NCBI GenBank assembly: GCA_016219015.1
Contig: JACRCL010000009.1
Span: 1-62,023, forward strand
Length of the DNA: 62,023 bases
Source: Deltaproteobacteria bacterium
GTDB taxonomy: Bacteria; Desulfobacterota; GWC2-55-46
Reading direction: 5' to 3'
The position numbers and the translations under genes were made by a program. Shown here piece after piece: positions 1-62,023 of the stretch (its first letter is position 1; each line of letters begins with the position of its first letter). The notes under the pieces were generated by a model. The model had not been told where the DNA came from and did not search any database. It saw only the letters and a program-made list of their open reading frames with translations.

Positions 1-132
1 ACAGACTTCAGTAAGATAACCGATAAACAGATTGCAATAATCGAATCTCTAATCAACAACAGGCCCAGAAAATGCCTGGGCTTCAAAAAACCAATCGAAG
101 TAGCTGCTCCCTTCGTTGCACTTCGAGGTTGA
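1..132 (+). CDS. IS30-family transposase, C-terminal fragment (cut by window start)
   Basis: The frame is open from base 1 to a TGA at 130-132 and gives 43 residues. It contains the NNRPRKCLGFKKPIE motif and ends VALRG, the usual end of IS30-family DDE transposases (NRPRK.LG...P.E...VALR). The bases just after the stop resemble an IS30-type right end. Only the C-terminus lies in the window, so intactness of the element cannot be judged. Seen: motif and stop. Family assignment rests on that motif alone. Confidence 0.75.
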   Translation, partial: TDFSKITDKQIAIIESLINNRPRKCLGFKKPIEVAAPFVALRG

Positions 133-162
133 ATTCGGGTTATAAAAGAATCCGACCTTGAA

Positions 163-215
163 AAAAATCTTTTTGCGCATTGCCATGCGCTTCCGGGGCA
201 CAGGCTCAGCTCAAC
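163..215. repeat. Repeat family D, partial copy 1
   Basis: The TTTTTGCGCATTGCCATGCG core followed by cttccggggcacaggctc matches the first ~50 bp of the longer copies at 41948-42107 and 53126-53286. The rest of the element is missing here. It lies between the IS30 fragment and the ANTAR regulator. Confidence 0.6.
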
Positions 216-797
216 CTAAACTCCCCCTTTTTTCTCAAAGGCCATTATGATGACCTCGGCTATGTCCGTCATCGATTTTCTCTTGTCCATGCTGATCTTC
301 CTTATCCTTGCGAAGGCCTCGGCCTCGGTTATCTTCTCCCTTTCCATGAGAAGCCCTTTCGCCTTCTCTATAGATTTGCGCGCCTGGAGCGCGCCCTTGA
401 GCTCTATGTTCTCATCCCTTAACGCCCTGAACTCCTGGAACCTCGTTGCCGCGAGCTCTATGGCAGGGGCCAGCTCCTCCTGCCTCACGGGCTTTATGAG
501 ATAGCCCATCACCCCGGCCTCGGCCGCCCTCTTTATAGTATCCTCGTCGTCCCTTGCCGTAAGGAGTATTACCGGCGTCGGGCAGGTCTGGCTTATCTCA
601 GAGGCCGCCTCGATGCCTTCCTTTACGGGCATCTTTACGTCCATTATCACGAGGTCGGGAGACCTCAATCTGCATATCTCGACGGCCTCGGCTCCGTTCG
701 AGCCTTCGGCTATTATATTGTAGCCGCTGTCCTGGACGAGCCCCTTCAACACGAGCCTTTCAGATGCGTTGTCGTCGATTATCGCAATATTCCTCAT
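216..797 (-). CDS. Response regulator with ANTAR RNA-binding output domain
   Basis: 193 aa. A receiver domain occupies residues 1-120, with acidic pair D8/D9, phosphoacceptor D53 in LVIMDVKMP, and K103 in LIKPV. A coiled-coil linker leads to a C-terminal ANTAR domain (KSIEKAKGLLMER...AFARIRKISM), which in the AmiR/NasR family binds RNA hairpins and prevents transcription termination. The predicted role is a phosphorylation-controlled antiterminator; the target is unknown. The ATG at 797 is chosen because the receiver domain starts right there. No Shine-Dalgarno is visible, but TGCTATTAT (minus strand, -10 at 806-811) lies 8 nt upstream, so the mRNA may be leaderless. No partner kinase is adjacent. 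Confidence 0.88.
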   Translation of the reverse strand: MRNIAIIDDNASERLVLKGLVQDSGYNIIAEGSNGAEAVEICRLRSPDLVIMDVKMPVKEGIEAASEISQTCPTPVILLTARDDEDTIKRAAEAGVMGYLIKPVRQEELAPAIELAATRFQEFRALRDENIELKGALQARKSIEKAKGLLMEREKITEAEAFARIRKISMDKRKSMTDIAEVIIMAFEKKGGV

Positions 798-805
798 GAA
801 AGGGA

Positions 806-814
806 ATAATAGCA
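806..814 (-). promoter_or_regulatory. Extended -10 promoter of the ANTAR regulator
   Basis: On the minus strand the sequence reads TGC-TATTAT (TGn plus 5/6 of the -10 consensus). The expected start site is 1-3 nt before the ATG at 797. Confidence 0.45.
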
Positions 815-858
815 AATTCAGTGCCAAGCGGGTTTACTGCGGTTTCGGCGCGGGCGGG

Positions 859-2376
859 CTAACTGCGGCTTTTGGTCTGCGTGTTTTTAGGGCTATGGTG
901 GTCAACTTTTAGGCAGTTCTTGATGGCAAGGCGGTACAGCTCCATGTACCTCCTTGCGGACTCCTCCCATGAGAAGTTCTCGTCCATGGCCCTTCTCTGA
1001 AGCTCCGCCCACTTCTTTTTATCCTTATAAAGCTCAACGGCCTCCCTGACCTTCTGTACCAGGGCTGAAGCGGAGTACTCCTTGAACTTGAAGCCGTTGC
1101 CGTCGTTATCCCTGTAGTCGCGTACAGTGTCCTCCAGCCCGCCGGTGGCCCTCACGACCGGGATGGTGCCGTACCTCAAGCTGTATATCTGGTTGAGCCC
1201 GCACGGCTCGTACCGGGACGGCATCAGGAACATGTCCGAGCCCGCCTCCACGAGGTGCGAAAGCCCGTTATTGAAGGCTATCCTTACCGAAAGCCTTTTC
1301 GGGTAAAGTGCGGCGAGCCCCTCCATCAGGTCCTGGAACTTCTTGTCCCCGGAGCCGAGGACGATCAACCCGATATCGAGCTTCATAAGCTCCGGCATCG
1401 CCTCGGCGAGGATGTCGAAGCCCTTCTGGGCCGCGAGCCTCGATATCATGCCGATAAGCGGCACATCCGGCTTGAGCTTCAACCCGAACTCCTTCAAGAG
1501 CTTTTTCTTGCAGGCGAGTTTTCCCGAGAGGTCCTCCGCTGAATATTTTTCGGGCAGGCGCAGGTCGCTTGAGGGGTCCCATTCCCCGTAATCGACGCCG
1601 TTCAAGACCCCGTGGAGGTCGGACTTCCTGTTTTTCAGAAAACCCTCGAGGCCGCACCCGTACTCCGGGGTCTGTATCTCCTTGCTGTACTGCCTGCTTA
1701 CGGTGGTGAGGATGTCGGCGTACGCGAGCCCGGCCTTCAAGAGGTTCACCTGCCCCCAGAACTCGACACCCTCGGGGTTGAACAGGGCCGGGCTCAGGTG
1801 CGTGAGATCGAAGAGGTCTCCGGGGAAGAGCCCCTGGTACGCGATATTGTGGATGGTAAAGACCGTCGCCGTCCTGGAGAAGAACGGGTCTTTCCTGTAG
1901 ACGTCTTTCAGATACGCGGGCAGCAGCCCGGTCTGCCAGTCGTTGCAGTGTATTATGTCCGGGGCAAAGCCGCCGAAACCTCCGGCCTTCAAAAGCTCGA
2001 GCACGCCCCTTGAGAAAAAGGCGTATCTTTCGAGATTGTCGAAGTAATCTCCCTCAGGCGTGCCGTAAAGGTAGGTCCTGTCGTAGAACTCGTCCCTTTT
2101 TATGAAGTATACGGGCACTCCGTCATGGGAGGACAGGAAGACCTGACCGGAGATATTGCGCTTCCCTATGGGGACGGTTATCTCGAGGCCCGTCTGTCCG
2201 GGCCTTGCGCCTTTAAGCTCGACATGCCTGTAATAAGGAAGGACGAGGATGACCTTGCAACCGAACCTTTTAAGCGCGAGCGGGAGCGACCCGGCCACGT
2301 CCGCGAGGCCACCCGTCTTTGCGAAAGGCTCGGCCTCGGGGGAGGCTATGACCACGTTCAATCCGCTCTGCTCCAT
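859..2376 (-). CDS. glgA: Glycogen synthase (ADP-glucose:glucan glucosyltransferase, GT5)
   Basis: 505 aa, near the usual bacterial GlgA length (about 480). Transfers glucose from ADP-glucose to the non-reducing end of alpha-1,4-glucan in the cytoplasm. The N-terminal KTGGLADV motif has K20, the ADP-glucose-binding lysine of the family. The second Rossmann domain carries SRYEPCGLNQIYSLRYG with E390 at the catalytic position, followed by RATGGLEDTV. The ATG at 2376 is used because homology begins at MEQSGLNVVIASPEAEP; the reading frame continues upstream only through repeat DNA. No other glycogen gene is adjacent, but galU (sugar-nucleotide metabolism) lies about 8 kb away. The last ~15 residues are polar and not part of the conserved fold. 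Confidence 0.95.
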   Translation of the reverse strand: MEQSGLNVVIASPEAEPFAKTGGLADVAGSLPLALKRFGCKVILVLPYYRHVELKGARPGQTGLEITVPIGKRNISGQVFLSSHDGVPVYFIKRDEFYDRTYLYGTPEGDYFDNLERYAFFSRGVLELLKAGGFGGFAPDIIHCNDWQTGLLPAYLKDVYRKDPFFSRTATVFTIHNIAYQGLFPGDLFDLTHLSPALFNPEGVEFWGQVNLLKAGLAYADILTTVSRQYSKEIQTPEYGCGLEGFLKNRKSDLHGVLNGVDYGEWDPSSDLRLPEKYSAEDLSGKLACKKKLLKEFGLKLKPDVPLIGMISRLAAQKGFDILAEAMPELMKLDIGLIVLGSGDKKFQDLMEGLAALYPKRLSVRIAFNNGLSHLVEAGSDMFLMPSRYEPCGLNQIYSLRYGTIPVVRATGGLEDTVRDYRDNDGNGFKFKEYSASALVQKVREAVELYKDKKKWAELQRRAMDENFSWEESARRYMELYRLAIKNCLKVDHHSPKNTQTKSRS

Positions 2377-2444
2377 AGCGCTAAAACTTAACAGAAAAGA
2401 GAGATGGTTGCAAGGGGGGGGAGAGAAGAGGTTTATTTCAGTGG

Positions 2445-2552
2445 GCGTGTGAGCCGAAGCCCTGAGCGAAGCGAAGGGGAAGAATCCCGGGCTGATGAAA
2501 TAAAGAAGCTGCGAGATTCTTCGTCGCCTCCGGCTCCTCAGAATGACGACTT
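2445..2552. repeat. Intergenic repeat-like sequence
   Basis: The glgA-uvrD gap (2377-2684) contains imperfect inverted pieces: gcgaagcgaaggggaagaatc, and later gcgagattcttcgtcgcctc followed by ggctcctcagaatgacgac. From memory, similar sequence occurs as a dispersed repeat in many bacterial genomes. It is not coding. Nothing else is recognisable in the gap apart from a weak promoter candidate near 2607-2635. Confidence 0.4.
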
Positions 2553-2684
2553 TGGGGGCTTTTTTAGCCACTGCTAAAATATTGCGTCATCTTCTTTTCA
2601 TTCCGTTTGCCTCTTCAAAATCTTTATGTTAAAAAATTAGTATCAGAATTTTTCCGGCAATCGGCCGAGGGAAGATTTTTATCC

Positions 2685-4868
2685 ATGCTCCTTAAATCCT
2701 TAAACACCATGCAGGCTGAGGCGGTCACGTTCGGCGATGGGCCGCTGCTTATTCTTGCAGGCGCCGGCAGCGGCAAGACCCGTGTCCTCACGGCCCGGAT
2801 AGCCTACCTCATCCTCAAAAAGGGGGTAGCCCCGGAGAGTATCCTCGCTGTCACGTTCACGAACAAAGCGGCCGGTGAGATGAGGGAGCGGCTTTTTAAG
2901 CTCATTGGCCCCGAGGCCAAGTCCCTCTGGCTCGGCACGTTCCATTCGCTCGGCCTACGGCTGCTGCGTAGGGAGGCGCGCGCCGCCGGGGTCACTAACG
3001 AGCTTACGGTCTATAACGACGACGACCAGCTCGCCCTCATAAAAGAGGCTATGAGGGAGCTCTCCATAAACGAAAAGTCCTATTCGCCCAAGGCCATCCT
3101 TGCCCGGATTAACCAGGCGAAGAACGAGAACATCAGCCATTCGGAGTATCTTAACCACGCCGACGACTTCCTCTCGGAGAGAGTAGCCAAGGTCTATTCC
3201 CTGTACCAGAAAAAGCTCCGCGAGTTCGGCTGCATGGACTTCGGCGACCTTATCTGCGAGCCGATAAACCTGCTTAAAAATAATCCCGCCATACTGGGGA
3301 AGTACCAGGCCCATTTCAGCCACATCCTCGTTGACGAGTACCAGGACACGAACAGGGCGCAGTATATGTTCACCAACATGCTCGCGTCGGGCACGAGGAA
3401 CCTCCTGGCGGTGGGCGACCCGGACCAGTCGATATACGCGTGGAGGGGGGCGGACATCTCGAACATACTCGACTTCGAGAAAGACTATCCCGACGCCACT
3501 GTCCTCCGGCTTGAGCAGAACTACCGCTCCACGAAGAACATCCTCTCCGCCGCCAACTCGGTGATAAAGAGGAACAGGAAAAGGCTGGAAAAGACGCTCT
3601 GGACGGACAACCTCGACGGCGTGCCCGTAATATACGAAGAGGCGCAGGACGAGTACAGCGAGGCCGGGGCCGTAATAAAAAAGGTCAAGGCCCTCAGCAA
3701 GGAAAAATCCCTCTCGTACAGGGACTTCGCCGTCTTCTACAGGACGAACGCGCAGTCAAGGGTATTCGAGGAAAGGCTCATAAGGGAAGGCATCCCGTAT
3801 ATAATCGTCGGCGGGGTGAAGTTCTACGACAGGATGGAGATACGCGACGCGCTCGCTTACCTGAGGTTCATAGCCAACCCGAACGACTCCCTGAGCCTGA
3901 AGCGCATAATAAACACCCCTCCGAGGGGCGTCGGCGCGGCCACCATAGAAAAGGTCCAGGCGTTGAGCGTACAGCTCGGGGTGCCGCTCTTCGAGGCGTT
4001 CAAGGAGGCGCTTGTAAGGGGGCTCCTCCAGAAGACGAAGGTAGCGCGCTTCATCGAGGCCTGCGAGGACTTTAAAAAGGGGCTCGGCACATTGAGCCTC
4101 CACGAGCTGGCCCTCAGGCTCCTTGAGGACTCCGGCTACATGCTCATGTGGCAGGAGGAAGGCAACGAGGAGGCCCTTGAGAGGGTGGAGAACCTTTTCG
4201 AGTTCACGTCGGCCATAAAGGACTTCGAGGCGGCCAACCCCGGCGCAACGCTCTCCGGGTTCCTCGACCACGTGGCGCTCATAAGCGATATCGACAGCTA
4301 CGAGGAGAAGGCCGACAGGATGACGCTGATGACCCTGCACTCGGCCAAGGGGCTTGAGTTCAAGGCCGTATTCCTCGCCGGGATGGAAGAGGGGCTTTTC
4401 CCGCATTCAAGGTCGATCGACGACCCGGAAGGCATAGAGGAGGAGCGGAGGCTCTGCTACGTCGGCATGACGAGGGCAAGGGAGGAGCTATTCCTCCTTT
4501 CGGCAAAGACACGGACGATATACGGCGAGACCAGGGCGCAGATACGGTCGAGGTTCATAGAAGAGATAGCCCCGGAGTTCCTTACCATCATAGAGGCCGA
4601 GGACCGGAGGATAAAAAAGACATATTCCGACGAGGTCTATTACACCACCGAGGACAGCCAGACGCCCCACACGGAGCAGGTCTTTTATGACGAGCCCGTA
4701 TCCGAGGTCTGGAGGGTAGGCGCGAAGGTGAAACACCCGGCCTTCGGCATAGGGGTCATAAGGGAGCGCTCAGGCCGGGGGGATGAGATGAAGCTTACGG
4801 TGAGCTTTGAGGACAAAGGGGTAAAGAAGCTCGCCGTAAAGTACGCGCCGCTGACGCCGGTCGGATAA
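2685..4868 (+). CDS. UvrD/PcrA-type SF1 DNA helicase
   Basis: 727 aa. A 3'-5' ATP-dependent helicase for excision repair and clearing of replication conflicts. Motifs are in order: Q-motif region (LNTMQAEAV), Walker A GAGSGKT with K31, TFTNKAAGEM (motif Ia), DEYQDTNRAQ with D217/E218 (motif II), GDPDQSIYAWRGA (motif III), QNYRS (motif IV), LMTLHSAKGLEF (motif V) and VGMTRAREEL (motif VI). A C-terminal Tudor-like module (VWRVGAKVKHPAFGIGVI) is typical of PcrA/UvrD and links it to RNA polymerase. ATG 2685 has gagggaag about 10 nt upstream; ATG 2709 is an alternative. It is the last housekeeping gene before the CRISPR locus. Confidence 0.93.
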   Translation: MLLKSLNTMQAEAVTFGDGPLLILAGAGSGKTRVLTARIAYLILKKGVAPESILAVTFTNKAAGEMRERLFKLIGPEAKSLWLGTFHSLGLRLLRREARAAGVTNELTVYNDDDQLALIKEAMRELSINEKSYSPKAILARINQAKNENISHSEYLNHADDFLSERVAKVYSLYQKKLREFGCMDFGDLICEPINLLKNNPAILGKYQAHFSHILVDEYQDTNRAQYMFTNMLASGTRNLLAVGDPDQSIYAWRGADISNILDFEKDYPDATVLRLEQNYRSTKNILSAANSVIKRNRKRLEKTLWTDNLDGVPVIYEEAQDEYSEAGAVIKKVKALSKEKSLSYRDFAVFYRTNAQSRVFEERLIREGIPYIIVGGVKFYDRMEIRDALAYLRFIANPNDSLSLKRIINTPPRGVGAATIEKVQALSVQLGVPLFEAFKEALVRGLLQKTKVARFIEACEDFKKGLGTLSLHELALRLLEDSGYMLMWQEEGNEEALERVENLFEFTSAIKDFEAANPGATLSGFLDHVALISDIDSYEEKADRMTLMTLHSAKGLEFKAVFLAGMEEGLFPHSRSIDDPEGIEEERRLCYVGMTRAREELFLLSAKTRTIYGETRAQIRSRFIEEIAPEFLTIIEAEDRRIKKTYSDEVYYTTEDSQTPHTEQVFYDEPVSEVWRVGAKVKHPAFGIGVIRERSGRGDEMKLTVSFEDKGVKKLAVKYAPLTPVG

Positions 4869-4962
4869 TCCTGCTTAAAATTTTATTTAGAAAAACTCTC
4901 TTTTTAAATAAATTCTTGAATTTCTAACCTCAATTCTTTATAATCAATCCAAAATCCAAAAC

Positions 4963-4992
4963 AAAAAAAAGCCCCTCGCTTGCGCGAGAGGC
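4963..4992 (-). terminator. Rho-independent terminator ending tracrRNA
   Basis: The minus strand reads CCTCTCGC-GCAA-GCGAGGGG followed by T8. It forms the 3' hairpin of the tracrRNA and also separates it from the convergent uvrD transcript. Confidence 0.9.
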
Positions 4993-5075
4993 TTTAAGGT
5001 TTACCCCGTTCGGGGCTATCCTGCGAAGCTTTCGCTTCTTATTGTGGAAAGCAGGGCAGGCATTTGTTTGGTATG
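4963..5075 (-). ncRNA. tracrRNA of the type II-C CRISPR system
   Basis: On the minus strand the RNA starts near 5075 and carries the anti-repeat (5041-5073). The 21 nt 5053-5073 match the array repeat perfectly, then a bulge (AAAGCA against TTTGC) and a second duplex (ATTGTGG against GTTGTGG). Three hairpins follow: GAAGC-GAAA-GCTTC (5025-5038), ACCCCGTTCGGGGT-like (5003-5016) and a GC-rich terminator with GCAA loop (4971-4992) running into eight T (4970-4963). Predicted length is about 113 nt. It pairs with the crRNA repeat and is bound by Cas9. The orientation requires the crRNA to be read from the minus strand of the array, which agrees with the promoter in each repeat. Confidence 0.9.
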
Positions 5076-5093
5076 GCATTAAAATAATAGAAT
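5064..5093 (+). promoter_or_regulatory. Candidate cas9 promoter, interlocked with the tracrRNA promoter
   Basis: Plus strand: -35 TTGTTT (5064-5069), 18-bp spacer, -10 TAGAAT (5088-5093). The start near 5100 would give a short leader with AAGGGG (5108-5113) before the ATG at 5118. The -35 lies inside the anti-repeat. Confidence 0.5.
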
Positions 5094-5109
5094 ACGCTGA
5101 GAATGTCAA
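5081..5109 (-). promoter_or_regulatory. tracrRNA promoter
   Basis: Minus strand: -35 TTGACA (5109-5104, perfect consensus), 17-bp spacer, -10 TATTTT (5086-5081). The predicted start at about 5074-5075 lies just upstream of the anti-repeat. The -35 box overlaps the first possible cas9 ATG (5103). Confidence 0.75.
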
Positions 5110-5117
5110 GGGGCAAA

Positions 5118-8069
5118 ATGAAAAATACTGTTTCAACGCTTGGACTCGACATCGGAACCAACTCCATTGGATGGGCTTTGGTCGAGCATAACAACAGCCG
5201 GGAGCCTTCGGGCTTGACCGCATGCGGCTCAAGGATATTCTCCGAGGCGGTTGACCCCAAAACCAATATTCCCAAAAATCAGGCGCGCCGGGCCGCACGT
5301 TCCGCGCGAAAACTCGTTGCGAGACGGAAGATGAGGCGCAATAAAGTGCTCAATCTACTAACTGGAAATGGCTTGCTTCCTGAAGATGCAATCGAGCGCC
5401 AGAGATTATTTACTGATAAATCCTTCGACCCTTATAGGCTCAGGAAGATATCGCTCAACGATAAGCTTTCGCCGCATGAATTAGGAAGGGCATTATTCCA
5501 TTTATCACAGAGGCGCGGCTTCCAGAGCAGCCGGAAAACGTCCTCTAAAGACGAAGGCATGATAAAAAGCGCGATAAGCTCGCTGCGTCAGGAGATGACC
5601 GACACGAAAAGCCGCACATTGGGAGAATTTCTGGCAGAACGGCCCAAAAAGCGGAATCGTTTTACAGACCGAGCCATGTATCAAGAAGAGTTCGAGCTTA
5701 TATGGCGGACGCAGCAAAAATATCATCCCGAACTGCTGAATTCCGCCCTCAAGGTGGCCGTCCATAACGGAATATTCTTCCAGCGCCCTCTAAAACTCCA
5801 GAAAAACCTTGTGGGGAGATGCACCTTCGAGCCTGGACGAAAACGCGCGGCCAGGGCCTTGCTCGAAACTCAAAGGTTCAGAATCCTTCAGGACCTGAAC
5901 CATCTCGCAGTTAAAAACCCTCTCACCCGAGTATTTAGGTCGCTTACAGGCGCGGAGCGTCAAAAGCTGCTGGAGCTTCTTGAGAAGCAAAAAAACCTGA
6001 GTTGGAATAAGGCCCGCTCTGCGTTAAAACTTCATGAAGGAGAAGTTTTTAATCTTGAGGAAGGTAAAAAGAAAGAACTTATCGGCAACCGCACCGAGTA
6101 TGCCCTGCGCTCAGTTCTCGGTGAACATTGGGATAAGATATCGTCGAAGGAACGGAACTCGCTTATTACCGACATGCTTACAATTGATAACGAGAAAGGT
6201 TTCCTCAAACGAATGACAGAGCACTGGGGCTTTGATGCTGAAAAAGCGGAAAAGCTTGCCAAGACTGAACTGGAGCCGGGCTATGCAAGGCTTTCATTTA
6301 AAGCAATAAATAAAGTCCTGCCCTATCTCGAAGAGGGTTTGACTTACGATAAGGCCTGCCTCGCGGCTGGATACGACCACTCCAATAATAACGAGATAAC
6401 GACATCGAAAAGCCTTGGAGAGCCGCCCTCCCTGCGTAACCCCGTTGTGCAGAAAGCGCTCTACGAGACACGCAGAGTCGTAAACGGGATCATCCGCCAG
6501 TACGGCAGGCCCGCGGTCATACGGATAGAGATGGCGCGCGACATGAAGCTGACCCGGAGGCAAAAGACAGAGCTTCAAAAGGAGCAGAAGAACAGGGAAA
6601 AGGCAAACGAGCTGGCGCGGGGGATCCTGCAAAACGAGTTTGGCATCCAAAACCCTTCAAGGGATGATATTCAGAAATACCAGATGTGGAACGAGTGCGG
6701 GAATATCTGTCCATACACGGGTACCGTAATTTCCAAAGAGATGCTCTTTTCACCCGAAGTGGATATAGAGCATATCCTGCCTTACAGCCGCTCACTCGAC
6801 GACTCCTACATGAACAAGACCCTTTGCACAGCTGCCGAGAACCGCTCCATAAAACACAACAGGACGCCTTACGAAGCATATAATGCCGACGGGGAAAAAT
6901 ATCAGGCGATACTCCAGCGTGCAAAAGCCCTCCCACACCCCAAGCGCAGGCGCTTTGAACAGAAGGAGATAGATACGGATAAATTCGTGGAGAGGCAATT
7001 AAACGATACGCGCTATATATGCGTTGAGGTCAAGAGATACCTTCAGCAGACCGGCGCAACCATCGAGGTCAGCAAAGGTGCGGCCACCGCAGCTCTGCGC
7101 AGGCGCTGGAACCTTAATAAAATCCTTTCCGCTGACGGCTCCGGGGAAAAGAACCGCTCGGACCACAGGCATCATGCGATAGACGCCACCGTAATCGCGC
7201 TCACCTCAAGAAGCCTGTTTCAGAAGCTATCGAGGCTTTCGGCAGAAACCGGCGCAAGCTTAAGCGAGCGGGGGTTCCACCTTGATAAGCCGTGGCCTTC
7301 CTTTTATGACGACGTGCGGGGGAAGATAGAAGGCATTATAGTATCCCACGCCTCACGCAGAAAAATAACCGATGCCTTTCATCAGGATACCGCATACGGA
7401 TACATAAATGGGAACGGGTGCTTTGCTTATAGAAAACCGCTGGCGGATTTAAGGACATTGAGCATGGTCGAGGATATAGGCGATTATAAAGTCAGGGAAC
7501 TCGTAAACAAAAGGCTCAATGAATTCAACGGGGATTTCAAAAAAGCCTTCGGCAACCCCGAAAACCCTCTTCTGCATCTGGATGGAAAAACTCCGATAAA
7601 ATCCGTAAGGCTCCATGTAAAAGCGAACGAAGCCTCCATGCACCCCGTAAAAAAAGACGGCAAGGCCTACAAATATTTTAAGCTGGAGAACAACCACCAT
7701 GTCGAGATAATAGAGAACGTCACGACAGGCAAACGGGAAGGCAGATTCGTACCCACAATAGACGCCGCGCGGCGGGCGAGAATAGATAAAAAAACTATCG
7801 TCAAGCGCGACCATGGCCCGGAATGGAAGTTCATCATGTCCCTTTGCATAAATGATATGGTGGAGATTACCGATAAGGACGGGGGAAAAAGGTATTACAG
7901 GGTCAAGGAGATGTCCGGGCCGATAAATAGGATTGTTTTAAGAGATCATCTCGTAACTGCCACGAGCGATAACGCTGGAATCTTGAGGTGCACCCCCAAT
8001 TCCCTGCCGTCATCCTGCAGAAAAATTTCTGTAGATTGCCTCGGAGATGTAATGCCCTGCAACGATTAA
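5118..8069 (+). CDS. cas9: Cas9 RNA-guided DNA endonuclease, compact type II-C
   Basis: 983 aa from ATG 5118, which has AAGGGG 4 nt upstream; the ATG at 5103 has no such site. Domains in order: RuvC-I (LGLDIGTNSIGWALV, catalytic D11), Arg-rich bridge helix (about residues 52-75), REC lobe (about 80-450), RuvC-II (IRIEMARD, E471), HNH (EVDIEHILPYSRS, H552; later NKTL and ENRS asparagines), RuvC-III (DHRHHAIDATVIAL, H686 and D689), then a C-terminal PAM-interacting region. All catalytic residues are present. Length resembles C. jejuni Cas9 (984 aa). It uses crRNA:tracrRNA to cut foreign DNA. No cas4 or csn2 is nearby, hence II-C. Codon use looks more AT-rich than in neighbours, consistent with transfer. 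Confidence 0.97.
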   Translation: MKNTVSTLGLDIGTNSIGWALVEHNNSREPSGLTACGSRIFSEAVDPKTNIPKNQARRAARSARKLVARRKMRRNKVLNLLTGNGLLPEDAIERQRLFTDKSFDPYRLRKISLNDKLSPHELGRALFHLSQRRGFQSSRKTSSKDEGMIKSAISSLRQEMTDTKSRTLGEFLAERPKKRNRFTDRAMYQEEFELIWRTQQKYHPELLNSALKVAVHNGIFFQRPLKLQKNLVGRCTFEPGRKRAARALLETQRFRILQDLNHLAVKNPLTRVFRSLTGAERQKLLELLEKQKNLSWNKARSALKLHEGEVFNLEEGKKKELIGNRTEYALRSVLGEHWDKISSKERNSLITDMLTIDNEKGFLKRMTEHWGFDAEKAEKLAKTELEPGYARLSFKAINKVLPYLEEGLTYDKACLAAGYDHSNNNEITTSKSLGEPPSLRNPVVQKALYETRRVVNGIIRQYGRPAVIRIEMARDMKLTRRQKTELQKEQKNREKANELARGILQNEFGIQNPSRDDIQKYQMWNECGNICPYTGTVISKEMLFSPEVDIEHILPYSRSLDDSYMNKTLCTAAENRSIKHNRTPYEAYNADGEKYQAILQRAKALPHPKRRRFEQKEIDTDKFVERQLNDTRYICVEVKRYLQQTGATIEVSKGAATAALRRRWNLNKILSADGSGEKNRSDHRHHAIDATVIALTSRSLFQKLSRLSAETGASLSERGFHLDKPWPSFYDDVRGKIEGIIVSHASRRKITDAFHQDTAYGYINGNGCFAYRKPLADLRTLSMVEDIGDYKVRELVNKRLNEFNGDFKKAFGNPENPLLHLDGKTPIKSVRLHVKANEASMHPVKKDGKAYKYFKLENNHHVEIIENVTTGKREGRFVPTIDAARRARIDKKTIVKRDHGPEWKFIMSLCINDMVEITDKDGGKRYYRVKEMSGPINRIVLRDHLVTATSDNAGILRCTPNSLPSSCRKISVDCLGDVMPCND

Positions 8070-8111
8070 GAAAACTTGCGCGCCGGGATTTGTCTGGTAT
8101 CCTTATCTGGC

Positions 8112-8999
8112 ATGATCAAAAGGGTGGTGGAAATAAGCGCCCCCGCGCGGCTGGCCCTTAAGAACCGTCAGATGTCGATCGAGCGGGAGGGGTATGACCC
8201 TGTTACGGTCCCGGTCGAGGACATCGGCTTATTGATATTGGACCACCCCGCCATCAGCCATACTCAGGGTCTCCTTGCCGCCTGTTTTGAGAATAACGTC
8301 GCCGTGCTCTTATGCGGCACCAGGCGCCTGCCGGGCGCCGTCCTTACGCCGCTTGAGGGCAACAGCCTGCAAAGCAGGACCATAGCACAGCAGGTCCAAA
8401 TCACAAGGCCCGTTCGCAAGCGCCTCTGGCAGGCGATAATCAGGGCGAAGATACGCCAGCAGGCAACTGTCTTAAGCCATGCGGCGGAAGGCGAAAACCC
8501 TCTTTTCGCCTATGCCGCGAGGGTAAAAAGCGGCGACCCTGACAACATCGAGGCTCAGGCCGCGCGCATTTACTGGCAAAGGCTCTTCGGCAAGGACTTC
8601 CGCCGTGACCCGGATACCCCCGGCATCAACAGCCTGCTTAACTATGGCTACGCCGTTATGCGGGCGGCGGTTGCCCGCGCGTTGGTCGGCACCGGCCTTC
8701 ATCCCTCCTTGGGGATACACCACCATAACCAATACAACAGCTTCTGCCTTGCGGATGACCTGATAGAGCCTCTTAGGCCGGCTGTAGACCTCAGGGTTTA
8801 CATGATCGGCAAAATGACCCCGCCAATTGAACTGGAGCTTACTCCTGAAAACAAGCGCGCGCTATTGGAAGTATTAAGCTGGGACTTTCTGATTAACGGC
8901 GGACGCTTGCCTTTAATGCCTGCGCTGCACCACTATGCCGCAAGCGTCCGGAAGGCAATATGCGGTGAGGTTGAAAAAGTGGAGATACCCTGTCTATGA
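8112..8999 (+). CDS. cas1: Cas1 spacer integrase
   Basis: 295 aa. The start MIKRVVEISAPARL is the usual type II Cas1 beginning; reading further upstream (TTG 8076) adds residues not seen in the family. Central helical domain with HAAEGENPLFAY (acidic catalytic site region), INSLLNYGYAVMRA, and GLHPSLGIHHHNQYNSFCLADDLIEPLRP with the conserved His and Asp metal ligands. With Cas2 it captures prespacers and inserts them at the leader end of the array. It begins 42 nt after cas9 and overlaps cas2 by 4 nt (ATGA), so the three genes form one operon. Confidence 0.96.
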   Translation: MIKRVVEISAPARLALKNRQMSIEREGYDPVTVPVEDIGLLILDHPAISHTQGLLAACFENNVAVLLCGTRRLPGAVLTPLEGNSLQSRTIAQQVQITRPVRKRLWQAIIRAKIRQQATVLSHAAEGENPLFAYAARVKSGDPDNIEAQAARIYWQRLFGKDFRRDPDTPGINSLLNYGYAVMRAAVARALVGTGLHPSLGIHHHNQYNSFCLADDLIEPLRPAVDLRVYMIGKMTPPIELELTPENKRALLEVLSWDFLINGGRLPLMPALHHYAASVRKAICGEVEKVEIPCL

Positions 9000-9325
9000 G
9001 CTTTGGAGGGTTCCGTAGCATGTGGGTGATAACAATGTTCGACCTGCCTACCGACACCAAGGCGGCCCGCAAGGCTTATCACGATTTCCGTGAGGCACTG
9101 CTGAAGGACGGCTTTGTCATGCTCCAGTTCTCGGTCTATGCCCGCCACTGCCCGAGCGAAGAAAACGCAGTTGTACACGAGACCCGCGTAAAAGCTGTTC
9201 TGCCGGGTGACGGGGAGGTACGGATGTTGACCATAACCGATAAGCAGTTTGAGCGTATGAAGGTTTTTTATGGAAAGATACGGAAGGCTACAGAAAAAGC
9301 GCCCGAACAAATCAGTTTTTTCTGA
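8996..9325 (+). CDS. cas2: Cas2 adaptation protein
   Basis: 109 aa, ferredoxin-like fold. The WVITMFDLPTDTKAARKAYHDFR start has the conserved Asp of strand 1 (MFDLP), and the C-terminal EQISFF tail fits type II Cas2. It is translationally coupled to cas1 through the ATGA overlap. It bridges two Cas1 dimers in the integration complex. Its last ~30 bases also form the stem of a minus-strand terminator, so the gene end doubles as the stop signal for the array transcript coming the other way. Confidence 0.95.
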   Translation: MSFGGFRSMWVITMFDLPTDTKAARKAYHDFREALLKDGFVMLQFSVYARHCPSEENAVVHETRVKAVLPGDGEVRMLTITDKQFERMKVFYGKIRKATEKAPEQISFF

Positions 9326-9342
9326 CCTGTCCGGGCGCTTTC
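9292..9342 (-). terminator. Terminator for the CRISPR array transcript, inside the 3' end of cas2
   Basis: A 10-bp perfect stem (AAAGCGCCCG / CGGGCGCTTT, 9296-9305 with 9332-9341) surrounds an inner TCAG/CTGA pair. On the minus strand it is followed by TTTTTCTG (9298-9291). On the plus strand the stem is followed by CACG and an A-run, not T, so it should terminate only minus-strand transcription. Confidence 0.7.
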
Positions 9343-9373
9343 ACGAAAAAAAACACTACCTTGGAGCTAAGCC
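9343..9373. promoter_or_regulatory. Probable CRISPR leader (integration end)
   Basis: 31 bp between the cas2 terminator and the first repeat, with an A8 run and ending GAGCTAAGCC. It is assigned as leader because the opposite array end has the degenerate repeat, and leaders usually sit next to the cas genes. The bases beside repeat 1 resemble the 6-nt spacer 4 (TAAGCC versus TTAGCC). Confidence 0.45.
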
Positions 9374-10085
9374 ATTATACCAAACAAATGCCTGCCCGCA
9401 AACCACAACTAGTTATATGTCTGGCTCCCTGAAGCTACCATTATACCAAACAAATGCCTGCCCGCAAACCACAACTGCAAGGCTGCGGCTCCTCCTGACA
9501 GATTAATTATACCAAACAAATGCCTGCCCGCAAACCACAACTATCTAAAAATTTTAAAGTTAAAAAATTTGATTATACCAAACAAATGCCTGCCCGCAAA
9601 CCACAACTTAGCCATTATACCAAACAAATGCCTGCCCGCAAACCACAACAGACTTAGAAAGCAGGACCTGGATCTTCCTATTATACCAAACAAATGCCTG
9701 CCCGCAAACCACAACTTATAAGGCTCAGGGAGAGTTTCAAGATGTATTATACCAAACAAATGCCTGCCCGCAAACCACAACAACCTTTTCGTTGCTATGT
9801 ATGCGACAAGAATTATACCAAACAAATGCCTGCCCGCAAACCACAACTGATCCCAGAAGGGCTTGTAAGTATCAAAATTATACCAAACAAATGCCTGCCC
9901 GCAAACCACAACATATAACCAGCATCAGATTATACCAAACAAATGCCTGCCCGCAAACCACAACTGAAGAGTCAGTCCAGGTGGTCGAGGCCAGATTATA
10001 CCAAACAAATGCCTGCCCGCAAACCACAACGTCCACGGCGTTCGTGTCTATCGTGATTATATTATACCAAACAAATGCCTGCCCG
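9374..10085 (-). CRISPR. Type II-C CRISPR array, 12 repeats and 11 spacers, read on the minus strand
   Basis: Eleven identical 36-bp repeats start at 9374, 9440, 9506, 9572, 9614, 9680, 9746, 9812, 9877, 9929 and 9995. A twelfth repeat at 10061-10085 keeps only 25 bp. In crRNA sense the repeat begins GTTGTGGTTTGC and ends TTTGGTATAAT. Eight spacers are 30 nt, plus one of 29 nt (9848-9876); two are anomalous: 9608-9613 (6 nt) and 9913-9928 (16 nt). The minus strand is the sense strand because tracrRNA pairs with that form and because the repeat end carries an extended -10 box, which puts a start site 6-7 nt into each spacer and leaves a ~23-24 nt guide. The identical repeats suggest a young or homogenised array. 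Confidence 0.97.
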
Positions 10086-10115
10086 GATTATAGAATTATC
10101 CCCCTCCCCCTGCCC

Positions 10116-10144
10116 TTGACTTCCGGCGAAAAACTTATTATTAT
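10116..10144 (+). promoter_or_regulatory. galU promoter
   Basis: -35 TTGACT (10116-10121), 17-bp spacer, -10 TATTAT (10139-10144). The expected start site falls on or next to the ATG at 10151, and no Shine-Dalgarno is visible, so a leaderless mRNA is predicted. Confidence 0.6.
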
Positions 10145-10150
10145 CCGTTG

Positions 10151-11011
10151 ATGAAGATTAAGAAGGCCGTCTTCCCCGCGGCCGGTTTCGGCACCCGGTT
10201 CCTGCCGGCCACAAAGGCGATACCCAAAGAGATGCTCCCGCTGGTCGACAAGCCCCTCATCCAGTACGTGGTCGAGGAGGCGAAGGCGTCCGGGCTCGAG
10301 GAGATGATAATCGTCACGGGCATGGGCAAGACCGCCATAGAGGACCACTTCGACACGTCCTTCGAGCTCGAGATACTCCTCAAGGAGAGGGGCAAGGACG
10401 AGCTCCTCAAGATGATAAAGGAAGTCTCCGGGCTGGTCCACTTCGCCTACACGAGGCAGAAAAAGCCCCTTGGCCTCGGCCACGCGATATCGATAACCAG
10501 AAACCTCATCAATAACGAGCCCTTTGCCGTATTCCTCGGAGATGATATAATAGATTCGAGGGTCCCGGCCATGAGGCAGATGCTCAAGGTATACAAGGAC
10601 TACGGCACGAGCATACTGGCCGTCCAGCGGGTCCCCCGGTCTCAAGCTCACCTTTACGGCGTGATAAAGGCCGAGAAGGTCGCGCCGAGGGTCTACAGGG
10701 TCCTGGACCTGGTGGAAAAACCGAAGGGCACGCCCCCCTCGAACCTCGCCATCATCGGGCGGTACATACTCTCGCCCGGCATCTTCGGCGCGCTTGAGGA
10801 GACAAAGCCGGGCAAGGGCGGGGAGATACAGCTCACCGACGCCCTCAAGATACTCGCCGGGAAAGAGGAAATATACGCCTACGAGTTCGAGGGCAACAGG
10901 TACGACGCCGGCGACAAGCTCGGGTTCCTGAAGGCCAACGTGACGCTGGCCCTCAAAAGGCCCGATATCAAGAACGACTTCAGGAAATTCCTCAAGGGCT
11001 TGAAGTTCTGA
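10151..11011 (+). CDS. galU: UTP-glucose-1-phosphate uridylyltransferase
   Basis: 286 aa, full length. Makes UDP-glucose from UTP and glucose-1-phosphate for polysaccharide and glycan synthesis. The nucleotide-binding start KAVFPAAGFGTRFLPATKAIPKEM is diagnostic of GalU, followed by VDKPLIQYVVEEA, a GDD metal site (FLGDDIID) and the VEKP segment. The C-terminal YEFEGNRYDAGDKLGFL is also typical. The gene directly follows the truncated end of the CRISPR array, and its promoter lies in the 65 bp between. It may supply sugar nucleotides for the polysaccharide system at 48.6-52.9 kb (inference). Confidence 0.95.
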   Translation: MKIKKAVFPAAGFGTRFLPATKAIPKEMLPLVDKPLIQYVVEEAKASGLEEMIIVTGMGKTAIEDHFDTSFELEILLKERGKDELLKMIKEVSGLVHFAYTRQKKPLGLGHAISITRNLINNEPFAVFLGDDIIDSRVPAMRQMLKVYKDYGTSILAVQRVPRSQAHLYGVIKAEKVAPRVYRVLDLVEKPKGTPPSNLAIIGRYILSPGIFGALEETKPGKGGEIQLTDALKILAGKEEIYAYEFEGNRYDAGDKLGFLKANVTLALKRPDIKNDFRKFLKGLKF

Positions 11012-11077
11012 CGGGTCCGCCCACGGCGCGGTAATCTTCAAGCCGCAAACCGGACAGAACAGAGGTAAGTCTTTTAT

Positions 11078-11530
11078 ATGGCAAAGATGTCCAAAAAAAC
11101 CCCGATCACCCCCGCGGCCGTCGAGATAGACAACCTGAGCCAGTTCATATTCGAGGGCATGGAAGACGCGAGCTTCCTTCAGCCGGAGCCCCTCACGCAG
11201 ATACCTAACGTGGACGTCTTCTCGAACACGTGCGAGCTCGTGATAGAGGTGGAGCTGCCGGGCGTGAGGAAAGACGACATCGACGTCACCATTTTTAAAG
11301 GCACCCTGACGATAAGGGCCCTCAAGTTCGAGTGCTTTGAAGAGGACAAGGTCAACTACGTCTGCATGGAGAGGGCCTTCGGGAGGCTGTACCGGGCCAT
11401 AGAGATCCCCTTCCCCGTGGACACGATGAAGATAAAGGCCGTTTACAAGGACGGCGTCCTTACGATAATCGTCCCGAGGGTGGAGGACAAGCGCTGCTCC
11501 TCGAAGCGCGTCCGGATAGAAAACTCGTAG
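11078..11530 (+). CDS. Small heat shock protein (Hsp20/alpha-crystallin)
   Basis: 150 aa. An ATP-independent holdase that binds unfolding proteins in the cytoplasm. The alpha-crystallin domain spans about residues 45-145: VDVFSNTCELVIEVELPGVRKDDIDVTI, GTLTIRA, then ERAFGRLYRAIEIPFPVD and AVYKDGVLTIIVPR, the conserved strand pair with the GVL motif. ATG 11078 has AGAGGTAAG upstream. There is an extra Cys-rich stretch (FECFEEDKVNYVCME). It sits 66 bp after galU and upstream of lon, a common stress pairing, though a weak hairpin separates it from lon. Confidence 0.9.
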   Translation: MAKMSKKTPITPAAVEIDNLSQFIFEGMEDASFLQPEPLTQIPNVDVFSNTCELVIEVELPGVRKDDIDVTIFKGTLTIRALKFECFEEDKVNYVCMERAFGRLYRAIEIPFPVDTMKIKAVYKDGVLTIIVPRVEDKRCSSKRVRIENS

Positions 11531-11600
11531 GGCCGCGCGCGGGGGCGCCTTCGTCCCTTTTATTCATTGCGGCGGTGCTTGAACAGGCATGGCTCGCTCC

Positions 11601-11628
11601 TCTCCGCGGCTTTTCCGCGGAGAATTTT
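11601..11628 (+). terminator. Possible weak terminator between hsp20 and lon
   Basis: TCTCCGCGG-CTTT-TCCGCGGAGA hairpin followed by ATTTTAA. The short T-run makes termination doubtful; it could be an attenuator in the lon leader. Confidence 0.4.
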
Positions 11629-11654
11629 AATCGATACAGGAGAGGAAAAAATTA

Positions 11655-14063
11655 ATGGCAGAGGAAGCCAAAAAAGACGAAGAACAGCTGGTCATCCCGG
11701 ACGTGCTGCCGCTCCTGCCCGTGCGGGACGTCGTCATATTCCCGTTCATGATAGTGCCCCTGTTCGTGGGAAGGGAGCGGTCCATCAACGCCGTTGACGC
11801 GGCCCTCACGAAGGACAGGCTCATATTCACCGCCACGCAGAAGGACATCACCAAGGAGGACCCGGACCCCGAGGACCTCTACGAGTCCGGCACCGTCTGC
11901 ATGATAATGAGGATGCTCAAGCTCCCGGACGGCAGGGTAAAGATACTCGTGCAGGGCCTTGCCCGCGCCGCCGCGGCCAAGTTCATCCAGACGAAGCCGT
12001 CCTACACCGTGAGCGTGGCGAAGGTAAAGGAGATCGCCCCGGAGGTCTCGCTTGAGGTCGAGGCCCTGATGCGGAACGTCAGGGAGCAGCTCGAGAAGCT
12101 CTCCACCCTCGGCAAGGTCGTCTTCCAGGAAGTCATGATGGTCCTCGACAACATCCAGGACCCCGGCAGGATGGCGGACCTGGTGGCCGCCAACCTGGGG
12201 CTCAAGATAGACGAGGCCCAGTCCGTGTTAGAGACGCTCGACCCGGTAAAGAGGCTCGAAAAGGTGAACGACTACCTGGTGAAGGAATTGCAGGTCGCGC
12301 AGATGCAGGTCAAGATCCAGTCCCAGGCCAAAGAGGAGATGGACAAGACCCAGAGGGAGTATTATCTCCGCGAGCAGATGCGCGCCATCAAGAACGAGCT
12401 CGGCGACATAGAGGAGTCCTCCGAGGAGATGGAGGAGTTCAGGGAGAAGATCCGCAAATCCAAGATGCCGTCCGACGTGGAGAAGGAGGCGTACAAGCAG
12501 GTCGAGCGCCTCGAGATGATGCACCCGGACGCCGCCGAGGCCGCGCTCATAAGGACTTACCTTGAGTGGCTCGTGGACCTGCCGTGGGCGAAGCAGACAA
12601 AAGACACAATCGACATAGACAAGGCCAAGAAGGTCCTCGACACCGACCACTACGACCTCGAAAAGATTAAGGAGAGGATACTCGAATACCTCGCGGTAAG
12701 GAAGCTGCAGAACAAGACCAAGGGGCCGATCCTCTGCTTCGTGGGCCCTCCGGGCGTGGGCAAGACCTCGCTCGGCAGGTCGATCGCGAGGGCCATGGGC
12801 AGGCAGTTCGTGAGGATATCCCTCGGCGGGATAAAGGACGAGGCCGAGATAAGGGGCCACAGGCGCACCTATGTCGGCGCTTTGCCGGGCAGGATCATAC
12901 AGGGCATAAAGCAGGCGGGCACCAACAACCCCGTCTTCATGATGGACGAGATAGATAAAATCGGCATGGACTTCAGGGGAGACCCGTCTTCGGCCCTCCT
13001 TGAGGTGCTCGACCCCGAGCAGAACTACGCCTTCAGCGACCATTACCTGAACCTGCCGTTCGACCTGTCGAAGGTCATGTTCATAACCACGGCGAACATG
13101 TCCGACCCCATACCGGACCCGCTGCTCGACAGGATGGAGCTTATAAACCTGCCCGGCTACACGGAAGAAGAGAAGCTCGAAATAGCGAAAAAATTCATAA
13201 TACCGAGGCAGATAAAAGAGCACGGGCTCACGAAAAAGCTGCTCGTCATACCGGACGAGACCTTGAAGAAGGTCATATCCGAGTACACGAGGGAGGCCGG
13301 GCTCCGTAACCTCGAGCGCGAGGTCGCCTCCCTTTGCAGGAAGGTGGCGAAGAAGGTCGCCTCCGGCAGGACCGGGACGACGGTTATAACGCCGAAGCTC
13401 CTGCAGGAGTTCCTCGGCATATCGAAGTTCCTGCCCGAGGCCGAGCAGGAGGCCGACGAGGTCGGCGTGGCCACGGGGCTCGCGTGGACGCCCGTGGGAG
13501 GCGAGATACTGTACATAGAGGCCACCGTCATGAACGGCAAGGGCCAGCTTACCCTTACGGGCCACCTCGGGGACGTGATGAAGGAATCGGCCCACGCCGC
13601 GCTTAGCTACGCGAGGTCGCGTGCGAAAATGTTCGGCCTCCAGCCTGACTTCTACAAGGACCTCGACATACACATCCACGTGCCCTCCGGCGCCATCCCG
13701 AAGGACGGCCCTTCCGCGGGCATAACCATGGCCGCCGCGCTCATCTCGACGTTGACGCAGAACCCCGTGAACAAGGACGTCGCGATGACGGGGGAGATAA
13801 CGCTACGCGGCCGCGTCCTGCCGATAGGCGGCGTGAAGGAGAAGTGCCTCGCGGCCCTGCGCGCGAAGATCAAGACCATAATAATCCCCGAGAGGAACAA
13901 GAAAGACCTCGAGGAGATACCGAAGGACATAAGGAAGAAGCTCAACTTCGTGCTGGTAAAGCACATGGACGACGTGCTCAAGGTCATCTTCAAGAAGAAG
14001 GTAAAGGCGCCGCAGAGGCCCCCCGGCATCAAGAGCGCGAGGCGAAAGCACGCGAGGGCCTGA
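11655..14063 (+). CDS. lon: ATP-dependent Lon protease (LonA)
   Basis: 802 aa. Degrades damaged and regulatory proteins in the cytoplasm. N-terminal LAN substrate-binding domain (PLLPVRDVVIFPFMIVPLFVGRE), helical region, AAA+ module with Walker A GPPGVGKTS (K370) and Walker B FMMDEIDK, then the Lon protease domain with the Ser-Lys dyad: S687 in PKDGPSAG and K730 in GGVKEK. GGAGAGG lies upstream of ATG 11655. The basic C-terminal tail (KSARRKHARA) is an extra. It lies downstream of hsp20, and thiL follows at once. Confidence 0.96.
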   Translation: MAEEAKKDEEQLVIPDVLPLLPVRDVVIFPFMIVPLFVGRERSINAVDAALTKDRLIFTATQKDITKEDPDPEDLYESGTVCMIMRMLKLPDGRVKILVQGLARAAAAKFIQTKPSYTVSVAKVKEIAPEVSLEVEALMRNVREQLEKLSTLGKVVFQEVMMVLDNIQDPGRMADLVAANLGLKIDEAQSVLETLDPVKRLEKVNDYLVKELQVAQMQVKIQSQAKEEMDKTQREYYLREQMRAIKNELGDIEESSEEMEEFREKIRKSKMPSDVEKEAYKQVERLEMMHPDAAEAALIRTYLEWLVDLPWAKQTKDTIDIDKAKKVLDTDHYDLEKIKERILEYLAVRKLQNKTKGPILCFVGPPGVGKTSLGRSIARAMGRQFVRISLGGIKDEAEIRGHRRTYVGALPGRIIQGIKQAGTNNPVFMMDEIDKIGMDFRGDPSSALLEVLDPEQNYAFSDHYLNLPFDLSKVMFITTANMSDPIPDPLLDRMELINLPGYTEEEKLEIAKKFIIPRQIKEHGLTKKLLVIPDETLKKVISEYTREAGLRNLEREVASLCRKVAKKVASGRTGTTVITPKLLQEFLGISKFLPEAEQEADEVGVATGLAWTPVGGEILYIEATVMNGKGQLTLTGHLGDVMKESAHAALSYARSRAKMFGLQPDFYKDLDIHIHVPSGAIPKDGPSAGITMAAALISTLTQNPVNKDVAMTGEITLRGRVLPIGGVKEKCLAALRAKIKTIIIPERNKKDLEEIPKDIRKKLNFVLVKHMDDVLKVIFKKKVKAPQRPPGIKSARRKHARA

Positions 14064-14130
14064 AAGACCCAAAAAATACATTGACCTTTTCATCCGGGCC
14101 TTGCTTGCCGCGCGGATGCGGGCGCGCTAT

Positions 14131-15132
14131 ATGCTGCTTAAGGGACTCGGCGAGGACAGGATAATAGAGGGCCTTAAAAAGAGGTCCGGGAAAAGGCACC
14201 CCCGCCTCGTCATGGGCATCGGCGACGACACGAGCGTCACGCGCCAGAAGGCCGGGCTGGTGACGCTCGCCACCGTTGATACGCTGATCGAAGGCACACA
14301 CTTCGACCCAAAGTACACACCCCCGTATCTCCTCGGAAGGAAGGCCCTCTCCATATCAGTATCCGATATCGCCGCAATGGGCGGACAGCCGCTTTTCTTC
14401 CTCGTCTCCCTGGCGCTTCCGGAAAAGACCGAAAAAAGGTTCCTCGACGAGCTCTACAGGGGCATAAACGACGCGGCCGGAGAGTACGATGTCGTCATCG
14501 CGGGCGGCAATATCGCGAGGTCCGTTCTTACGGCCGTCTCCACGACGGTATTCGGCGAGGCAAAAGAAAAAGAGGTGGTCTACCGGAGCGGCGCCCGCGA
14601 GGGCGACATTATCTATGTCACGGGCACGCCGGGGGATTCTGCGCTGGGACTGAAGGTGCTGAGGAACCACGGGGCCCGCGCGTTGAAAGGGCGTTTCAGG
14701 AAGGCCGCGTGGAAGCACCTCGACCCGCGCGCGAGGATAGACGCGGGCAGGGCCCTTGCCCGCCGCGGGCTTGCCAGCGCCATGATAGACATAAGCGACG
14801 GTGTGGCGCTCGACCTTACGCGGATATGCAAATCGAGCGGCAAGGGCGCGATAATCGAGCTTGAAGACTTCCCTATTTCAGATGAGATGAAAAAATACCG
14901 GGAGGCGGCGAAAGACTCCTCCTGGATAGACCTTGCGCTCTCCGGGGGTGAGGACTACGAACTGCTCTTCACCTCGCCGGAGCCGGACAGGAATAAAATA
15001 GCCTCGTTGGCCAAAACGCTCGGGCTGAGGATAACGGCCATCGGGCGGATTACCGACAAGAAAGGCCTCAAGGTGCTCGGCAAGGACAAGAGGCTCTACA
15101 GGCTCAAAAAGGCTGGGTTCGAGCATTTTTAG
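14131..15132 (+). CDS. thiL: Thiamine-monophosphate kinase
   Basis: 333 aa. Phosphorylates TMP to thiamine diphosphate, the last step of cofactor synthesis. PurM/ThiL fold: MGIGDDTSV and DTLIEGTHFD (metal and ATP binding), ALSISVSDIAAMGGQPLF, then VVIAGGNIARS, VTGTPGDSALGL, MIDISDGVALDL and SGGEDYELLFT. ATG 14131 begins the LGEDRIIEGL homology; ATG 14116 is possible. Neither has a clear Shine-Dalgarno. Close to lon (67 bp) and possibly co-transcribed. Confidence 0.93.
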   Translation: MLLKGLGEDRIIEGLKKRSGKRHPRLVMGIGDDTSVTRQKAGLVTLATVDTLIEGTHFDPKYTPPYLLGRKALSISVSDIAAMGGQPLFFLVSLALPEKTEKRFLDELYRGINDAAGEYDVVIAGGNIARSVLTAVSTTVFGEAKEKEVVYRSGAREGDIIYVTGTPGDSALGLKVLRNHGARALKGRFRKAAWKHLDPRARIDAGRALARRGLASAMIDISDGVALDLTRICKSSGKGAIIELEDFPISDEMKKYREAAKDSSWIDLALSGGEDYELLFTSPEPDRNKIASLAKTLGLRITAIGRITDKKGLKVLGKDKRLYRLKKAGFEHF

Positions 15133-15211
15133 GCATCCTTTAATCACTTCCGCAAGCCTCTCTGTCACCCGTTAAATCGAGTTTAAAGGCCCCAAAACCC
15201 GCCTATTGCGG

Positions 15212-15241
15212 TTGACTTCCTTGCGGAAACAATTCTATAAT
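15212..15241 (+). promoter_or_regulatory. Promoter of the chemosensory operon
   Basis: -35 TTGACT (15212-15217), 18-bp spacer, -10 TATAAT (15236-15241), upstream of the GTG-started receptor gene at 15265. Confidence 0.65.
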
Positions 15242-15264
15242 ATGGCATTTGCTGGGCAGGAGTC

Positions 15265-16527
15265 GTGAACATAAAGATACCGATAGGCTATAAATTCATA
15301 CTCGGCTTCATAGCGGTTGTCGCGGCCGCGGCGTTCGCTCCCGACCTCATAGAAAAGACCGAGGTCACGGAATGGCTGAGGCAGCCGCTGAGCTTTTTAA
15401 CCGCCATCATCATCGGCCTGATACTCGGCTCGATATTCACCAGGACCTTCACCAGGCACTTCAGCCTCCTTACGGGCATGGCCCAGAGGATAAGCAGGGG
15501 CGACCTTACCAACTCGGAGGGCCCCAGGAAAAAGGTCCTGAAGGACGAGACAAGCGACCTCGAAGAGGCCATAGCCCTCATGTCCGAAAGCCTCCGCGGG
15601 CTGGTCGAGCGGATAAAGAACACGGTATCCGAGCTGGCAGTGGCGCAGGAGGCCCTGAGCGAGGTAGTAAAGAAGGGCAACGAGACGTCGAAGGAGGTCA
15701 TCTCCGGCACATCGGACATCTTCGACGGCGCGCTCGAACAGGCCAACCACATAGGGGACGCGTCCTCGACCGTAAAGACCATGGCCGAGCTTGCCGACGA
15801 CGTGGCGAACAAGGTGACCGAGAGCGCGAACGCCTCCCAGAAGGTCAACTCCATGGTGCAGAGGGGCGCCACCACCGCCACGAGCGCGATGGAGAAGATG
15901 GAGACCATCTTTAACGGCATAGAGAATACCGAAAGCGCGGCGATACGGCTCAAGGACAAGCTCAACGACATACCGAAGATACTCGACGTAATAACGCATA
16001 TATCCCGCCAGACCGATCTGCTCGCGCTCAACGCCACGATAGAGGCGTCGAAGGCGGGCGAGCACGGCAGGGGCTTCGCCATGGTAGCGGAGGAGGTCCG
16101 CAGATTTGCCGACAACACCAACAACAGCGTTCAGGACGTGGCCATGATAGTCAAGGACCTGAAGCTCGAGGTCGAAAGGGTCGTGGCCTCCGCGAGCGAG
16201 GGCACGTCGAACCTCAAGGGCGGCAGGAACGACCTGAGGAAGATACGCGAGATACTCGTCGATATAACCAACTACACCTCGGACGTCGCCGAGAAGGCGA
16301 CCCTCATCCTCGGCCTCACCCACAAGCAGAAGGAGAAGGCCGAGAAGACAGTCGAGATAATAACCCAGGTCGCGGACATAGCGAAAGAGAACCTCACCTC
16401 GACTGAGAGGGTGGAGGCGGCGGTGGAGAGGCACGGGGCCGCTATAAGCGGGACGATCGCCGCGTCTGAAAGGCTCTCGGAGCTCTCAAACGAGCTCAAG
16501 GCCGTGGTGGCGAAATTCAACCTGTAA
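15265..16527 (+). CDS. Methyl-accepting chemotaxis protein with minimal sensor region
   Basis: 420 aa. GTG start with CAGGAG 5-6 nt upstream. Two N-terminal membrane helices (about 10-26 and 42-58) are separated by only ~15 residues, so there is no real periplasmic ligand domain. A HAMP-like linker (RISRGDL) follows, then a long coiled-coil signalling domain whose tip reads DLLALNATIEASKAGEHGRGFAMVAEEVRRFAD, the conserved CheA/CheW contact hairpin. It probably senses a membrane or cytoplasmic signal. It is the first gene of MCP-cheW-cheY, with cheA downstream. No methyltransferase or methylesterase gene is near. Confidence 0.93.
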   Translation: MNIKIPIGYKFILGFIAVVAAAAFAPDLIEKTEVTEWLRQPLSFLTAIIIGLILGSIFTRTFTRHFSLLTGMAQRISRGDLTNSEGPRKKVLKDETSDLEEAIALMSESLRGLVERIKNTVSELAVAQEALSEVVKKGNETSKEVISGTSDIFDGALEQANHIGDASSTVKTMAELADDVANKVTESANASQKVNSMVQRGATTATSAMEKMETIFNGIENTESAAIRLKDKLNDIPKILDVITHISRQTDLLALNATIEASKAGEHGRGFAMVAEEVRRFADNTNNSVQDVAMIVKDLKLEVERVVASASEGTSNLKGGRNDLRKIREILVDITNYTSDVAEKATLILGLTHKQKEKAEKTVEIITQVADIAKENLTSTERVEAAVERHGAAISGTIAASERLSELSNELKAVVAKFNL

Positions 16528-16558
16528 GGGTCTGTCCCGCGAGGGGCGGGGTTGCCGG

Positions 16559-17002
16559 ATGGACGGAGACAAGCTCGTGATAGAGCTCGAGGGGACGAAC
16601 CTTGGGCTCGATACAAAGGCGGTGGCCGGGATAGTCGAGCTGGAAAAGGTCCCTCTCATGCCGGGGCAGAGCGGCTTCATAGCCGGGATCATAAGCTTCA
16701 GGAACGAGCCCGTCACCGTAATAGACGTCCGTAAGGCGTTCCGCTCGCCCGCCCAGGCGGGCGGCCGGCACAAGGTGGTAGTGGTCAGGGACAAGAACAG
16801 GCTCCTAGGCCTGGACGCAGGCCCTTCGGTAATATCCTTCCTCTGGGAGGATGAGATAAAGGCATTGAGCCCGGCCCGGGGCGACGGGGAATATACGAAA
16901 GAGACCATCGAGCTTGAAGGCCGCATCGTCGGCATGATCGACTGCGCGGCCCTCTTCGAAGAGGCTTCTCGGATACTATCAACAGAGGTGACGGGTGTAT
17001 AA
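16559..17002 (+). CDS. cheW: CheW-like coupling protein
   Basis: 147 aa. SH3-like CheW fold: LVIELEGTNLGLDTKAVAGIVELEKVPLMPG, FIAGIISFRNEPVTVIDVRKAF, then KVVVVRDKNRLLGLDAGP and a C-terminal GRIVGMIDCAALFEE. It couples the receptor to CheA. It is slightly short and divergent. It begins 31 bp after the MCP gene and its last 8 bases overlap the next gene's GTG start, implying translational coupling. Confidence 0.88.
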   Translation: MDGDKLVIELEGTNLGLDTKAVAGIVELEKVPLMPGQSGFIAGIISFRNEPVTVIDVRKAFRSPAQAGGRHKVVVVRDKNRLLGLDAGPSVISFLWEDEIKALSPARGDGEYTKETIELEGRIVGMIDCAALFEEASRILSTEVTGV

Positions 17003-17369
17003 GCGAGTAGTCATAGCCGACGACGCGGCGTTCTTCAGGACGGCGCTGAGGGATATACTTTCAAAGGGCGGCTTCGAGGTCATCGGAGAGGCCGTGAACG
17101 GCGCGGAGGCTCTCGAGAAGGTCCAGGCGCTCAGGCCCGACATAGTCATCCTCGACGTGGTCATGCCGGTAAAGAACGGGCTCGAGGCCGCTAAAGAGAT
17201 AAGCCTCCTCAAGCTGCCGCTCAAGATAGTGATGTGCACTTCTCTCGGCTACGAGCCGATAGTCGAAGAGGCGATGAAGTCCGGCGCCTGCGCCTACATC
17301 ATAAAGCCGCTCTCCGAGGCGAAGGTCCTGGATACTCTTAACGGCCTCGGCGGGGCGCACGGCCTTTAA
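16995..17369 (+). CDS. cheY: CheY-type single-domain response regulator
   Basis: 124 aa, receiver domain only: D9/D10, phosphoacceptor D54 in VILDVVMPV, a Thr/Ser switch (MCTSLG) and K104 in IIKPL. GTG start with AGAGGTGA just upstream, overlapping the cheW end. It most likely takes phosphate from CheA of this cluster. The stop TAA (17367-17369) is directly followed by CAGGTTGCT, the border of a repeat family B copy, so repeat DNA starts exactly at the gene end. Confidence 0.9.
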   Translation: MYKRVVIADDAAFFRTALRDILSKGGFEVIGEAVNGAEALEKVQALRPDIVILDVVMPVKNGLEAAKEISLLKLPLKIVMCTSLGYEPIVEEAMKSGACAYIIKPLSEAKVLDTLNGLGGAHGL

Positions 17370-17478
17370 CAGGTTGCTCTTCAAAATTCGTCACTGAGGC
17401 GTACAGGGTAAGTACGCCTCATTCCTCATTTCTCGACTCCTTGCATCTCGGACTGATTTTGAGTTTTTCTGCAACTGT
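17370..17478. repeat. Repeat family B, degenerate copy
   Basis: Begins CAGGTTGCT right after the cheY stop, contains the gtacgcctcattcctc core shared with other B copies, and ends ttttctgcaactg. In inverse orientation to the copy at 26447-26594. Confidence 0.6.
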
Positions 17479-17482
17479 TAAA

Positions 17483-17624
17483 GGCTACCTCTAAAAATTA
17501 GATATTTTTTCTGAGGTCAAGGAAGGGCGGAAATAAAAAGCGCAGCATATATGTGCATATGTGAGCATTTTTATTTTCGCCCTGACACAGAGATCAGGAA
17601 AAAGAGCAATTTTTAGAGGCAGCC
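17483..17624. repeat. Repeat family A, copy 1 (MITE-like)
   Basis: 142 bp. The ends are inverted repeats, GGCTACCTCTAAAAATT and AATTTTTAGAGGCAGCC. The interior has gaagggcggaaataaaaag, then gcgcagcatata and gagcatttttatttt. It lies 16 bp before cheA and, with the preceding B copy, separates cheA from cheWY. Confidence 0.85.
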
Positions 17625-17640
17625 TAAATCAGGGGTCTCG

Positions 17641-19236
17641 ATGGACACATCCAAGTACAAGGCCCTATACCTACAGGAGACCAACGAGCACCTCTCGGGC
17701 ATCGAGAAGGGCCTGCTTGCCATAGAGAAGGGCTCCGTCCAGTCCACGGACCTCGACAGCCTCTTCAGGCACTACCATTCGATAAAAGGCATGTCCGCCT
17801 CCATGGGATACGATTCGATAATGAAGCTGTCCCACGCGCAGGAGGACCTCCTGTCGCTCCTCCGCTCAAACAAGCTGGCGCTTACCATCGAGATCGCCGC
17901 CGCGCTCCTTTACTGCCTCGACGCGCTCAAGAACCTGGTGAAAAGGGTCGAGGAGGACCTCCCGCTCGACGTAGACATCTCCACTTTCGTAAACAGGCTC
18001 AAGTCCGCGATAGAGGGCAGGCCCCCCGAGATCAGGGCCGAGCCCGCGCCAATAACGGAGCTTAAGCTCTCGAACGTCATGAAGGTCGAGGGCAAGGTCT
18101 TCGACGACCTGCTCGCCATCGTCGGGGACCTGTTCATGACGCTTTCCTCCTTCAAGTCCCTCTCCCACAACTCGCGCTCGATAGAGTTCAAGGACAGCGT
18201 CTACCTGCTCGGAAAATCGCTAAACGGCATCCACCACAACATCCTTTCGGCGCGCATGCTCCCGATAGAGGACCTGACCGAGAACCTGCCGAGGGTCGTA
18301 AGGGACATCTCGAAGCAGAGCGGCAAGAACGTCGAGCTCAAGATCGAAGGGGCTGACCTGAGCCTCGACCGCGCGATACTCGAAAGCCTCGGTTCCCCCA
18401 TGGTGCACATCATAAGGAACGCCGTGGACCACGGCATAGAGCCGCTCTCCGACAGGATTCATGCGGGCAAATCGCCGGAGGGGAACATAACGGTAAGGGC
18501 CTTCGCGAAAAAGGACAAGGTGATAGTCGAAGTGGCTGACGACGGCAAAGGCATAGACTGCGCCAGGGTCAGGGAAAAGGCGATAAAGGGCGGGCTCCCC
18601 GAGGGGCGCGTGAGGGCGATGTCCGACAGGGAGGCCATGATGCTCGTATGCCTGCCGGGCCTCTCGACCTCGGATAGCGTCACGGACACTTCGGGCAGGG
18701 GCGTGGGCATGGACGTGGTAAAGGATACGATAGAAGGGATCGGCGGGACGCTCGAAATAGACTCCGTCCCCGGGAAAGGGACGAAGATAACCCTCGACCT
18801 GCCGCGCACCACCTCAATCATAAAGACGCTCCTTATATGGGTCGAAGGGGAGCCGTTCCTCATACCGCTGTCGAAGATAGAACGGGTGGCGGAGGTCGGC
18901 CGGGAAGATATCTCGGGCGGGGTACTCGGCCATAACGGGGCCGAAGTCCCGGTGGTGCCGCTGGCGGGCCTCCTCGGGATAGAAGAAGGTACGGTAAGGC
19001 CTCTTTACACGATAATAATCGTTGAGAACGGGAAGGGCGCCCAAGGAAATGACGGCCTCATCGGACTAAGGGTCGATGACTTCGGGGACGAGATGGAGGC
19101 GTACATAAAGCCCCTTGTGCCGCCCATGTCGCGGCTCTGGGGCGTGACGGGGATAGCCGTCATGGGCGACGGCAGGCCGGTATTCCTCCTTGACCTGCCG
19201 CAGATAATCTCAAGGGCTGCGTCACAGGCATTCTAA
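17641..19236 (+). CDS. cheA: CheA-type sensor histidine kinase
   Basis: 531 aa. P1 Hpt domain with phosphorylatable H46 (HYHSIKGMSASMG). A short linker follows with no recognisable P2 CheY-binding domain. P3 dimerisation (about 140-200), P4 kinase (N box HIIRNAVDHGIEP, G1 DDGKGID, G2 GRGVGMDVV, GKGTKITLDLP) and P5 CheW-like domain (residues ~400-525) follow. ATG 17641 has AGGGG upstream. It phosphorylates the nearby CheY in response to receptor signals. It is separated from cheWY by 271 bp of repeats, and larB follows after only 12 bp, so it may be transcribed with larBC. Confidence 0.93.
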   Translation: MDTSKYKALYLQETNEHLSGIEKGLLAIEKGSVQSTDLDSLFRHYHSIKGMSASMGYDSIMKLSHAQEDLLSLLRSNKLALTIEIAAALLYCLDALKNLVKRVEEDLPLDVDISTFVNRLKSAIEGRPPEIRAEPAPITELKLSNVMKVEGKVFDDLLAIVGDLFMTLSSFKSLSHNSRSIEFKDSVYLLGKSLNGIHHNILSARMLPIEDLTENLPRVVRDISKQSGKNVELKIEGADLSLDRAILESLGSPMVHIIRNAVDHGIEPLSDRIHAGKSPEGNITVRAFAKKDKVIVEVADDGKGIDCARVREKAIKGGLPEGRVRAMSDREAMMLVCLPGLSTSDSVTDTSGRGVGMDVVKDTIEGIGGTLEIDSVPGKGTKITLDLPRTTSIIKTLLIWVEGEPFLIPLSKIERVAEVGREDISGGVLGHNGAEVPVVPLAGLLGIEEGTVRPLYTIIIVENGKGAQGNDGLIGLRVDDFGDEMEAYIKPLVPPMSRLWGVTGIAVMGDGRPVFLLDLPQIISRAASQAF

Positions 19237-19248
19237 GCGTAAAAAAAT

Positions 19249-20007
19249 ATGAACATAAATATCTTGAAAGAACTCCTCGAAGGCGTGAGGGACGGGAAGA
19301 TAAAAGTCGGTAGCGCACTTGAGGAGCTTAAGACCCTCCCTTTCGAGGAGCTCGAGTTCGCAACCGTCGATACCCACAGGTCCTTGAGGCAGGGCTTCCC
19401 GGAGGTCATCTTCGGCGAGGGGAAGACGACGCAGCAGATAACGGCGATAATAAGGAGCATGCTTAAGAGGAAAGAGAACGTCCTTGTTACGAGGGCTGAC
19501 AGGAAAAAGGGCTCCGCGCTCAAGAAGGCCTTCCCGAAAGGGAGTTATAATAAATTATCGAGGACCTTCTTCATAAAGACGCACGATATAAAGGACAACG
19601 GGCGGGGTTTGATACTCGTCATCTCCGCAGGCACCTCCGACGTGCCCGTTGCCGAGGAGGCGGCCGTCACCGCGGAGGTCATGGGCAACCGCGTCCAGAG
19701 GCTCTACGACGTAGGCGTTGCCGGGATACACAGGCTGCTCCATAAGAAAAAAGAACTATTCGCGGCGAACGTATTGATCGTCGTCGCGGGCATGGAAGGG
19801 GCTCTGCCGAGCGTCGTATCCGGGCTTGTCGGCAGGCCCGTGATAGCCGTGCCTACGTCCGTGGGCTACGGCGCGAACCTCGGCGGGCTTACGACCCTGA
19901 TGGCGATGCTCAACTCCTGCTCGGCGGGGATATCGGTCGTGAATATCGACAATGGTTTCGGGGCCGCTTACGTCGCGAGTTTGATAAATAAGGAAGCAAG
20001 CCCGTGA
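19249..20007 (+). CDS. larB: Nickel-pincer cofactor biosynthesis protein LarB
   Basis: 252 aa. LarB carboxylates and hydrolyses nicotinic acid adenine dinucleotide in the route to the nickel-pincer nucleotide of lactate racemase-type enzymes. N-terminal region FATVDTHRSLRQGFPEVIFGEGKT, then a PurE/AIR-carboxylase-like C-terminal half (ISAGTSDVPVAEEAA, VAGMEGALPSVV, PVIAVPTSVGYGA, MLNSCSAGISVVNIDNGFGAA). It lies directly upstream of larC. No larE or larA is in the window, so the enzyme that uses the cofactor is elsewhere. Confidence 0.93.
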   Translation: MNINILKELLEGVRDGKIKVGSALEELKTLPFEELEFATVDTHRSLRQGFPEVIFGEGKTTQQITAIIRSMLKRKENVLVTRADRKKGSALKKAFPKGSYNKLSRTFFIKTHDIKDNGRGLILVISAGTSDVPVAEEAAVTAEVMGNRVQRLYDVGVAGIHRLLHKKKELFAANVLIVVAGMEGALPSVVSGLVGRPVIAVPTSVGYGANLGGLTTLMAMLNSCSAGISVVNIDNGFGAAYVASLINKEASP

Positions 20008-20073
20008 GACAGTGATTCCCTTTATGAGCAAGTTCTATAACTTAAGTTTTTAAAAAAAACCTCAAGGTAAAAC

Positions 20074-21246
20074 ATGAAAGTCCTCTACTTCGACTGCCCA
20101 ATGGGCATAAGCGGCGATATGTGCATGGCCGCGCTCATCGACATGGGCGTGGATTTCAAGATGGTATTGAAGGAGCTCAGGAAGCTCAAGGCCGACAGGA
20201 TAGACGTCGCCATCAATAAGGAGGCCCGCCATTCGATAACCGGCACCACCTTCAGGGTGAGGATAAAAGAGTCCCACCACCACAGGACATTCAAGGACAT
20301 AAAAAGGCTCATAAGCGCGAGCAAACTCAACAAGGACGTGAAGGAGCTGAGCGTCTCCATCTTCAAGGAGATAGCCATAGCCGAAGGCAAGGTCCACGGC
20401 ATCCCACCTGAAGAGGTGCATTTCCACGAGGTCGGCGCGATGGACTCGATAATCGACATCGTCGGCGCCTCCATCGCCATCAGGTCCCTAAAAGCCGATA
20501 AGATAATCTCCTCCCCCATACCGCTCGGCTCCGGTTGGGCGGATACCATGCACGGGAGAATTCCCATCCCCGCTCCGGCAACGGTCGAGATACTCAAGGG
20601 CGCGCCGATAGTATCGACAAACATCCCCTTCGAGCTTACGACCCCCACGGGGGCGGCGATAATAAAGACGGTGGCCGACGGGTTCGGCCCGCTCCCCGAC
20701 ATGGTCATTGAGAAGACCGGCTACGGCGCGGGGAAAAAGGACTTCAGGGAATCGGCGAACATACTCCGCGTTATGCTCGGCACGGCGAAAGACGCCCGCG
20801 CCAATAAGGAGCCGGCGGGACTGCTCGTGATGGAGACGAACATAGACGACATGAGCCCGCAGACGGCCGGGTACCTGATGGAGCGGCTATTCGAGGCGGG
20901 CGCGCTCGACGTCTTCTTCACGCCGGTGCAGATGAAGAAATCGAGGCCCGGCGTGCTCCTTACCGTCCTTACGGGAGAGGACATGAAAGAAGGCCTCCTT
21001 GATATCATCTTCGAGGAATCGACTTCCATCGGGGTAAGGACATACCCGGTAGAGCGGGAGTGCCTCGAAAGGAGGGTCGTAAGGGCGAAGACCCCTTACG
21101 GGGTAGTGCGCGTGAAGGTCTCGCTCCGCAAGGGCAAGGTCGTCAACTCCCAGCCCGAGTACGAGGACTGCAGGGACCTGGCGAGGAAGAAAAAAGTGCC
21201 GCTCAAGAAGATAATAGAGACGGCGAAGGCCGCCTCAGGGGATTAA
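20074..21246 (+). CDS. larC: Nickel insertion protein LarC
   Basis: 390 aa. Inserts nickel into the dithiocarboxylated mononucleotide in the last step of pincer-cofactor synthesis. MKVLYFDCPMGISGDMCMAALIDMG is the signature N-terminus; a His-rich segment (KESHHHRTF) and EEVHFHEVGAMDSIIDIVG follow, then DDMSPQTAGYLMERLFEAGALDVF. The reading frame is continuous, unlike the Lactobacillus plantarum larC1/C2 pair that needs a frameshift. AAGGTAAA precedes ATG 20074. 66 bp after larB. Confidence 0.93.
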   Translation: MKVLYFDCPMGISGDMCMAALIDMGVDFKMVLKELRKLKADRIDVAINKEARHSITGTTFRVRIKESHHHRTFKDIKRLISASKLNKDVKELSVSIFKEIAIAEGKVHGIPPEEVHFHEVGAMDSIIDIVGASIAIRSLKADKIISSPIPLGSGWADTMHGRIPIPAPATVEILKGAPIVSTNIPFELTTPTGAAIIKTVADGFGPLPDMVIEKTGYGAGKKDFRESANILRVMLGTAKDARANKEPAGLLVMETNIDDMSPQTAGYLMERLFEAGALDVFFTPVQMKKSRPGVLLTVLTGEDMKEGLLDIIFEESTSIGVRTYPVERECLERRVVRAKTPYGVVRVKVSLRKGKVVNSQPEYEDCRDLARKKKVPLKKIIETAKAASGD

Positions 21247-21295
21247 AAAAGCCGCCCAAAAAGCCCATCTGCTTCGTTGGCATCAAAGCGTTCGA
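21247..21295. repeat. Repeat family B, end fragment
   Basis: The piece aaaaagcccatctgcttcgttggc right after the larC stop matches the conserved B terminus (inverse of cagatggactttttcagcag) with a degraded outer end. Confidence 0.5.
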
Positions 21296-21322
21296 GCCGT
21301 TAAACTTGCCTTTACTAAACAT

Positions 21323-21351
21323 TTGACTAAAGTCACTTATCTGTTTATAAT
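21323..21351 (+). promoter_or_regulatory. Strong sigma70-type promoter
   Basis: -35 TTGACT (21323-21328), exactly 17 bp, -10 TATAAT (21346-21351). It implies a ~100-nt leader before the gene at 21460, with a possible long hairpin (gcaggcc at 21376 pairing with ggcctgc near 21410). Confidence 0.75.
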
Positions 21352-21459
21352 ACGGTGCTACAATCCTTAAAAGCAGGTGCAGGCCCTCTATGAAGCCTTT
21401 GTCCAACGGCCTGCGTACCGCTTCCTCTGTATGAAAAACAGATATAAAGGGACGATAGG

Positions 21460-22299
21460 TTGATTATACGCTGCTGGGGATCGAGGGGGTCCATAGCCGT
21501 ATCCGGGAAGGAGTTCACCAAGTACGGCGGAGACACCACCTGCATTGAGGTAAGGAGCGACTCCGGGGACCTCATCATAATCGACGCCGGCACCGGCATC
21601 CGGGCGCTCGGCAGCAAACTCATCCGCGAAAAAAGGCGCGACATAAACCTCCTGCTTACGCACGCCCACTGGGACCACCTCTCCGGGTTCCCTTTCTTCA
21701 AGCCCATCTACAGGAAAGACTACGAGATAAAGGTCTACGGGCCGCAGGCCACCCAGGTCTCCCTGAAGAAGATAATCTCGAAGACCATGACGGCCCCTTA
21801 CTTCCCGATCGAGCTCGAGGACATAAACGCGAGGATAACCTTCCTCGGCATGGGGCACAAGAGCTACTCGATAGGGTCCGTGAAGATAGAGACCATACCC
21901 CTCAGCCACCCTAACCAGGGCGTAGGCTACAGGCTCGAAGAGGACGGCAAGTCGTTCGTCTTCCTCACGGACAACGAGCTCAACTACCGGCACCCGTACG
22001 GGCTTGAGTACAGGGACTATGTGAAGTTCTCACGGGGGGCCGACCTCCTGTACCATGACGCGGAGTACAGCAGGGAGGAGTACAGGGAGACGAAAGGCTG
22101 GGGGCACTCCGTTTACCTCGACACCGTTGACCTCGCCCTTGACGCCGGCGTGAAGGCGCTCGGGCTCTTCCACCAGAACCAGGAGAGGAGCGACGCAGGG
22201 GTCAGAAAGATCGAAAGGGAGTGCAGGAAGATAATAAGGGAGCGTGGCTCGAAGATGAAGTGCTTCGCGGTGGCGGAAGGGATGGAGGTAAAGCTTTAA
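21460..22299 (+). CDS. Metallo-beta-lactamase-fold hydrolase
   Basis: 279 aa. TTG start giving MIIRCWGSRGSIAVSG, the usual beginning of this subfamily (cf. phosphodiesterase-like MBL proteins). Metal site HAHWDH: H68, H70, D72, H73; further ligands in PLSHPNQG and FLTDNE, and a late His (GWGHS). IIDAGTGIRALG precedes the metal motif. It probably hydrolyses a phosphodiester or similar substrate in the cytoplasm; no substrate can be read from sequence. It has its own strong promoter. The stop is followed immediately by gaggctgctgaaaaa, a family B repeat edge. Confidence 0.85.
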   Translation: MIIRCWGSRGSIAVSGKEFTKYGGDTTCIEVRSDSGDLIIIDAGTGIRALGSKLIREKRRDINLLLTHAHWDHLSGFPFFKPIYRKDYEIKVYGPQATQVSLKKIISKTMTAPYFPIELEDINARITFLGMGHKSYSIGSVKIETIPLSHPNQGVGYRLEEDGKSFVFLTDNELNYRHPYGLEYRDYVKFSRGADLLYHDAEYSREEYRETKGWGHSVYLDTVDLALDAGVKALGLFHQNQERSDAGVRKIERECRKIIRERGSKMKCFAVAEGMEVKL

Positions 22300-22350
22300 G
22301 AGGCTGCTGAAAAAGGCAAACTGCTTTGTTGGCATCATAGCTCGTCACTG
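22300..22350. repeat. Repeat family B, end fragment
   Basis: gaggctgctgaaaaaggc directly follows the MBL gene stop codon. Continues ctgctttgttggcatc, then loses similarity. It lies between two convergent genes. Confidence 0.55.
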
Positions 22351-22372
22351 CGGCGTAGACCGCAACTAACCC

Positions 22373-22897
22373 CTACTCTCCCCTTATGTCCCTCGGCACC
22401 CCGGCTATCCGGGCCTCTCTCCTCAGGTCATCGAGTTCGTTCTTCAAAGTCGTAAGCCTGTCCTGGTCATCGGGCAGCTCCTTCTTGTACCTGCTGTAGG
22501 TCTCTATCTCGTTCATGCCGAAGGTCTGGCCGAAGCCCCTGCCCCTCTCGTATATGTCTATGAACTGCCTCTTGGCCGTCACGTTCGATTCTAACATCTG
22601 GGCCTCGCCCGTTTTCCTCAGGAAGGTCTGCCTCCACCATTCGAGGGTGTGGTCGCCGTAGAGCTCGACCCCTCTTTCCGGCGGCAGCGGCGCCGGGGCT
22701 ACGGCCTCGGTTTCGGCCTTCTTCTCCTTCGGGGCCGACTCGTAGACCTTTACCTTGTCCCTGTAAGCGTCCGGGACCTTCTCAAGGCTGTCGGTTATGT
22801 GGATAACGCCTTCCCTGTCCTGCCACTGGTAAAGGTCGGCGAGGGCGGCGGTGGCTGAGAAGATCGTTAAGACGAGGATGAGGGTTAGTTTTTTCAT
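22373..22897 (-). CDS. Secreted DUF4124-domain protein
   Basis: 174 aa. Signal peptide MKKLTLILVLTIFSATAALA with cleavage near residue 20, then the DUF4124 signature DLYQWQDREGVIHITDSLEKVPDAYRDKV (residues 21-49). A charged helical C-terminal half (YKKELPDDQDRLTTLKNELDDLRR) is likely coiled coil. Envelope location is expected; function is unknown for the family. Convergent with the MBL gene. Confidence 0.85.
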   Translation of the reverse strand: MKKLTLILVLTIFSATAALADLYQWQDREGVIHITDSLEKVPDAYRDKVKVYESAPKEKKAETEAVAPAPLPPERGVELYGDHTLEWWRQTFLRKTGEAQMLESNVTAKRQFIDIYERGRGFGQTFGMNEIETYSRYKKELPDDQDRLTTLKNELDDLRREARIAGVPRDIRGE

Positions 22898-22925
22898 GGT
22901 CAGCGCCCTTGTTTTTTTTATAAAA

Positions 22926-23052
22926 GGCTACTTCTAAAAATTAGGAATTTTTTCTGAGGTCAACGAAGGGCGGAAATAAAAAGCGCAGCATACGTCCATT
23001 TTTATTCGCGCCTACGCAGAGATCAGGAAAAAGAACAATTTTTAGAGTAGCC
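22926..23052. repeat. Repeat family A, copy 2
   Basis: GGCTACTTCTAAAAATT ... AATTTTTAGAGTAGCC inverted ends, about 127 bp. The interior is shorter than in copies 1 and 3. It sits between the comEC stop and the DUF4124 start. Confidence 0.8.
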
Positions 23053-23065
23053 TTTAAAGTATATA

Positions 23066-25492
23066 CTACCGATTGCCTCCGGTCAAATAGCCCCTTACGT
23101 TATAGCCCTTGCCGTCCGACTCTAACATGACTGCGCCGTCAACGTCGGTCCTGAAGACCTTCGCGCCCGTTTTCACATACCTCTCAAGAGTCTCTTCGTG
23201 CGGGAACCCGAACTGGTTATTCCTGCCTGCCGATACTATCACGGTCTCGGGCCTGACAACGGCGAGGAAACCCTCCGTGGAGGAATACCTCGACCCGTGG
23301 TGCGGGGCCTTAAGTATCGTCACCTTTGCCGTCTTTTTCGATAGTATCGACTCGACCCCGGCCGTTATGTCGCCGGTAAACAGGAGGCTGAAGTCCCCGT
23401 ACTTGAGCCTCAAGACGAGGCACATGTCGTTCGGGGGCAGCCTCATCCCCTTTTCAGGGTGCAATAACTCGACGGTCACGCCGTCGATATCGATGGCAAG
23501 AGGGCTGCTTACCTCCCTTATCTTTACGTTTTTCTTTTCGAGTATCCTTCCGAGCTCTTTCAGGTCTCCGTCCCCGTTCCACCAGAACTCGCCCACGTTG
23601 AAATTACCGGCTATGAACTTAAGCCCCCCCATGTGGTCGAGCTGCGGATGGCTCAGCACCATGTAATCGATCTTCCTGACCCTCCTCGACCAGAGGAACG
23701 GGGCTACGACCGATTCGCCCACGTCAAAGTCGGTACCGTACATCCCTCCCCCGTCTATGAGCATGGTCTTGCCGCCGGGGAACTCTATCAGCTCTGACTC
23801 ACCCTGCCCCACGCTTATAAAGGCCGCCCTGAGCGGGCCGCCCCTGCCGGCGTAGTAGCCCCAATACCCCCAGTCAACGAAGATGGCAAGGAGTATCAAG
23901 GCGGACGAGTAGGCGTAGACCCGCCGCTTCCTCGCGTTTACAAGCGATATAACCAACCCGTAGTATAGGATGACCTCGATGATAGTCGGCGCCGCCACCC
24001 GTATCGACGAGTAGGGGAGCGCGGAGAAGAGCTTTATGACCCAGACAAGGAGGCTGAAGAGGATATCCGATACAACGAGAAGCGCCTTCGCGAGCCCTGC
24101 CCAGAGCGGGCTAAGAACGACCGAGACGAGGAGCAGGGGTATTATCGCGCCCGACAGCGGCACCGCGACAAGGTTCGCCAGAAGCCCCGTAAAAGATACC
24201 ATGTTGAAGTGATAGGCGAGTATCGGCGCGGTGCCTACACCCGCCGCCAGCGTCGCAAGGAGCACGCTTTTCAAGGGCTTTATCCTTTTTTCCCATAACC
24301 TTCTTAAAAAACCGCCGTCCTTAAAAGGGTCTTCGTCCTTTTCCTTTTCCTTTTCTTTTTCTTTGCCCTGTACGATTAGGAGCATGAAAAAGACCGCCGC
24401 GAAGCTCAATTGGAAAGATGCGTCCCAGATGGAGTAAGGGTATAGCGCGAGGATAACGAGCGCCGCGAGCGCGAGCGTATTGAAGTAATCCCTGCCCCTG
24501 TCGAGGGCGAAGGCCGCTACAAAGGCGATGACCATTATGACCGCCCTCTGCGTGGGAACGGGAAAGCCCGCCAGGAGCCCGTAGACGACCACCGGCATGA
24601 CCGTCATGGCAATGGCGGCCTTCCTGATATTGACGGCGAGCGTCAGCCTCTCCGAGCGCCTCAAGGCAAAGAAGAGTATCTTGTAGAAAAAGAGCGCCAC
24701 TATCCCGACGTGGAGCCCTGAGATCGAAAGTATATGCGCCGTGCCAGTCTTCCTGAACGCCTCCCAGAGGTCCGGGCTGAGGGTCCCGGCATCGGATATC
24801 ACCAGGGACTTTAAAGGCCCGTTGTTACGCAGCCCGGAGCCGTCGATAAAGTCCCTTATATACCCCCTGATGGGATCGATATCAAAGAAACCGTTGCCAC
24901 CCTCCTTGAGCCTCGTTATGAGCCTTCCGTCCTTAACGAACCCCGTAACGAATATCGACTCGTAGCCAAGGCGTTCCTTGCGGCTTCTCTCGCCGGGGTT
25001 TCCGAAGTCCGACGGGGCCCTGATGCTCGATATGAACCTGACGTAATCCCCCCTCTTGAGCCCTGCTTCACCCTTCACGGTCAGAAGGATAAGCCCCGAT
25101 GCGCCCCTCCACCCGCCGTCTTTATGCAGCCTCTTTGCCTCGACCCTCATCCTTGTATTGCCTTTAACCGACTCCGGGGAAGAGGCTATAACGCCCTCAA
25201 TTGCCGTTCCAAGCGAGCTGAATTCGCCCTGAGCGCGCCCTGAGCCGATAAGGTTCATCAGATGGTCCGGGGGGATCGAGGGCCTTGCCGAGGGCAGCGT
25301 AATGAGCGCGCCGAGGAAGAAGAAGAGCGGGGCCATGAGCAGATGGCCGTTTCTTTTTAAAAAAAGCGAAATGAAGGACAGCAGGAAAGACCCGGCAAGC
25401 CCGGCATACGCGGCTTGATAGGAGAGGCCAGGGTCGAAGGTGAAGACGACCCCGAAGATAAAGGACAATAAAACCGGGACAAGGGGGCGCAT
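23066..25492 (-). CDS. comEC: ComEC/Rec2 DNA-uptake channel
   Basis: 808 aa. Inner-membrane channel that passes single-stranded DNA in natural transformation. Order: N-terminal helices (DUF4131 region, ~1-250), competence domain with many membrane helices (~250-520; GTAHILSISGLHVGIVALF, FPVPTQRAVIMV), and a C-terminal metallo-beta-lactamase domain (FISVGQGESELIEFPGG, LIDGGG, LSHPQLDHMGG, LLFTGDI, KAPHHGSRYSS) with its metal ligands intact. A KEKEKEKEKDED run in a loop is coded by a hexamer repeat. No other competence gene is near. Confidence 0.93.
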   Translation of the reverse strand: MRPLVPVLLSFIFGVVFTFDPGLSYQAAYAGLAGSFLLSFISLFLKRNGHLLMAPLFFFLGALITLPSARPSIPPDHLMNLIGSGRAQGEFSSLGTAIEGVIASSPESVKGNTRMRVEAKRLHKDGGWRGASGLILLTVKGEAGLKRGDYVRFISSIRAPSDFGNPGERSRKERLGYESIFVTGFVKDGRLITRLKEGGNGFFDIDPIRGYIRDFIDGSGLRNNGPLKSLVISDAGTLSPDLWEAFRKTGTAHILSISGLHVGIVALFFYKILFFALRRSERLTLAVNIRKAAIAMTVMPVVVYGLLAGFPVPTQRAVIMVIAFVAAFALDRGRDYFNTLALAALVILALYPYSIWDASFQLSFAAVFFMLLIVQGKEKEKEKEKDEDPFKDGGFLRRLWEKRIKPLKSVLLATLAAGVGTAPILAYHFNMVSFTGLLANLVAVPLSGAIIPLLLVSVVLSPLWAGLAKALLVVSDILFSLLVWVIKLFSALPYSSIRVAAPTIIEVILYYGLVISLVNARKRRVYAYSSALILLAIFVDWGYWGYYAGRGGPLRAAFISVGQGESELIEFPGGKTMLIDGGGMYGTDFDVGESVVAPFLWSRRVRKIDYMVLSHPQLDHMGGLKFIAGNFNVGEFWWNGDGDLKELGRILEKKNVKIREVSSPLAIDIDGVTVELLHPEKGMRLPPNDMCLVLRLKYGDFSLLFTGDITAGVESILSKKTAKVTILKAPHHGSRYSSTEGFLAVVRPETVIVSAGRNNQFGFPHEETLERYVKTGAKVFRTDVDGAVMLESDGKGYNVRGYLTGGNR
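24338..24364. repeat. Hexamer simple-sequence repeat inside comEC
   Basis: Consecutive CTTTTC units encode alternating Lys-Glu in a predicted cytoplasmic loop. Because the unit is 6 bp, copy-number change would keep the frame. Confidence 0.7.
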
Positions 25493-25583
25493 GGCTCGTT
25501 TGTGTCTTTCATTTCCGGTTTAATGTATGGGACAATATACCATCTAAATCAAACGGAGAAAACATTTTTTGAGGCCACGCCAC

Positions 25584-25610
25584 TTGACAGCAAGCCCCCT
25601 GTTATATAGT
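25584..25610 (+). promoter_or_regulatory. Possible promoter of the DUF1499 gene
   Basis: TTGACA (25584-25589) and TATAGT (25605-25610), 15 bp apart, shorter than ideal. Confidence 0.4.
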
Positions 25611-25626
25611 CTTTAAGCAGGTGAAA

Positions 25627-26382
25627 ATGGCGACAAAATACCCGCACCATATATTTTTCCGCCTGTCTTTCGTAATCCTCCTGCTTGCGGTTGTGTCGGC
25701 GCTCGCCGGGGTATCGGCCGGCCTTGGCACGAGGCTCGGCCTCTGGGCCTTCGGCACCGGTTTTACCATACTGAGGTTCGCGGCTTACGGAGGGCTTGTC
25801 GCGGCCCTGTCTTCGCTTATCATGCTGCTTGCGGGCTTTGCGCTACGCGCCCCCGCCTCTACGTTTGCCGTAACCACACTCGCGCTTCTGATAGGCGGGA
25901 CGGCCTTCTACGTGCCCCTGTCCTTGTGGAGGGAGGCCAGAAGGCTTCCTGTCATCCACGACATAACCACCGATACCGACGACCCGCCACAGTTCAAGGC
26001 GGTGCTGCCTCTAAGAAGGAACGTCCAGAACCCCTCGGAGTACGGCGGGGAGCAGGTAGCCTTGAAGCAGAGGCTCGCCTACCCTGACATCAAGCCGCTC
26101 ATCCTGCCCGGGGATGCGGATGCGGCGTTCGACAAGGCGCTCGGCGCGGCAAAAGGGCTGGGCTGGGAGATAGTGGACGCGGATAAAGGGCAGGGGCGCA
26201 TCGAGGCTACGGATACGACCTTATGGTTCGGCTTCAAGGACGATATCGTAGTGAGGATAACGCCGCTCGGGCAGGGCTCGGCCCGTATAGACGTGCGGTC
26301 GGTTTCACGCGTGGGCAGGAGCGATATCGGGAAGAACGCGCAGAGGGTCAGGAAGTACCTGGGGCTTCTGTCACGTGGATAA
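25627..26382 (+). CDS. DUF1499 membrane protein
   Basis: 251 aa. Three predicted N-terminal membrane helices (about 9-32, 48-70, 78-98), then a soluble DUF1499 domain (VIHDITTDTDDPPQFKAV ... YPDIKPLIL ... RIEATDTTLWFGFKDDIVVRI ... RIDVRSVSRVGRSDIGKNAQRVRKYL). Function of the family is unknown. ATG 25627 has AGGTGA close upstream; GTG 25621 is an alternative. Transcribed away from comEC. Confidence 0.85.
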   Translation: MATKYPHHIFFRLSFVILLLAVVSALAGVSAGLGTRLGLWAFGTGFTILRFAAYGGLVAALSSLIMLLAGFALRAPASTFAVTTLALLIGGTAFYVPLSLWREARRLPVIHDITTDTDDPPQFKAVLPLRRNVQNPSEYGGEQVALKQRLAYPDIKPLILPGDADAAFDKALGAAKGLGWEIVDADKGQGRIEATDTTLWFGFKDDIVVRITPLGQGSARIDVRSVSRVGRSDIGKNAQRVRKYLGLLSRG

Positions 26383-26446
26383 TGAAGAAAAGCCGGGTTT
26401 TTATAAAGGTTTTGATTAAAATCCTGATTTATATATAATAGTCTAT

Positions 26447-26594
26447 CAGGTTGTTAAAAAACCCAGAATTTTTCAGGCTGCTCAAAAAGCTCCAGATGCG
26501 AGGCGTCGAGAAGCGAGGAATGAGGCGTACTTTTAGTACGCTGCAGTGACAAGCGACGAAGACAACAAAGCAGATGGACTTTTTCAGCAGCCTG
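26447..26594. repeat. Repeat family B, copy 1 (full)
   Basis: 148 bp with ends CAGGTTGTTAAAAAAC and CTTTTTCAGCAGCCTG. The interior includes ggctgctcaaaaagctccag, gaggaatgaggcgtac and aaagcagatggac. It provides the DNA just upstream of the lipoprotein gene. Confidence 0.85.
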
Positions 26595-26618
26595 CTCTAC
26601 CACAGCCTGGAGCATGCA

Positions 26619-27245
26619 ATGACCAAGAGGATGGCCGGACTTCTCGCCTTGTTATGCATTTTGCTGATCTCCTGTTCAAGCTATTTTGTCCCGAACAAAA
26701 AGTCCGTCTCCAGACCGGCGGAATTCAAGATGGCGTCAGAGCGCCTCTGGATAGACCATATCATCCTGGTAAGGTCGTTCGTATCGTACAGGCTGGAGGG
26801 CAACACCGAGGCCGTGAAGATGATCGATAAAAAGGTCGTGAGAAACATGAATGAGATAGGTTACCTGATAGCGCCTTTCTACGGCAAAGGGACCTACGAA
26901 CAGTTCTCCACCCTGCTTTCCCGCCACTACACCGCGGTAAAGGAATACCTGGACACATCCCTCACTTCTGACAGGTTCGCCAGAGAAAGGGCGATCGACA
27001 GGTTGAACGCCAACATGGAAGAGATCGCCGACTTTTTAAGCTCCGAGAATTCGGACATCTCCATGGAAACCATCTCGTCCCTTCTCAGGGCGCACGCAGG
27101 CTACAACGTTGCGCAGATAGACGCCGTGAAGGCGAAGAATTTCACGGCGGAGCAGGAGGTGTGGGAGGCGATGGAGAGAAACGTATACAGGATAGCCGAC
27201 GCTCTGGCTGATGGGATGATAAAACAGTTCCCGGACAAGTTCTGA
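26619..27245 (+). CDS. Predicted lipoprotein of unknown function
   Basis: 208 aa. Lipoprotein signal MTKRMAGLLALLCILLISC with the lipobox LISC, so Cys19 would be the lipidated residue. The mature part is mostly helical with no motif recognised (WIDHIILVRSFVSYRLEGN; LLSRHYTAVKEYLD; DALADGMIKQFPDKF). ATG 26619 has GGAG 8 nt upstream; the frame also runs upstream through repeat B but that part is not expected to be translated. Outer- or inner-membrane anchored, facing the periplasm. Similar small alpha-helical lipoproteins are common but I cannot name a family. Confidence 0.72.
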   Translation: MTKRMAGLLALLCILLISCSSYFVPNKKSVSRPAEFKMASERLWIDHIILVRSFVSYRLEGNTEAVKMIDKKVVRNMNEIGYLIAPFYGKGTYEQFSTLLSRHYTAVKEYLDTSLTSDRFARERAIDRLNANMEEIADFLSSENSDISMETISSLLRAHAGYNVAQIDAVKAKNFTAEQEVWEAMERNVYRIADALADGMIKQFPDKF

Positions 27246-27284
27246 CTCGGGAAGGAAGACCTTTCAGGCCGCCTTTGACTTGGA

Positions 27285-27426
27285 GGCTGCCTCTAAAAAT
27301 TAGGAATTTTTTCTGAAGTCAAGGAAGGGCGGAAATAAAAAGCGCAGCATATATGTGAATATGTGAGCATTTTTATTTCCGTCCTGACGCAGAGGTCAGG
27401 AAAAAGAACAATTTTTAGAGGTGGCC
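27285..27426. repeat. Repeat family A, copy 3, overlapping the 3' end of uvrC
   Basis: 142 bp, GGCTGCCTCTAAAAATT ... AATTTTTAGAGGTGGCC. The last codons and the stop of uvrC (CAC CTC TAA) lie inside its terminal inverted repeat. Confidence 0.85.
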
Positions 27427-29247
27427 TTTTAGCCTCTCTTTTATCTCAATGGCAAGCTTCTCGGTAACTCCGGGGACTTCCATCAGTTCTTCTACCTTTG
27501 CCTGCCTGATGGCCTCGATATCGCCGAAGCGTTCGAGCAGCGCCTTTTTCTTCTTCTCCCCTATGCCGGGGACCTCATCGAGGATAGAGGTTATCTTCGA
27601 GCGGAGCTTCCTGTGGTAGGATATGGCGAACCTGTGCACCTCGTCACGGACCCTGCGGAGCAGCAAGTCCGGCCTCGACCCTTCCTTAAGCATTATCGGG
27701 TCTTTTACGTTCGGGAGATAGACCCGCTCACCCTTCGGGCGCACCCTGGCCATAAGGTCGTCGGGCCTTTCTTTAGCCAGGGCCGCGACCTGCACGCCTT
27801 TAAGGCCGAGCCTTTCGATCACCTTAACCGCTATATTGAGCTGGCCTTTGCCGCCGTCTACGAGTATGAGCCCCGGCGCGGGCAGGGCCTTTCCTTCTTC
27901 GGCGGCCTTCCCGTACCTCCTTGAGAGCACCTGCTCCATCATGGCGTAGTCGTCGGGGCCCTGAAGGCCTTTGATCTTGAAGAGCCTGTAAGAGCCCTTG
28001 TCAGGGACGCCGTCCCTGAACGTGACCATGGCCCCGACCGCCTGGCTGCCGCCGATATTGGATATGTCGAACGCCTCAATGCTCTCCGGGGTGTTCTTCA
28101 GATGGAGCCTTGTCTTCAGCTCTTCGAGGAGGCCCGACCTTACGGACTTCGCCTCGGCCTTTTTCCTGAGTGTTTCCAGTGCGTTCGATTCGGCCATTTT
28201 GAGGAGCTTGAGCTTGTCGCCCCTGACGGGCGTTGTAAGGGATACCTTCCTCCTCTTCTTCTCCGTAAGCCATTCTTCTATGACGCCGCTGTCCTCGAGC
28301 CGCGCAGGCATTATCAGCTCGTCCGGGACATACCTCTCGCCCCCGTAGTACTGCGCCAGGAAGGAAGAGAGCAGCTCGTCTTCCGGGAGGCCCGTCTCAT
28401 GGAAGAAGTGGGAGCCGCTTCCAACGAGCCTGCCGCCCCTTATGAAGAGCGTCTGTATCACGAACCCGCCGTCGCCCCGGACAAAGGCGAATATGTCCTG
28501 GTCCACGGCCCTGTGGGTCACGACCTTCTGCTCCTCGAGCATCTCTTCTATCGCCGCTATCCTGTCCCTGAGCTTGCCGGCCTCCTCGAAGTCCAGCCTT
28601 TTGGACGCGGCGTTCATCTTCTCCTTGAGGAGCTTTATTACCTCTTTGTCCCTGCCTTCGAGGAACATTATCGCGCCGTTTACGAGCGCGTGATAATCGT
28701 CTTCCGGGATATAGCCCACGGCCGGGGCCGAGCATAACCCCAACTGCCAGTCGAGGCAGGGCCTCAACCTGTTCCGGAAGACCGAGGCGCTGCAGACGCA
28801 TAACGGGAATATCCGCCTTATGAACTTGATCGTCTCCCTGACGCTCCTTGCCGAGACGTACGGGCCGAAGTACCTTGCGCCGTCCTTTTTTATCTGCCTC
28901 GTGACGAGGATGCGCGGGAACTTCTCGTTTACGGTCACCTTTATCGAAACGTAGGTCTTGCTGTCCTTGAGTCGTATGTTGTAGCGCGGCTTGTGCTGCT
29001 TAAGCAGGGTGTCTTCGAGGAGGAACGCCTCTTTTTCGTTGTTCGTGACGATGTAGTCGATTTCCTCGGCCTTCGCGGAAAGGAACTTGACGGAATACCT
29101 CGTGTCCCCGGTGTCGCGGAAATACGACCTCACCCTCGACCGCAGGCTCTTGGCCTTGCCGATATAAAGGACCTCCCCGCCCCTGCCCTTCATTATATAT
29201 ACGCCCGGCAAGGCCGGTATGTTCGCGAGCCTCTCTTCGGTGACCAT
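27415..29247 (-). CDS. uvrC: Excinuclease ABC subunit C
   Basis: 610 aa. Makes both incisions in nucleotide excision repair with UvrAB. GIY-YIG nuclease domain at the N-terminus (LPGVYIMKGRGGEVLYIGKAKSLRSRVRSYF), UVR motif (KMNAASKRLDFEEAGKLRDRIAAIEE), UvrC RNase H-like domain (FDISNIGGSQAVGAMVTF, LILVDGGKGQL, HRFAISYHR) and a C-terminal helix-hairpin-helix pair (LDEVPGIGEKKKKALL, LMEVPGVTEKLA). The final residues GHL and the stop come from repeat A copy 3. No clear Shine-Dalgarno before ATG 29247. Confidence 0.95.
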   Translation of the reverse strand: MVTEERLANIPALPGVYIMKGRGGEVLYIGKAKSLRSRVRSYFRDTGDTRYSVKFLSAKAEEIDYIVTNNEKEAFLLEDTLLKQHKPRYNIRLKDSKTYVSIKVTVNEKFPRILVTRQIKKDGARYFGPYVSARSVRETIKFIRRIFPLCVCSASVFRNRLRPCLDWQLGLCSAPAVGYIPEDDYHALVNGAIMFLEGRDKEVIKLLKEKMNAASKRLDFEEAGKLRDRIAAIEEMLEEQKVVTHRAVDQDIFAFVRGDGGFVIQTLFIRGGRLVGSGSHFFHETGLPEDELLSSFLAQYYGGERYVPDELIMPARLEDSGVIEEWLTEKKRRKVSLTTPVRGDKLKLLKMAESNALETLRKKAEAKSVRSGLLEELKTRLHLKNTPESIEAFDISNIGGSQAVGAMVTFRDGVPDKGSYRLFKIKGLQGPDDYAMMEQVLSRRYGKAAEEGKALPAPGLILVDGGKGQLNIAVKVIERLGLKGVQVAALAKERPDDLMARVRPKGERVYLPNVKDPIMLKEGSRPDLLLRRVRDEVHRFAISYHRKLRSKITSILDEVPGIGEKKKKALLERFGDIEAIRQAKVEELMEVPGVTEKLAIEIKERLKGHL

Positions 29248-29313
29248 GATTATATTATTGCATAATAATAACGGATATTACAATTTGGGGGTCTTAATCC
29301 AACCTCTTAAAAT

Positions 29314-29344
29314 AAAAAGGCCCCGCCGAACGGCGGGGCCTTTT
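29314..29344 (-). terminator. Terminator downstream of efp
   Basis: AAGGCCCCGCCG-TT-CGGCGGGGCCTT stem, followed on the minus strand by TTTATTTTAA. Likely ends the efp transcript before uvrC; a B repeat lies between it and the efp stop. Confidence 0.8.
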
Positions 29345-29347
29345 AAG

Positions 29348-29497
29348 AGGTTGCTGAAAAACTCGGAATTTGTTCAGGCTGCTCAAAAAGCTCCAGATGC
29401 AAGGCATCGAGGAGCGAGGAATGAGGCGTACTCAATTCGTACGTCGCAATGACGAGCGACGAAGATAACGCAGCAGATGGACTTTTTCAGCAGCCTG
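29348..29497. repeat. Repeat family B, copy 2 (full)
   Basis: 150 bp from AGGTTGCTGAAAAACTC to CTTTTTCAGCAGCCTG, same interior as copy 1. Lies between efp and its terminator. Confidence 0.85.
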
Positions 29498-29522
29498 TTA
29501 AAAAAAAACGGTATCGCCGGGC

Positions 29523-30086
29523 TTATCCTTTCGCCCTCTCCAGGTACTTGCCTTCCCCGGTATCGACCCTTATGACCTCGCCGACCTCGATAAAGGCCGG
29601 GACGTTGACGACGAGCCCGGTCTCGAGCGTGGCCGGCTTCTGGGAGGCCGTGACAGTGGCGCTTCTCATGTTCGGGGTCGTGTCCATGACCTTGAGCTCG
29701 ACAACCTTCGGGGGCTCGACCCCGACGGGGGCCCCGTTATAATATTCGACCATCAGCTTTATATTTGGGATGAGGTAATAGACGTTGTCGCCCAGTATCT
29801 CGACCGAGAGGGAGACCTGCTCGTACGTCTCGCTGTTCATGAAATGGTAATCCGTGCCGTCGTTGTAAAGGTACTCCATCTCGTGCTGCTCGAGTTGGGC
29901 CTTTTCGAGCTTGTCCTCCGAGCGGAACCTGTTCTCAACGGTCGAGCCTGTCTTCAAGTGCTTCAGCTTGGTCTGCACCATGCCTCGCCAGTTGCCCGGC
30001 GTGATGTGCTGGACCGTGACAACCCTGTAAGGTTCCTTGTTGAAGAGGATGGTCATCCCCACCCTGAGTTGCGTTGCGGCTATCAT
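29523..30086 (-). CDS. efp: Elongation factor P, variant loop
   Basis: 187 aa, three-domain EF-P: KOW-like domain 1 (MIAATQLRVGMTILFNKEPYRVV), OB domain 2 (NRFRSEDKLEKAQLEQHEMEYLYNDG, FMNSETYEQVSL) and C-terminal OB domain (LVVNVPAFIEVGEVIRVDT). It relieves ribosome stalling at polyproline. The tip of the domain-1 loop reads TPGNWRGMV: N32, W33, R34 take the place of the modified Lys of PGKG-type EF-P. So the usual beta-lysylation site is absent; Arg34 could be the active residue (inference). Encoded 111 bp downstream of the aldolase gene. Confidence 0.93.
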   Translation of the reverse strand: MIAATQLRVGMTILFNKEPYRVVTVQHITPGNWRGMVQTKLKHLKTGSTVENRFRSEDKLEKAQLEQHEMEYLYNDGTDYHFMNSETYEQVSLSVEILGDNVYYLIPNIKLMVEYYNGAPVGVEPPKVVELKVMDTTPNMRSATVTASQKPATLETGLVVNVPAFIEVGEVIRVDTGEGKYLERAKG

Positions 30087-30197
30087 CTTTTACGACACTG
30101 CTCCTTTCAAGGTTAAAGATATTAAAACAGTATAACATACCCGCCTCTGTATTTCATTTATTCTTTTTCGGGCCTGACAAAGGGCGTCTCCATTCCC

Positions 30198-31541
30198 CTA
30201 ACCCACGTATTTTTTCACGTACTGGGCGGTGTCCTTCGCGTTCAACTGGGTGAAGTAGAGGTCGAAGCGCGCCTCGAGCTCGGCGCCTATCTTCTTCCTC
30301 CTCTCCTCTTCGAGCGTCCATATCCGCTCCTTGAACGGCCCGAAGCCCTTCTTACGCGTCTTGTAAATGAACTGCTCCTCGGTGTCGGCGGGCTTTCTCT
30401 CGTCGGAGTGCTTGTCCACGAGGTGCCTGTTTATCTCCTTCTTCAGGTCCTGCGGGAAGGCGGGGCTGTCATAGACCATGTTCTGGAACCCGGTCGCCAG
30501 ATGGACCTCGGCCGCCCCCCTCGCTACGAAGATGTGGAAGGCGTCGTCCGGCAGGGTCGAAGCCCCGTGCTGGACCACCCCCGCCATGCCGTACTGGCGC
30601 GCCGCCTTCGATAGTCTCTCTATGGTGTCGAAATCGACCTTCACCTTTGCTATCGTCCCGTCGGGCAGGACGACCCCTCCGTGGGACGTGCCCGTCTGGA
30701 TGCTTATCTTGCTTATCCCTTTCATCCCCTTGGGGAGCGCGCCGAGGTACCCGTCCATGAACGCCCTCAGCTCCTCCTCGGTCGAGTTCTTCCCTCCAAC
30801 CTCGCCTATCTCGCCGCCGACCGATACGGTTATCCCGTTCGGCTCGTTCTCCCTTATATAACGGGTAAGGGCGGCGGTAGTCTCGAAGTTCGGCCTCTGC
30901 TGTTCGGCTACTTCGGATTTGGAGAGGTCTACTACAGTGGAGGCGTCGATGTCGATATTGTAAAAATCCCCTTCTATCGCCTCTTTTATGAGCTTTTTAA
31001 GGTCGCCAATCTCGGCGTTCTTGTCCTGCGCGAACTTCTTCGCGTTCACCTGGAAGTGGTCGCCCTGAATGAAGACCGGCCCCCTGAACCCTTCCTTTAT
31101 TGCCGCGGCAAGCAGGCACGCCGCGTACTCGGCCGGCCTCTGGTCCGTGTAGCCTATCTCGCTTTTGGCTATCTCGAATATGAAGGCCCCGGCGTTATTC
31201 TTCCTGGCGGACCTGAAAAAGGCCCTGGCCGTGTCGTATGTAAGCCCCCTTATATTGACCGCCGGCACGGTAAACCCGCCGACTTCGCCCCTGCCCATGG
31301 CCATATACAGGCCGTGTATGGAGGCGGGCCTCGTGCCGAGCGCAGAGGCGAGATACTTTATGAGCCTCCTCGATTCGTTCAGGACCTCTTTATTGCGGCT
31401 GAATACAGCGTTGAAGACGAGGCTGTCTATCGGCGCGCCCCTCAGGGCCTTCTCGTCGACCACTTCCACGGCGCCCCCCTTCTCCCTGGCCGCGCCCTTG
31501 AGCGAATCGTAGATAGCCCCTACTGACTTGAACTCTTCCAT
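30198..31541 (-). CDS. Class II (zinc) fructose-bisphosphate aldolase-like protein, long form
   Basis: 447 aa, about 100 residues longer than typical class II aldolases (~300-360). Zn ligand motifs are visible: IQGDHFQVN (Asp/His), GGEIGEVGG (Glu), GTSHGG (His) and VVQHGAST (His). DFDTIERLSKAARQYG and FHIFVARGAAEVHLATGFQN follow. It probably cleaves or forms a ketose bisphosphate in central carbon metabolism. The start ATG 31541 has AAGGAGGG 4 nt upstream, which overlaps the end of the upstream glycosyltransferase gene (11-bp gap). The extra N-terminal ~60 and C-terminal ~60 residues are unassigned. A tagatose-type or other ketose-bisphosphate specificity is possible. Confidence 0.85.
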   Translation of the reverse strand: MEEFKSVGAIYDSLKGAAREKGGAVEVVDEKALRGAPIDSLVFNAVFSRNKEVLNESRRLIKYLASALGTRPASIHGLYMAMGRGEVGGFTVPAVNIRGLTYDTARAFFRSARKNNAGAFIFEIAKSEIGYTDQRPAEYAACLLAAAIKEGFRGPVFIQGDHFQVNAKKFAQDKNAEIGDLKKLIKEAIEGDFYNIDIDASTVVDLSKSEVAEQQRPNFETTAALTRYIRENEPNGITVSVGGEIGEVGGKNSTEEELRAFMDGYLGALPKGMKGISKISIQTGTSHGGVVLPDGTIAKVKVDFDTIERLSKAARQYGMAGVVQHGASTLPDDAFHIFVARGAAEVHLATGFQNMVYDSPAFPQDLKKEINRHLVDKHSDERKPADTEEQFIYKTRKKGFGPFKERIWTLEEERRKKIGAELEARFDLYFTQLNAKDTAQYVKKYVG

Positions 31542-31552
31542 AAGCCCTCCTT

Positions 31553-32242
31553 TTAAAGGCCATTGATTTTCATGCGCCCGCCGTAATAGAGCGAGTATAG
31601 CTTGAGCGGGGACGCGCCCAGGAAATAAAGCGAAAGGATGAACGCGTTCCTTAAAGTGTTCCGTATCGTCCCTGCCCTCCTCCATCTCCTCGGGGAGGTA
31701 AGGACGCTTTCTTTCAATAAAACGACCTTGCCGAGCCTCCTTAACCTCTTAACACAATCGATGTCTTCCATCAAGGGGAGACTCAAGAAGCCCCCTGCCT
31801 TCAGGAAGCCCTCTTTCCTTACGAACAGGGCCTGGTCCCCGTAGATGAGCCCGAGCGCCCTGCACCTTACTGCCGCCGCCCTTTCGATTAGCCTGAACCT
31901 CTTGCCCTTTGAATCTATCCTCAGCCTGAACGCTCCGGCTATTGTCCTGCCGTCCCTGAGGGCGTCCATTACGGCGCTTTGCCAATTTTCCGGGAGCCTG
32001 GTGTCGGCGTGCAGGAAAAGGAGGACCTCCCCCCCTGCCTCCGCCGCGGCCGCGTCCATCTGGGCCCCCCTGCCGGGTGGGCAACCCACGACCCTGGCGC
32101 CGAGCCTTGCGGCTATGGCGCGCGTGTCGTCAGTAGACCCGCCGTCCGAGACTATGACCTCGGTATCCGGCCCAACCGAAGCGACGGCCCCTCCGATGGA
32201 GCCCGCCTCGTTCAACGCCGGTATTATCACCGATATTTTCAC
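31553..32242 (-). CDS. Family 2 glycosyltransferase, TIGR04283-like
   Basis: 229 aa, soluble GT-A fold. ISVIIPALNEAGSIGG, VSDGGSTDDT, ARVVGCPPGRGAQMDAAAAEAGGEVLLFLHADTRLP and GLIYGDQALFVRKEGFLKAGGF with LMEDIDCVKRLRRLGK match the TIGR04283 family, which is often found with arsenosugar or radical-SAM genes; neither is present here. GTG start; no Shine-Dalgarno, but TGCTATAAT (minus strand, 32251-32259) is 8 nt upstream, so the mRNA may be leaderless. The aldolase gene follows after 11 bp, so the two are co-transcribed. Confidence 0.85.
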   Translation of the reverse strand: MKISVIIPALNEAGSIGGAVASVGPDTEVIVSDGGSTDDTRAIAARLGARVVGCPPGRGAQMDAAAAEAGGEVLLFLHADTRLPENWQSAVMDALRDGRTIAGAFRLRIDSKGKRFRLIERAAAVRCRALGLIYGDQALFVRKEGFLKAGGFLSLPLMEDIDCVKRLRRLGKVVLLKESVLTSPRRWRRAGTIRNTLRNAFILSLYFLGASPLKLYSLYYGGRMKINGL

Positions 32243-32250
32243 AGGTTTTT

Positions 32251-32259
32251 ATTATAGCA
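32251..32259 (-). promoter_or_regulatory. Extended -10 promoter upstream of the TIGR04283-like gene
   Basis: Minus strand TGC-TATAAT, a perfect extended -10. The predicted start is within 2-3 nt of the GTG at 32242. Confidence 0.5.
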
Positions 32260-32284
32260 GAAGATGTGCGGCCCCGTCGGCCGT

Positions 32285-34645
32285 TTAGGCCAGCACCTGT
32301 TTCATCAGCTCAATGAGCTTCTTGGGCTCGAAAGGCTTAAGTATGTACGGGCAGTTGGTCTTGGTGAGGAACTCCTTGACGTCGTGGCTGAAGACGTCGC
32401 CGGTAAGGAGTATTATGCGGTCCTTCAGGTAGTTGTGCTTCAGCATTATCGACTCGTACAGGTCCGTGCCGCCGTAGCCGGGCATCTTGATGTCGGTTAT
32501 TACCAGATTTACTTTGCTCCTGGCGAGCAGGTCAAGGGCCTCCCTGCCGTCGCGGGCCGTGTCCACCTTGAAGCCTTCCCCGGTAAGTATGTCGTAGAGC
32601 GCCTCCCTGATCGATTTTTCGTCGTCCACCACGAGTATCTTTTTCCCCGTGAACCCCTCGGCGGACGCGCCCCCGGTGCCCACGGCCTTTTTCACCTCGA
32701 CCCACTGCTCCTTCTCTATTATCGGGAGCTCTATCGTAAAGACGGCCCCGCCCTCCTCCGGGCTCATTATGTCTATGGTGCCGCCGTGCTCGGTCACTAT
32801 GCCGTGGGTGATGGAAAGCCCGAGCCCGGTCCCCTTGCCGACCTCCTTGGTGGTGAAGAACGGGTCGAATACCTTGTGTATTATCTCCCTCGATATGCCG
32901 GGGCCGTCGTCCCTGAAGGCTATCTCGATCTTCCTCCTGCCCTTCCGGGTGGATATCTCGAGCCTGCCCCTGCCCCTGTCCGCCACCATCGCGTCCTCGG
33001 CGTTGTTTATGATGTTTATGAAGACCTGCTGGAGCTGGAAGAGGTCTACCATGGTCTTCGGCAGGTCCTCGGCGAGGTTCAGAACGACCTGGATGTTGTT
33101 TGCCTTTAGCGAATACTCCCTGAGCTCTATCGTGTGCCTTATGATGTCGTTTACGTTGTGGTACTCCCGCTCGGTCTTCTTCGCCCTCGCAAACGTCAGG
33201 AGGTTCTGCACTATCTTGGCGGTCCTCAAGGACTCGTGGTAAATTTTGCGGAGCTTGTCCTTTATGTCGTCGAGCTTCTTGTCCCCGGGCGTGTCCATCA
33301 GTATCTGGCTGAAGCCCATGATGCCCATGAGCGGGTTATTGAGCTCGTGGGCTATCCCGGCGACGAGCTTGCCCATCGACGAGAGCTTCTCGGCGTGGAG
33401 GAGCTGCTCGCGGAGCATCTTCTCCTGCGTTATGTCCCTCATGACGTGGACGCTCGCCCATACCTCGCCGGACTCGTTAAAGACCGGGAAGGTCGTCACC
33501 TTGTAGGTGCCCTCGAAGACCAGGTCGTCCACCTCGGCGTCCGCTATGCCCGCCGTCTGGAGGGTGCGGGAATGGGGGCAAGAGTAGTTGGGCTCGTGCC
33601 TGCAGTACAGTAGCTCGTAGCACCTCTTGCCTATCAGCTCCTCCGGGTGGGCGTTGAACTTCCGGGCAAGGGCCTTGTTTATCTTCAGTATCCGGTAGTC
33701 CCTGTCGTGGATGGAGATGAGGTCCTGGATGGCGTCGAACGTGGCGACCCATTCCTCCTTGCTCTTCGTGACCAGCTCGAAGAGCTTTTTGTTCTCCTCG
33801 GCCCTCTTGCCCAGCGTATCGAGCATGTTGTTGAACGCGGCCGCGAGGTACCCTATCTCGTTCTCCTCCGTGACCTCGACTCTCTCGCTTATGTCGCCCC
33901 TGCCCTCGGCTATCCTCTTAATGACCTCGACGTTTTTCTGTATAGGGCCGGTTATCGACCTCTTTATGAGGAGCGAAAGCAGCACCCCGCCGATGGAGAT
34001 GGCGAACAGGCCCGATATTATCCACTGGTCCCTGCCCTTGCCGAGTATCTGGTACATCTCCTCGAGGGAAGTCCTTATGACGAGTATGCCCCTCGCGCCC
34101 TCCGTCTCGTGGCAGGTGCTGCACTTCGCCTTCTTCTCTATCGGGAGGAGGTACGTGAACACGGGCTTTTCCCCGCTCCTGTCTATGTAGTAGATCTCCC
34201 CCTTCGCCCAGTTCTTCTTGAACGCCTCCAGGGCCTTTTTGAACTCGGGGTTATTGACGCCCCTGGCCACGTTATCCTTGACGTCCAGGTGGTCCGTGAG
34301 CCACTCGGGCTTTATCTCGCCGTACTCCTTTTTAACGGCGTTTATGGTCTTTAAGTCCTTGAATGCCTCCTCTACCCCGTTGTTCCTCACGATATAGAGC
34401 GAATCGAGGCCCCGCGATTTGCTGAGAGAGCTTACGAGGTGCCGGGCCATGTCGGCCCTCTCCTCGAGCATGTCCTCGTAGATGGCCGTCATAACGGGCT
34501 GGGCCATGAAGCGGCTCGCCCTGAGCTTCTCGTCGAGGAGCTCCTTTTCCCTGTTCTTAAGCTCCCAGAATATCGAAATTATCACGCCTACCGAGATAAG
34601 GCCGATTATCAGGAAGAGTATCCTTGAATGTAGGCTTCGTTTCAT
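32285..34645 (-). CDS. Hybrid sensor histidine kinase with a periplasmic CXXCH haem motif
   Basis: 786 aa. TM1 (about 8-27), periplasmic domain (~30-205) holding C175-S-T-C178-H179, the covalent c-type haem motif, and the segment GVEEAFKDLKTINAVKKEYG seen in related sensors. TM2 (~209-229), HAMP (~230-285), PAS (~305-420, with clustered Cys in RCYELLYCRHEPNYSCPH), HisKA with H433 (GIAHELNNPL), HATPase (IINNAEDA, FRDDGPGIS, GKGTGLGLS) and a C-terminal receiver with D718 (VITDIKMPG). A redox- or gas-responsive role is likely (inference). The two downstream genes, a glycosyltransferase and an aldolase, lie 42 bp further. No separate response regulator is adjacent. Confidence 0.92.
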   Translation of the reverse strand: MKRSLHSRILFLIIGLISVGVIISIFWELKNREKELLDEKLRASRFMAQPVMTAIYEDMLEERADMARHLVSSLSKSRGLDSLYIVRNNGVEEAFKDLKTINAVKKEYGEIKPEWLTDHLDVKDNVARGVNNPEFKKALEAFKKNWAKGEIYYIDRSGEKPVFTYLLPIEKKAKCSTCHETEGARGILVIRTSLEEMYQILGKGRDQWIISGLFAISIGGVLLSLLIKRSITGPIQKNVEVIKRIAEGRGDISERVEVTEENEIGYLAAAFNNMLDTLGKRAEENKKLFELVTKSKEEWVATFDAIQDLISIHDRDYRILKINKALARKFNAHPEELIGKRCYELLYCRHEPNYSCPHSRTLQTAGIADAEVDDLVFEGTYKVTTFPVFNESGEVWASVHVMRDITQEKMLREQLLHAEKLSSMGKLVAGIAHELNNPLMGIMGFSQILMDTPGDKKLDDIKDKLRKIYHESLRTAKIVQNLLTFARAKKTEREYHNVNDIIRHTIELREYSLKANNIQVVLNLAEDLPKTMVDLFQLQQVFINIINNAEDAMVADRGRGRLEISTRKGRRKIEIAFRDDGPGISREIIHKVFDPFFTTKEVGKGTGLGLSITHGIVTEHGGTIDIMSPEEGGAVFTIELPIIEKEQWVEVKKAVGTGGASAEGFTGKKILVVDDEKSIREALYDILTGEGFKVDTARDGREALDLLARSKVNLVITDIKMPGYGGTDLYESIMLKHNYLKDRIILLTGDVFSHDVKEFLTKTNCPYILKPFEPKKLIELMKQVLA

Positions 34646-34741
34646 ACGCTGTAGCGGAATAGATTACACGATCCGGTTTTTTTTGAAACTGTACCAATAT
34701 ACGGGTAAAGGACCCCCGGCAAAACGTCGATATAGGCAGTC

Positions 34742-34860
34742 TTGAACACGCATAGCGAGCGCATTCCCCGCAGCTTGCTGCGGGGTTTAGCGAGCGAATC
34801 GAAATCGAAATCTTCCTTATGTGTCGAAGATTCCCCGCAGCTTGCTGCGGGGAGATTCAA
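34742..34860 (+). repeat. Repeat family E, copy 1 (inverted partner at 36026-36140)
   Basis: 119 bp bounded by TTGAA and TTCAA. It holds two perfect palindromes CCCCGCAGCTTGCTGCGGGG separated by tttagcgagcgaatcgaaat and cttccttatgtgtcgaag. Nearly identical to the reverse complement of 36026-36140. Confidence 0.9.
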
Positions 34861-34922
34861 TGATTAAATGATTAAATCACTTATCGGCTGGAACCGTAAA
34901 AAAGTTTAATCGTTTTCGGGGC

Positions 34923-35921
34923 TTATTCGCCCTTAAGCTCCCTCGTCATAAGCTCGAGGACAGCGTCCTTCGGCGGTCTGCCTTTGTAAAGGACGTTGTA
35001 GACCTCCCCGGTTATCGGCATATCGACCCCTTTTGAGGCCGCCAGCTCCATTGCCGCCTTCGAGGTCCTGACCCCTTCGGCTACCATCCTCATCGAATTC
35101 GTGATATCCCCCGGTTTCCTGCCCCTCCCTATCTCAAGGCCGACCGTATAGTTCCTGCTCAGGGCGGCGGTGCAGGTAAGGACGAGGTCCCCGAGCCCCG
35201 AGAGGCCAGAGAACGTCAGCGGGTTCGCGCCCATCCTTGTCCCGAGCCTTGATATCTCCGCAAGCCCCCTCGTGATGAGCGCGGCGCGGGCGTTGTTGCC
35301 CAGCCCGAGCCCGTCGGAAATCCCCGAGGCTATCGCGATGACGTTCTTGAGCGCGCCCCCGAGCTCCACGCCGATGACGTCGGAGTTCGTATATACCCTG
35401 AAATAACTTGTAGAGAAGGTCTTCTGGACGATATCGGCGGCGTCTTTCGACTCCGAGGCGGCGCATACGGCCGCGGGGAGCTTCCTTGCGACCTCGTTCG
35501 CGAAAGAGGGGCCGGAGAGGACGACTATCCCCCCGTGCTCGCCCCGGGGGAGGACGTCGCTTATTATCCCGTGGGGTGTAAGGCCGGTAGTCTCCTCTAT
35601 GCCCTTCGTGGCGCTGACTATTACAGCTTTTGCCGGGATGAACGGTCTTGCGCGGGAGATTATCTCCCGGAGGCCGTGGGAAGGTACCGCGCTTACGATG
35701 AGCCCCGCGCCTGAAAGGGCCTCTTCGAGCGAATCGGTGGGTGTTATATTCCTGGAGAGCTTTATGCCGGGCAGGTACGTCTCGTTCTCGGACTTTTCCG
35801 AGATCGACCTGCAGAGCGCGGAAGACCGCGCCCAGAGGGTGACCTTCGCTTTTTGGGCAAGGACGTCGGCAAGGGTAGTGCCCCAGCTGCCGGCGCCCAG
35901 TACAGTGAAGCGTTCTATCAA
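34923..35921 (-). CDS. gpsA: NAD(P)+-dependent glycerol-3-phosphate dehydrogenase
   Basis: 332 aa. Makes sn-glycerol-3-phosphate from DHAP for phospholipids. FTVLGAGSWGTTLADVLAQKA (Rossmann GxGxxG), IVSAVPSHGLREI, SATKGIEETTG, VLSGPSFANEVARKLPAAV, ELGGALKNVIAIASGISDGLGLGNNARAALITRGLAE (catalytic Lys in ALKN), FSGLSGLGDLVLTCTAALSRN. TTG start at 35921 with GGGAG 5 nt upstream; the frame continues upstream only through repeat E. The gene is flanked by an inverted pair of E repeats, and gyrA lies upstream. Confidence 0.93.
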   Translation of the reverse strand: MIERFTVLGAGSWGTTLADVLAQKAKVTLWARSSALCRSISEKSENETYLPGIKLSRNITPTDSLEEALSGAGLIVSAVPSHGLREIISRARPFIPAKAVIVSATKGIEETTGLTPHGIISDVLPRGEHGGIVVLSGPSFANEVARKLPAAVCAASESKDAADIVQKTFSTSYFRVYTNSDVIGVELGGALKNVIAIASGISDGLGLGNNARAALITRGLAEISRLGTRMGANPLTFSGLSGLGDLVLTCTAALSRNYTVGLEIGRGRKPGDITNSMRMVAEGVRTSKAAMELAASKGVDMPITGEVYNVLYKGRPPKDAVLELMTRELKGE

Positions 35922-36025
35922 ACTATTCTCCCGAGGCCGCAAGAAAGGCCTTCTTGTCAGGCTGCGCCCGCAAAGACCCTTGCGGCCTGAATGGCGCCTT
36001 ACTTGCCCTGCTTGCCTTACTCCCC

Positions 36026-36140
36026 TTGAATCTCCCCGCAGCAAGCTGCGGGGAATCTTCGACACATAAGGAAAAAATTTCGATTCGCTCGCTAAACCCC
36101 GCTGCAAGCAGCGGGGAGTGCGCTCGCTATGTGTGTTCAA
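36026..36140 (-). repeat. Repeat family E, copy 2, overlapping the 3' end of gyrA
   Basis: 115 bp, inverted relative to copy 1, with the same TTGAA/TTCAA ends and palindromes (one changed by a few bases). The gyrA codons Glu-His-Thr-stop lie inside it. Confidence 0.9.
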
Positions 36141-38580
36141 CCGGACCTGCCTCGTCCTCCTCTTCCTTTTCGGCTATCGGGGCTATGCCGGTTATCTGCT
36201 CGTCTTTTTCTATGTCCATGAGCTTGACGCCCTGCGTGTTCCTGCCTATTACGGCGACATACTTCATGGCTATCCTTATGATCTTCCCGGCGGACGTGGA
36301 TATCATCAGCTCGTCGGAGTCCCTTACCTTCACGATGCGGGTCACGGGGCCGTTCTTGTCGGTTATCTTTATGTTTATGAGGCCGCTGCCGCCCCTGCCC
36401 TGCCCCCTGTACTCCGAGAACTCGGTCCTTTTGCCGTAGCCCCTCTCGGTGACGGTAAGGACGGTCGCGCCCTCCTCCACAATCTCCATGGACACGACCC
36501 TGTCGTCGTCGGAGAGCTTCATCGCCTTTACGCCCCTCGCCAGGCGGCCCATCTCCCTTACCTCGTCCTCGTTGAACCTTATCGCCTGCCCGAGGCGGGT
36601 GCCGACGAATATGTCCATCTTGCCGTTGGTGAGTCGCGCGGCTATGAGGCTGTCCCCCTCGTCGAGGTTCACGGCGATGAGGCCGCCGGAGCGGATGCTT
36701 GAGAACGACATGAGGTCGGACTTCTTTATTACCCCGTGGGCCGTGGCCATCACTATGTAATTCCCCTCCACGAACTCCCTTACCGGGAGGAAGGCTGTTA
36801 TCCTCTCGTCCTGCGCGACGTTGATGATGTTGACTATGGCCTTGCCCTTGGCCGCCCTGCCTGCCTGCGGTATGTCGTAGACCTTAAGGGAGTACGCCTT
36901 GCCCCTGTCCGTGAAAAAGAGTATGTAGCTGTGGGTCGAGGCTATGAACAGGTTGCTTACGAAGTCCTCGTCTTTCGTGGTCATGCCCATCTTCCCCTTG
37001 CCGCCCCTCTTCTGGATCTTAAACAGGCTCGTGGGGTTCCTCTTTATGTACCCGCCGCTGGTTATGGTGACGACCATGTCCTCTTCGGCAATTATGTCCT
37101 CGAGGGTTATCTCGCCCGCCTCCTCGACTATCTGGGTCCTCCGCTCGTCGCCGTACCGCTCCCTTATCTCATTGAGCTCGTTGACTATAACGTCCATCAG
37201 GAGCTTTTCGCTGGCGAGTATCTCCTCGAGGCGCTTTATGATTTTGAGGACCTCTTTGTACTCCTCCATTATCTTTTCCCTCTCAAGGGCCGTCAGCCTC
37301 TGGAGGCGCATGTCGAGTATCGCCTGGGACTGTATCTCTGAGAGGTTGAAGTTCTTCATGAGCCCGCCCCTGGCTTCCTGCGGGCTCTTCGAGGCCCTTA
37401 TGAGCTTTATGACCGCGTCGAGGTTGTCGAGCGCGATCTTCAACCCCTCCAATATGTGCGCCCGCTCCCGCGCCTTACGAAGCTCGTATATCGTCCGCCT
37501 CGTCACGACCTCTTTCCTGAATCTTACGAACTCCCTTAAAAGATTGGGCAAAGGGAGCACTTTCGGCTGGCCGTCGACTATGGCGAGGTTTATTATCCCG
37601 AAGGAGGTCTTCATCTGGGTGTGGAGGTAGAGGTTGTTGAGGATGACCTCAGCCACCTCGTCCCTCTTCAATTCCACCACTATCCTCATGCCCTCGCGGT
37701 CGGACTCGTCCCTGACGTCCGAGATGCCCTCGATCTTCTTGTCCCTCACGAGGTCCGCTATGGCCTCTATGAGCCGGGACTTGTTCACCATGTAGGGTAT
37801 TTCCGTGATAACTATCGACTGGCGGTTCGTCCGGGGGTTCTTCTCGATGGACGCCTTCGCCCGGAGCTGTATCACGCCCCTCCCGGTCGTGTAGGCGTCC
37901 CTTATCCCGGCCCTGCCGTTGATGAAGGCGGCCGTGGGGAAGTCCGGGCCGGGTATGAGCTTCATAAGGTCCTTTACATCGGCCTGGGGGTTCTTTATCA
38001 CGTATATGAGGGCGTCTATCACCTCGGTAAGGTTGTGGGGGGGCATGTTGGTGGCCATGCCGACGGCTATGCCGGATGAGCCGTTCACCAGCAGGTTCGG
38101 GAATGACGCCGGAAGCACGGTGGGCTCTCTCAACGACTCGTCGTAGTTCGGGTTGAAGTCGACCGTCTCCTTCTCTATGTCGCCCAGGAGCTCGGATGAG
38201 AGCCGGGCCATCCTGACTTCGGTGTAACGCATGGCGGCCGGGGGGTCGCCGTCTATGGAGCCGAAGTTGCCCTGCCCGTCTATGAGCGGGTACCGGAGAG
38301 AGAACGGCTGGACCATCCTCGTTATCGCGTCGTAGACGGCCATATCGCCGTGGGGGTGGTATTTACCTATGACGTCCCCGACGACGCGGGCGGACTTCTT
38401 GTAGGGCTTGTTCCACTCCACGCCCATCTCGTGCATGGCGAAGAGTATCCTCCTGTGCACGGGCTTCAATCCGTCCCTTACATCCGGAAGCGCCCTGCCC
38501 ACTATTACGGACATGGCGTAGTCCAGATAGGACTTTTTCATCTCGTCTTCTATGTAAACGGGTCTTTGTTCCTGGGCCAT
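36127..38580 (-). CDS. gyrA: DNA gyrase subunit A
   Basis: 817 aa. Cuts and reseals DNA in gyrase (A2B2). [21 protein letters not shown], quinolone pocket [22 protein letters not shown], catalytic Tyr119 ([10 protein letters not shown]), coiled-coil arm, and six-bladed C-terminal domain with the GyrA box QKRGGKGK. The residue matching E. coli Ser83 is Met80 (HGDMAVYD); Asp84 matches Asp87. AGAGGGAAG precedes ATG 38580. The acidic C-terminal tail [14 protein letters not shown] ends inside repeat E copy 2. Confidence 0.96.
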
Positions 38581-38596
38581 CTTCCCTCTCTCTTGC

Positions 38597-38739
38597 GGCT
38601 ACCTCTAAAAATTGTTCTTTTTACTGACCTCTGCGTCAGGTCGAAAATAAAAAATGCTCACATATTAACGTATATGCTGCGCTTTTTATTTCCGCCCTTC
38701 CTTGACTTCAGAAAAAATTCCTAATTTTTAGAGGCAGCC
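38597..38739. repeat. Repeat family A, copy 4 (reverse orientation)
   Basis: 143 bp: GGCTACCTCTAAAAATT ... AATTTTTAGAGGCAGCC, interior reversed relative to copies 1-3. It lies 16 bp upstream of the gyrA start. Confidence 0.85.
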
Positions 38740-39110
38740 TTAATTTATGGACACGCACTCTTTTAGCCTTGATTTATTGACAGCACGCACCCTAAAGGCA
38801 GGGCTTATCCCGCAAGGCCGCAGGCCGGAGAAAACCGTGTATAATTAGTAAAAAAAACGGCCGGCGTTAAAGGCGGCAAAGGCTTTCGGGGCGCGCAATA
38901 TTTTATAATATGAAAGTTTTAGTGTCGCGTCAAGAGCATTAAAGGGCCCCAGGCCCCATGTTTATTAGGTATTGGACTTTCGCCCCGGATTTTGTTAATC
39001 TTCTGTTTTTATTGTTGCCTCGGAAAGGGGAGAACCTGCCCGGGACCGGTATTTTTTTATTTAAATCGCAAAGTTAAGACCGACCTTATTTTGTTTGGAG
39101 GATATATAAG
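38740..39110. other. Intergenic region upstream of ppdK
   Basis: 371 bp without a gene. Two TATAAT boxes (38840-38845 and 38904-38909) are possible ppdK -10 elements but neither has a good -35. GGAGG sits 10 nt before the ppdK ATG. No riboswitch or RNA gene recognised. Confidence 0.5.
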
Positions 39111-41807
39111 ATGGCCAGAAAGTTCGTTTACTTCTTCGGCGGCGGGAAGGCCGAGGGAAAAGGGGAGATGAAAGAGGTCCTCGGAGGCAAGGGCGCCGGG
39201 CTTGCCGAGATGACAAACATCGGGCTGCCCGTACCGGCCGGCTTCACCATCACCACGGAGGTCTGCGATTTCTATTATAAGACCGGCAAGAAGTACCCCC
39301 CCGGCTTCCACAAGGAGGTCGAGAAGAACATAGCGCGGCTGGAAAAACTCACGGGAAAGAGGGTCGGCGACCCGGACGACCCGCTGCTTGTCTCAGTCCG
39401 CTCCGGCGCGGCGCGCTCCATGCCCGGCATGATGGAGACCATCTTGAACCTCGGGCTGAACGACAGGTCCGTGGAAGGGCTGGCGAGAAAGACCAGCAAC
39501 AGGCGGTTCGCGCTCGACGCCTACAGGCGCTTCATCACCATGTACGGCGCTACGGCCATGGGTGTGCCGAGGAAGAAGTTCGACGACGAGTTCGACGACA
39601 TAAAGGACAGGAGGACCAGGGTCCGCCTGAACAGGCGTACCGGTGCTATCCTCGATACCCACGTAAACGAGCAGGAGCTCGAAGAGCTTATCCAGAGGCT
39701 CAAGAAGGTCTACAAAGAGCAGACCGGGAAGGACTTCCCGCAGGACCCCAAGGAGCAGCTCTGGGGCTCGATAGACGCCGTCATAGGCTCATGGATGGCC
39801 GAGAAGGCCGTCACCTACAGGAGGGTCGAGAAGATTACCGGGCTCCTCGGCACGGCCGTAAACATAGTCCAGATGGTATTCGGCAACATGGGGGATAACT
39901 CCGGCACGGGCGTATGCTTTACGCGGGACCCGAACTCCGGGGAGAACATATTCTACGGCGACCTCCTAATGAACGCGCAGGGCGAGGACGTCGTTGCGGG
40001 CATACGGACGCCCATACACTTAAACGACCTCGAGAGCATAATGCCGAAGGTATACAGGCAGCTCATCCAGGTAAGGGCAAGGCTCGAGAGGCATTACAAG
40101 GAGATGCAGGACATAGAGTTCACGATAGAGGAAGGCAAACTCTACATCCTCCAGTGCAGGACCGGCAAGCGCTCCCCGATGGCCGCCTTCAGGATAGCCG
40201 TGGACATGGTGAAGGAACGGCTCATAACAAAAAGGGACGCCCTCCTGAGGATAACCGACAAGGACATAGAGGGGCTTTTCTACCCCGTAATAGACCCCAG
40301 GATACCGCAGGATGAGCTAAAGGCGAACCTCTTCGCTACCGGCATAGCCGCCGTCCCGGGCGCGGCCTCGGGCCAGGTCGTATTCAGCGCAAAGGACGCG
40401 GAGGACTCGACCGCGCAGGGCAAAAAGGTCATCTTGGTGAGGAAGGAGACGAGCCCCGAGGACGTCGGCGGCATGCACGCGGCCAAGGGCATACTCACGG
40501 CGACGGGCGGCAAGACCTCCCACGCGGCGGTGGTCGCGAGGGGCTGGGGCAAGTGCTGCGTCGTAGGCTGCGAGGACCTCCTTATCGATTACGAGGCAAA
40601 GACCATGTCGGTCGGCAATACCGTGATAAAGGAAGGCGACGAGATAACGATAAACGGCTCCACCGGGGAGGTCTTCAAGAAGGCCCTTAACCTCATAAAG
40701 CCCGAGCTGCCGGAGGCGTACAACTCCCTTATGAAGTGGGCGGACGACGAGCGGGTGCTGAAGGTAAGGACGAACGTCGATACCCCCTACGACGCCGAGA
40801 ACGCCGTAAAGCTCGGGGCCGAGGGGATAGGGCTCTGCAGGACGGAGCACATGTTCTTCGACACGGACGTCCGGAGAATTGCCATCCAGAGGATGATAAT
40901 AGCCGAAGACGAGGAGACAAGGAAGAGGTCGCTTAACGAGCTTTTGCCGTTCCAGAAAAAGGACTTCATAGGCATCTTCAGGGCAATGGACGGCAAGCCC
41001 GTGACCATAAGGCTCATCGACCCGCCGCTCCATGAGTTCGTCCCGCATACCGAGGAGGAGCAGAAGCACCTCGCCCAGAGGCTCAACATACCGTTCCACC
41101 AGGTGAAGAGGAGGATAGACAGGCTCCACGAGGCCAACCCCATGCTCGGCCACCGGGGGAGCAGGCTTTGCATCACGTACCCCGAGATACTCGACATGCA
41201 GGTCCGCGCAATAATGGAGGCCGCGTGCGAGAGCAAGAAAAAGGGCGGCAAGGTATACCCGGAGATAATGCTGCCGCTTATAATAGACGCCAAGGAGCTT
41301 CTGATACTCGCCAACAGGACCCGCAAGGTCGCCGAGACCGTCAAGGGCGAGCAGGGGGTGGAGTTAAAGTACCTGATAGGGACGATGATAGAGGTGCCGA
41401 GGGCCGCGCTCCTGGCTGACCAGATAGCGAAGGTGGCCGAGTTCTTCTCGTTCGGCACGAACGACCTTACGCAGATGACGCTCGGGATGTCGAGGGACGA
41501 CGCCGGGAGGTTCCTCCCGGACTATGTAGATGAGAAGAAGGCCGGGATACTGAAGAGCGACCCGTTCCAGTCCCTTGACCAGGAAGGGGTCGGCCTCCTT
41601 ATAAAGATGGCCGTGGAAAGGGGCAGGAAGGTGAAGCGGGACCTGAAGATAGGCATCTGCGGCGAGCACGGGGGCGACCCGTCCTCTGTCGAGTTCTGCC
41701 ACAGGAACGACTTCGATTACGTATCATGCTCTCCTTTCAGGGTGCCCATAGCGAGGCTTGCGGCCGCACAGTCGGCGATAAGGTCCCCGAAGAAGAAAAA
41801 GAGATAG
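39111..41807 (+). CDS. ppdK: Pyruvate, phosphate dikinase
   Basis: 898 aa, standard length. Interconverts pyruvate, ATP and phosphate with PEP, AMP and pyrophosphate. N-terminal ATP-grasp domain (FFGGGKAEGKGEMKEVLGGKGAGLAEM; VSVRSGAARSMPGMMETILNLG), swivelling domain with phosphohistidine H471 (GGKTSHAAVVARGWGK), and C-terminal PEP/pyruvate TIM barrel (GLCRTEHMF, RLIDPPLHEF, GTMIEVPRAAL, FFSFGTNDLTQMTLG, GICGEHGGDP). Strong terminator follows at 41850-41884. Its presence fits reversible glycolysis/gluconeogenesis together with the gapA-pgk-tpiA cluster 16 kb away. Confidence 0.97.
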   Translation: MARKFVYFFGGGKAEGKGEMKEVLGGKGAGLAEMTNIGLPVPAGFTITTEVCDFYYKTGKKYPPGFHKEVEKNIARLEKLTGKRVGDPDDPLLVSVRSGAARSMPGMMETILNLGLNDRSVEGLARKTSNRRFALDAYRRFITMYGATAMGVPRKKFDDEFDDIKDRRTRVRLNRRTGAILDTHVNEQELEELIQRLKKVYKEQTGKDFPQDPKEQLWGSIDAVIGSWMAEKAVTYRRVEKITGLLGTAVNIVQMVFGNMGDNSGTGVCFTRDPNSGENIFYGDLLMNAQGEDVVAGIRTPIHLNDLESIMPKVYRQLIQVRARLERHYKEMQDIEFTIEEGKLYILQCRTGKRSPMAAFRIAVDMVKERLITKRDALLRITDKDIEGLFYPVIDPRIPQDELKANLFATGIAAVPGAASGQVVFSAKDAEDSTAQGKKVILVRKETSPEDVGGMHAAKGILTATGGKTSHAAVVARGWGKCCVVGCEDLLIDYEAKTMSVGNTVIKEGDEITINGSTGEVFKKALNLIKPELPEAYNSLMKWADDERVLKVRTNVDTPYDAENAVKLGAEGIGLCRTEHMFFDTDVRRIAIQRMIIAEDEETRKRSLNELLPFQKKDFIGIFRAMDGKPVTIRLIDPPLHEFVPHTEEEQKHLAQRLNIPFHQVKRRIDRLHEANPMLGHRGSRLCITYPEILDMQVRAIMEAACESKKKGGKVYPEIMLPLIIDAKELLILANRTRKVAETVKGEQGVELKYLIGTMIEVPRAALLADQIAKVAEFFSFGTNDLTQMTLGMSRDDAGRFLPDYVDEKKAGILKSDPFQSLDQEGVGLLIKMAVERGRKVKRDLKIGICGEHGGDPSSVEFCHRNDFDYVSCSPFRVPIARLAAAQSAIRSPKKKKR

Positions 41808-41849
41808 CCTTTAGCTTAGGCTCACAATCGCCAGTGGCTGTTTAATGAA

Positions 41850-41884
41850 GCGCGCCCTCCCATTAAGGGAGGGCGCGCTTTTTT
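41850..41884 (+). terminator. ppdK terminator
   Basis: GCGCGCCCTCCC-ATTA-GGGAGGGCGCGC stem followed by TTTTTT. Confidence 0.92.
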
Positions 41885-41890
41885 GATGCA

Positions 41891-41912
41891 GGTTCAGGTT
41901 TGCAACTGAACC
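41891..41912. repeat. Repeat family C hairpin, copy 1
   Basis: GGTTCAG...CTGAACC around tttgcaa; degraded outer bases. Confidence 0.6.
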
Positions 41913-41947
41913 CTGATGTTCTAATACAGATTATCTTTTAGCCGGGA

Positions 41948-42107
41948 CCTTTTTGCGCATTGCCATGCGCTTTCGGGCATAAGCTCGCTCCCTGCATCCT
42001 CCTGCCGCGGGCGAGCCCGCCGAACCTTCCTCAAGATACGCCTTCCGCCCCGCTCGCCCGCCCATCCTCCATCCCTACGGTCGCTACGCCCTATGCCCTG
42101 TGGTTTT
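41948..42107. repeat. Repeat family D, copy 2
   Basis: 160 bp, starting cctttttgcgcattgccatg and ending tacgccctatgccctg. Closely similar over its whole length to 53126-53286. The core GCGCATTGCCATGCGC is a near palindrome. No start/stop pattern consistent with a gene. Confidence 0.8.
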
Positions 42108-42131
42108 TGAAAAAAAGAAATGAAAAAAATA

Positions 42132-42160
42132 GCGGGTTCAGGTTGCAAACCTGAACCCGC
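42132..42160. repeat. Repeat family C hairpin, copy 2
   Basis: GCGGGTTCAGGTT-gca-AACCTGAACCCGC, a 13-bp perfect stem. Confidence 0.8.
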
Positions 42161-42172
42161 ACGCGGTAGAAC

Positions 42173-42192
42173 AGGGCTTTTTCAGCAGCCTG
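42173..42192. repeat. Repeat family B, end fragment
   Basis: CTTTTTCAGCAGCCTG followed by ttaaaa, matching the B right end. Confidence 0.6.
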
Positions 42193-42202
42193 TTAAAATG
42201 CA

Positions 42203-42243
42203 GGAAAGCCTCCCTTCAAAATTCCAAAGGGGGCTTTCCTGCT
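42203..42243 (-). terminator. Possible terminator of the exported-protein gene
   Basis: CAGGAAAGCC...GGCTTTCCTG long stem with inner CCCTTT/AAAGGG pairing, followed on the minus strand by CATTTTAAC. Confidence 0.5.
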
Positions 42244-42294
42244 CCTTGGAAGACAGCCTCTTCGGCCACCCTCCAGGCTAACCGGTTAGGATGG

Positions 42295-42771
42295 TTAGAT
42301 CTCGTACTCTATCTGTACATGCACGACCCTGTTGCTGGCCGGGTCGCCTACCACCACGACGTTCTTCTTAACTGAAGCAAGGCTTGTGAACCCTTCAAGG
42401 GAATTGAGCATCTGGATACCCTCGGGCCCCGTAGACTTGCTGTCGCAGAGGTTGATAGACTTGAAGCAGATCGTTACTGTAGTGTCCTGGTCCGCCCTGA
42501 ACGGGACATCCCTTATCTGCGGGCCAAGAAGCCCAGGCACCTCTGTCCTTACGAGGAACTCCTGCCTCATGGGGTCAAAAGCGGTAAGAGTCCCCGCAAA
42601 GTAGAGGGCTTCACCTGTTATCGGCTGGCCCAGCATACCTTGCGGCTGCTGCATCTGCTGCTGTTGCTGAGGCATCCTGCCGCCCCATGCGCTATAATCC
42701 CTCGCCATTACGCCGGTCACAAGAAGAACCGTGAATAAAGGCGCAAGCGAGAGAGCCTTAAGGACTTTCAT
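42295..42771 (-). CDS. Exported protein of unknown function
   Basis: 158 aa. Signal peptide MKVLKALSLAPLFTVLLVTGVMA, then a Gln-rich low-complexity stretch (MPQQQQQMQQPQG). The remaining ~110 residues are predicted beta-rich (LYFAGTLTAFDPMRQEFLVRTEV ... DTTVTICFKSINLCDSK ... KKNVVVVGDPASNRVVHVQIEYEI), with two Cys that could pair. Resembles small periplasmic metal- or OB-type proteins but I recognise no family. AAGGAGGTG precedes ATG 42771 by 6 nt, a near-perfect Shine-Dalgarno. Confidence 0.75.
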   Translation of the reverse strand: MKVLKALSLAPLFTVLLVTGVMARDYSAWGGRMPQQQQQMQQPQGMLGQPITGEALYFAGTLTAFDPMRQEFLVRTEVPGLLGPQIRDVPFRADQDTTVTICFKSINLCDSKSTGPEGIQMLNSLEGFTSLASVKKNVVVVGDPASNRVVHVQIEYEI

Positions 42772-43050
42772 AAAAAACACCTCCTTGAATTTTTAACTAA
42801 CCGGTTTTCCGCACTAATATAAAAATGCAACCCCCGTGCCACTGGAGCCGTGCCTGAAATCCCTTGGAAAAAGGCCTTTTTAACGCCAGCCCTCGATCGC
42901 CCAAGTATATGATCCTTAGCCGTTTTATTCTAATATTATGTCTTTATCCCGGCCTTTAAAAGACGATCTTTTTGTGTACCCGTCATCTTTAAGCCCCTAT
43001 ATATGGTGTATTATTATTTTTTTTAACACTTTGTATTGTGTATTTTTTCC

Positions 43051-43079
43051 TTTACAAAGCCCGGCAACTTTGTTACGAT
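43051..43079 (+). promoter_or_regulatory. Candidate smc promoter
   Basis: TTTACA (43051-43056), 17 bp, TACGAT (43074-43079). Its position supports the TTG at 43112 as the smc start. The rest of the gap 42772-43050 is AT-rich and holds nothing I recognise. Confidence 0.45.
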
Positions 43080-43111
43080 TTGCAACCAAAACCACTCCAG
43101 GAACCCATGAT

Positions 43112-46100
43112 TTGAAGATAAAAAAACTCTCCATACACGGCTTTAAATCCTTCGTCGATAAGGTCACGCTCCATTTCCCCATGGGCACATCCGGCATAAT
43201 AGGGCCGAACGGGTGCGGCAAAAGCAACATCGTGGACTCGATCAGGTGGGTCCTCGGCGAGCAGAACGCCCGGCACCTGCGCGGCAAGCACATGGAGGAC
43301 ATTATCTTTAACGGGAGCGATTCGAGAAAGCCCCTTGGCATGGCCGAGGTGGTGCTGACCTTCTCGAACGAAGAGGGGCAGGCCCCCGCGCGCTTCGCCA
43401 ACTTTACCGAGATCGAGATATCGAGGAGGCTCTACAGGTCCGGCGAGAGCGAATACTACATAAACAAGGTCCAGTCGAGGCTGCGGGACGTCGTTGACCT
43501 CTTCACCGACACCGGCATAGGCACGAGGGCGTATTCCATAATAGAACAGGGTCAGGTCGGCTGGCTCATAAACGCGAAGCCCGAGGAGCGGAGAGTCATA
43601 CTGGAAGAGGCCGCGGGCATAAACAAGTTCAAGCACAAGAAAGAGGCGGCCCTCCGGAGGCTCGAGTCGACGAAAGAGAACCTCACGCGCGTAAACGACA
43701 TCATAAGCGAGGTCAAAAGGCAGCTCAACTCCCTCAACAGGCAGGCGAAAAAGGCCGAGAGGTACAAGGTGCTGAGGGAGGAGCTGAAGGGCATAGAGCT
43801 GCTGCTATCTTCCCTTGAGCTGAAGAAACTGAAAGACGAGCTCGCATCGTCAGTCAAAAGGCTCGACTCGATAAAGGACGAAGAGCTCGCCCTCACGACC
43901 CAGATAGGGGCGAAGGAAGGCCTCATCGAGGAGATAAAGGCCGAGTACGACAATGTCGAGGGCGAATACAAATCAATACGTGAGCGCGTCTTCGAGCTCG
44001 AAAGGGCCATACAGGACTCGGAGAGAAGCGGCGCGCTCGCGAGGATGCGCATAGACGAGCTAAAGAGGAACGAGGAGCGCCTCGCGATAGAGATAGAAGA
44101 GCTTAAGAAGATGAACGCGGCCTCCTCCGAGCAGGTGCGGGAGCTTAAGGCCGCGCTCACGGAGATAGTCTCCGCGATAGATAACGAGGTGGAGAAGCTG
44201 GAGAGCGACTCCGCCCTGCTCGACGCCATCACGGCGGAGCTAAAGGAGAAGGAAGAGGCGCTCCGGTCCGTTCAGGCACAGTCCCTGAGCCTCTCGACGA
44301 GGCTCGCGGACCTCCGCCACTCGATACAGGCGCTCATCAGGGAAGAAGAAAGCCTGCGCGTAAAGGCCGCGAAGGCCGCGAACCAGAAAGAGGCCGTAAT
44401 CAAGTCGATAGAGTCGAGCGAAGGCCCGGCCCGGTCGTTGAAGGAAAACCTCGCTTCAGCCATAGGCTCGAAAGACGCGAAAGAGGCGGAGCTTAAGGAG
44501 ATAAAAGAGCGCATCGCTTCCCTGGAGTCCGGGCGCGGGACAAGCACGGAGGCCCTTAAGGCCCTTAAGGACGAATACTCGATAGCCGCGGCGCGTCTCA
44601 AGACCCTCGAGGATATGGAACGGAACTTCGAGAGCCTAAAGGGCGGGCCGAGGGCCATAATGCTCAAGGGCGAGAAGGGCGGCATACAGGGCCTGCTTGC
44701 CGACGTGATAGAGGCGAACCCCGGCTATGAGAAGGCCGTGGAGGCCGTGCTCGGCGACAGGCTCCAATATATAATAGTTGAAAGCCACAGGGAAGGCATC
44801 GCCGCGATAGAGTACCTGAAGGCGCACAGCTCCGGCAGGGGCAGCTTCCTCCCGGTAAGGGACGCCCGCGCGGGAAACCCGGTGCCCGTGCAGGCGGGGG
44901 GCTTCGACGACGCCGGCGCAAAGGAGCTCGCGGGCGAGGTAAAGGTAAAGGAAGGCTACCACGCCATAGTGAACTGCCTGCTGGGCGACGCCCTCATCGT
45001 CGAGGACCTCAAGTCGGGCCTCGAACTCTGGAAACGGAACGACGGGATGTACAAGACCCTCGTGACCCCGGAAGGCGAGATGATTGACGCGCAGGGCATC
45101 ATAACCGGCGGCTCTCTTTCGGGCAATGACGCGGGGATACTCCAGAGAAGGGGCGAGATAAAGGCCCTGAAGGCAAGGACGCTCGGCCTCGAAGCGGAGA
45201 TAGAAAAGGCGCAAACTGGGCTCGACGGGATAGAAGTGGGGCTTAAGGCCGCGCTCGCCTCGCTCGACTCGACAAGGGACGCGCTCCATACCGTCCAGAT
45301 AGAGATAGTCAACATGGAGAGCGGGCTTGGAAGAATCGAGGCCGAGTCGGAAAGGCTCTTGAAGGAGAAAGCCGCGCTCGATACGGAATCAGAGGAGTCG
45401 TCAAGGCGTATGGCCGAGATAGCGGCGAAGAAGGCCGCGCTTTCAGCGGAGCGGGAAACCTTAGAGAAGGAACTTGCGGATATCGAAGGCAGGGCCTCGG
45501 CTCTTTCAGGGGAGATATCCGGGCTTGAGCGGAGGAAAGACGCACACCTCGGGGTCGTGACCGAAGGGAAGGTGCGCCTCGCGCAGGCACGGGAGCGGCT
45601 CGACTCGATAAAGAAACAGATAGCCGAGAAGGAAGAGTCCATCGCCGGGCGCGAGACCCGGCTCAAGGTAAAGCAGGAGGAGATAGAGCTCGGCATAGGC
45701 GAGTCCAGAAGCAAGGCATCCGAGCTTGAGGCCATAAAAGAACGGCTCGACTCGCTGCTCCTTGAGGTAGACGGCGTAAAGAAGCAGGAGGTCTCGAAGA
45801 CAGAGGAGCTGAACGCGCTCACCGCCAAAGTCAAGGACGTTGAGGCCGAGCTTAAGGGGTTCAAATCCGAGTTCTCCGAATTGCAAGAGCTTAAGGGCGA
45901 GCTGAGCATAGAGATAAAAGAGGCGGAGCTGTCGGTAGCGCACCTCAAGGAGAGGATAGCCGAGAGGTACGGCTCGGATATCGAGTCTTACAGCGTGGCA
46001 TCAGAAAATGAGAACGGCGAGCACCCCGACATGGATTCCCTCGAAGTCAAAAGGGAGGACCTGAGGGCGCGGATAGCCGAGCTCGGCGAGGTAAGCCTGT

Positions 46101-46672
46101 CCGCCCTTGAAGAGTTCAACGAGCTCGAAAGGAGGCACCAGTTCCTCCTTGACCAGCAGGCCGACCTCACGAAGTCCGTAGAGGCCCTGCACGCGGCCAT
46201 CACGAGGATAAACAGGACCACGCGCGAGAAGTTCAAGACGACCTTCGACGAGGTGAACGAGAAGTTCAAGGAGACCTTCCCGAGGTTCTTTAACGGCGGC
46301 AGGGCCGAGCTGAGGCTCTCCGACGACGGCGACATACTCGAAGCGGGCGTTGAGATAGTGGCGCAGCCGCCGGGCAAGAGGCTTCAGAACATCACGCTCC
46401 TTTCAGGCGGGGAGAAGGCGCTTACGGCCACGTCCCTGATATTCGCCATCTTCCTTATTAAGCCCTCGCCCTTCTGCCTTCTTGACGAGGTAGACGCGCC
46501 TCTGGATGACGCGAACATCGACAGGTTCAACTTCTTCGTCAAAGAGATGGCGAAGAACAGCCAGTTCATGCTGATAACGCATAACAAGAAGACGATGGAG
46601 ATGGCCGACGCGCTCTACGGCATCACGATGGAGGAGCCCGGCGTTTCAAAGGTTATTTCGGTCAAGTTCTGA
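43112..46672 (+). CDS. smc: Chromosome partition protein SMC
   Basis: 1186 aa. Chromosome condensation ATPase. N-terminal head with Walker A GPNGCGKSN (K37) and QNARHLRGKHMEDIIFNGS, two long coiled coils, hinge at about 510-660 (GIQGLLADVIEANPGYEKAVEAVLGDRLQYIIVE; GVITGG-like DAQGIITGGS), C-terminal head with signature LSGGEKALTA and Walker B FCLLDEVDAPLDDANI. TTG start with AGGAA about 9 nt upstream; this gives the standard N-terminus KIKKLSIHGFKSF. Reading further upstream passes through the promoter. No scpA or scpB nearby. Confidence 0.95.
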   Translation: MKIKKLSIHGFKSFVDKVTLHFPMGTSGIIGPNGCGKSNIVDSIRWVLGEQNARHLRGKHMEDIIFNGSDSRKPLGMAEVVLTFSNEEGQAPARFANFTEIEISRRLYRSGESEYYINKVQSRLRDVVDLFTDTGIGTRAYSIIEQGQVGWLINAKPEERRVILEEAAGINKFKHKKEAALRRLESTKENLTRVNDIISEVKRQLNSLNRQAKKAERYKVLREELKGIELLLSSLELKKLKDELASSVKRLDSIKDEELALTTQIGAKEGLIEEIKAEYDNVEGEYKSIRERVFELERAIQDSERSGALARMRIDELKRNEERLAIEIEELKKMNAASSEQVRELKAALTEIVSAIDNEVEKLESDSALLDAITAELKEKEEALRSVQAQSLSLSTRLADLRHSIQALIREEESLRVKAAKAANQKEAVIKSIESSEGPARSLKENLASAIGSKDAKEAELKEIKERIASLESGRGTSTEALKALKDEYSIAAARLKTLEDMERNFESLKGGPRAIMLKGEKGGIQGLLADVIEANPGYEKAVEAVLGDRLQYIIVESHREGIAAIEYLKAHSSGRGSFLPVRDARAGNPVPVQAGGFDDAGAKELAGEVKVKEGYHAIVNCLLGDALIVEDLKSGLELWKRNDGMYKTLVTPEGEMIDAQGIITGGSLSGNDAGILQRRGEIKALKARTLGLEAEIEKAQTGLDGIEVGLKAALASLDSTRDALHTVQIEIVNMESGLGRIEAESERLLKEKAALDTESEESSRRMAEIAAKKAALSAERETLEKELADIEGRASALSGEISGLERRKDAHLGVVTEGKVRLAQARERLDSIKKQIAEKEESIAGRETRLKVKQEEIELGIGESRSKASELEAIKERLDSLLLEVDGVKKQEVSKTEELNALTAKVKDVEAELKGFKSEFSELQELKGELSIEIKEAELSVAHLKERIAERYGSDIESYSVASENENGEHPDMDSLEVKREDLRARIAELGEVSLSALEEFNELERRHQFLLDQQADLTKSVEALHAAITRINRTTREKFKTTFDEVNEKFKETFPRFFNGGRAELRLSDDGDILEAGVEIVAQPPGKRLQNITLLSGGEKALTATSLIFAIFLIKPSPFCLLDEVDAPLDDANIDRFNFFVKEMAKNSQFMLITHNKKTMEMADALYGITMEEPGVSKVISVKF

Positions 46673-46709
46673 CAGTTCATCAACCCTCATCTTGACGGGG
46701 TCCGCGAAA

Positions 46710-47066
46710 ATGCAATTCAACTTTATCCTCGAAGACCTCACCAAAAAGGCCGGCGCCAGGGGCGCGATCATGCTCGACAGCGACGGCGAGATAGTGGCCT
46801 CACACAGCGAAACCCCTTCACTTGATATAGACCTCATAGGCGCGCACCACGGCATAGTCCTCGACATAATCAAGGACGCGTCCACAAGAAGCTCGCTCAC
46901 CGGGGTAAAAACCGTATCGATTACGACCGACAGGAGCAGGCTCGCGATATCGACCCTGAAGGAAGGGTATTACCTCCTTCTGGCGATGGCCCGCTCGACC
47001 CCCATGGGCAAGGCGCTCTTTGAATCAAGGATGGCGGTCGAGAGGCTTGAGGAGGAGATGGGGTAG
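46710..47066 (+). CDS. Roadblock/LC7-domain protein
   Basis: 118 aa. A single roadblock/LC7 fold: FILEDLTKKAGARGAIMLDSDGEIVASH, then a Gly-containing central part and VSITTDRSRLAISTLKEGYYLLLAM. Bacterial members (MglB-like) usually control small Ras-like GTPases, but no mglA-type GTPase gene lies in the window. It begins 37 bp after smc and is probably co-transcribed; a link to chromosome or polarity functions is only suggestion. Confidence 0.85.
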   Translation: MQFNFILEDLTKKAGARGAIMLDSDGEIVASHSETPSLDIDLIGAHHGIVLDIIKDASTRSSLTGVKTVSITTDRSRLAISTLKEGYYLLLAMARSTPMGKALFESRMAVERLEEEMG

Positions 47067-47140
47067 AAGAAGGGCGGAAGATTATTGATAAAAAGCCGGT
47101 GGGCGGTGCCCACCCTACAGGTGGACTTGGGGGACATTAA

Positions 47141-47818
47141 ATGAAACGCGCCGCAAGCATTGAAGCTCTACTTGAGAAATCCAATGTGACTTTCGCTGAA
47201 CTTAAACGCGCCTATGAGGCATCTCTTCACGAGAAGAATGTTCGGGGAGACCTCAAGGTGGATATCAAAAACATTTTCGAGAATCTGCGGTCGTGCTTAG
47301 ACTACTTGGCGCATGATATCTTTGAAACCTGTTGCGCTTCGTCAGTAAAACCTGACCGACTTTATTTCCCAATCCGTCCTACAATGACCGAGTTCAATCA
47401 AGCCGTATCGCACTATCCCGGACTGCAAACAACAAACAAGTCTGTCTACGACGTTTTGGAGGCGGTTCAGCCCTACCACGACCCGTGGCTAGACCATTTC
47501 AATAAGCTCAACAACGAAAATAAGCATCAAGATCTGGTAGAGCAAACCAGAACGGAGTCTCGCCACGTTACTGTCTCAAGCGGTGGAGGCTCAGTGTCCT
47601 GGGGGCCTGGCGTGACTTTTGGTGGGGGTGTGAGAATTAACGGTGTGCCCATCGATCCCAGGACGCAACTTCCGGTTCCAAACAATCAAGTAAGAACAGA
47701 AATAGTCGTTTGGGTGGACTTCCTTTTCAAAGAGAATGGGCTATCTGTACTCCCTTTCATTGAACAGTCGCTGAAGAAAATCGAGCAGATATTTCGTGAT
47801 CTTCAAAAGCACATCTAA
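47141..47818 (+). CDS. Orphan protein of unknown function, atypical base composition
   Basis: 225 aa. N-terminal ~140 residues are helical, with NIFENLRSCLDYLAHDIFE and HFNKLNNENKHQDLVEQ; this arrangement resembles HEPN-like or phage-island proteins but the match is weak. A Gly/Ser-rich middle (SSGGGSVSWGPGVTFGGG) leads into a VWVDFLFKENGLSVLPFI helix region. Lower GC and different codon use than smc or its other neighbours suggest recent acquisition. GGGGGACATTAA gives a Shine-Dalgarno. It ends at a perfect terminator. No function proposed. Confidence 0.75.
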   Translation: MKRAASIEALLEKSNVTFAELKRAYEASLHEKNVRGDLKVDIKNIFENLRSCLDYLAHDIFETCCASSVKPDRLYFPIRPTMTEFNQAVSHYPGLQTTNKSVYDVLEAVQPYHDPWLDHFNKLNNENKHQDLVEQTRTESRHVTVSSGGGSVSWGPGVTFGGGVRINGVPIDPRTQLPVPNNQVRTEIVVWVDFLFKENGLSVLPFIEQSLKKIEQIFRDLQKHI

Positions 47819-47834
47819 TTTTATAGCTCCTTGC

Positions 47835-47866
47835 GGGTTCAGGTTTGTAACCTGAACCCTTTTTTA
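47835..47866 (+). terminator. Terminator made from a family C hairpin (copy 3)
   Basis: GGGTTCAGGTT-TGT-AACCTGAACCC followed by TTTTTT; ideal Rho-independent form for the gene ending at 47818. Confidence 0.85.
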
Positions 47867-47925
47867 ATTTCGTATCACCATTTACGCTGACAATGACTTT
47901 AATTGTAAGAGGATATGCGAATTAC

Positions 47926-47952
47926 CGGGTTCAATTTGTAAAATTGAACCCG
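47926..47952. repeat. Repeat family C hairpin, copy 4
   Basis: CGGGTTCAATTT-gta-AAATTGAACCCG. The central bases differ from other copies in both arms, preserving pairing. Confidence 0.7.
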
Positions 47953-47968
47953 CGAAACACTCTAAAAT

Positions 47969-48445
47969 TTATCCCCCTCCCTTTTCCGCCTTCCTATACT
48001 CCTCCTCAAAGACCCCTACCCTGTGCCGGCCGAGGTAGCAGTGGACGTATATCCTCTTGCCTTTCGATGAAAGGGCGTGCGCGACGGCGGCATTGATCCG
48101 CTCCATGTTGGCGTCGCTCCTCAGGTTAAGAAAGCTCAACGGGAAGTTCAGATACTCTATCCCGTTCTTCCCCGCCGCGTCCCTCTCCACGTCTATTATC
48201 TGCGCCTCCAGCGGCATAGACGGGTCCATGAGGCTTATTATCTCCTGTACCCCCTTCTCCTTCAACCCCGCGACCTCGTCCCTTGAAGGGTAAGGCCCGG
48301 CGATAAGCCCCGGTGCTATCTCCCTTACAGGGCCGCGTATAAGCTGTATCGGCCCTTTGTCTGGACGGAAGACGCTGTAGACCCCGAGGGCGAAAAGGCA
48401 TGCAAAGGCGGCGATAAGGAGCCAGAATTTTTTCTCTGTGTTCAT
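47969..48445 (-). CDS. Membrane-anchored dual-specificity-type phosphatase
   Basis: 158 aa. One N-terminal membrane helix (residues ~7-25, WLLIAAFACLFALGVYSVF) followed by a PTP/DSP domain: EIAPGLIAGPYPSRDEVAGLKEKGVQEIISL, then the CX5R loop HCYLGRHRVG with nucleophile C136 and R142. The domain ends only ~15 residues after the loop, so it is a compact form. Likely removes phosphate from protein or another phosphoester at the periplasmic or cytoplasmic face (topology not certain). Adjacent to the polysaccharide operon, but a B repeat separates them. Confidence 0.8.
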   Translation of the reverse strand: MNTEKKFWLLIAAFACLFALGVYSVFRPDKGPIQLIRGPVREIAPGLIAGPYPSRDEVAGLKEKGVQEIISLMDPSMPLEAQIIDVERDAAGKNGIEYLNFPLSFLNLRSDANMERINAAVAHALSSKGKRIYVHCYLGRHRVGVFEEEYRKAEKGGG

Positions 48446-48460
48446 TCAAGACCTGCTAAA

Positions 48461-48602
48461 AGGTTGCTGAAAAATTCGGAATTTGTTCAGGCTGCTCAAA
48501 AAGCTCCAGATGCGAGGCGTCAGGAGCGAGGAATGAGACGTACTCACCTTTCGTTATGACAAGACGAAGACAACAAAGCAGATGGACTTTTTGAGCAGCC
48601 TG
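48461..48602. repeat. Repeat family B, copy 3 (full)
   Basis: 142 bp, AGGTTGCTGAAAAATTC ... CTTTTTGAGCAGCCTG. Its right border touches the stop codon of the TPR-barrel gene (TAG directly followed by CAGGCTGCT on the minus strand). Confidence 0.85.
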
Positions 48603-50117
48603 CTAAAATAAATAATTGATCCCCGCGCTGTACTCGTCATACCTTGTGCCGGCCGCGCTTTCGAGAGCGGACCTGGTCCACTTGTAGCCCGCCTCCACCG
48701 AAAGGTTCTCCGTTATCCGGCCCAGGAGCCGGGCCTTGAAAGACGATACGTACTCGCTCTGTCTGTTAAAGCTCTGTACGCCGAGAGTCCCGGTGAGGTT
48801 GTATTCAAAAATTTCCTTATAGAAGCCCCCGGCGAGAGTTAAGTATGCGGCTGTCGAGAGTATATGCGGCGGGTTGAAGTATCCGCTCTGGGTCGTTTCA
48901 GAAAACCTGCCGTACTCCGCCGTAAGGCCCGCTATAAGGGACGCGGGCTCGTCGATAAGCCTGTAAGACGCCCCGGCGGCGACACCCCTCCTCGAATTCC
49001 CGTCCGAATAATGGCTCAAGGTCCCGGCAATGCTGAAGGTCGCGTCCCTTACATCATGCAGCAGCGCCACGGTCCCCTCCCGCACCCTTATGTTATTCGC
49101 TATCAGGCGCGCGGTGTCCAGAAGGGGCGCTGAAACATAAGAGGCTATTATTCTGGTGTCCGCATGGGGCCGCCAGTCGAGCGAGATACCGCCTCCGAGA
49201 TACGTACTGCCTGTGCCGTTAGAGCCGGTATCTGTCAATGAAAGCCTCGGGATGAGATATACCCCTTTGTCAAGGCGTATCGTGTCCTTTACCGATAAAG
49301 TCTTAGCGTGCGCGCTCTCCTCGAATCTTTCGGCCTCGAAGATTGACAGGTCGAGGTCGAGCTTATGCCGCGGGCCCGCGTTTAAAAGCGCGCCCGCCCT
49401 GTAGACCCTAAGCGTGTTCGAGTCGGTATCCGAGACCGTCGAAAAACGGAAGCGAAGCGCGGGCCCCTTCGCCTCTTTTATGCTCCTCCGGAGCTTGAGC
49501 GCCTCTTTACCGGGGGCAGTAAACCCGTCGAGCGCGGCAAGGGACTCATCAAGCCTGTCCTGCCAGAAAAGGGTCCTGGCAAGCCCGAGGCGCGCGTCAT
49601 TGTTGCCGGGGTCTTTCGATAGTATCTCCTTATAGGTCCTTATGGCGCCGTCGAGGTCGCCCTTCCATGAAAGAATCCGGGCTATTCCCGCCTCTGCGGC
49701 AACGTAGCCGGGCTTCAACTCCAGTATCTTATTGTATTCGGCTATCGCCTCGTTGTACCTCCCGGCCCAGCTGAGGTTCGAGGCAAGCCCCATCCTCGCG
49801 TCGATATTTCCGGGGTTTTTCCTTATGAGCCCTTCGTAAAGGCCGATGGCCCCGCCGAAGTCCCCGCTCCAGCCGAGCACTGCCGCAAGCTCCGTCCTGA
49901 CCTCGTCCTTCCGGCCTTCCGGCGCGGCCTCAAGCGCCCTTTTGAAGTATTCGGCGGCCTGGCCGAACTGTTTTTCTGATTTCAAGACCCTGCCTTGCTC
50001 GAAGAGCGAAATGAAATCCGCCGCGGGGCTGTCCTGGGCCTGCGCCTTGCGGGGCCGCGCGCATTGGACAGCGCAAAAGGCGAAGATGATAGTCAGGAAG
50101 AATATCAGTTTTTTCAC
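48603..50117 (-). CDS. TPR plus outer-membrane beta-barrel export protein (YaiO-like)
   Basis: 504 aa. Signal peptide (1-27, ending AQAQ), four or five TPR units (~35-215; FGQAAEYFKRALEAAPEG, AAVLGWSGDFGGAIGLYEGLIRKNPGN, YNEAIAEYNKILELKPG), then a ~280-residue beta-barrel of alternating strands ending NYLF with a terminal Phe, the outer-membrane assembly signal. TPR-plus-barrel layout matches exporters such as PgaA, BcsC or YaiO; the barrel size is closest to YaiO. GTG start preceded by GGAGGAG inside the end of the glycosyltransferase gene. It probably lets a polymer pass through the outer membrane. Confidence 0.82.
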   Translation of the reverse strand: MKKLIFFLTIIFAFCAVQCARPRKAQAQDSPAADFISLFEQGRVLKSEKQFGQAAEYFKRALEAAPEGRKDEVRTELAAVLGWSGDFGGAIGLYEGLIRKNPGNIDARMGLASNLSWAGRYNEAIAEYNKILELKPGYVAAEAGIARILSWKGDLDGAIRTYKEILSKDPGNNDARLGLARTLFWQDRLDESLAALDGFTAPGKEALKLRRSIKEAKGPALRFRFSTVSDTDSNTLRVYRAGALLNAGPRHKLDLDLSIFEAERFEESAHAKTLSVKDTIRLDKGVYLIPRLSLTDTGSNGTGSTYLGGGISLDWRPHADTRIIASYVSAPLLDTARLIANNIRVREGTVALLHDVRDATFSIAGTLSHYSDGNSRRGVAAGASYRLIDEPASLIAGLTAEYGRFSETTQSGYFNPPHILSTAAYLTLAGGFYKEIFEYNLTGTLGVQSFNRQSEYVSSFKARLLGRITENLSVEAGYKWTRSALESAAGTRYDEYSAGINYLF

Positions 50118-50120
50118 GGT

Positions 50121-51554
50121 CTACTCCTCCTGGGTGTCTTCAATGGCAGGCTCAAACCCGTGCTTTTTCACGAACTCCCATTTCTTCTCTTTCGCGTAGA
50201 CGAACTTGAATACCGCCAGCGTCCGCCAGTACGACATAAGCTGCCTGTACCCGAAGTTCTCTATCACGCCGTACGCGAGGAGCACGAGCAGGTCCTTGAA
50301 CTTCGGGTACCTCCTGTACGTCAGCTCCTCAAGCAGGATGGCGCCCGTGGAGAAGAATATCCCGACCAGGATGGCCATCGTAAGGAAGAGCATGAAGAAC
50401 TTCGTGTCCACGATCCCGAAAAAGAACGAGGCGGTCACCACGAAGTACCCGAGCACCTCTATCACGGGCCCGAGCAGCTCTATGAAAAGCTGGTACGGGA
50501 GCGCGAAGAAACCGATCCTGCCGTACCTGAATCTAAAGAGCATGTGGCGGTAGATGAATATGGACTCCGCGAGCCCCATGTGCCACCTGCGCCTCTGCCT
50601 TTTGAGCATGGCGAAGTCCCTCGGCGCCTCAGTCCAGCAGATAGGGTCGGGGACGAAATTTATCAGGTACCTCCGGTTAGTGTCGAGGAGGCATTTATGG
50701 AGCCTCACCACAAGCTCCATGTCCTCGGTAACGGTATTGACGCTGTAGCCCCCGGCCGCCTGCACGGTCTTCTTATGGAACATGGAAAACGTGCCCGATA
50801 TTATAAGGAGCGAATTTAGCGCGCTAAGCCCCGCCCTGCCGAAAAGAAAGCTCCGTATGTACTCGACCACCTGCAGCCTTGAAACGCTGTCAACCGGGAG
50901 CTGGACCCTGATTATCCTTCCGTCCTTTATGACGCTGCCGTTCGCTATCCTCACTATGCCGCCGGTCGCCTTCACGTCCGGGTTTTCGACTATCGGCCTC
51001 ATGAGCCTCATTATCGCGTCGCCCTCGAGGACCGAGTCCGCGTCCACTGAGCAGAAGTACGGGGCCCGCGATACGTTAATCCCGGCGTTAAGGGAGTCCG
51101 CCTTGCCGGCGTGCGCCTTGTCAACGACGGTCAGTTTGGGGAACTCGGGGTTGGCGTAAAAGGCGTTCACCCGCGCCGTGGGTATGACCATGCGGTAGAT
51201 TATGTTCACCCGTTTTAATCTGAACTCGTCTACGAGCCTTTTTAAGGTGGAGTCCGTTGAGCCGTCGTTTACGACTATTATCTCGTAGTCGGGGTAATTG
51301 AGGTGGAAGAGAGATTTAACGCTGTCTACTATGTTAGGCTCCTCGTTGTGGGCCGCGAGGAGCACGCTTACCGGAGGGGCGGTCGAGGGGTGTATGGACT
51401 CCTGGTACTTGCCGTAATTGAGCCTCAGCAGGTGGACGACTATGAGCCATACTGCCATGACAAGGAGGACCAGGTAGATGGCGTTGGCCGCGGTGTAATA
51501 CACCAGCACCAGGTAATTGAACCAGCCGATAAACTTTAAAAGGTAGCTTCCCAC
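50121..51554 (-). CDS. Processive family 2 glycosyltransferase, membrane-bound
   Basis: 477 aa. N-terminal membrane segment(s) (~10-45), GT-A catalytic domain with VSVLLAAHNEEPNI, VNDGSTDST, SVDADS (DxD), GTFSMFHKKTV, TED and RQRRRW (the processive Q/RxxRW signature of BcsA/PgaC enzymes), then C-terminal membrane helices (~350-430). Probably polymerises a sugar nucleotide and threads the chain across the inner membrane. GTG start. Sits between a HEAT-repeat protein (22 bp) and the TPR-barrel exporter (3 bp). No PilZ domain or deacetylase is visible. Confidence 0.88.
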   Translation of the reverse strand: MGSYLLKFIGWFNYLVLVYYTAANAIYLVLLVMAVWLIVVHLLRLNYGKYQESIHPSTAPPVSVLLAAHNEEPNIVDSVKSLFHLNYPDYEIIVVNDGSTDSTLKRLVDEFRLKRVNIIYRMVIPTARVNAFYANPEFPKLTVVDKAHAGKADSLNAGINVSRAPYFCSVDADSVLEGDAIMRLMRPIVENPDVKATGGIVRIANGSVIKDGRIIRVQLPVDSVSRLQVVEYIRSFLFGRAGLSALNSLLIISGTFSMFHKKTVQAAGGYSVNTVTEDMELVVRLHKCLLDTNRRYLINFVPDPICWTEAPRDFAMLKRQRRRWHMGLAESIFIYRHMLFRFRYGRIGFFALPYQLFIELLGPVIEVLGYFVVTASFFFGIVDTKFFMLFLTMAILVGIFFSTGAILLEELTYRRYPKFKDLLVLLAYGVIENFGYRQLMSYWRTLAVFKFVYAKEKKWEFVKKHGFEPAIEDTQEE

Positions 51555-51576
51555 TGCTTTTGGGCCCTTACGAGTC

Positions 51577-52929
51577 CTATCCTTCCAGGCTTAATATGGC
51601 CTCAACGGCCTCATCCACCTCCTTTTCGCCAAGGTCCCTCGAGGCGAGGCTCTTAACGGCCTCCCTGCACCTTCTCTCCCCGGCTTCCTTGAGCTTAAGC
51701 GCAAGGCCCCGGAAAACGGCGGACCCGAGGCCCTCTGGTTGAGGCGGATTCTCTTTTATATCGGCAAAATCTCTTGAATTTTTAGGGGCCTCCAAATTCC
51801 GGAGGGGCCCGATAAGTTTATCCATCACCCCCGCCTTCTCAAGGGTAAAGGCGGCCTGCTCCTTCGCGTAGCGGTCGTCGTCATTGAGAAAGACCTCAAG
51901 AAGGGCCGGGTACGCCGCGTCCCCAAGCTCTCCAAGCGCCTCAGCCGCTACCCTCCTTACCTGCCAATTCCTGTCAACGAGCCCTGACTTGACCGCCTCG
52001 ATAGCCCGCGGGTCGCCTATGAGGCCAAGCGCCCTCGCGGCATGGAGCCTGACTACCCAGAAGGGGTCTCTTAACGCGCTGCAAAGGTGCGGCAACGCGG
52101 CAACTGACCTGATCTTGCCGAGGCCTTTTGCCGCCTTTGCCCTTATGTCCTGCTCAGTGTCCGAGAGCGCCTCGATAAAGGCGGCCTCTATGCCGGGGCT
52201 TGCTATCTCGCCTGCTATCTCTCCAAGGATATCCGCTGCCGCGGCGCGCACCTGCCATACAGGGGACTTAAGCTCCTCCATGAGGTCCGGCAACGCCCCC
52301 TCTCCGAAAGAGATGAGCGAGGATTTTATTATCCTCAAGGAGACTTCCTCGTCCTTCTCGACGGATTCCTTCAATAAGGCTATAAGGTGCGGTAAAGCCG
52401 CCCTGTCCCCGATCGCGCCGAGGGAATGGACTGCCATGTTCTTGACATCCCTGCCCTTTCTCCCGAGCGCCTCGATAAGTCCGGGGACGGCTTTCCTGCA
52501 CTTGAGCCTTCCGAGCTTGTCCGCGGCAATAGCCTGCTCCCAGTAATTGCCCTCCTTGAGCTTTTTGATGTAGCCGTCCGTATACCCAAGCTCATCGAAG
52601 TAACGGTATATATCCTCTATCGGGCGGGCTGAGTTGAAATCCCCGGGGCATTGCTCCGGAGGGCGCGCCCGTGAGATATCTTCAAGGGCCTTGAAAAGGT
52701 ATTCTTCAAGGGCCTGTCTGCCCGGCCGCCCGGCATTATTAAACTCTTTTACGTCGAGAGGAACGCCTGAGACGATAGAATCGTAAACGGGCCTGTATCT
52801 CTCCCGCTCGGAATCGAGGAGCCTGTACTTCCTGTTCATGTAGAACCGCCTGAGGAGGACGGCGAGGAAGGTAAAAGAAATGAGGGAAATGATCGCCCAG
52901 ATGACAAAGATGACTATAAGGCGGGTCAC
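51577..52929 (-). CDS. Membrane-anchored HEAT-repeat protein
   Basis: 450 aa. One N-terminal membrane helix (MTRLIVIFVIWAIISLISFTF), a short linker domain, then 7-8 HEAT/PBS-lyase-type repeats (~130-370; e.g. AVPGLIEALGRKGRDVKNMAVHSLGAIGD, ALPHLCSALRDPFWVVRLHAARALGLIGD, NWQVRRVAAEALGEL). Such repeats bind proteins; the likely partner is the adjacent synthase. GTG start with a GAGG/AGGGG upstream. First gene of the three-gene operon. Confidence 0.85.
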   Translation of the reverse strand: MTRLIVIFVIWAIISLISFTFLAVLLRRFYMNRKYRLLDSERERYRPVYDSIVSGVPLDVKEFNNAGRPGRQALEEYLFKALEDISRARPPEQCPGDFNSARPIEDIYRYFDELGYTDGYIKKLKEGNYWEQAIAADKLGRLKCRKAVPGLIEALGRKGRDVKNMAVHSLGAIGDRAALPHLIALLKESVEKDEEVSLRIIKSSLISFGEGALPDLMEELKSPVWQVRAAAADILGEIAGEIASPGIEAAFIEALSDTEQDIRAKAAKGLGKIRSVAALPHLCSALRDPFWVVRLHAARALGLIGDPRAIEAVKSGLVDRNWQVRRVAAEALGELGDAAYPALLEVFLNDDDRYAKEQAAFTLEKAGVMDKLIGPLRNLEAPKNSRDFADIKENPPQPEGLGSAVFRGLALKLKEAGERRCREAVKSLASRDLGEKEVDEAVEAILSLEG

Positions 52930-53125
52930 TGCCCCTCACCTCTTAGAATAAATTTAGCTTTTGCAGGAACAAAGGATTCTTGAAAATTATAACAAATACA
53001 ACATAAGATTCAAAGGGTTATTTGAAAGAATCTTGTTTGGAATCATTCCAGGATGAAAATTGCACATATGCACATTGGCTCTCAGGTATTACGAAGGGGT
53101 AGGGGGGGTGTTATCTTTGGACAAG
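52930..53125. other. Intergenic region, promoter side of the HEAT/GT/TPR operon
   Basis: AT-rich between 52945 and 53060, which likely holds the operon promoter (minus strand), but I could not pick a convincing -35/-10 pair. No gene seen. Confidence 0.35.
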
Positions 53126-53286
53126 GACCTCTTTGCGCATTGCCATGCGCTTTCGGGCATAGGGCTCGGCTCCCTACAGCCTCCTTCCACCGGGCGAGCC
53201 CGCCGAAGCTTCCTAAGAAATACGCCTTCCACCCCGCTCGCCCGCCCCTCCTCCAGCCCTATGGTCGCTACGCCCTATGCCCTGTG
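53126..53286. repeat. Repeat family D, copy 3
   Basis: 161 bp beginning cctctttgcgcattgccatg and ending tacgccctatgccctg; differs from copy 2 by scattered substitutions and small indels. Confidence 0.8.
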
Positions 53287-53312
53287 TTTGTAAAAACAAA
53301 AGATAAAAGAAA

Positions 53313-53344
53313 AAAAAGGGGGGGGCTTTTTGGCCCCCCCCTTT
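53313..53344. terminator. Bidirectional G/C-run terminator
   Basis: AAAAGGGGGGGG-CTTTTT-GGCCCCCCCCTTT; A-run on one side and T on the other. Likely ends the minus-strand LysM transcript coming from 56.4 kb. Confidence 0.5.
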
Positions 53345-53389
53345 GTAATCACTTTTTCTCTTAACACTGTTGTTTCGAGCTTTGACGCC

Positions 53390-53420
53390 GACGAAGCAGA
53401 TGGACTTTTTCAGCACCCTG
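53390..53420. repeat. Repeat family B, end fragment
   Basis: gaagcagatggac then tttttcagcaccctg, abutting the TAA stop of the LysM gene. Confidence 0.6.
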
Positions 53421-56357
53421 TTAATTCGTCCAATCCTCAACCCAGGTCTTTCTCTGCACGTCCGTCCACTTCCTCCAATCCCCCCTTAGCCTTGACTTCT
53501 TCACTGCGTCCCTTGCTTCTGCTTTTGATACCGTCTTGTATATGATGAGTATCTGGTCCGGCCGTATTACGTCGGGGCCCCTGAGCTTCGCCATGTTATA
53601 CCTGTATATGAGCGGCCACATGAGGGGGTTCCCCAATACGTCCTTTCTCGATGCTATCTTCCAGAGGCTGTCGCCCTTCTTCACTATGTAGAAGCTCAGG
53701 ACGTCCTCGACGCTCATGTACTTTATTATGTCCTCGGGTTTGACCTCGCCGGTTTTGAGCTTTGCCACGATCTTTTCCTTAAGCCTGCCCAACTCATCCT
53801 GGAGGTTGGCGAACTCGCCGGCTTTCGCGCCGCCTTCCTTCCGCAGCGCCTCGGCCTCCTTGCTTATCCGGGTGATCTCGACCTCAAGCTCTTTTTTAAC
53901 CTCGGCCTCTTTCGCAAGCCTTTCCTCGGTATCCTTCAGGTTCTTCTCAAGCTGCTTGATGGCGCTCCTGGAGACCTCGGCGTCATCGCGCTCCTGTAAT
54001 TTGGCCTCAAGGACTTTCCTGGACTCAAGCTCGGCCGCGAGCCTTGCCTCGAGGTCCTTCTTCGCCTGAAGCTCGACCACGAGCTTTCCCTCGATGTCCT
54101 TCTTCTCCTGAAGCTCGGAAGCGAGTTTTCCATCGAGGTCCTTGTTGGACTGAAGCTCGGCCGAAAGCTTCGTCTCTGCCTCGGCCTTTGCGCGCTCAAG
54201 CTCGGTCTTCGAGCGCTCGAGCCCCTCTATGGCGTTCTCGGCGACCTTCTTCGCGTAATCGGTATCCTTGAGCTTCGCCTCAAGGGCGGTCTTTTCTTCG
54301 GCGCCCTTTGCCAGCTTCTCCTCGAGGTCCTTCTTATTCGCCTCGGCCTGCTTGACCGAGACCTCGACCGCGAGCCTCGCCTCCTCGGCATCTTTCAGGC
54401 GGGCCTCGATGGCCTTGCGCGCCTCTACCTCCTGGAGGAGCCTGGTCTGGGTCTCTTCCTTGGAGGATATTATATCCTTTACGGAGGCCTCGCCCGCCGC
54501 CTTCGCGGCCTCGGCTTCCCTGAGCCTCGCCTCGAGAGTCATGCGTGACTCCGACTCCTTCAGGAGCTTGTCCTCGATGTCCCTGCGCGCCTGCACAAGC
54601 TCGTCGAGGGCCTTCGAGTCCCCTCCCCTGAGCGCCTCGTCTTTCTTGAGCCTCTCCTCCAGCTCCCTGTTCTTCGTGTTCAGCTCCTCTGCCATGAACC
54701 GGGCCGCGTCGGCCTGGGCGAGCGCCTCTTCGGCCTTCCTTATCCTCGATTCAAGCTCGAAGTTCTTCTCGTTGAGCTGATCGACGACCGATGCCGAGGA
54801 CTGGTTCTTGGCGAGCACTACCTCCGCCTCCTTCAACTTCGAGGCGAGCTCCCTGTTCTGGGTTATCACGGTATCGGCCTGGGTCCTTGCGGCCTCGGAC
54901 TGGTTGAGGGCGAGCTGTGCCTCCTTCAAGCGCACCTCAAGCTCGGTGTTGCGCTCTATCAACTTCTGCGCCACGTATGTGGCGGCCTTGCCCTGTAGGT
55001 TTACGAGCCCCGCCTCCTTGAGTTTCGCCTCAAGCTCCGCGTTCTTCGAGATAAGCTCTTTGGCCATCTCGTTCGCGGCCTCGGTCTTTGCAAAGGCCTG
55101 CTGCGTGTCCTTCAGCTTTTCCTCAAGCCCCCTGTTCTGCTCGGCCAGGTCCCTGGAGCGGACCTTCAGGTCCTCAAGCTCGGCCCTGGAGGACTCTTCC
55201 GACTTCTTCTTCGCCTCTGCAGCCTCGGAGAGTTTCTGTTCGAGGTCCGAGACCTTTTTAGCGAGATCATCCCTCTGCCGTTCCCTGTCTTTGACCGTCT
55301 CATCGCTCAAGACAATGGGCCTTTCCTCAAGCGCCTTCCTTAATGACTCTTCCTGCTTTTTCGAGTTCTCAAGCTCCGTCTTTATCGAGGCGAGCGTCTG
55401 CGCGCCCTCGGCTGCCTCGGCCTTTATGGCCGTCTTTTCCCCGTTTATCCTCTCTATCTCTTTTTGAAGGGCGGCCACTGAGGCCTGCGCCTCTTCCACC
55501 TTCTTCTTCGCCTCGTCCCGCGACCTTTCGAGCTCGGCCACCACTACCGAGGCTGAGGCGGCCTCCTTTTCAAGGGCCGCGTATTTCTCGGCGCTTACCG
55601 CGCCGGCGACCTGTGGCGGACTGGGTACGGCCTCCTTCGCTACTGCCGCGGTCTTGGAAGATTTGGCCCGCGTGCCTTCGAATTCCTTCAGGCGCGCCTC
55701 AAGCGTGGTGCGCGCCTCCTTTTCCTTCACGAACTTCTTGTCCGCCTCTTTCCTGGCAAGCTCCTGGTTCTTGAGTGCCGCCTCGATAGCCGCGCGGGCC
55801 TCTTCGACCTTCTTGAGCTTCGCCTCAAGCTCCTTGTTCTTTACGGACGACTCCTCGGCCCTCACCCTGGCGAGCTCAGCCTGGGTCCACGCGGCCTCGG
55901 CCTTTTTCCGCGCCTCTTCCTCAATCTTCAGCTGCGTTTCGGCCTCGAACCTCTTCTTCGCTTCCTCCACGGCCAGGATTTTCGCCTCAAGCTCGGAGAT
56001 TTCCTTCTTGGCCTTTTCCTCTATCTCGGCCCTGATCTTCTCGCGCTCTTTCTCAAGGTCTGACTCGCTAATGTTGCCCTCGAGCCTGCGCTGCCTCTCC
56101 TCGAATGCGAGCGCCCTTTCAAGTTTCCTCTTCTCATTCAGCTCTTCCTTCAGCTTGGCCTCGAGGTCCTTCAACTGCTCGGCGTCCTTCGCCGACTGGG
56201 TCTTCGCCATCACGACGTCTTTCTCGAGCTGGGTCTCGGTCTGCTTGCCTTCCTTGACCTTGTCTTCGAGGCGGGCCTTCTCCTTGTCGCCGGCGACCCA
56301 TGATACAGCAAGAGAGAACATGAGGAATATGCCTAATACAGCTCCTAAACCACCCAT
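53421..56357 (-). CDS. Giant coiled-coil protein with C-terminal LysM domain
   Basis: 978 aa. One N-terminal membrane helix (MGGLGAVLGIFLMFSLAVSWV), then ~830 residues of almost uninterrupted Glu/Lys/Ala-rich coiled coil made of degenerate ~12-25-residue units (LEAKLKE..., A-E-A-R). A short Pro-containing break lies near 245-255. A LysM domain (~884-935; YIVKKGDSLWKIASRKDVLGNPLMWPLIYRYN) follows, and a basic Trp-rich tail (WRKWTDVQRKTWVEDW). Likely tethers the inner membrane to peptidoglycan as a long periplasmic rod (inference). AGGAG precedes the ATG; it has its own promoter. Confidence 0.85.
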   Translation of the reverse strand: MGGLGAVLGIFLMFSLAVSWVAGDKEKARLEDKVKEGKQTETQLEKDVVMAKTQSAKDAEQLKDLEAKLKEELNEKRKLERALAFEERQRRLEGNISESDLEKEREKIRAEIEEKAKKEISELEAKILAVEEAKKRFEAETQLKIEEEARKKAEAAWTQAELARVRAEESSVKNKELEAKLKKVEEARAAIEAALKNQELARKEADKKFVKEKEARTTLEARLKEFEGTRAKSSKTAAVAKEAVPSPPQVAGAVSAEKYAALEKEAASASVVVAELERSRDEAKKKVEEAQASVAALQKEIERINGEKTAIKAEAAEGAQTLASIKTELENSKKQEESLRKALEERPIVLSDETVKDRERQRDDLAKKVSDLEQKLSEAAEAKKKSEESSRAELEDLKVRSRDLAEQNRGLEEKLKDTQQAFAKTEAANEMAKELISKNAELEAKLKEAGLVNLQGKAATYVAQKLIERNTELEVRLKEAQLALNQSEAARTQADTVITQNRELASKLKEAEVVLAKNQSSASVVDQLNEKNFELESRIRKAEEALAQADAARFMAEELNTKNRELEERLKKDEALRGGDSKALDELVQARRDIEDKLLKESESRMTLEARLREAEAAKAAGEASVKDIISSKEETQTRLLQEVEARKAIEARLKDAEEARLAVEVSVKQAEANKKDLEEKLAKGAEEKTALEAKLKDTDYAKKVAENAIEGLERSKTELERAKAEAETKLSAELQSNKDLDGKLASELQEKKDIEGKLVVELQAKKDLEARLAAELESRKVLEAKLQERDDAEVSRSAIKQLEKNLKDTEERLAKEAEVKKELEVEITRISKEAEALRKEGGAKAGEFANLQDELGRLKEKIVAKLKTGEVKPEDIIKYMSVEDVLSFYIVKKGDSLWKIASRKDVLGNPLMWPLIYRYNMAKLRGPDVIRPDQILIIYKTVSKAEARDAVKKSRLRGDWRKWTDVQRKTWVEDWTN

Positions 56358-56416
56358 AAGAAACTCCTGGATTCTTAAAACACCGGGCCCAAGGCCCCCA
56401 CATAGAGGATTGTAGA

Positions 56417-56446
56417 ATTATATAACGCCGCGCGCCTTGATTTCAA
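56417..56446 (-). promoter_or_regulatory. Promoter of the LysM coiled-coil gene
   Basis: Minus strand TTGAAA (56446-56441), 18-bp spacer, TATAAT (56422-56417). Confidence 0.7.
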
Positions 56447-56629
56447 GACGAATGCGCCCGTAAGGCCGCCGCCCTTCCGGCAAAAGCCTGCTCCTGAGCT
56501 TAGAGTATTATTATTATTTAAGAAGATTAAAAAAAATATATTTTTTTTATTAAAAACCAATTTAAGGAATAAAATTTCCGGGACACCCTCTTTTACCTTT
56601 AAAATTGGGCAAATCCAGAGTATTTATGC

Positions 56630-56658
56630 TTGACTTTTCACCATCATTTCAGTATTGG
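56630..56658 (+). promoter_or_regulatory. Weak candidate promoter for aroD
   Basis: TTGACT (56630-56635), 17 bp, TATTGG (56653-56658); a TATATC lies just after. The rest of 56447-56771 is AT-rich with no gene seen. Confidence 0.3.
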
Positions 56659-56771
56659 TATATCTGCCGTGTTTTTTAAGTATTTTTGAGGAAATGGGGC
56701 GTTTGGCGCGGGTAACCCGAAGTGAAAATCAAAATCATCGTCTCCGCACGCCTGGACTTAAGGTGAAAATC

Positions 56772-57455
56772 ATGTACTGGAAAGCCCCTGGAATAGCCGG
56801 CGTCCTGGCAGGGGAGATAAACGGCGCGTCGATAAAAAGGGCGGCGCGTTCCGGGGCCGACCTGACCGAGGTGCGGGTAGACACTTTCAGGGAGAGGGAC
56901 CCTGATACACTGGCCGAAGGCCTCAAAAGGCTCAGGTCAAAGGCGAACCTGCCCGTTATCCTGACCGTAAGGAGCAGGAAAGAGGGCGGAAAATACGCCA
57001 TAGGCGATAAGGAGAGGCTTGAGTTATTTAAAAATTTAATGCCTTTCGCGGATATCGCCGATATAGAGCTAAGCTCAGGCGGGATAATAAAAAATGTGGT
57101 AGACTCAGCAAAGGGTCACGGGAAAAAGGTCATAATCTCCTACCATAATTTTAAAACCACGCCAGGGGACAGGATACTTCAGGAGATAGTCAGGAAGGCC
57201 CGCGCAAAGGGCGGCGATATCGTCAAGATCGCGGCCTTTGCCAGGGGCCCTCAGGACCTTAGAAGGCTTGCCCGGATCCTCACGGATTCCAAGGACTTGA
57301 TAGTCATAGCGATGGGAAAGGCCGGCTCTGCATCGAGGGTGCTTTTCCCGGCCATAGGCTCGCTCATCACATACGGGTCCCTGACGGATAAGACGGCGCC
57401 GGGGCAGATGAGCGTAAAGGAGCTGAAGACGGAATTCAGGCGCTACGGGCTTTAG
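56772..57455 (+). CDS. aroD: 3-dehydroquinate dehydratase, type I
   Basis: 227 aa, slightly shorter than the usual ~250. Dehydrates 3-dehydroquinate to 3-dehydroshikimate through a Schiff base. ADLTEVRVDTF, LTVRSRKEGG, VIISYHNFKTTP with the general-base His, GGDIVKIAAFA with the Schiff-base Lys, and ITYGSLTDKTAPGQMSV. ATG 56772 has AAGGTG 6 nt upstream; the homologous part begins there. Isolated from other aro genes. Confidence 0.92.
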   Translation: MYWKAPGIAGVLAGEINGASIKRAARSGADLTEVRVDTFRERDPDTLAEGLKRLRSKANLPVILTVRSRKEGGKYAIGDKERLELFKNLMPFADIADIELSSGGIIKNVVDSAKGHGKKVIISYHNFKTTPGDRILQEIVRKARAKGGDIVKIAAFARGPQDLRRLARILTDSKDLIVIAMGKAGSASRVLFPAIGSLITYGSLTDKTAPGQMSVKELKTEFRRYGL

Positions 57456-57515
57456 GTTTGTTTGACATTTAAAATTTGAAAATTTCGGGTAGAATTTAAT
57501 CTATAAGACATTGTT

Positions 57516-57545
57516 TTGACATAACTAAGGATTATTGGCTAATTT
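57516..57545 (+). promoter_or_regulatory. Possible gapA promoter
   Basis: TTGACA (57516-57521) with a poor -10 (TAATTT, 18 bp on). Repeat B copy 4 lies between it and gapA. Confidence 0.35.
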
Positions 57546-57547
57546 AG

Positions 57548-57692
57548 CAGGTTGCTGAAAAACTCGGAATTTGTTAAAGGCTGCTCAAAAAGCTCCAGAT
57601 GCGAGGCGTCGAGGAGCGAGGAATGAGACGTACTCACCTTTCGTTATGACAAGAAGAAGACAACAAAGCAGATGGACTTTTTCAGCAGCCTG
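57548..57692. repeat. Repeat family B, copy 4 (full)
   Basis: 145 bp, CAGGTTGCTGAAAAACTC ... CTTTTTCAGCAGCCTG. It makes up most of the gapA upstream region. Confidence 0.85.
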
Positions 57693-57704
57693 TTAGACTT
57701 TTAA

Positions 57705-58733
<1,029 letters not shown>

Positions 58734-58828
58734 AAAATCTGGCTGCGGGCAGTTGAAATTTTCCGGAAAAATACGGCTCACCGTCAGGGAACATGGCGCA
58801 ACGGAGGTCTTGACTTGGAGGTTTTGAA

Positions 58829-60049
58829 TTGAATAAGGGTATAAAATATATCGACGAGATCGGCCTCAAAGGCAAGCGCGTCTTTATAAGGGTCGACTTC
58901 AACGTACCGCTCGACGACCACGGCAATATAACCGACGATACGAGGATAAGGAGCGTGCTGCCGACCATCAACTACGCGCTCGACGAGAACGCGAGGGTCA
59001 TACTCGCCTCGCACCTGGGCAGGCCCAAGGGCAAAAAGGTGCCCGAGATGAGCCTGTCGCCCGTGGCCAAGAGGCTCGGGAGGCTCTTGGAGAAGGACGT
59101 GACCCTTGCCCCGGACTGCGTGGGAGATGAGGTAAAAAAGCTTGTAAACAACATGAAACCCGGGGACGTGGCGCTCCTTGAGAACCTGAGGTTCCACCCG
59201 GAGGAAGAGAAGAACGACGAGGAATTCGGCATGAAGCTCGGGGAGCTGGCCGATGTCTATATAAACGACGCATTCGCCATGGCGCACAGGGCGCACGCCT
59301 CGAACGTGGCCATAACAAAGTACGTGAAAGAGGTCGGCGCCGGGTTCCTCATGAAAAACGAGCTCCAGTACTTCTCGATGGCCATGGAGAAGCCGACGAG
59401 GCCGCTTGTGGCCATAGTCGGGGGCAAAAAGGTCTCCGACAAGGTCGGGGTCTTATCGAGCCTGTGCGACAGGGTCGATAAGCTCATAATAGGCGGCGGC
59501 ATGGCGCTGACCTTCTTCAAGTCCCTCGGCTATGAGATAGGGAGTTCCTTCTGTGAGGACACCGCGCTCAATTCCGCAAAGGAAGTTATCGAAAAAGCGC
59601 GGGAAAAACATATAAAGCTCTATATGCCCGTTGACTTCGTGGTAGCCGACAAGTTCAGCCCCTCCGCGGAGACAAAGGTCGTGACGTACCAGGAGATACC
59701 GAGGGACTGGATGGCGCTCGATATCGGCCCTGCCACGGTCACGCTCTTTACCGAGGCCATACAGAACGCCAAGACAATAATCTGGAACGGCCCCATGGGG
59801 GTCTTCGAGATAGACGCCTTCAGCCGCGGGACCTTCGCGATGGTCCAGAGCGTGGCTAACACCTACGCCATGACCATAGTAGGGGGCGGTGATACGGACG
59901 TCGCGGTCCACCGCGCCGGTGAATACGCGAAGATGAGCTATATCTCCACCGGCGGCGGGGCATTTCTTGAGATATTAAAGGGGGTCGAGCTCCCTGGCAT
60001 AGCCGCCCTCAGGGAGAAAAAGCCCCGGAAGGCGGCGGCGGCGAGCTGA
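58829..60049 (+). CDS. pgk: Phosphoglycerate kinase
   Basis: 406 aa. Transfers phosphate from 1,3-bisphosphoglycerate to ADP. FIRVDFNVPLDDHGNITDDTRI, ASHLGRPKG, LENLRFHPEEEKND, FAMAHRAHAS, VGGKKVSDKVGVL, GGGMALTFF, WNGPMGVFEI and GGGDTDVAV. TTG start (58829) with GGAGG 8 nt upstream. It follows gapA by 95 bp; the C-terminal tail RKAAAAS is low-complexity. Confidence 0.97.
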   Translation: MNKGIKYIDEIGLKGKRVFIRVDFNVPLDDHGNITDDTRIRSVLPTINYALDENARVILASHLGRPKGKKVPEMSLSPVAKRLGRLLEKDVTLAPDCVGDEVKKLVNNMKPGDVALLENLRFHPEEEKNDEEFGMKLGELADVYINDAFAMAHRAHASNVAITKYVKEVGAGFLMKNELQYFSMAMEKPTRPLVAIVGGKKVSDKVGVLSSLCDRVDKLIIGGGMALTFFKSLGYEIGSSFCEDTALNSAKEVIEKAREKHIKLYMPVDFVVADKFSPSAETKVVTYQEIPRDWMALDIGPATVTLFTEAIQNAKTIIWNGPMGVFEIDAFSRGTFAMVQSVANTYAMTIVGGGDTDVAVHRAGEYAKMSYISTGGGAFLEILKGVELPGIAALREKKPRKAAAAS

Positions 60050-60112
60050 AGCAGGGCGTGACCCCTTTCCTTTTGAGGCGATTCTCAAAACACAGACCAA
60101 ATCCGGGACAGA

Positions 60113-60877
60113 ATGCTCAAACCGCTCATAGCAGGCAACTGGAAGATGAATACCACGGTCCATCAGGGTGTGGACCTGGTGATAAAGCTGAGGGAACTGC
60201 TCAAGGGGGCAGACCCCGATGAGGTAGAGGTCGTCCTTGCCCCGCCATTCACTTCCATCCACCATATAAGCCATATCATCGCCGACAGCCACATAAGGCT
60301 CTGCGGGCAGAACCTCCATTGGGAGAAGGGCGGCGCCTACACCGGCGAGGTCTCTGCCGATATGCTCATCTCCGTGGGGTGCCGGTACGTCATCATCGGC
60401 CATTCGGAAAGAAGGGAATTATTCAAGGAAACCGATGAGATGGTAAATAAAAAGGTGCTGGCCGCGTTGAAGGCGGGGCTCCGACCCATCATCTGCGTCG
60501 GGGAGACCCTTGACGAGAGGGAGCTGGGCAAGACCATATCAAAGGTGCAGCTCCAGATCAAAAAGGCGCTCTCCGGGCTTGCGGGCGGGGCCCTGAAGGA
60601 CATCGCGATAGCATATGAGCCGATATGGGCCATCGGCACAGGCCGCACCGCCACACCTCAGATGGCCGAAGAGGTCCATAACGCCCTGAGGGAGCTCCTA
60701 TTCGAGCTCTATGACACCGATTCCGTTAAAAGTACCCGCGTAATATACGGCGGGAGCGTCAAACCCGACAACATCGACAGCCTTATGGCCCAGCCCAACA
60801 TAGACGGCGCGCTCGTCGGAGGCGCGAGCCTCAAGGCAGAGGACTTCGCGCGGATAGTAAAGTTCCGGCATCTTTAG
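60113..60877 (+). CDS. tpiA: Triosephosphate isomerase
   Basis: 254 aa TIM barrel. Interconverts DHAP and G3P. LIAGNWKMNTT (catalytic Lys), IIGHSERRELF (catalytic His), AYEPIWAIGTG (catalytic Glu), YGGSVKPDNI and GALVGGASLKAEDF. 63 bp after pgk. The stop TAG is directly followed by CAGGCTGCTGAAAAA, a family B border. Confidence 0.97.
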   Translation: MLKPLIAGNWKMNTTVHQGVDLVIKLRELLKGADPDEVEVVLAPPFTSIHHISHIIADSHIRLCGQNLHWEKGGAYTGEVSADMLISVGCRYVIIGHSERRELFKETDEMVNKKVLAALKAGLRPIICVGETLDERELGKTISKVQLQIKKALSGLAGGALKDIAIAYEPIWAIGTGRTATPQMAEEVHNALRELLFELYDTDSVKSTRVIYGGSVKPDNIDSLMAQPNIDGALVGGASLKAEDFARIVKFRHL

Positions 60878-60904
60878 CAGGCTGCTGAAAAAGCCCATCT
60901 GCTT
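60878..60904. repeat. Repeat family B, end fragment
   Basis: CAGGCTGCTGAAAAAGCCCATCTGC-type end, inverse orientation; interior replaced by element F. Confidence 0.7.
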
Positions 60905-60909
60905 TTATC

Positions 60910-61031
60910 CCGGACGCAATAAATGTCTTTATACTTTGTTGTACTCCTCGGAAAATCCTCGACGTACAACACAAGTACGCCTGCGGTTTTCCTCGTCGTC
61001 CGCCTCGTCTAAAGTCATTTCTTGCGTCCGG
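60910..61031. repeat. Repeat element F with inverted ends
   Basis: 122 bp bounded by CCGGACGCAA and TTGCGTCCGG (longer imperfect pairing aaatgtcttta / taaagtcattt inside). Seen once in the window, in the tpiA-secG gap. MITE-like; may be nested in or next to a B copy. Confidence 0.6.
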
Positions 61032-61052
61032 TTGAAGACTTCGGCGTTTAGC

Positions 61053-61076
61053 GGGTTCAGGTTTGCAACCCGAACC
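61053..61076. repeat. Repeat family C hairpin, copy 5
   Basis: GGGTTCAGGTTTGCAACCCGAACC; imperfect stem. The remainder of the gap to secG (61077-61300) is AT-rich, with no gene seen. Confidence 0.65.
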
Positions 61077-61308
61077 TAAGAATTAGTAATCCCTGGGGAA
61101 GCTCTGATTAATCAGGGATTTCTTAGGGCTGCTATACCCCCCCTCCCGGTCATTTCCCTAAAACAATTTAACCCCTTCTAAAAAACCGCTTGCATTTCCT
61201 GTCCAAAAAAGTAAAATGATTGTTTACGAAAAAGTTATTGCAAACCGTATCCAAAACTGGTAAAAAATTTATCTTTGACGGGGAGCTTGAAAAATTCCCG
61301 GAGGGGTT

Positions 61309-61641
61309 ATGCTTCTTACGATAGTCTCAACAATACACATTATAGTAAGCATCATAATGGTAATAGCCGTGCTCCTGCAGGTCGGCAAGGGGGCCTCGAT
61401 AGGCTCGACCTTCGGGGGCGGGGCTTCGAGCCAGACGATATTCGGCAGCGCCGGCCCGGCTACGCTCCTGGCCAAGGTCACATACGCGTGCGCCGGCATA
61501 TTCATGCTTACATCGCTCTTCCTGACCTATTCGGCGAGCAGACGCAGGTCTTCATCGATAATGCAGAACGTGCCTGCGGCCACAGCCCCGGCACCGGCGG
61601 CGCCAGCGCAGCCTCAGGCGCCCGCTGCACAGCCGAAATAG
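61309..61641 (+). CDS. secG: Preprotein translocase subunit SecG
   Basis: 110 aa. Two membrane helices (~3-24 and ~52-72) with the family segment VLLQVGKGASIGSTFGGGASSQTIFGSAGPATLLAKVT between them. Part of SecYEG. An Ala/Pro/Gln-rich C-terminal tail. GGAGGGG precedes ATG 61309. Its place after tpiA and before tRNA-Leu is a widely conserved order. Confidence 0.94.
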   Translation: MLLTIVSTIHIIVSIIMVIAVLLQVGKGASIGSTFGGGASSQTIFGSAGPATLLAKVTYACAGIFMLTSLFLTYSASRRRSSSIMQNVPAATAPAPAAPAQPQAPAAQPK

Positions 61642-61734
61642 CCTGATTTCAGAGCAAATCGCTTGACTTACATACTGGCTTTTGTTTTAATCGGGTTTGC
61701 CAGCCGGGCGTTCCAGCCCATAATAAACCCAAGA

Positions 61735-61819
<85 letters not shown>

Positions 61820-61838
61820 TATTAAAAGAAGTAAAAAC

Positions 61839-61869
61839 AAGGGGTTGGCTTTCGCCAGCCCCTTTGATT
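61839..61869 (+). terminator. Terminator after tRNA-Leu
   Basis: AAGGGGTTGGC-TTTC-GCCAGCCCCTT followed by TGATTTT; one G-T pair in the stem. Confidence 0.75.
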
Positions 61870-61900
61870 TTAGTGCCCCAATAGTGCCCCACGGATTCTC

Positions 61901-62023
61901 TTAAAACTGTATTCCTCCCTTTATCCAGAAATCGAGTCCCCCCTCCGCCTGGAGTATCTGCCCTCCTACGACGAAGGGCCCCATCTTCCGGTCGACATAC
62001 CCGCCATATCTTTTGTCCAGGGG
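61901..62023 (-). CDS. C-terminal fragment of a probable outer-membrane beta-barrel protein
   Basis: Open on the minus strand from the window edge for 40 residues to TAA (61901-61903). It reads strand-like alternation ([28 protein letters not shown]) and ends in Phe, the outer-membrane assembly signal. The rest lies outside the window, so family and function cannot be given. Confidence 0.5.

Follow-up and report, generated by a model that had tools for sequence, protein, structure and literature searches.

The type II-C CRISPR locus in the window (the whole 62,023-nt stretch of DNA analysed) very probably transcribes its crRNAs from promoters carried by the repeats themselves, the 3′ end of each repeat acting as an extended -10 sigma-70 promoter that fires into its own spacer. 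The sequences, their orientation, the tracrRNA, the absence of a recognisable outside promoter and the comparative conservation were seen directly, and transcription, start sites and processing are predicted from them. This mode of expression is already established for II-C systems, and the window locus is one more case, in which the repeat carries a nearly perfect promoter. The least known element of the comparison, and the more interesting by-product, is an apparent sigma-matched promoter swap in Bacteroidota.

Layout of the locus and crRNA strand

The features of the locus are as follows.

4963–5074, minus strand: tracrRNA with antirepeat (a perfect 21-nt match to repeat nt 13–33), lower stem and nexus-like hairpins
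4968–4995, minus strand: intrinsic terminator of the tracrRNA
5081–5109, minus strand: tracrRNA promoter, TTGACA-17-TATTTT, predicted start 5074
5118–8069, plus strand: cas9 (II-C), probably starting at 5118 in a frame open from 5103 (TIGR01865, 731 bits)
8076–8999, plus strand: cas1 (type II; TIGR03639, 284 bits)
8996–9325, plus strand: cas2
9296–9341: hairpin with 20-nt arms and T runs on both strands (dG -36.5 kcal/mol, z -4.3), lying between cas2 and the array and probably terminating transcripts from either side
9342–9373, minus strand: leader side, cas-proximal and transcriptionally downstream, the inferred spacer-acquisition site
9374–10085, minus strand: CRISPR array of 11 full 36-nt repeats, one truncated repeat and 11 spacers
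9374–9382, minus strand: extended -10 box TGGTATAAT of the cas-proximal repeat
Starts 9440, 9506, 9572, 9614, 9680, 9746, 9812, 9877, 9929, 9995 and 10061, minus strand: the same box in the other repeats
9608–9613, minus strand: 6-nt spacer GGCTAA, close in sequence to the leader start GGCTTA; a guide is impossible
9913–9928, minus strand: 16-nt spacer, allowing a guide of only ~10 nt
10061–10085, minus strand: first repeat in transcription order, truncated, with the 5′ 11 nt replaced and the 3′ 25 nt and box intact

The cas9-cas1-cas2 system stands alone between a uvrD-like helicase gene upstream and galU downstream, and csn2 and cas4 are absent from this interval. With the divergent tracrRNA and the antisense array, these genes make up a minimal but complete type II-C system. 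Cas9 is compact (983–988 aa), the reading frames of Cas9, Cas1 and Cas2 are intact, and an RNase III gene is present in the genome. The array is the only one with this repeat among the contigs that make up the genome. Within the phylum, few genomes have a type II Cas1 that scores above the cut-off (6 of 395).

The crRNA sense is assigned to the minus strand because the antirepeat, promoter and terminator of the tracrRNA, besides the box, all point that way; deduced from the antirepeat, the array would run antisense to the cas genes. The tracrRNA lies upstream of cas9 on the minus strand, its predicted start coincides with nt 1 of the antirepeat, and its lower stem is CCACAAT. In Campylobacter jejuni, by contrast, the tracrRNA lies downstream of the array (PMC4607530).

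A consensus scan of the minus strand over 9280–10400 found no sigma-70-like site upstream of the array. The best such site near its upstream end, TTGACT-17-TATTAT at 10116–10154, is on the plus strand and was assigned to galU. The start predicted from this site falls at or near the galU start codon, which suggests a leaderless mRNA or a misassigned start. At the other end of the array, the hairpin between cas2 and the leader, which a simple terminator scan missed, can probably end transcripts of the cas operon as well as those of the array. It overlaps the cas2 stop codon, and similar sequence is found in four relatives (L020, L011, L019 and L194).

The terminal box and predicted crRNA starts

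The 11 full repeats are mutually identical and read GTTGTGGTTTGCGGGCAGGCATTTGTTTGGTATAAT in crRNA sense (minus strand). Their last nine bases, TGGTATAAT, form a perfect extended -10 that is also kept in the truncated copy, and the sequence-only reading that every repeat ends in TGn-TATAAT thus holds for every one of the 12 repeats, read on the crRNA strand. In the window, TGNTATAAT occurs 15 times, 12 of them at repeat ends, against 0.58 expected from dinucleotide shuffles (maximum of 3 among 100 shuffles). The 12 boxes are copies of one repeat and therefore count as one observation rather than twelve; the shuffle-based rate gives a probability of ~1/10,000 that one 36-nt sequence contains the TGNTATAAT 9-mer on a given strand. 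The promoter scan showed no -35 element at 16–18 nt spacing within the repeat and called no minus-strand promoter.

Placing the last T of the box at -7 puts the predicted start at nt 7 of the spacer, so that a 30-nt spacer would contribute 24 nt of guide. The start 6–7 nt into each spacer and the ~23–24-nt guide proposed earlier are thus in the right register, and the start is a likely one, but the scheme does not extend to the whole array. The spacer lengths from the cas-proximal end are 30, 30, 30, 6, 30, 30, 30, 29, 16, 30 and 30 nt, and the units with 6 and 16 nt cannot yield a guide of that length from their own start. Purines are not in excess at spacer nt 6–8 among 727 spacers, nor need they be.

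The proposed mechanism runs as follows. RNA polymerase would start ~7 nt inside each spacer and produce a crRNA made of a ~24-nt guide and the next repeat, whose repeat part would pair with the tracrRNA so that RNase III could trim the 3′ side. Read-through transcripts would terminate at the hairpin ahead of cas2. New spacers would be inserted at the cas2 end, transcriptionally downstream of the existing ones, so that promoters carried by the repeats would serve every new spacer. That spacers are gained at the 3′ end is already known (PMC12638026); here it is suggested by the similar cas-proximal flanks of relatives and by the cas-proximal repeats, none of which is mutated among the arrays analysed. 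The GGCTAA spacer, three spacers away from the cas-proximal end, may be the relic of a slippage event that duplicated the newest repeat with some leader, and would then mark the acquisition end.

Repeat-embedded promoters were reportedly described for the type II-C system of Neisseria meningitidis by Zhang et al. in 2013, and the sequence-only reading had proposed them here by that analogy, which proves apt: strand, box and register are all correct. The two systems share the cas9-cas1-cas2 set, an antisense array, 36-nt repeats with a 3′ extended -10, and 30-nt spacers with ~24-nt guides (the guide length being predicted here), and differ in the repeat body and in the box, which is TGCTACAAT in Neisseria and TGGTATAAT here. 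The box is indeed closer to consensus than that of Neisseria, as had been claimed, but it is not unique in this: the repeats of Haemophilus parainfluenzae and Clostridium perfringens, which belong to other taxa and differ in the remainder of the repeat, end in TGCTATAAT with the full TGnTATAAT (Table 1, PMC4607530). Pearson et al. 2015 extended the pattern to II-C repeats generally, describing a gnTAnaaT box at their 3′ end (PMC4607530), and both dRNA-seq and 5′ RACE have been published for relatives (PMC3656092; PMC4607530). The C. jejuni system shares the -10 box in the 3′ part of the repeat and the start within each spacer, predicted here and mapped there by dRNA-seq, and still uses RNase III (PMC3656092).

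This last system bears on the question of the dominant route. The internal promoters could be a minor supplement, with most crRNAs derived from read-through RNA that is cut by RNase III and trimmed in the II-A style; this overlaps with the preferred explanation, from which it differs in which route prevails, and we consider it unlikely. The RNase III gene, the perfect 21-bp repeat:antirepeat stem, a good substrate for that enzyme, and the two short-spacer units that lack a guide from their own start are all in keeping with it. The starts seen in each C. jejuni spacer (PMC3656092) argue against it, as does the first-transcribed repeat, which partly lacks the sequence needed for pairing with the tracrRNA.

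Conservation of the repeat ends

The window repeat was compared with those of Cas9 relatives from many phyla, giving 45 distinct II-C repeats, all from arrays antisense to the cas genes. T-12 and A-9 are invariant (45/45), and A-11 and T-7 are each present in 44; at -10, 33 repeats have C and 6 have T. A close parallel is a groundwater Deltaproteobacteria MAG (L020, JACRNI010000106), whose Cas9 is 66% identical and whose repeat matches at 34 of 36 positions, with the same box and a first repeat truncated in the same manner; its array differs in having 24 repeats and different spacers. Another locus of the window's own family (L213, G019) has a II-C repeat that ends in TACACC, without T at -7 and without the motif.

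The same comparison bears on a second alternative, that the repeat 3′ end is kept for integration and tracrRNA pairing, that its likeness to a -10 is a by-product and that a single precursor is made from an outside promoter. All 45 repeats have A-9 as the mirror of T3 at the opposite repeat end, and a C at -10 is usually matched by G4, as recognition of the repeat ends by the integrase would predict; in most of the loci compared the antirepeat also extends to the box. T-12 and the terminal T-7, however, break this symmetry in the direction of the promoter, and II-A repeats end in C (PMC4607530). The conflict at -10 is mostly settled in favour of symmetry (TACACT in 23 repeats, TACAAT in 7), whereas the full TATAAT is found in the window and two other repeats of this set, the window and its close relatives having TATAAT where most II-C repeats have TACACT. 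The window antirepeat ends inside the box, after the TAT of TATAAT, and pairing with the tracrRNA therefore does not account for the last three bases. The consensus scan gave no outside promoter, and the motif is lost in Bacteroidota that still have Cas1 and a tracrRNA (see below). Integration and pairing as the whole explanation are thus improbable, and the repeat-borne promoter remains the preferred one. We read the repeat ends as meeting two overlapping demands, those of the integrase and those of a promoter, and the 3′ end is likely also under selection for integrase recognition and tracrRNA pairing.

Of 87 arrays whose cas-distal end is visible, 31 have a degenerate first-transcribed repeat, like that of the window. 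Most of these (27) have lost one continuous stretch at the 5′ side, two (L143, L145) have apparent 1-nt indels and two (L158, L164) a few scattered changes. The box determinants are intact in all 24 flagged first repeats of 36 nt. Truncated first repeats are not new, since Feussner et al. 2025 reported that the oldest II-C repeat is mutated in its first 15 nt and that the repeat must keep its promoter (PMC12080349). The truncation does not prove selection on the box, because erosion from the outside in could by itself explain the truncated repeats, and because of a detection limit of ~9 nt. One terminal repeat outside the flagged set (L079) has a damaged box. The first-transcribed repeats of L058 and L168 carry a C to T change at -10 that brings the box nearer to consensus (TATACT and TATAAT, respectively).

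Least probable is a silent or decaying locus with fossil boxes, for which the 6- and 16-nt spacers and the lack of convincing protospacers in phage records and IMG/VR could be cited, but the intact Cas9, Cas1 and Cas2 frames, 11 identical repeats and intact tracrRNA promoter and terminator speak against it. An 18-nt protospacer match in L215 was rejected, the rest of the spacer being unmatched.

A possible link between repeat promoters and the host sigma factor

The housekeeping sigma factor of Bacteroidota recognises a different box. After further arrays from three phyla were added to the set of Cas9 relatives, repeats ending in TAnAnT made up 67 of 75 distinct non-Bacteroidota repeats and 6 of 27 from Bacteroidota (Fisher 2e-10), or 28/34 against 4/20 when counted by clusters (9e-6). 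The end is missing in 8 of the 75 non-Bacteroidota repeats, among which the full TATAAT is uncommon (3/75), and is retained, as an exception, in the Balneola-like repeats (L066, L147, L155 and L158).

A box that resembles TAnnTTTG, with 5 or more of 6 positions matching, starts at nt 20–25 in 12 of 20 Bacteroidota clusters, compared with 1.8 ± 1.3 in shuffles and 2/34 clusters in other phyla, and many Bacteroidota repeats have TTG at nt 2–4, 17–19 nt upstream of it. A TTG in the Flavobacterium columnare repeat was already noted by Hoikkala et al. (PMC8092290). As a control, an exact TAnnTTTG box often precedes the antirepeat in the same loci (L216, L220, L223, L224, L228, L230, L231 and L232), and L072 and L066 have TTTG-N19-TAnnTTTG. 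In Bacteroidota first repeats, the eroded part covers the putative -33 TTG. The Bacteroidota II-C repeats L136, L139–L141, L143–L146, L148–L150, L152, L153, L166 and L167, many of them 46–47 nt long, lack the terminal -10 and have TAnnTTTG-like boxes near nt 20–25 with TTG at nt 2–4.

The II-C embedded promoter may accordingly be tuned to the host housekeeping sigma factor, with a TAnAnT end where that factor reads TATAAT-type boxes and, in Bacteroidota, usually the loss of that end and a TTG-N17–19-TAnnTTTG-like element placed earlier in an often 46–47-nt repeat; we hold the chances for and against to be even. If true, it would be a natural experiment in which promoter function, besides integration, shapes CRISPR repeats. 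The comparison suggests, as a general rule, that II-C repeats are doubly coded, for integration and for the host sigma factor, which may help to explain the orientation errors of repeat-based tools on II-C arrays and the statement of the Riemerella authors that the repeat has no promoter (PMC5006608). In practical terms, the repeat sequence gives the strand and crRNA start, here for a Cas9 of ~983 aa with a clearly predicted tracrRNA.
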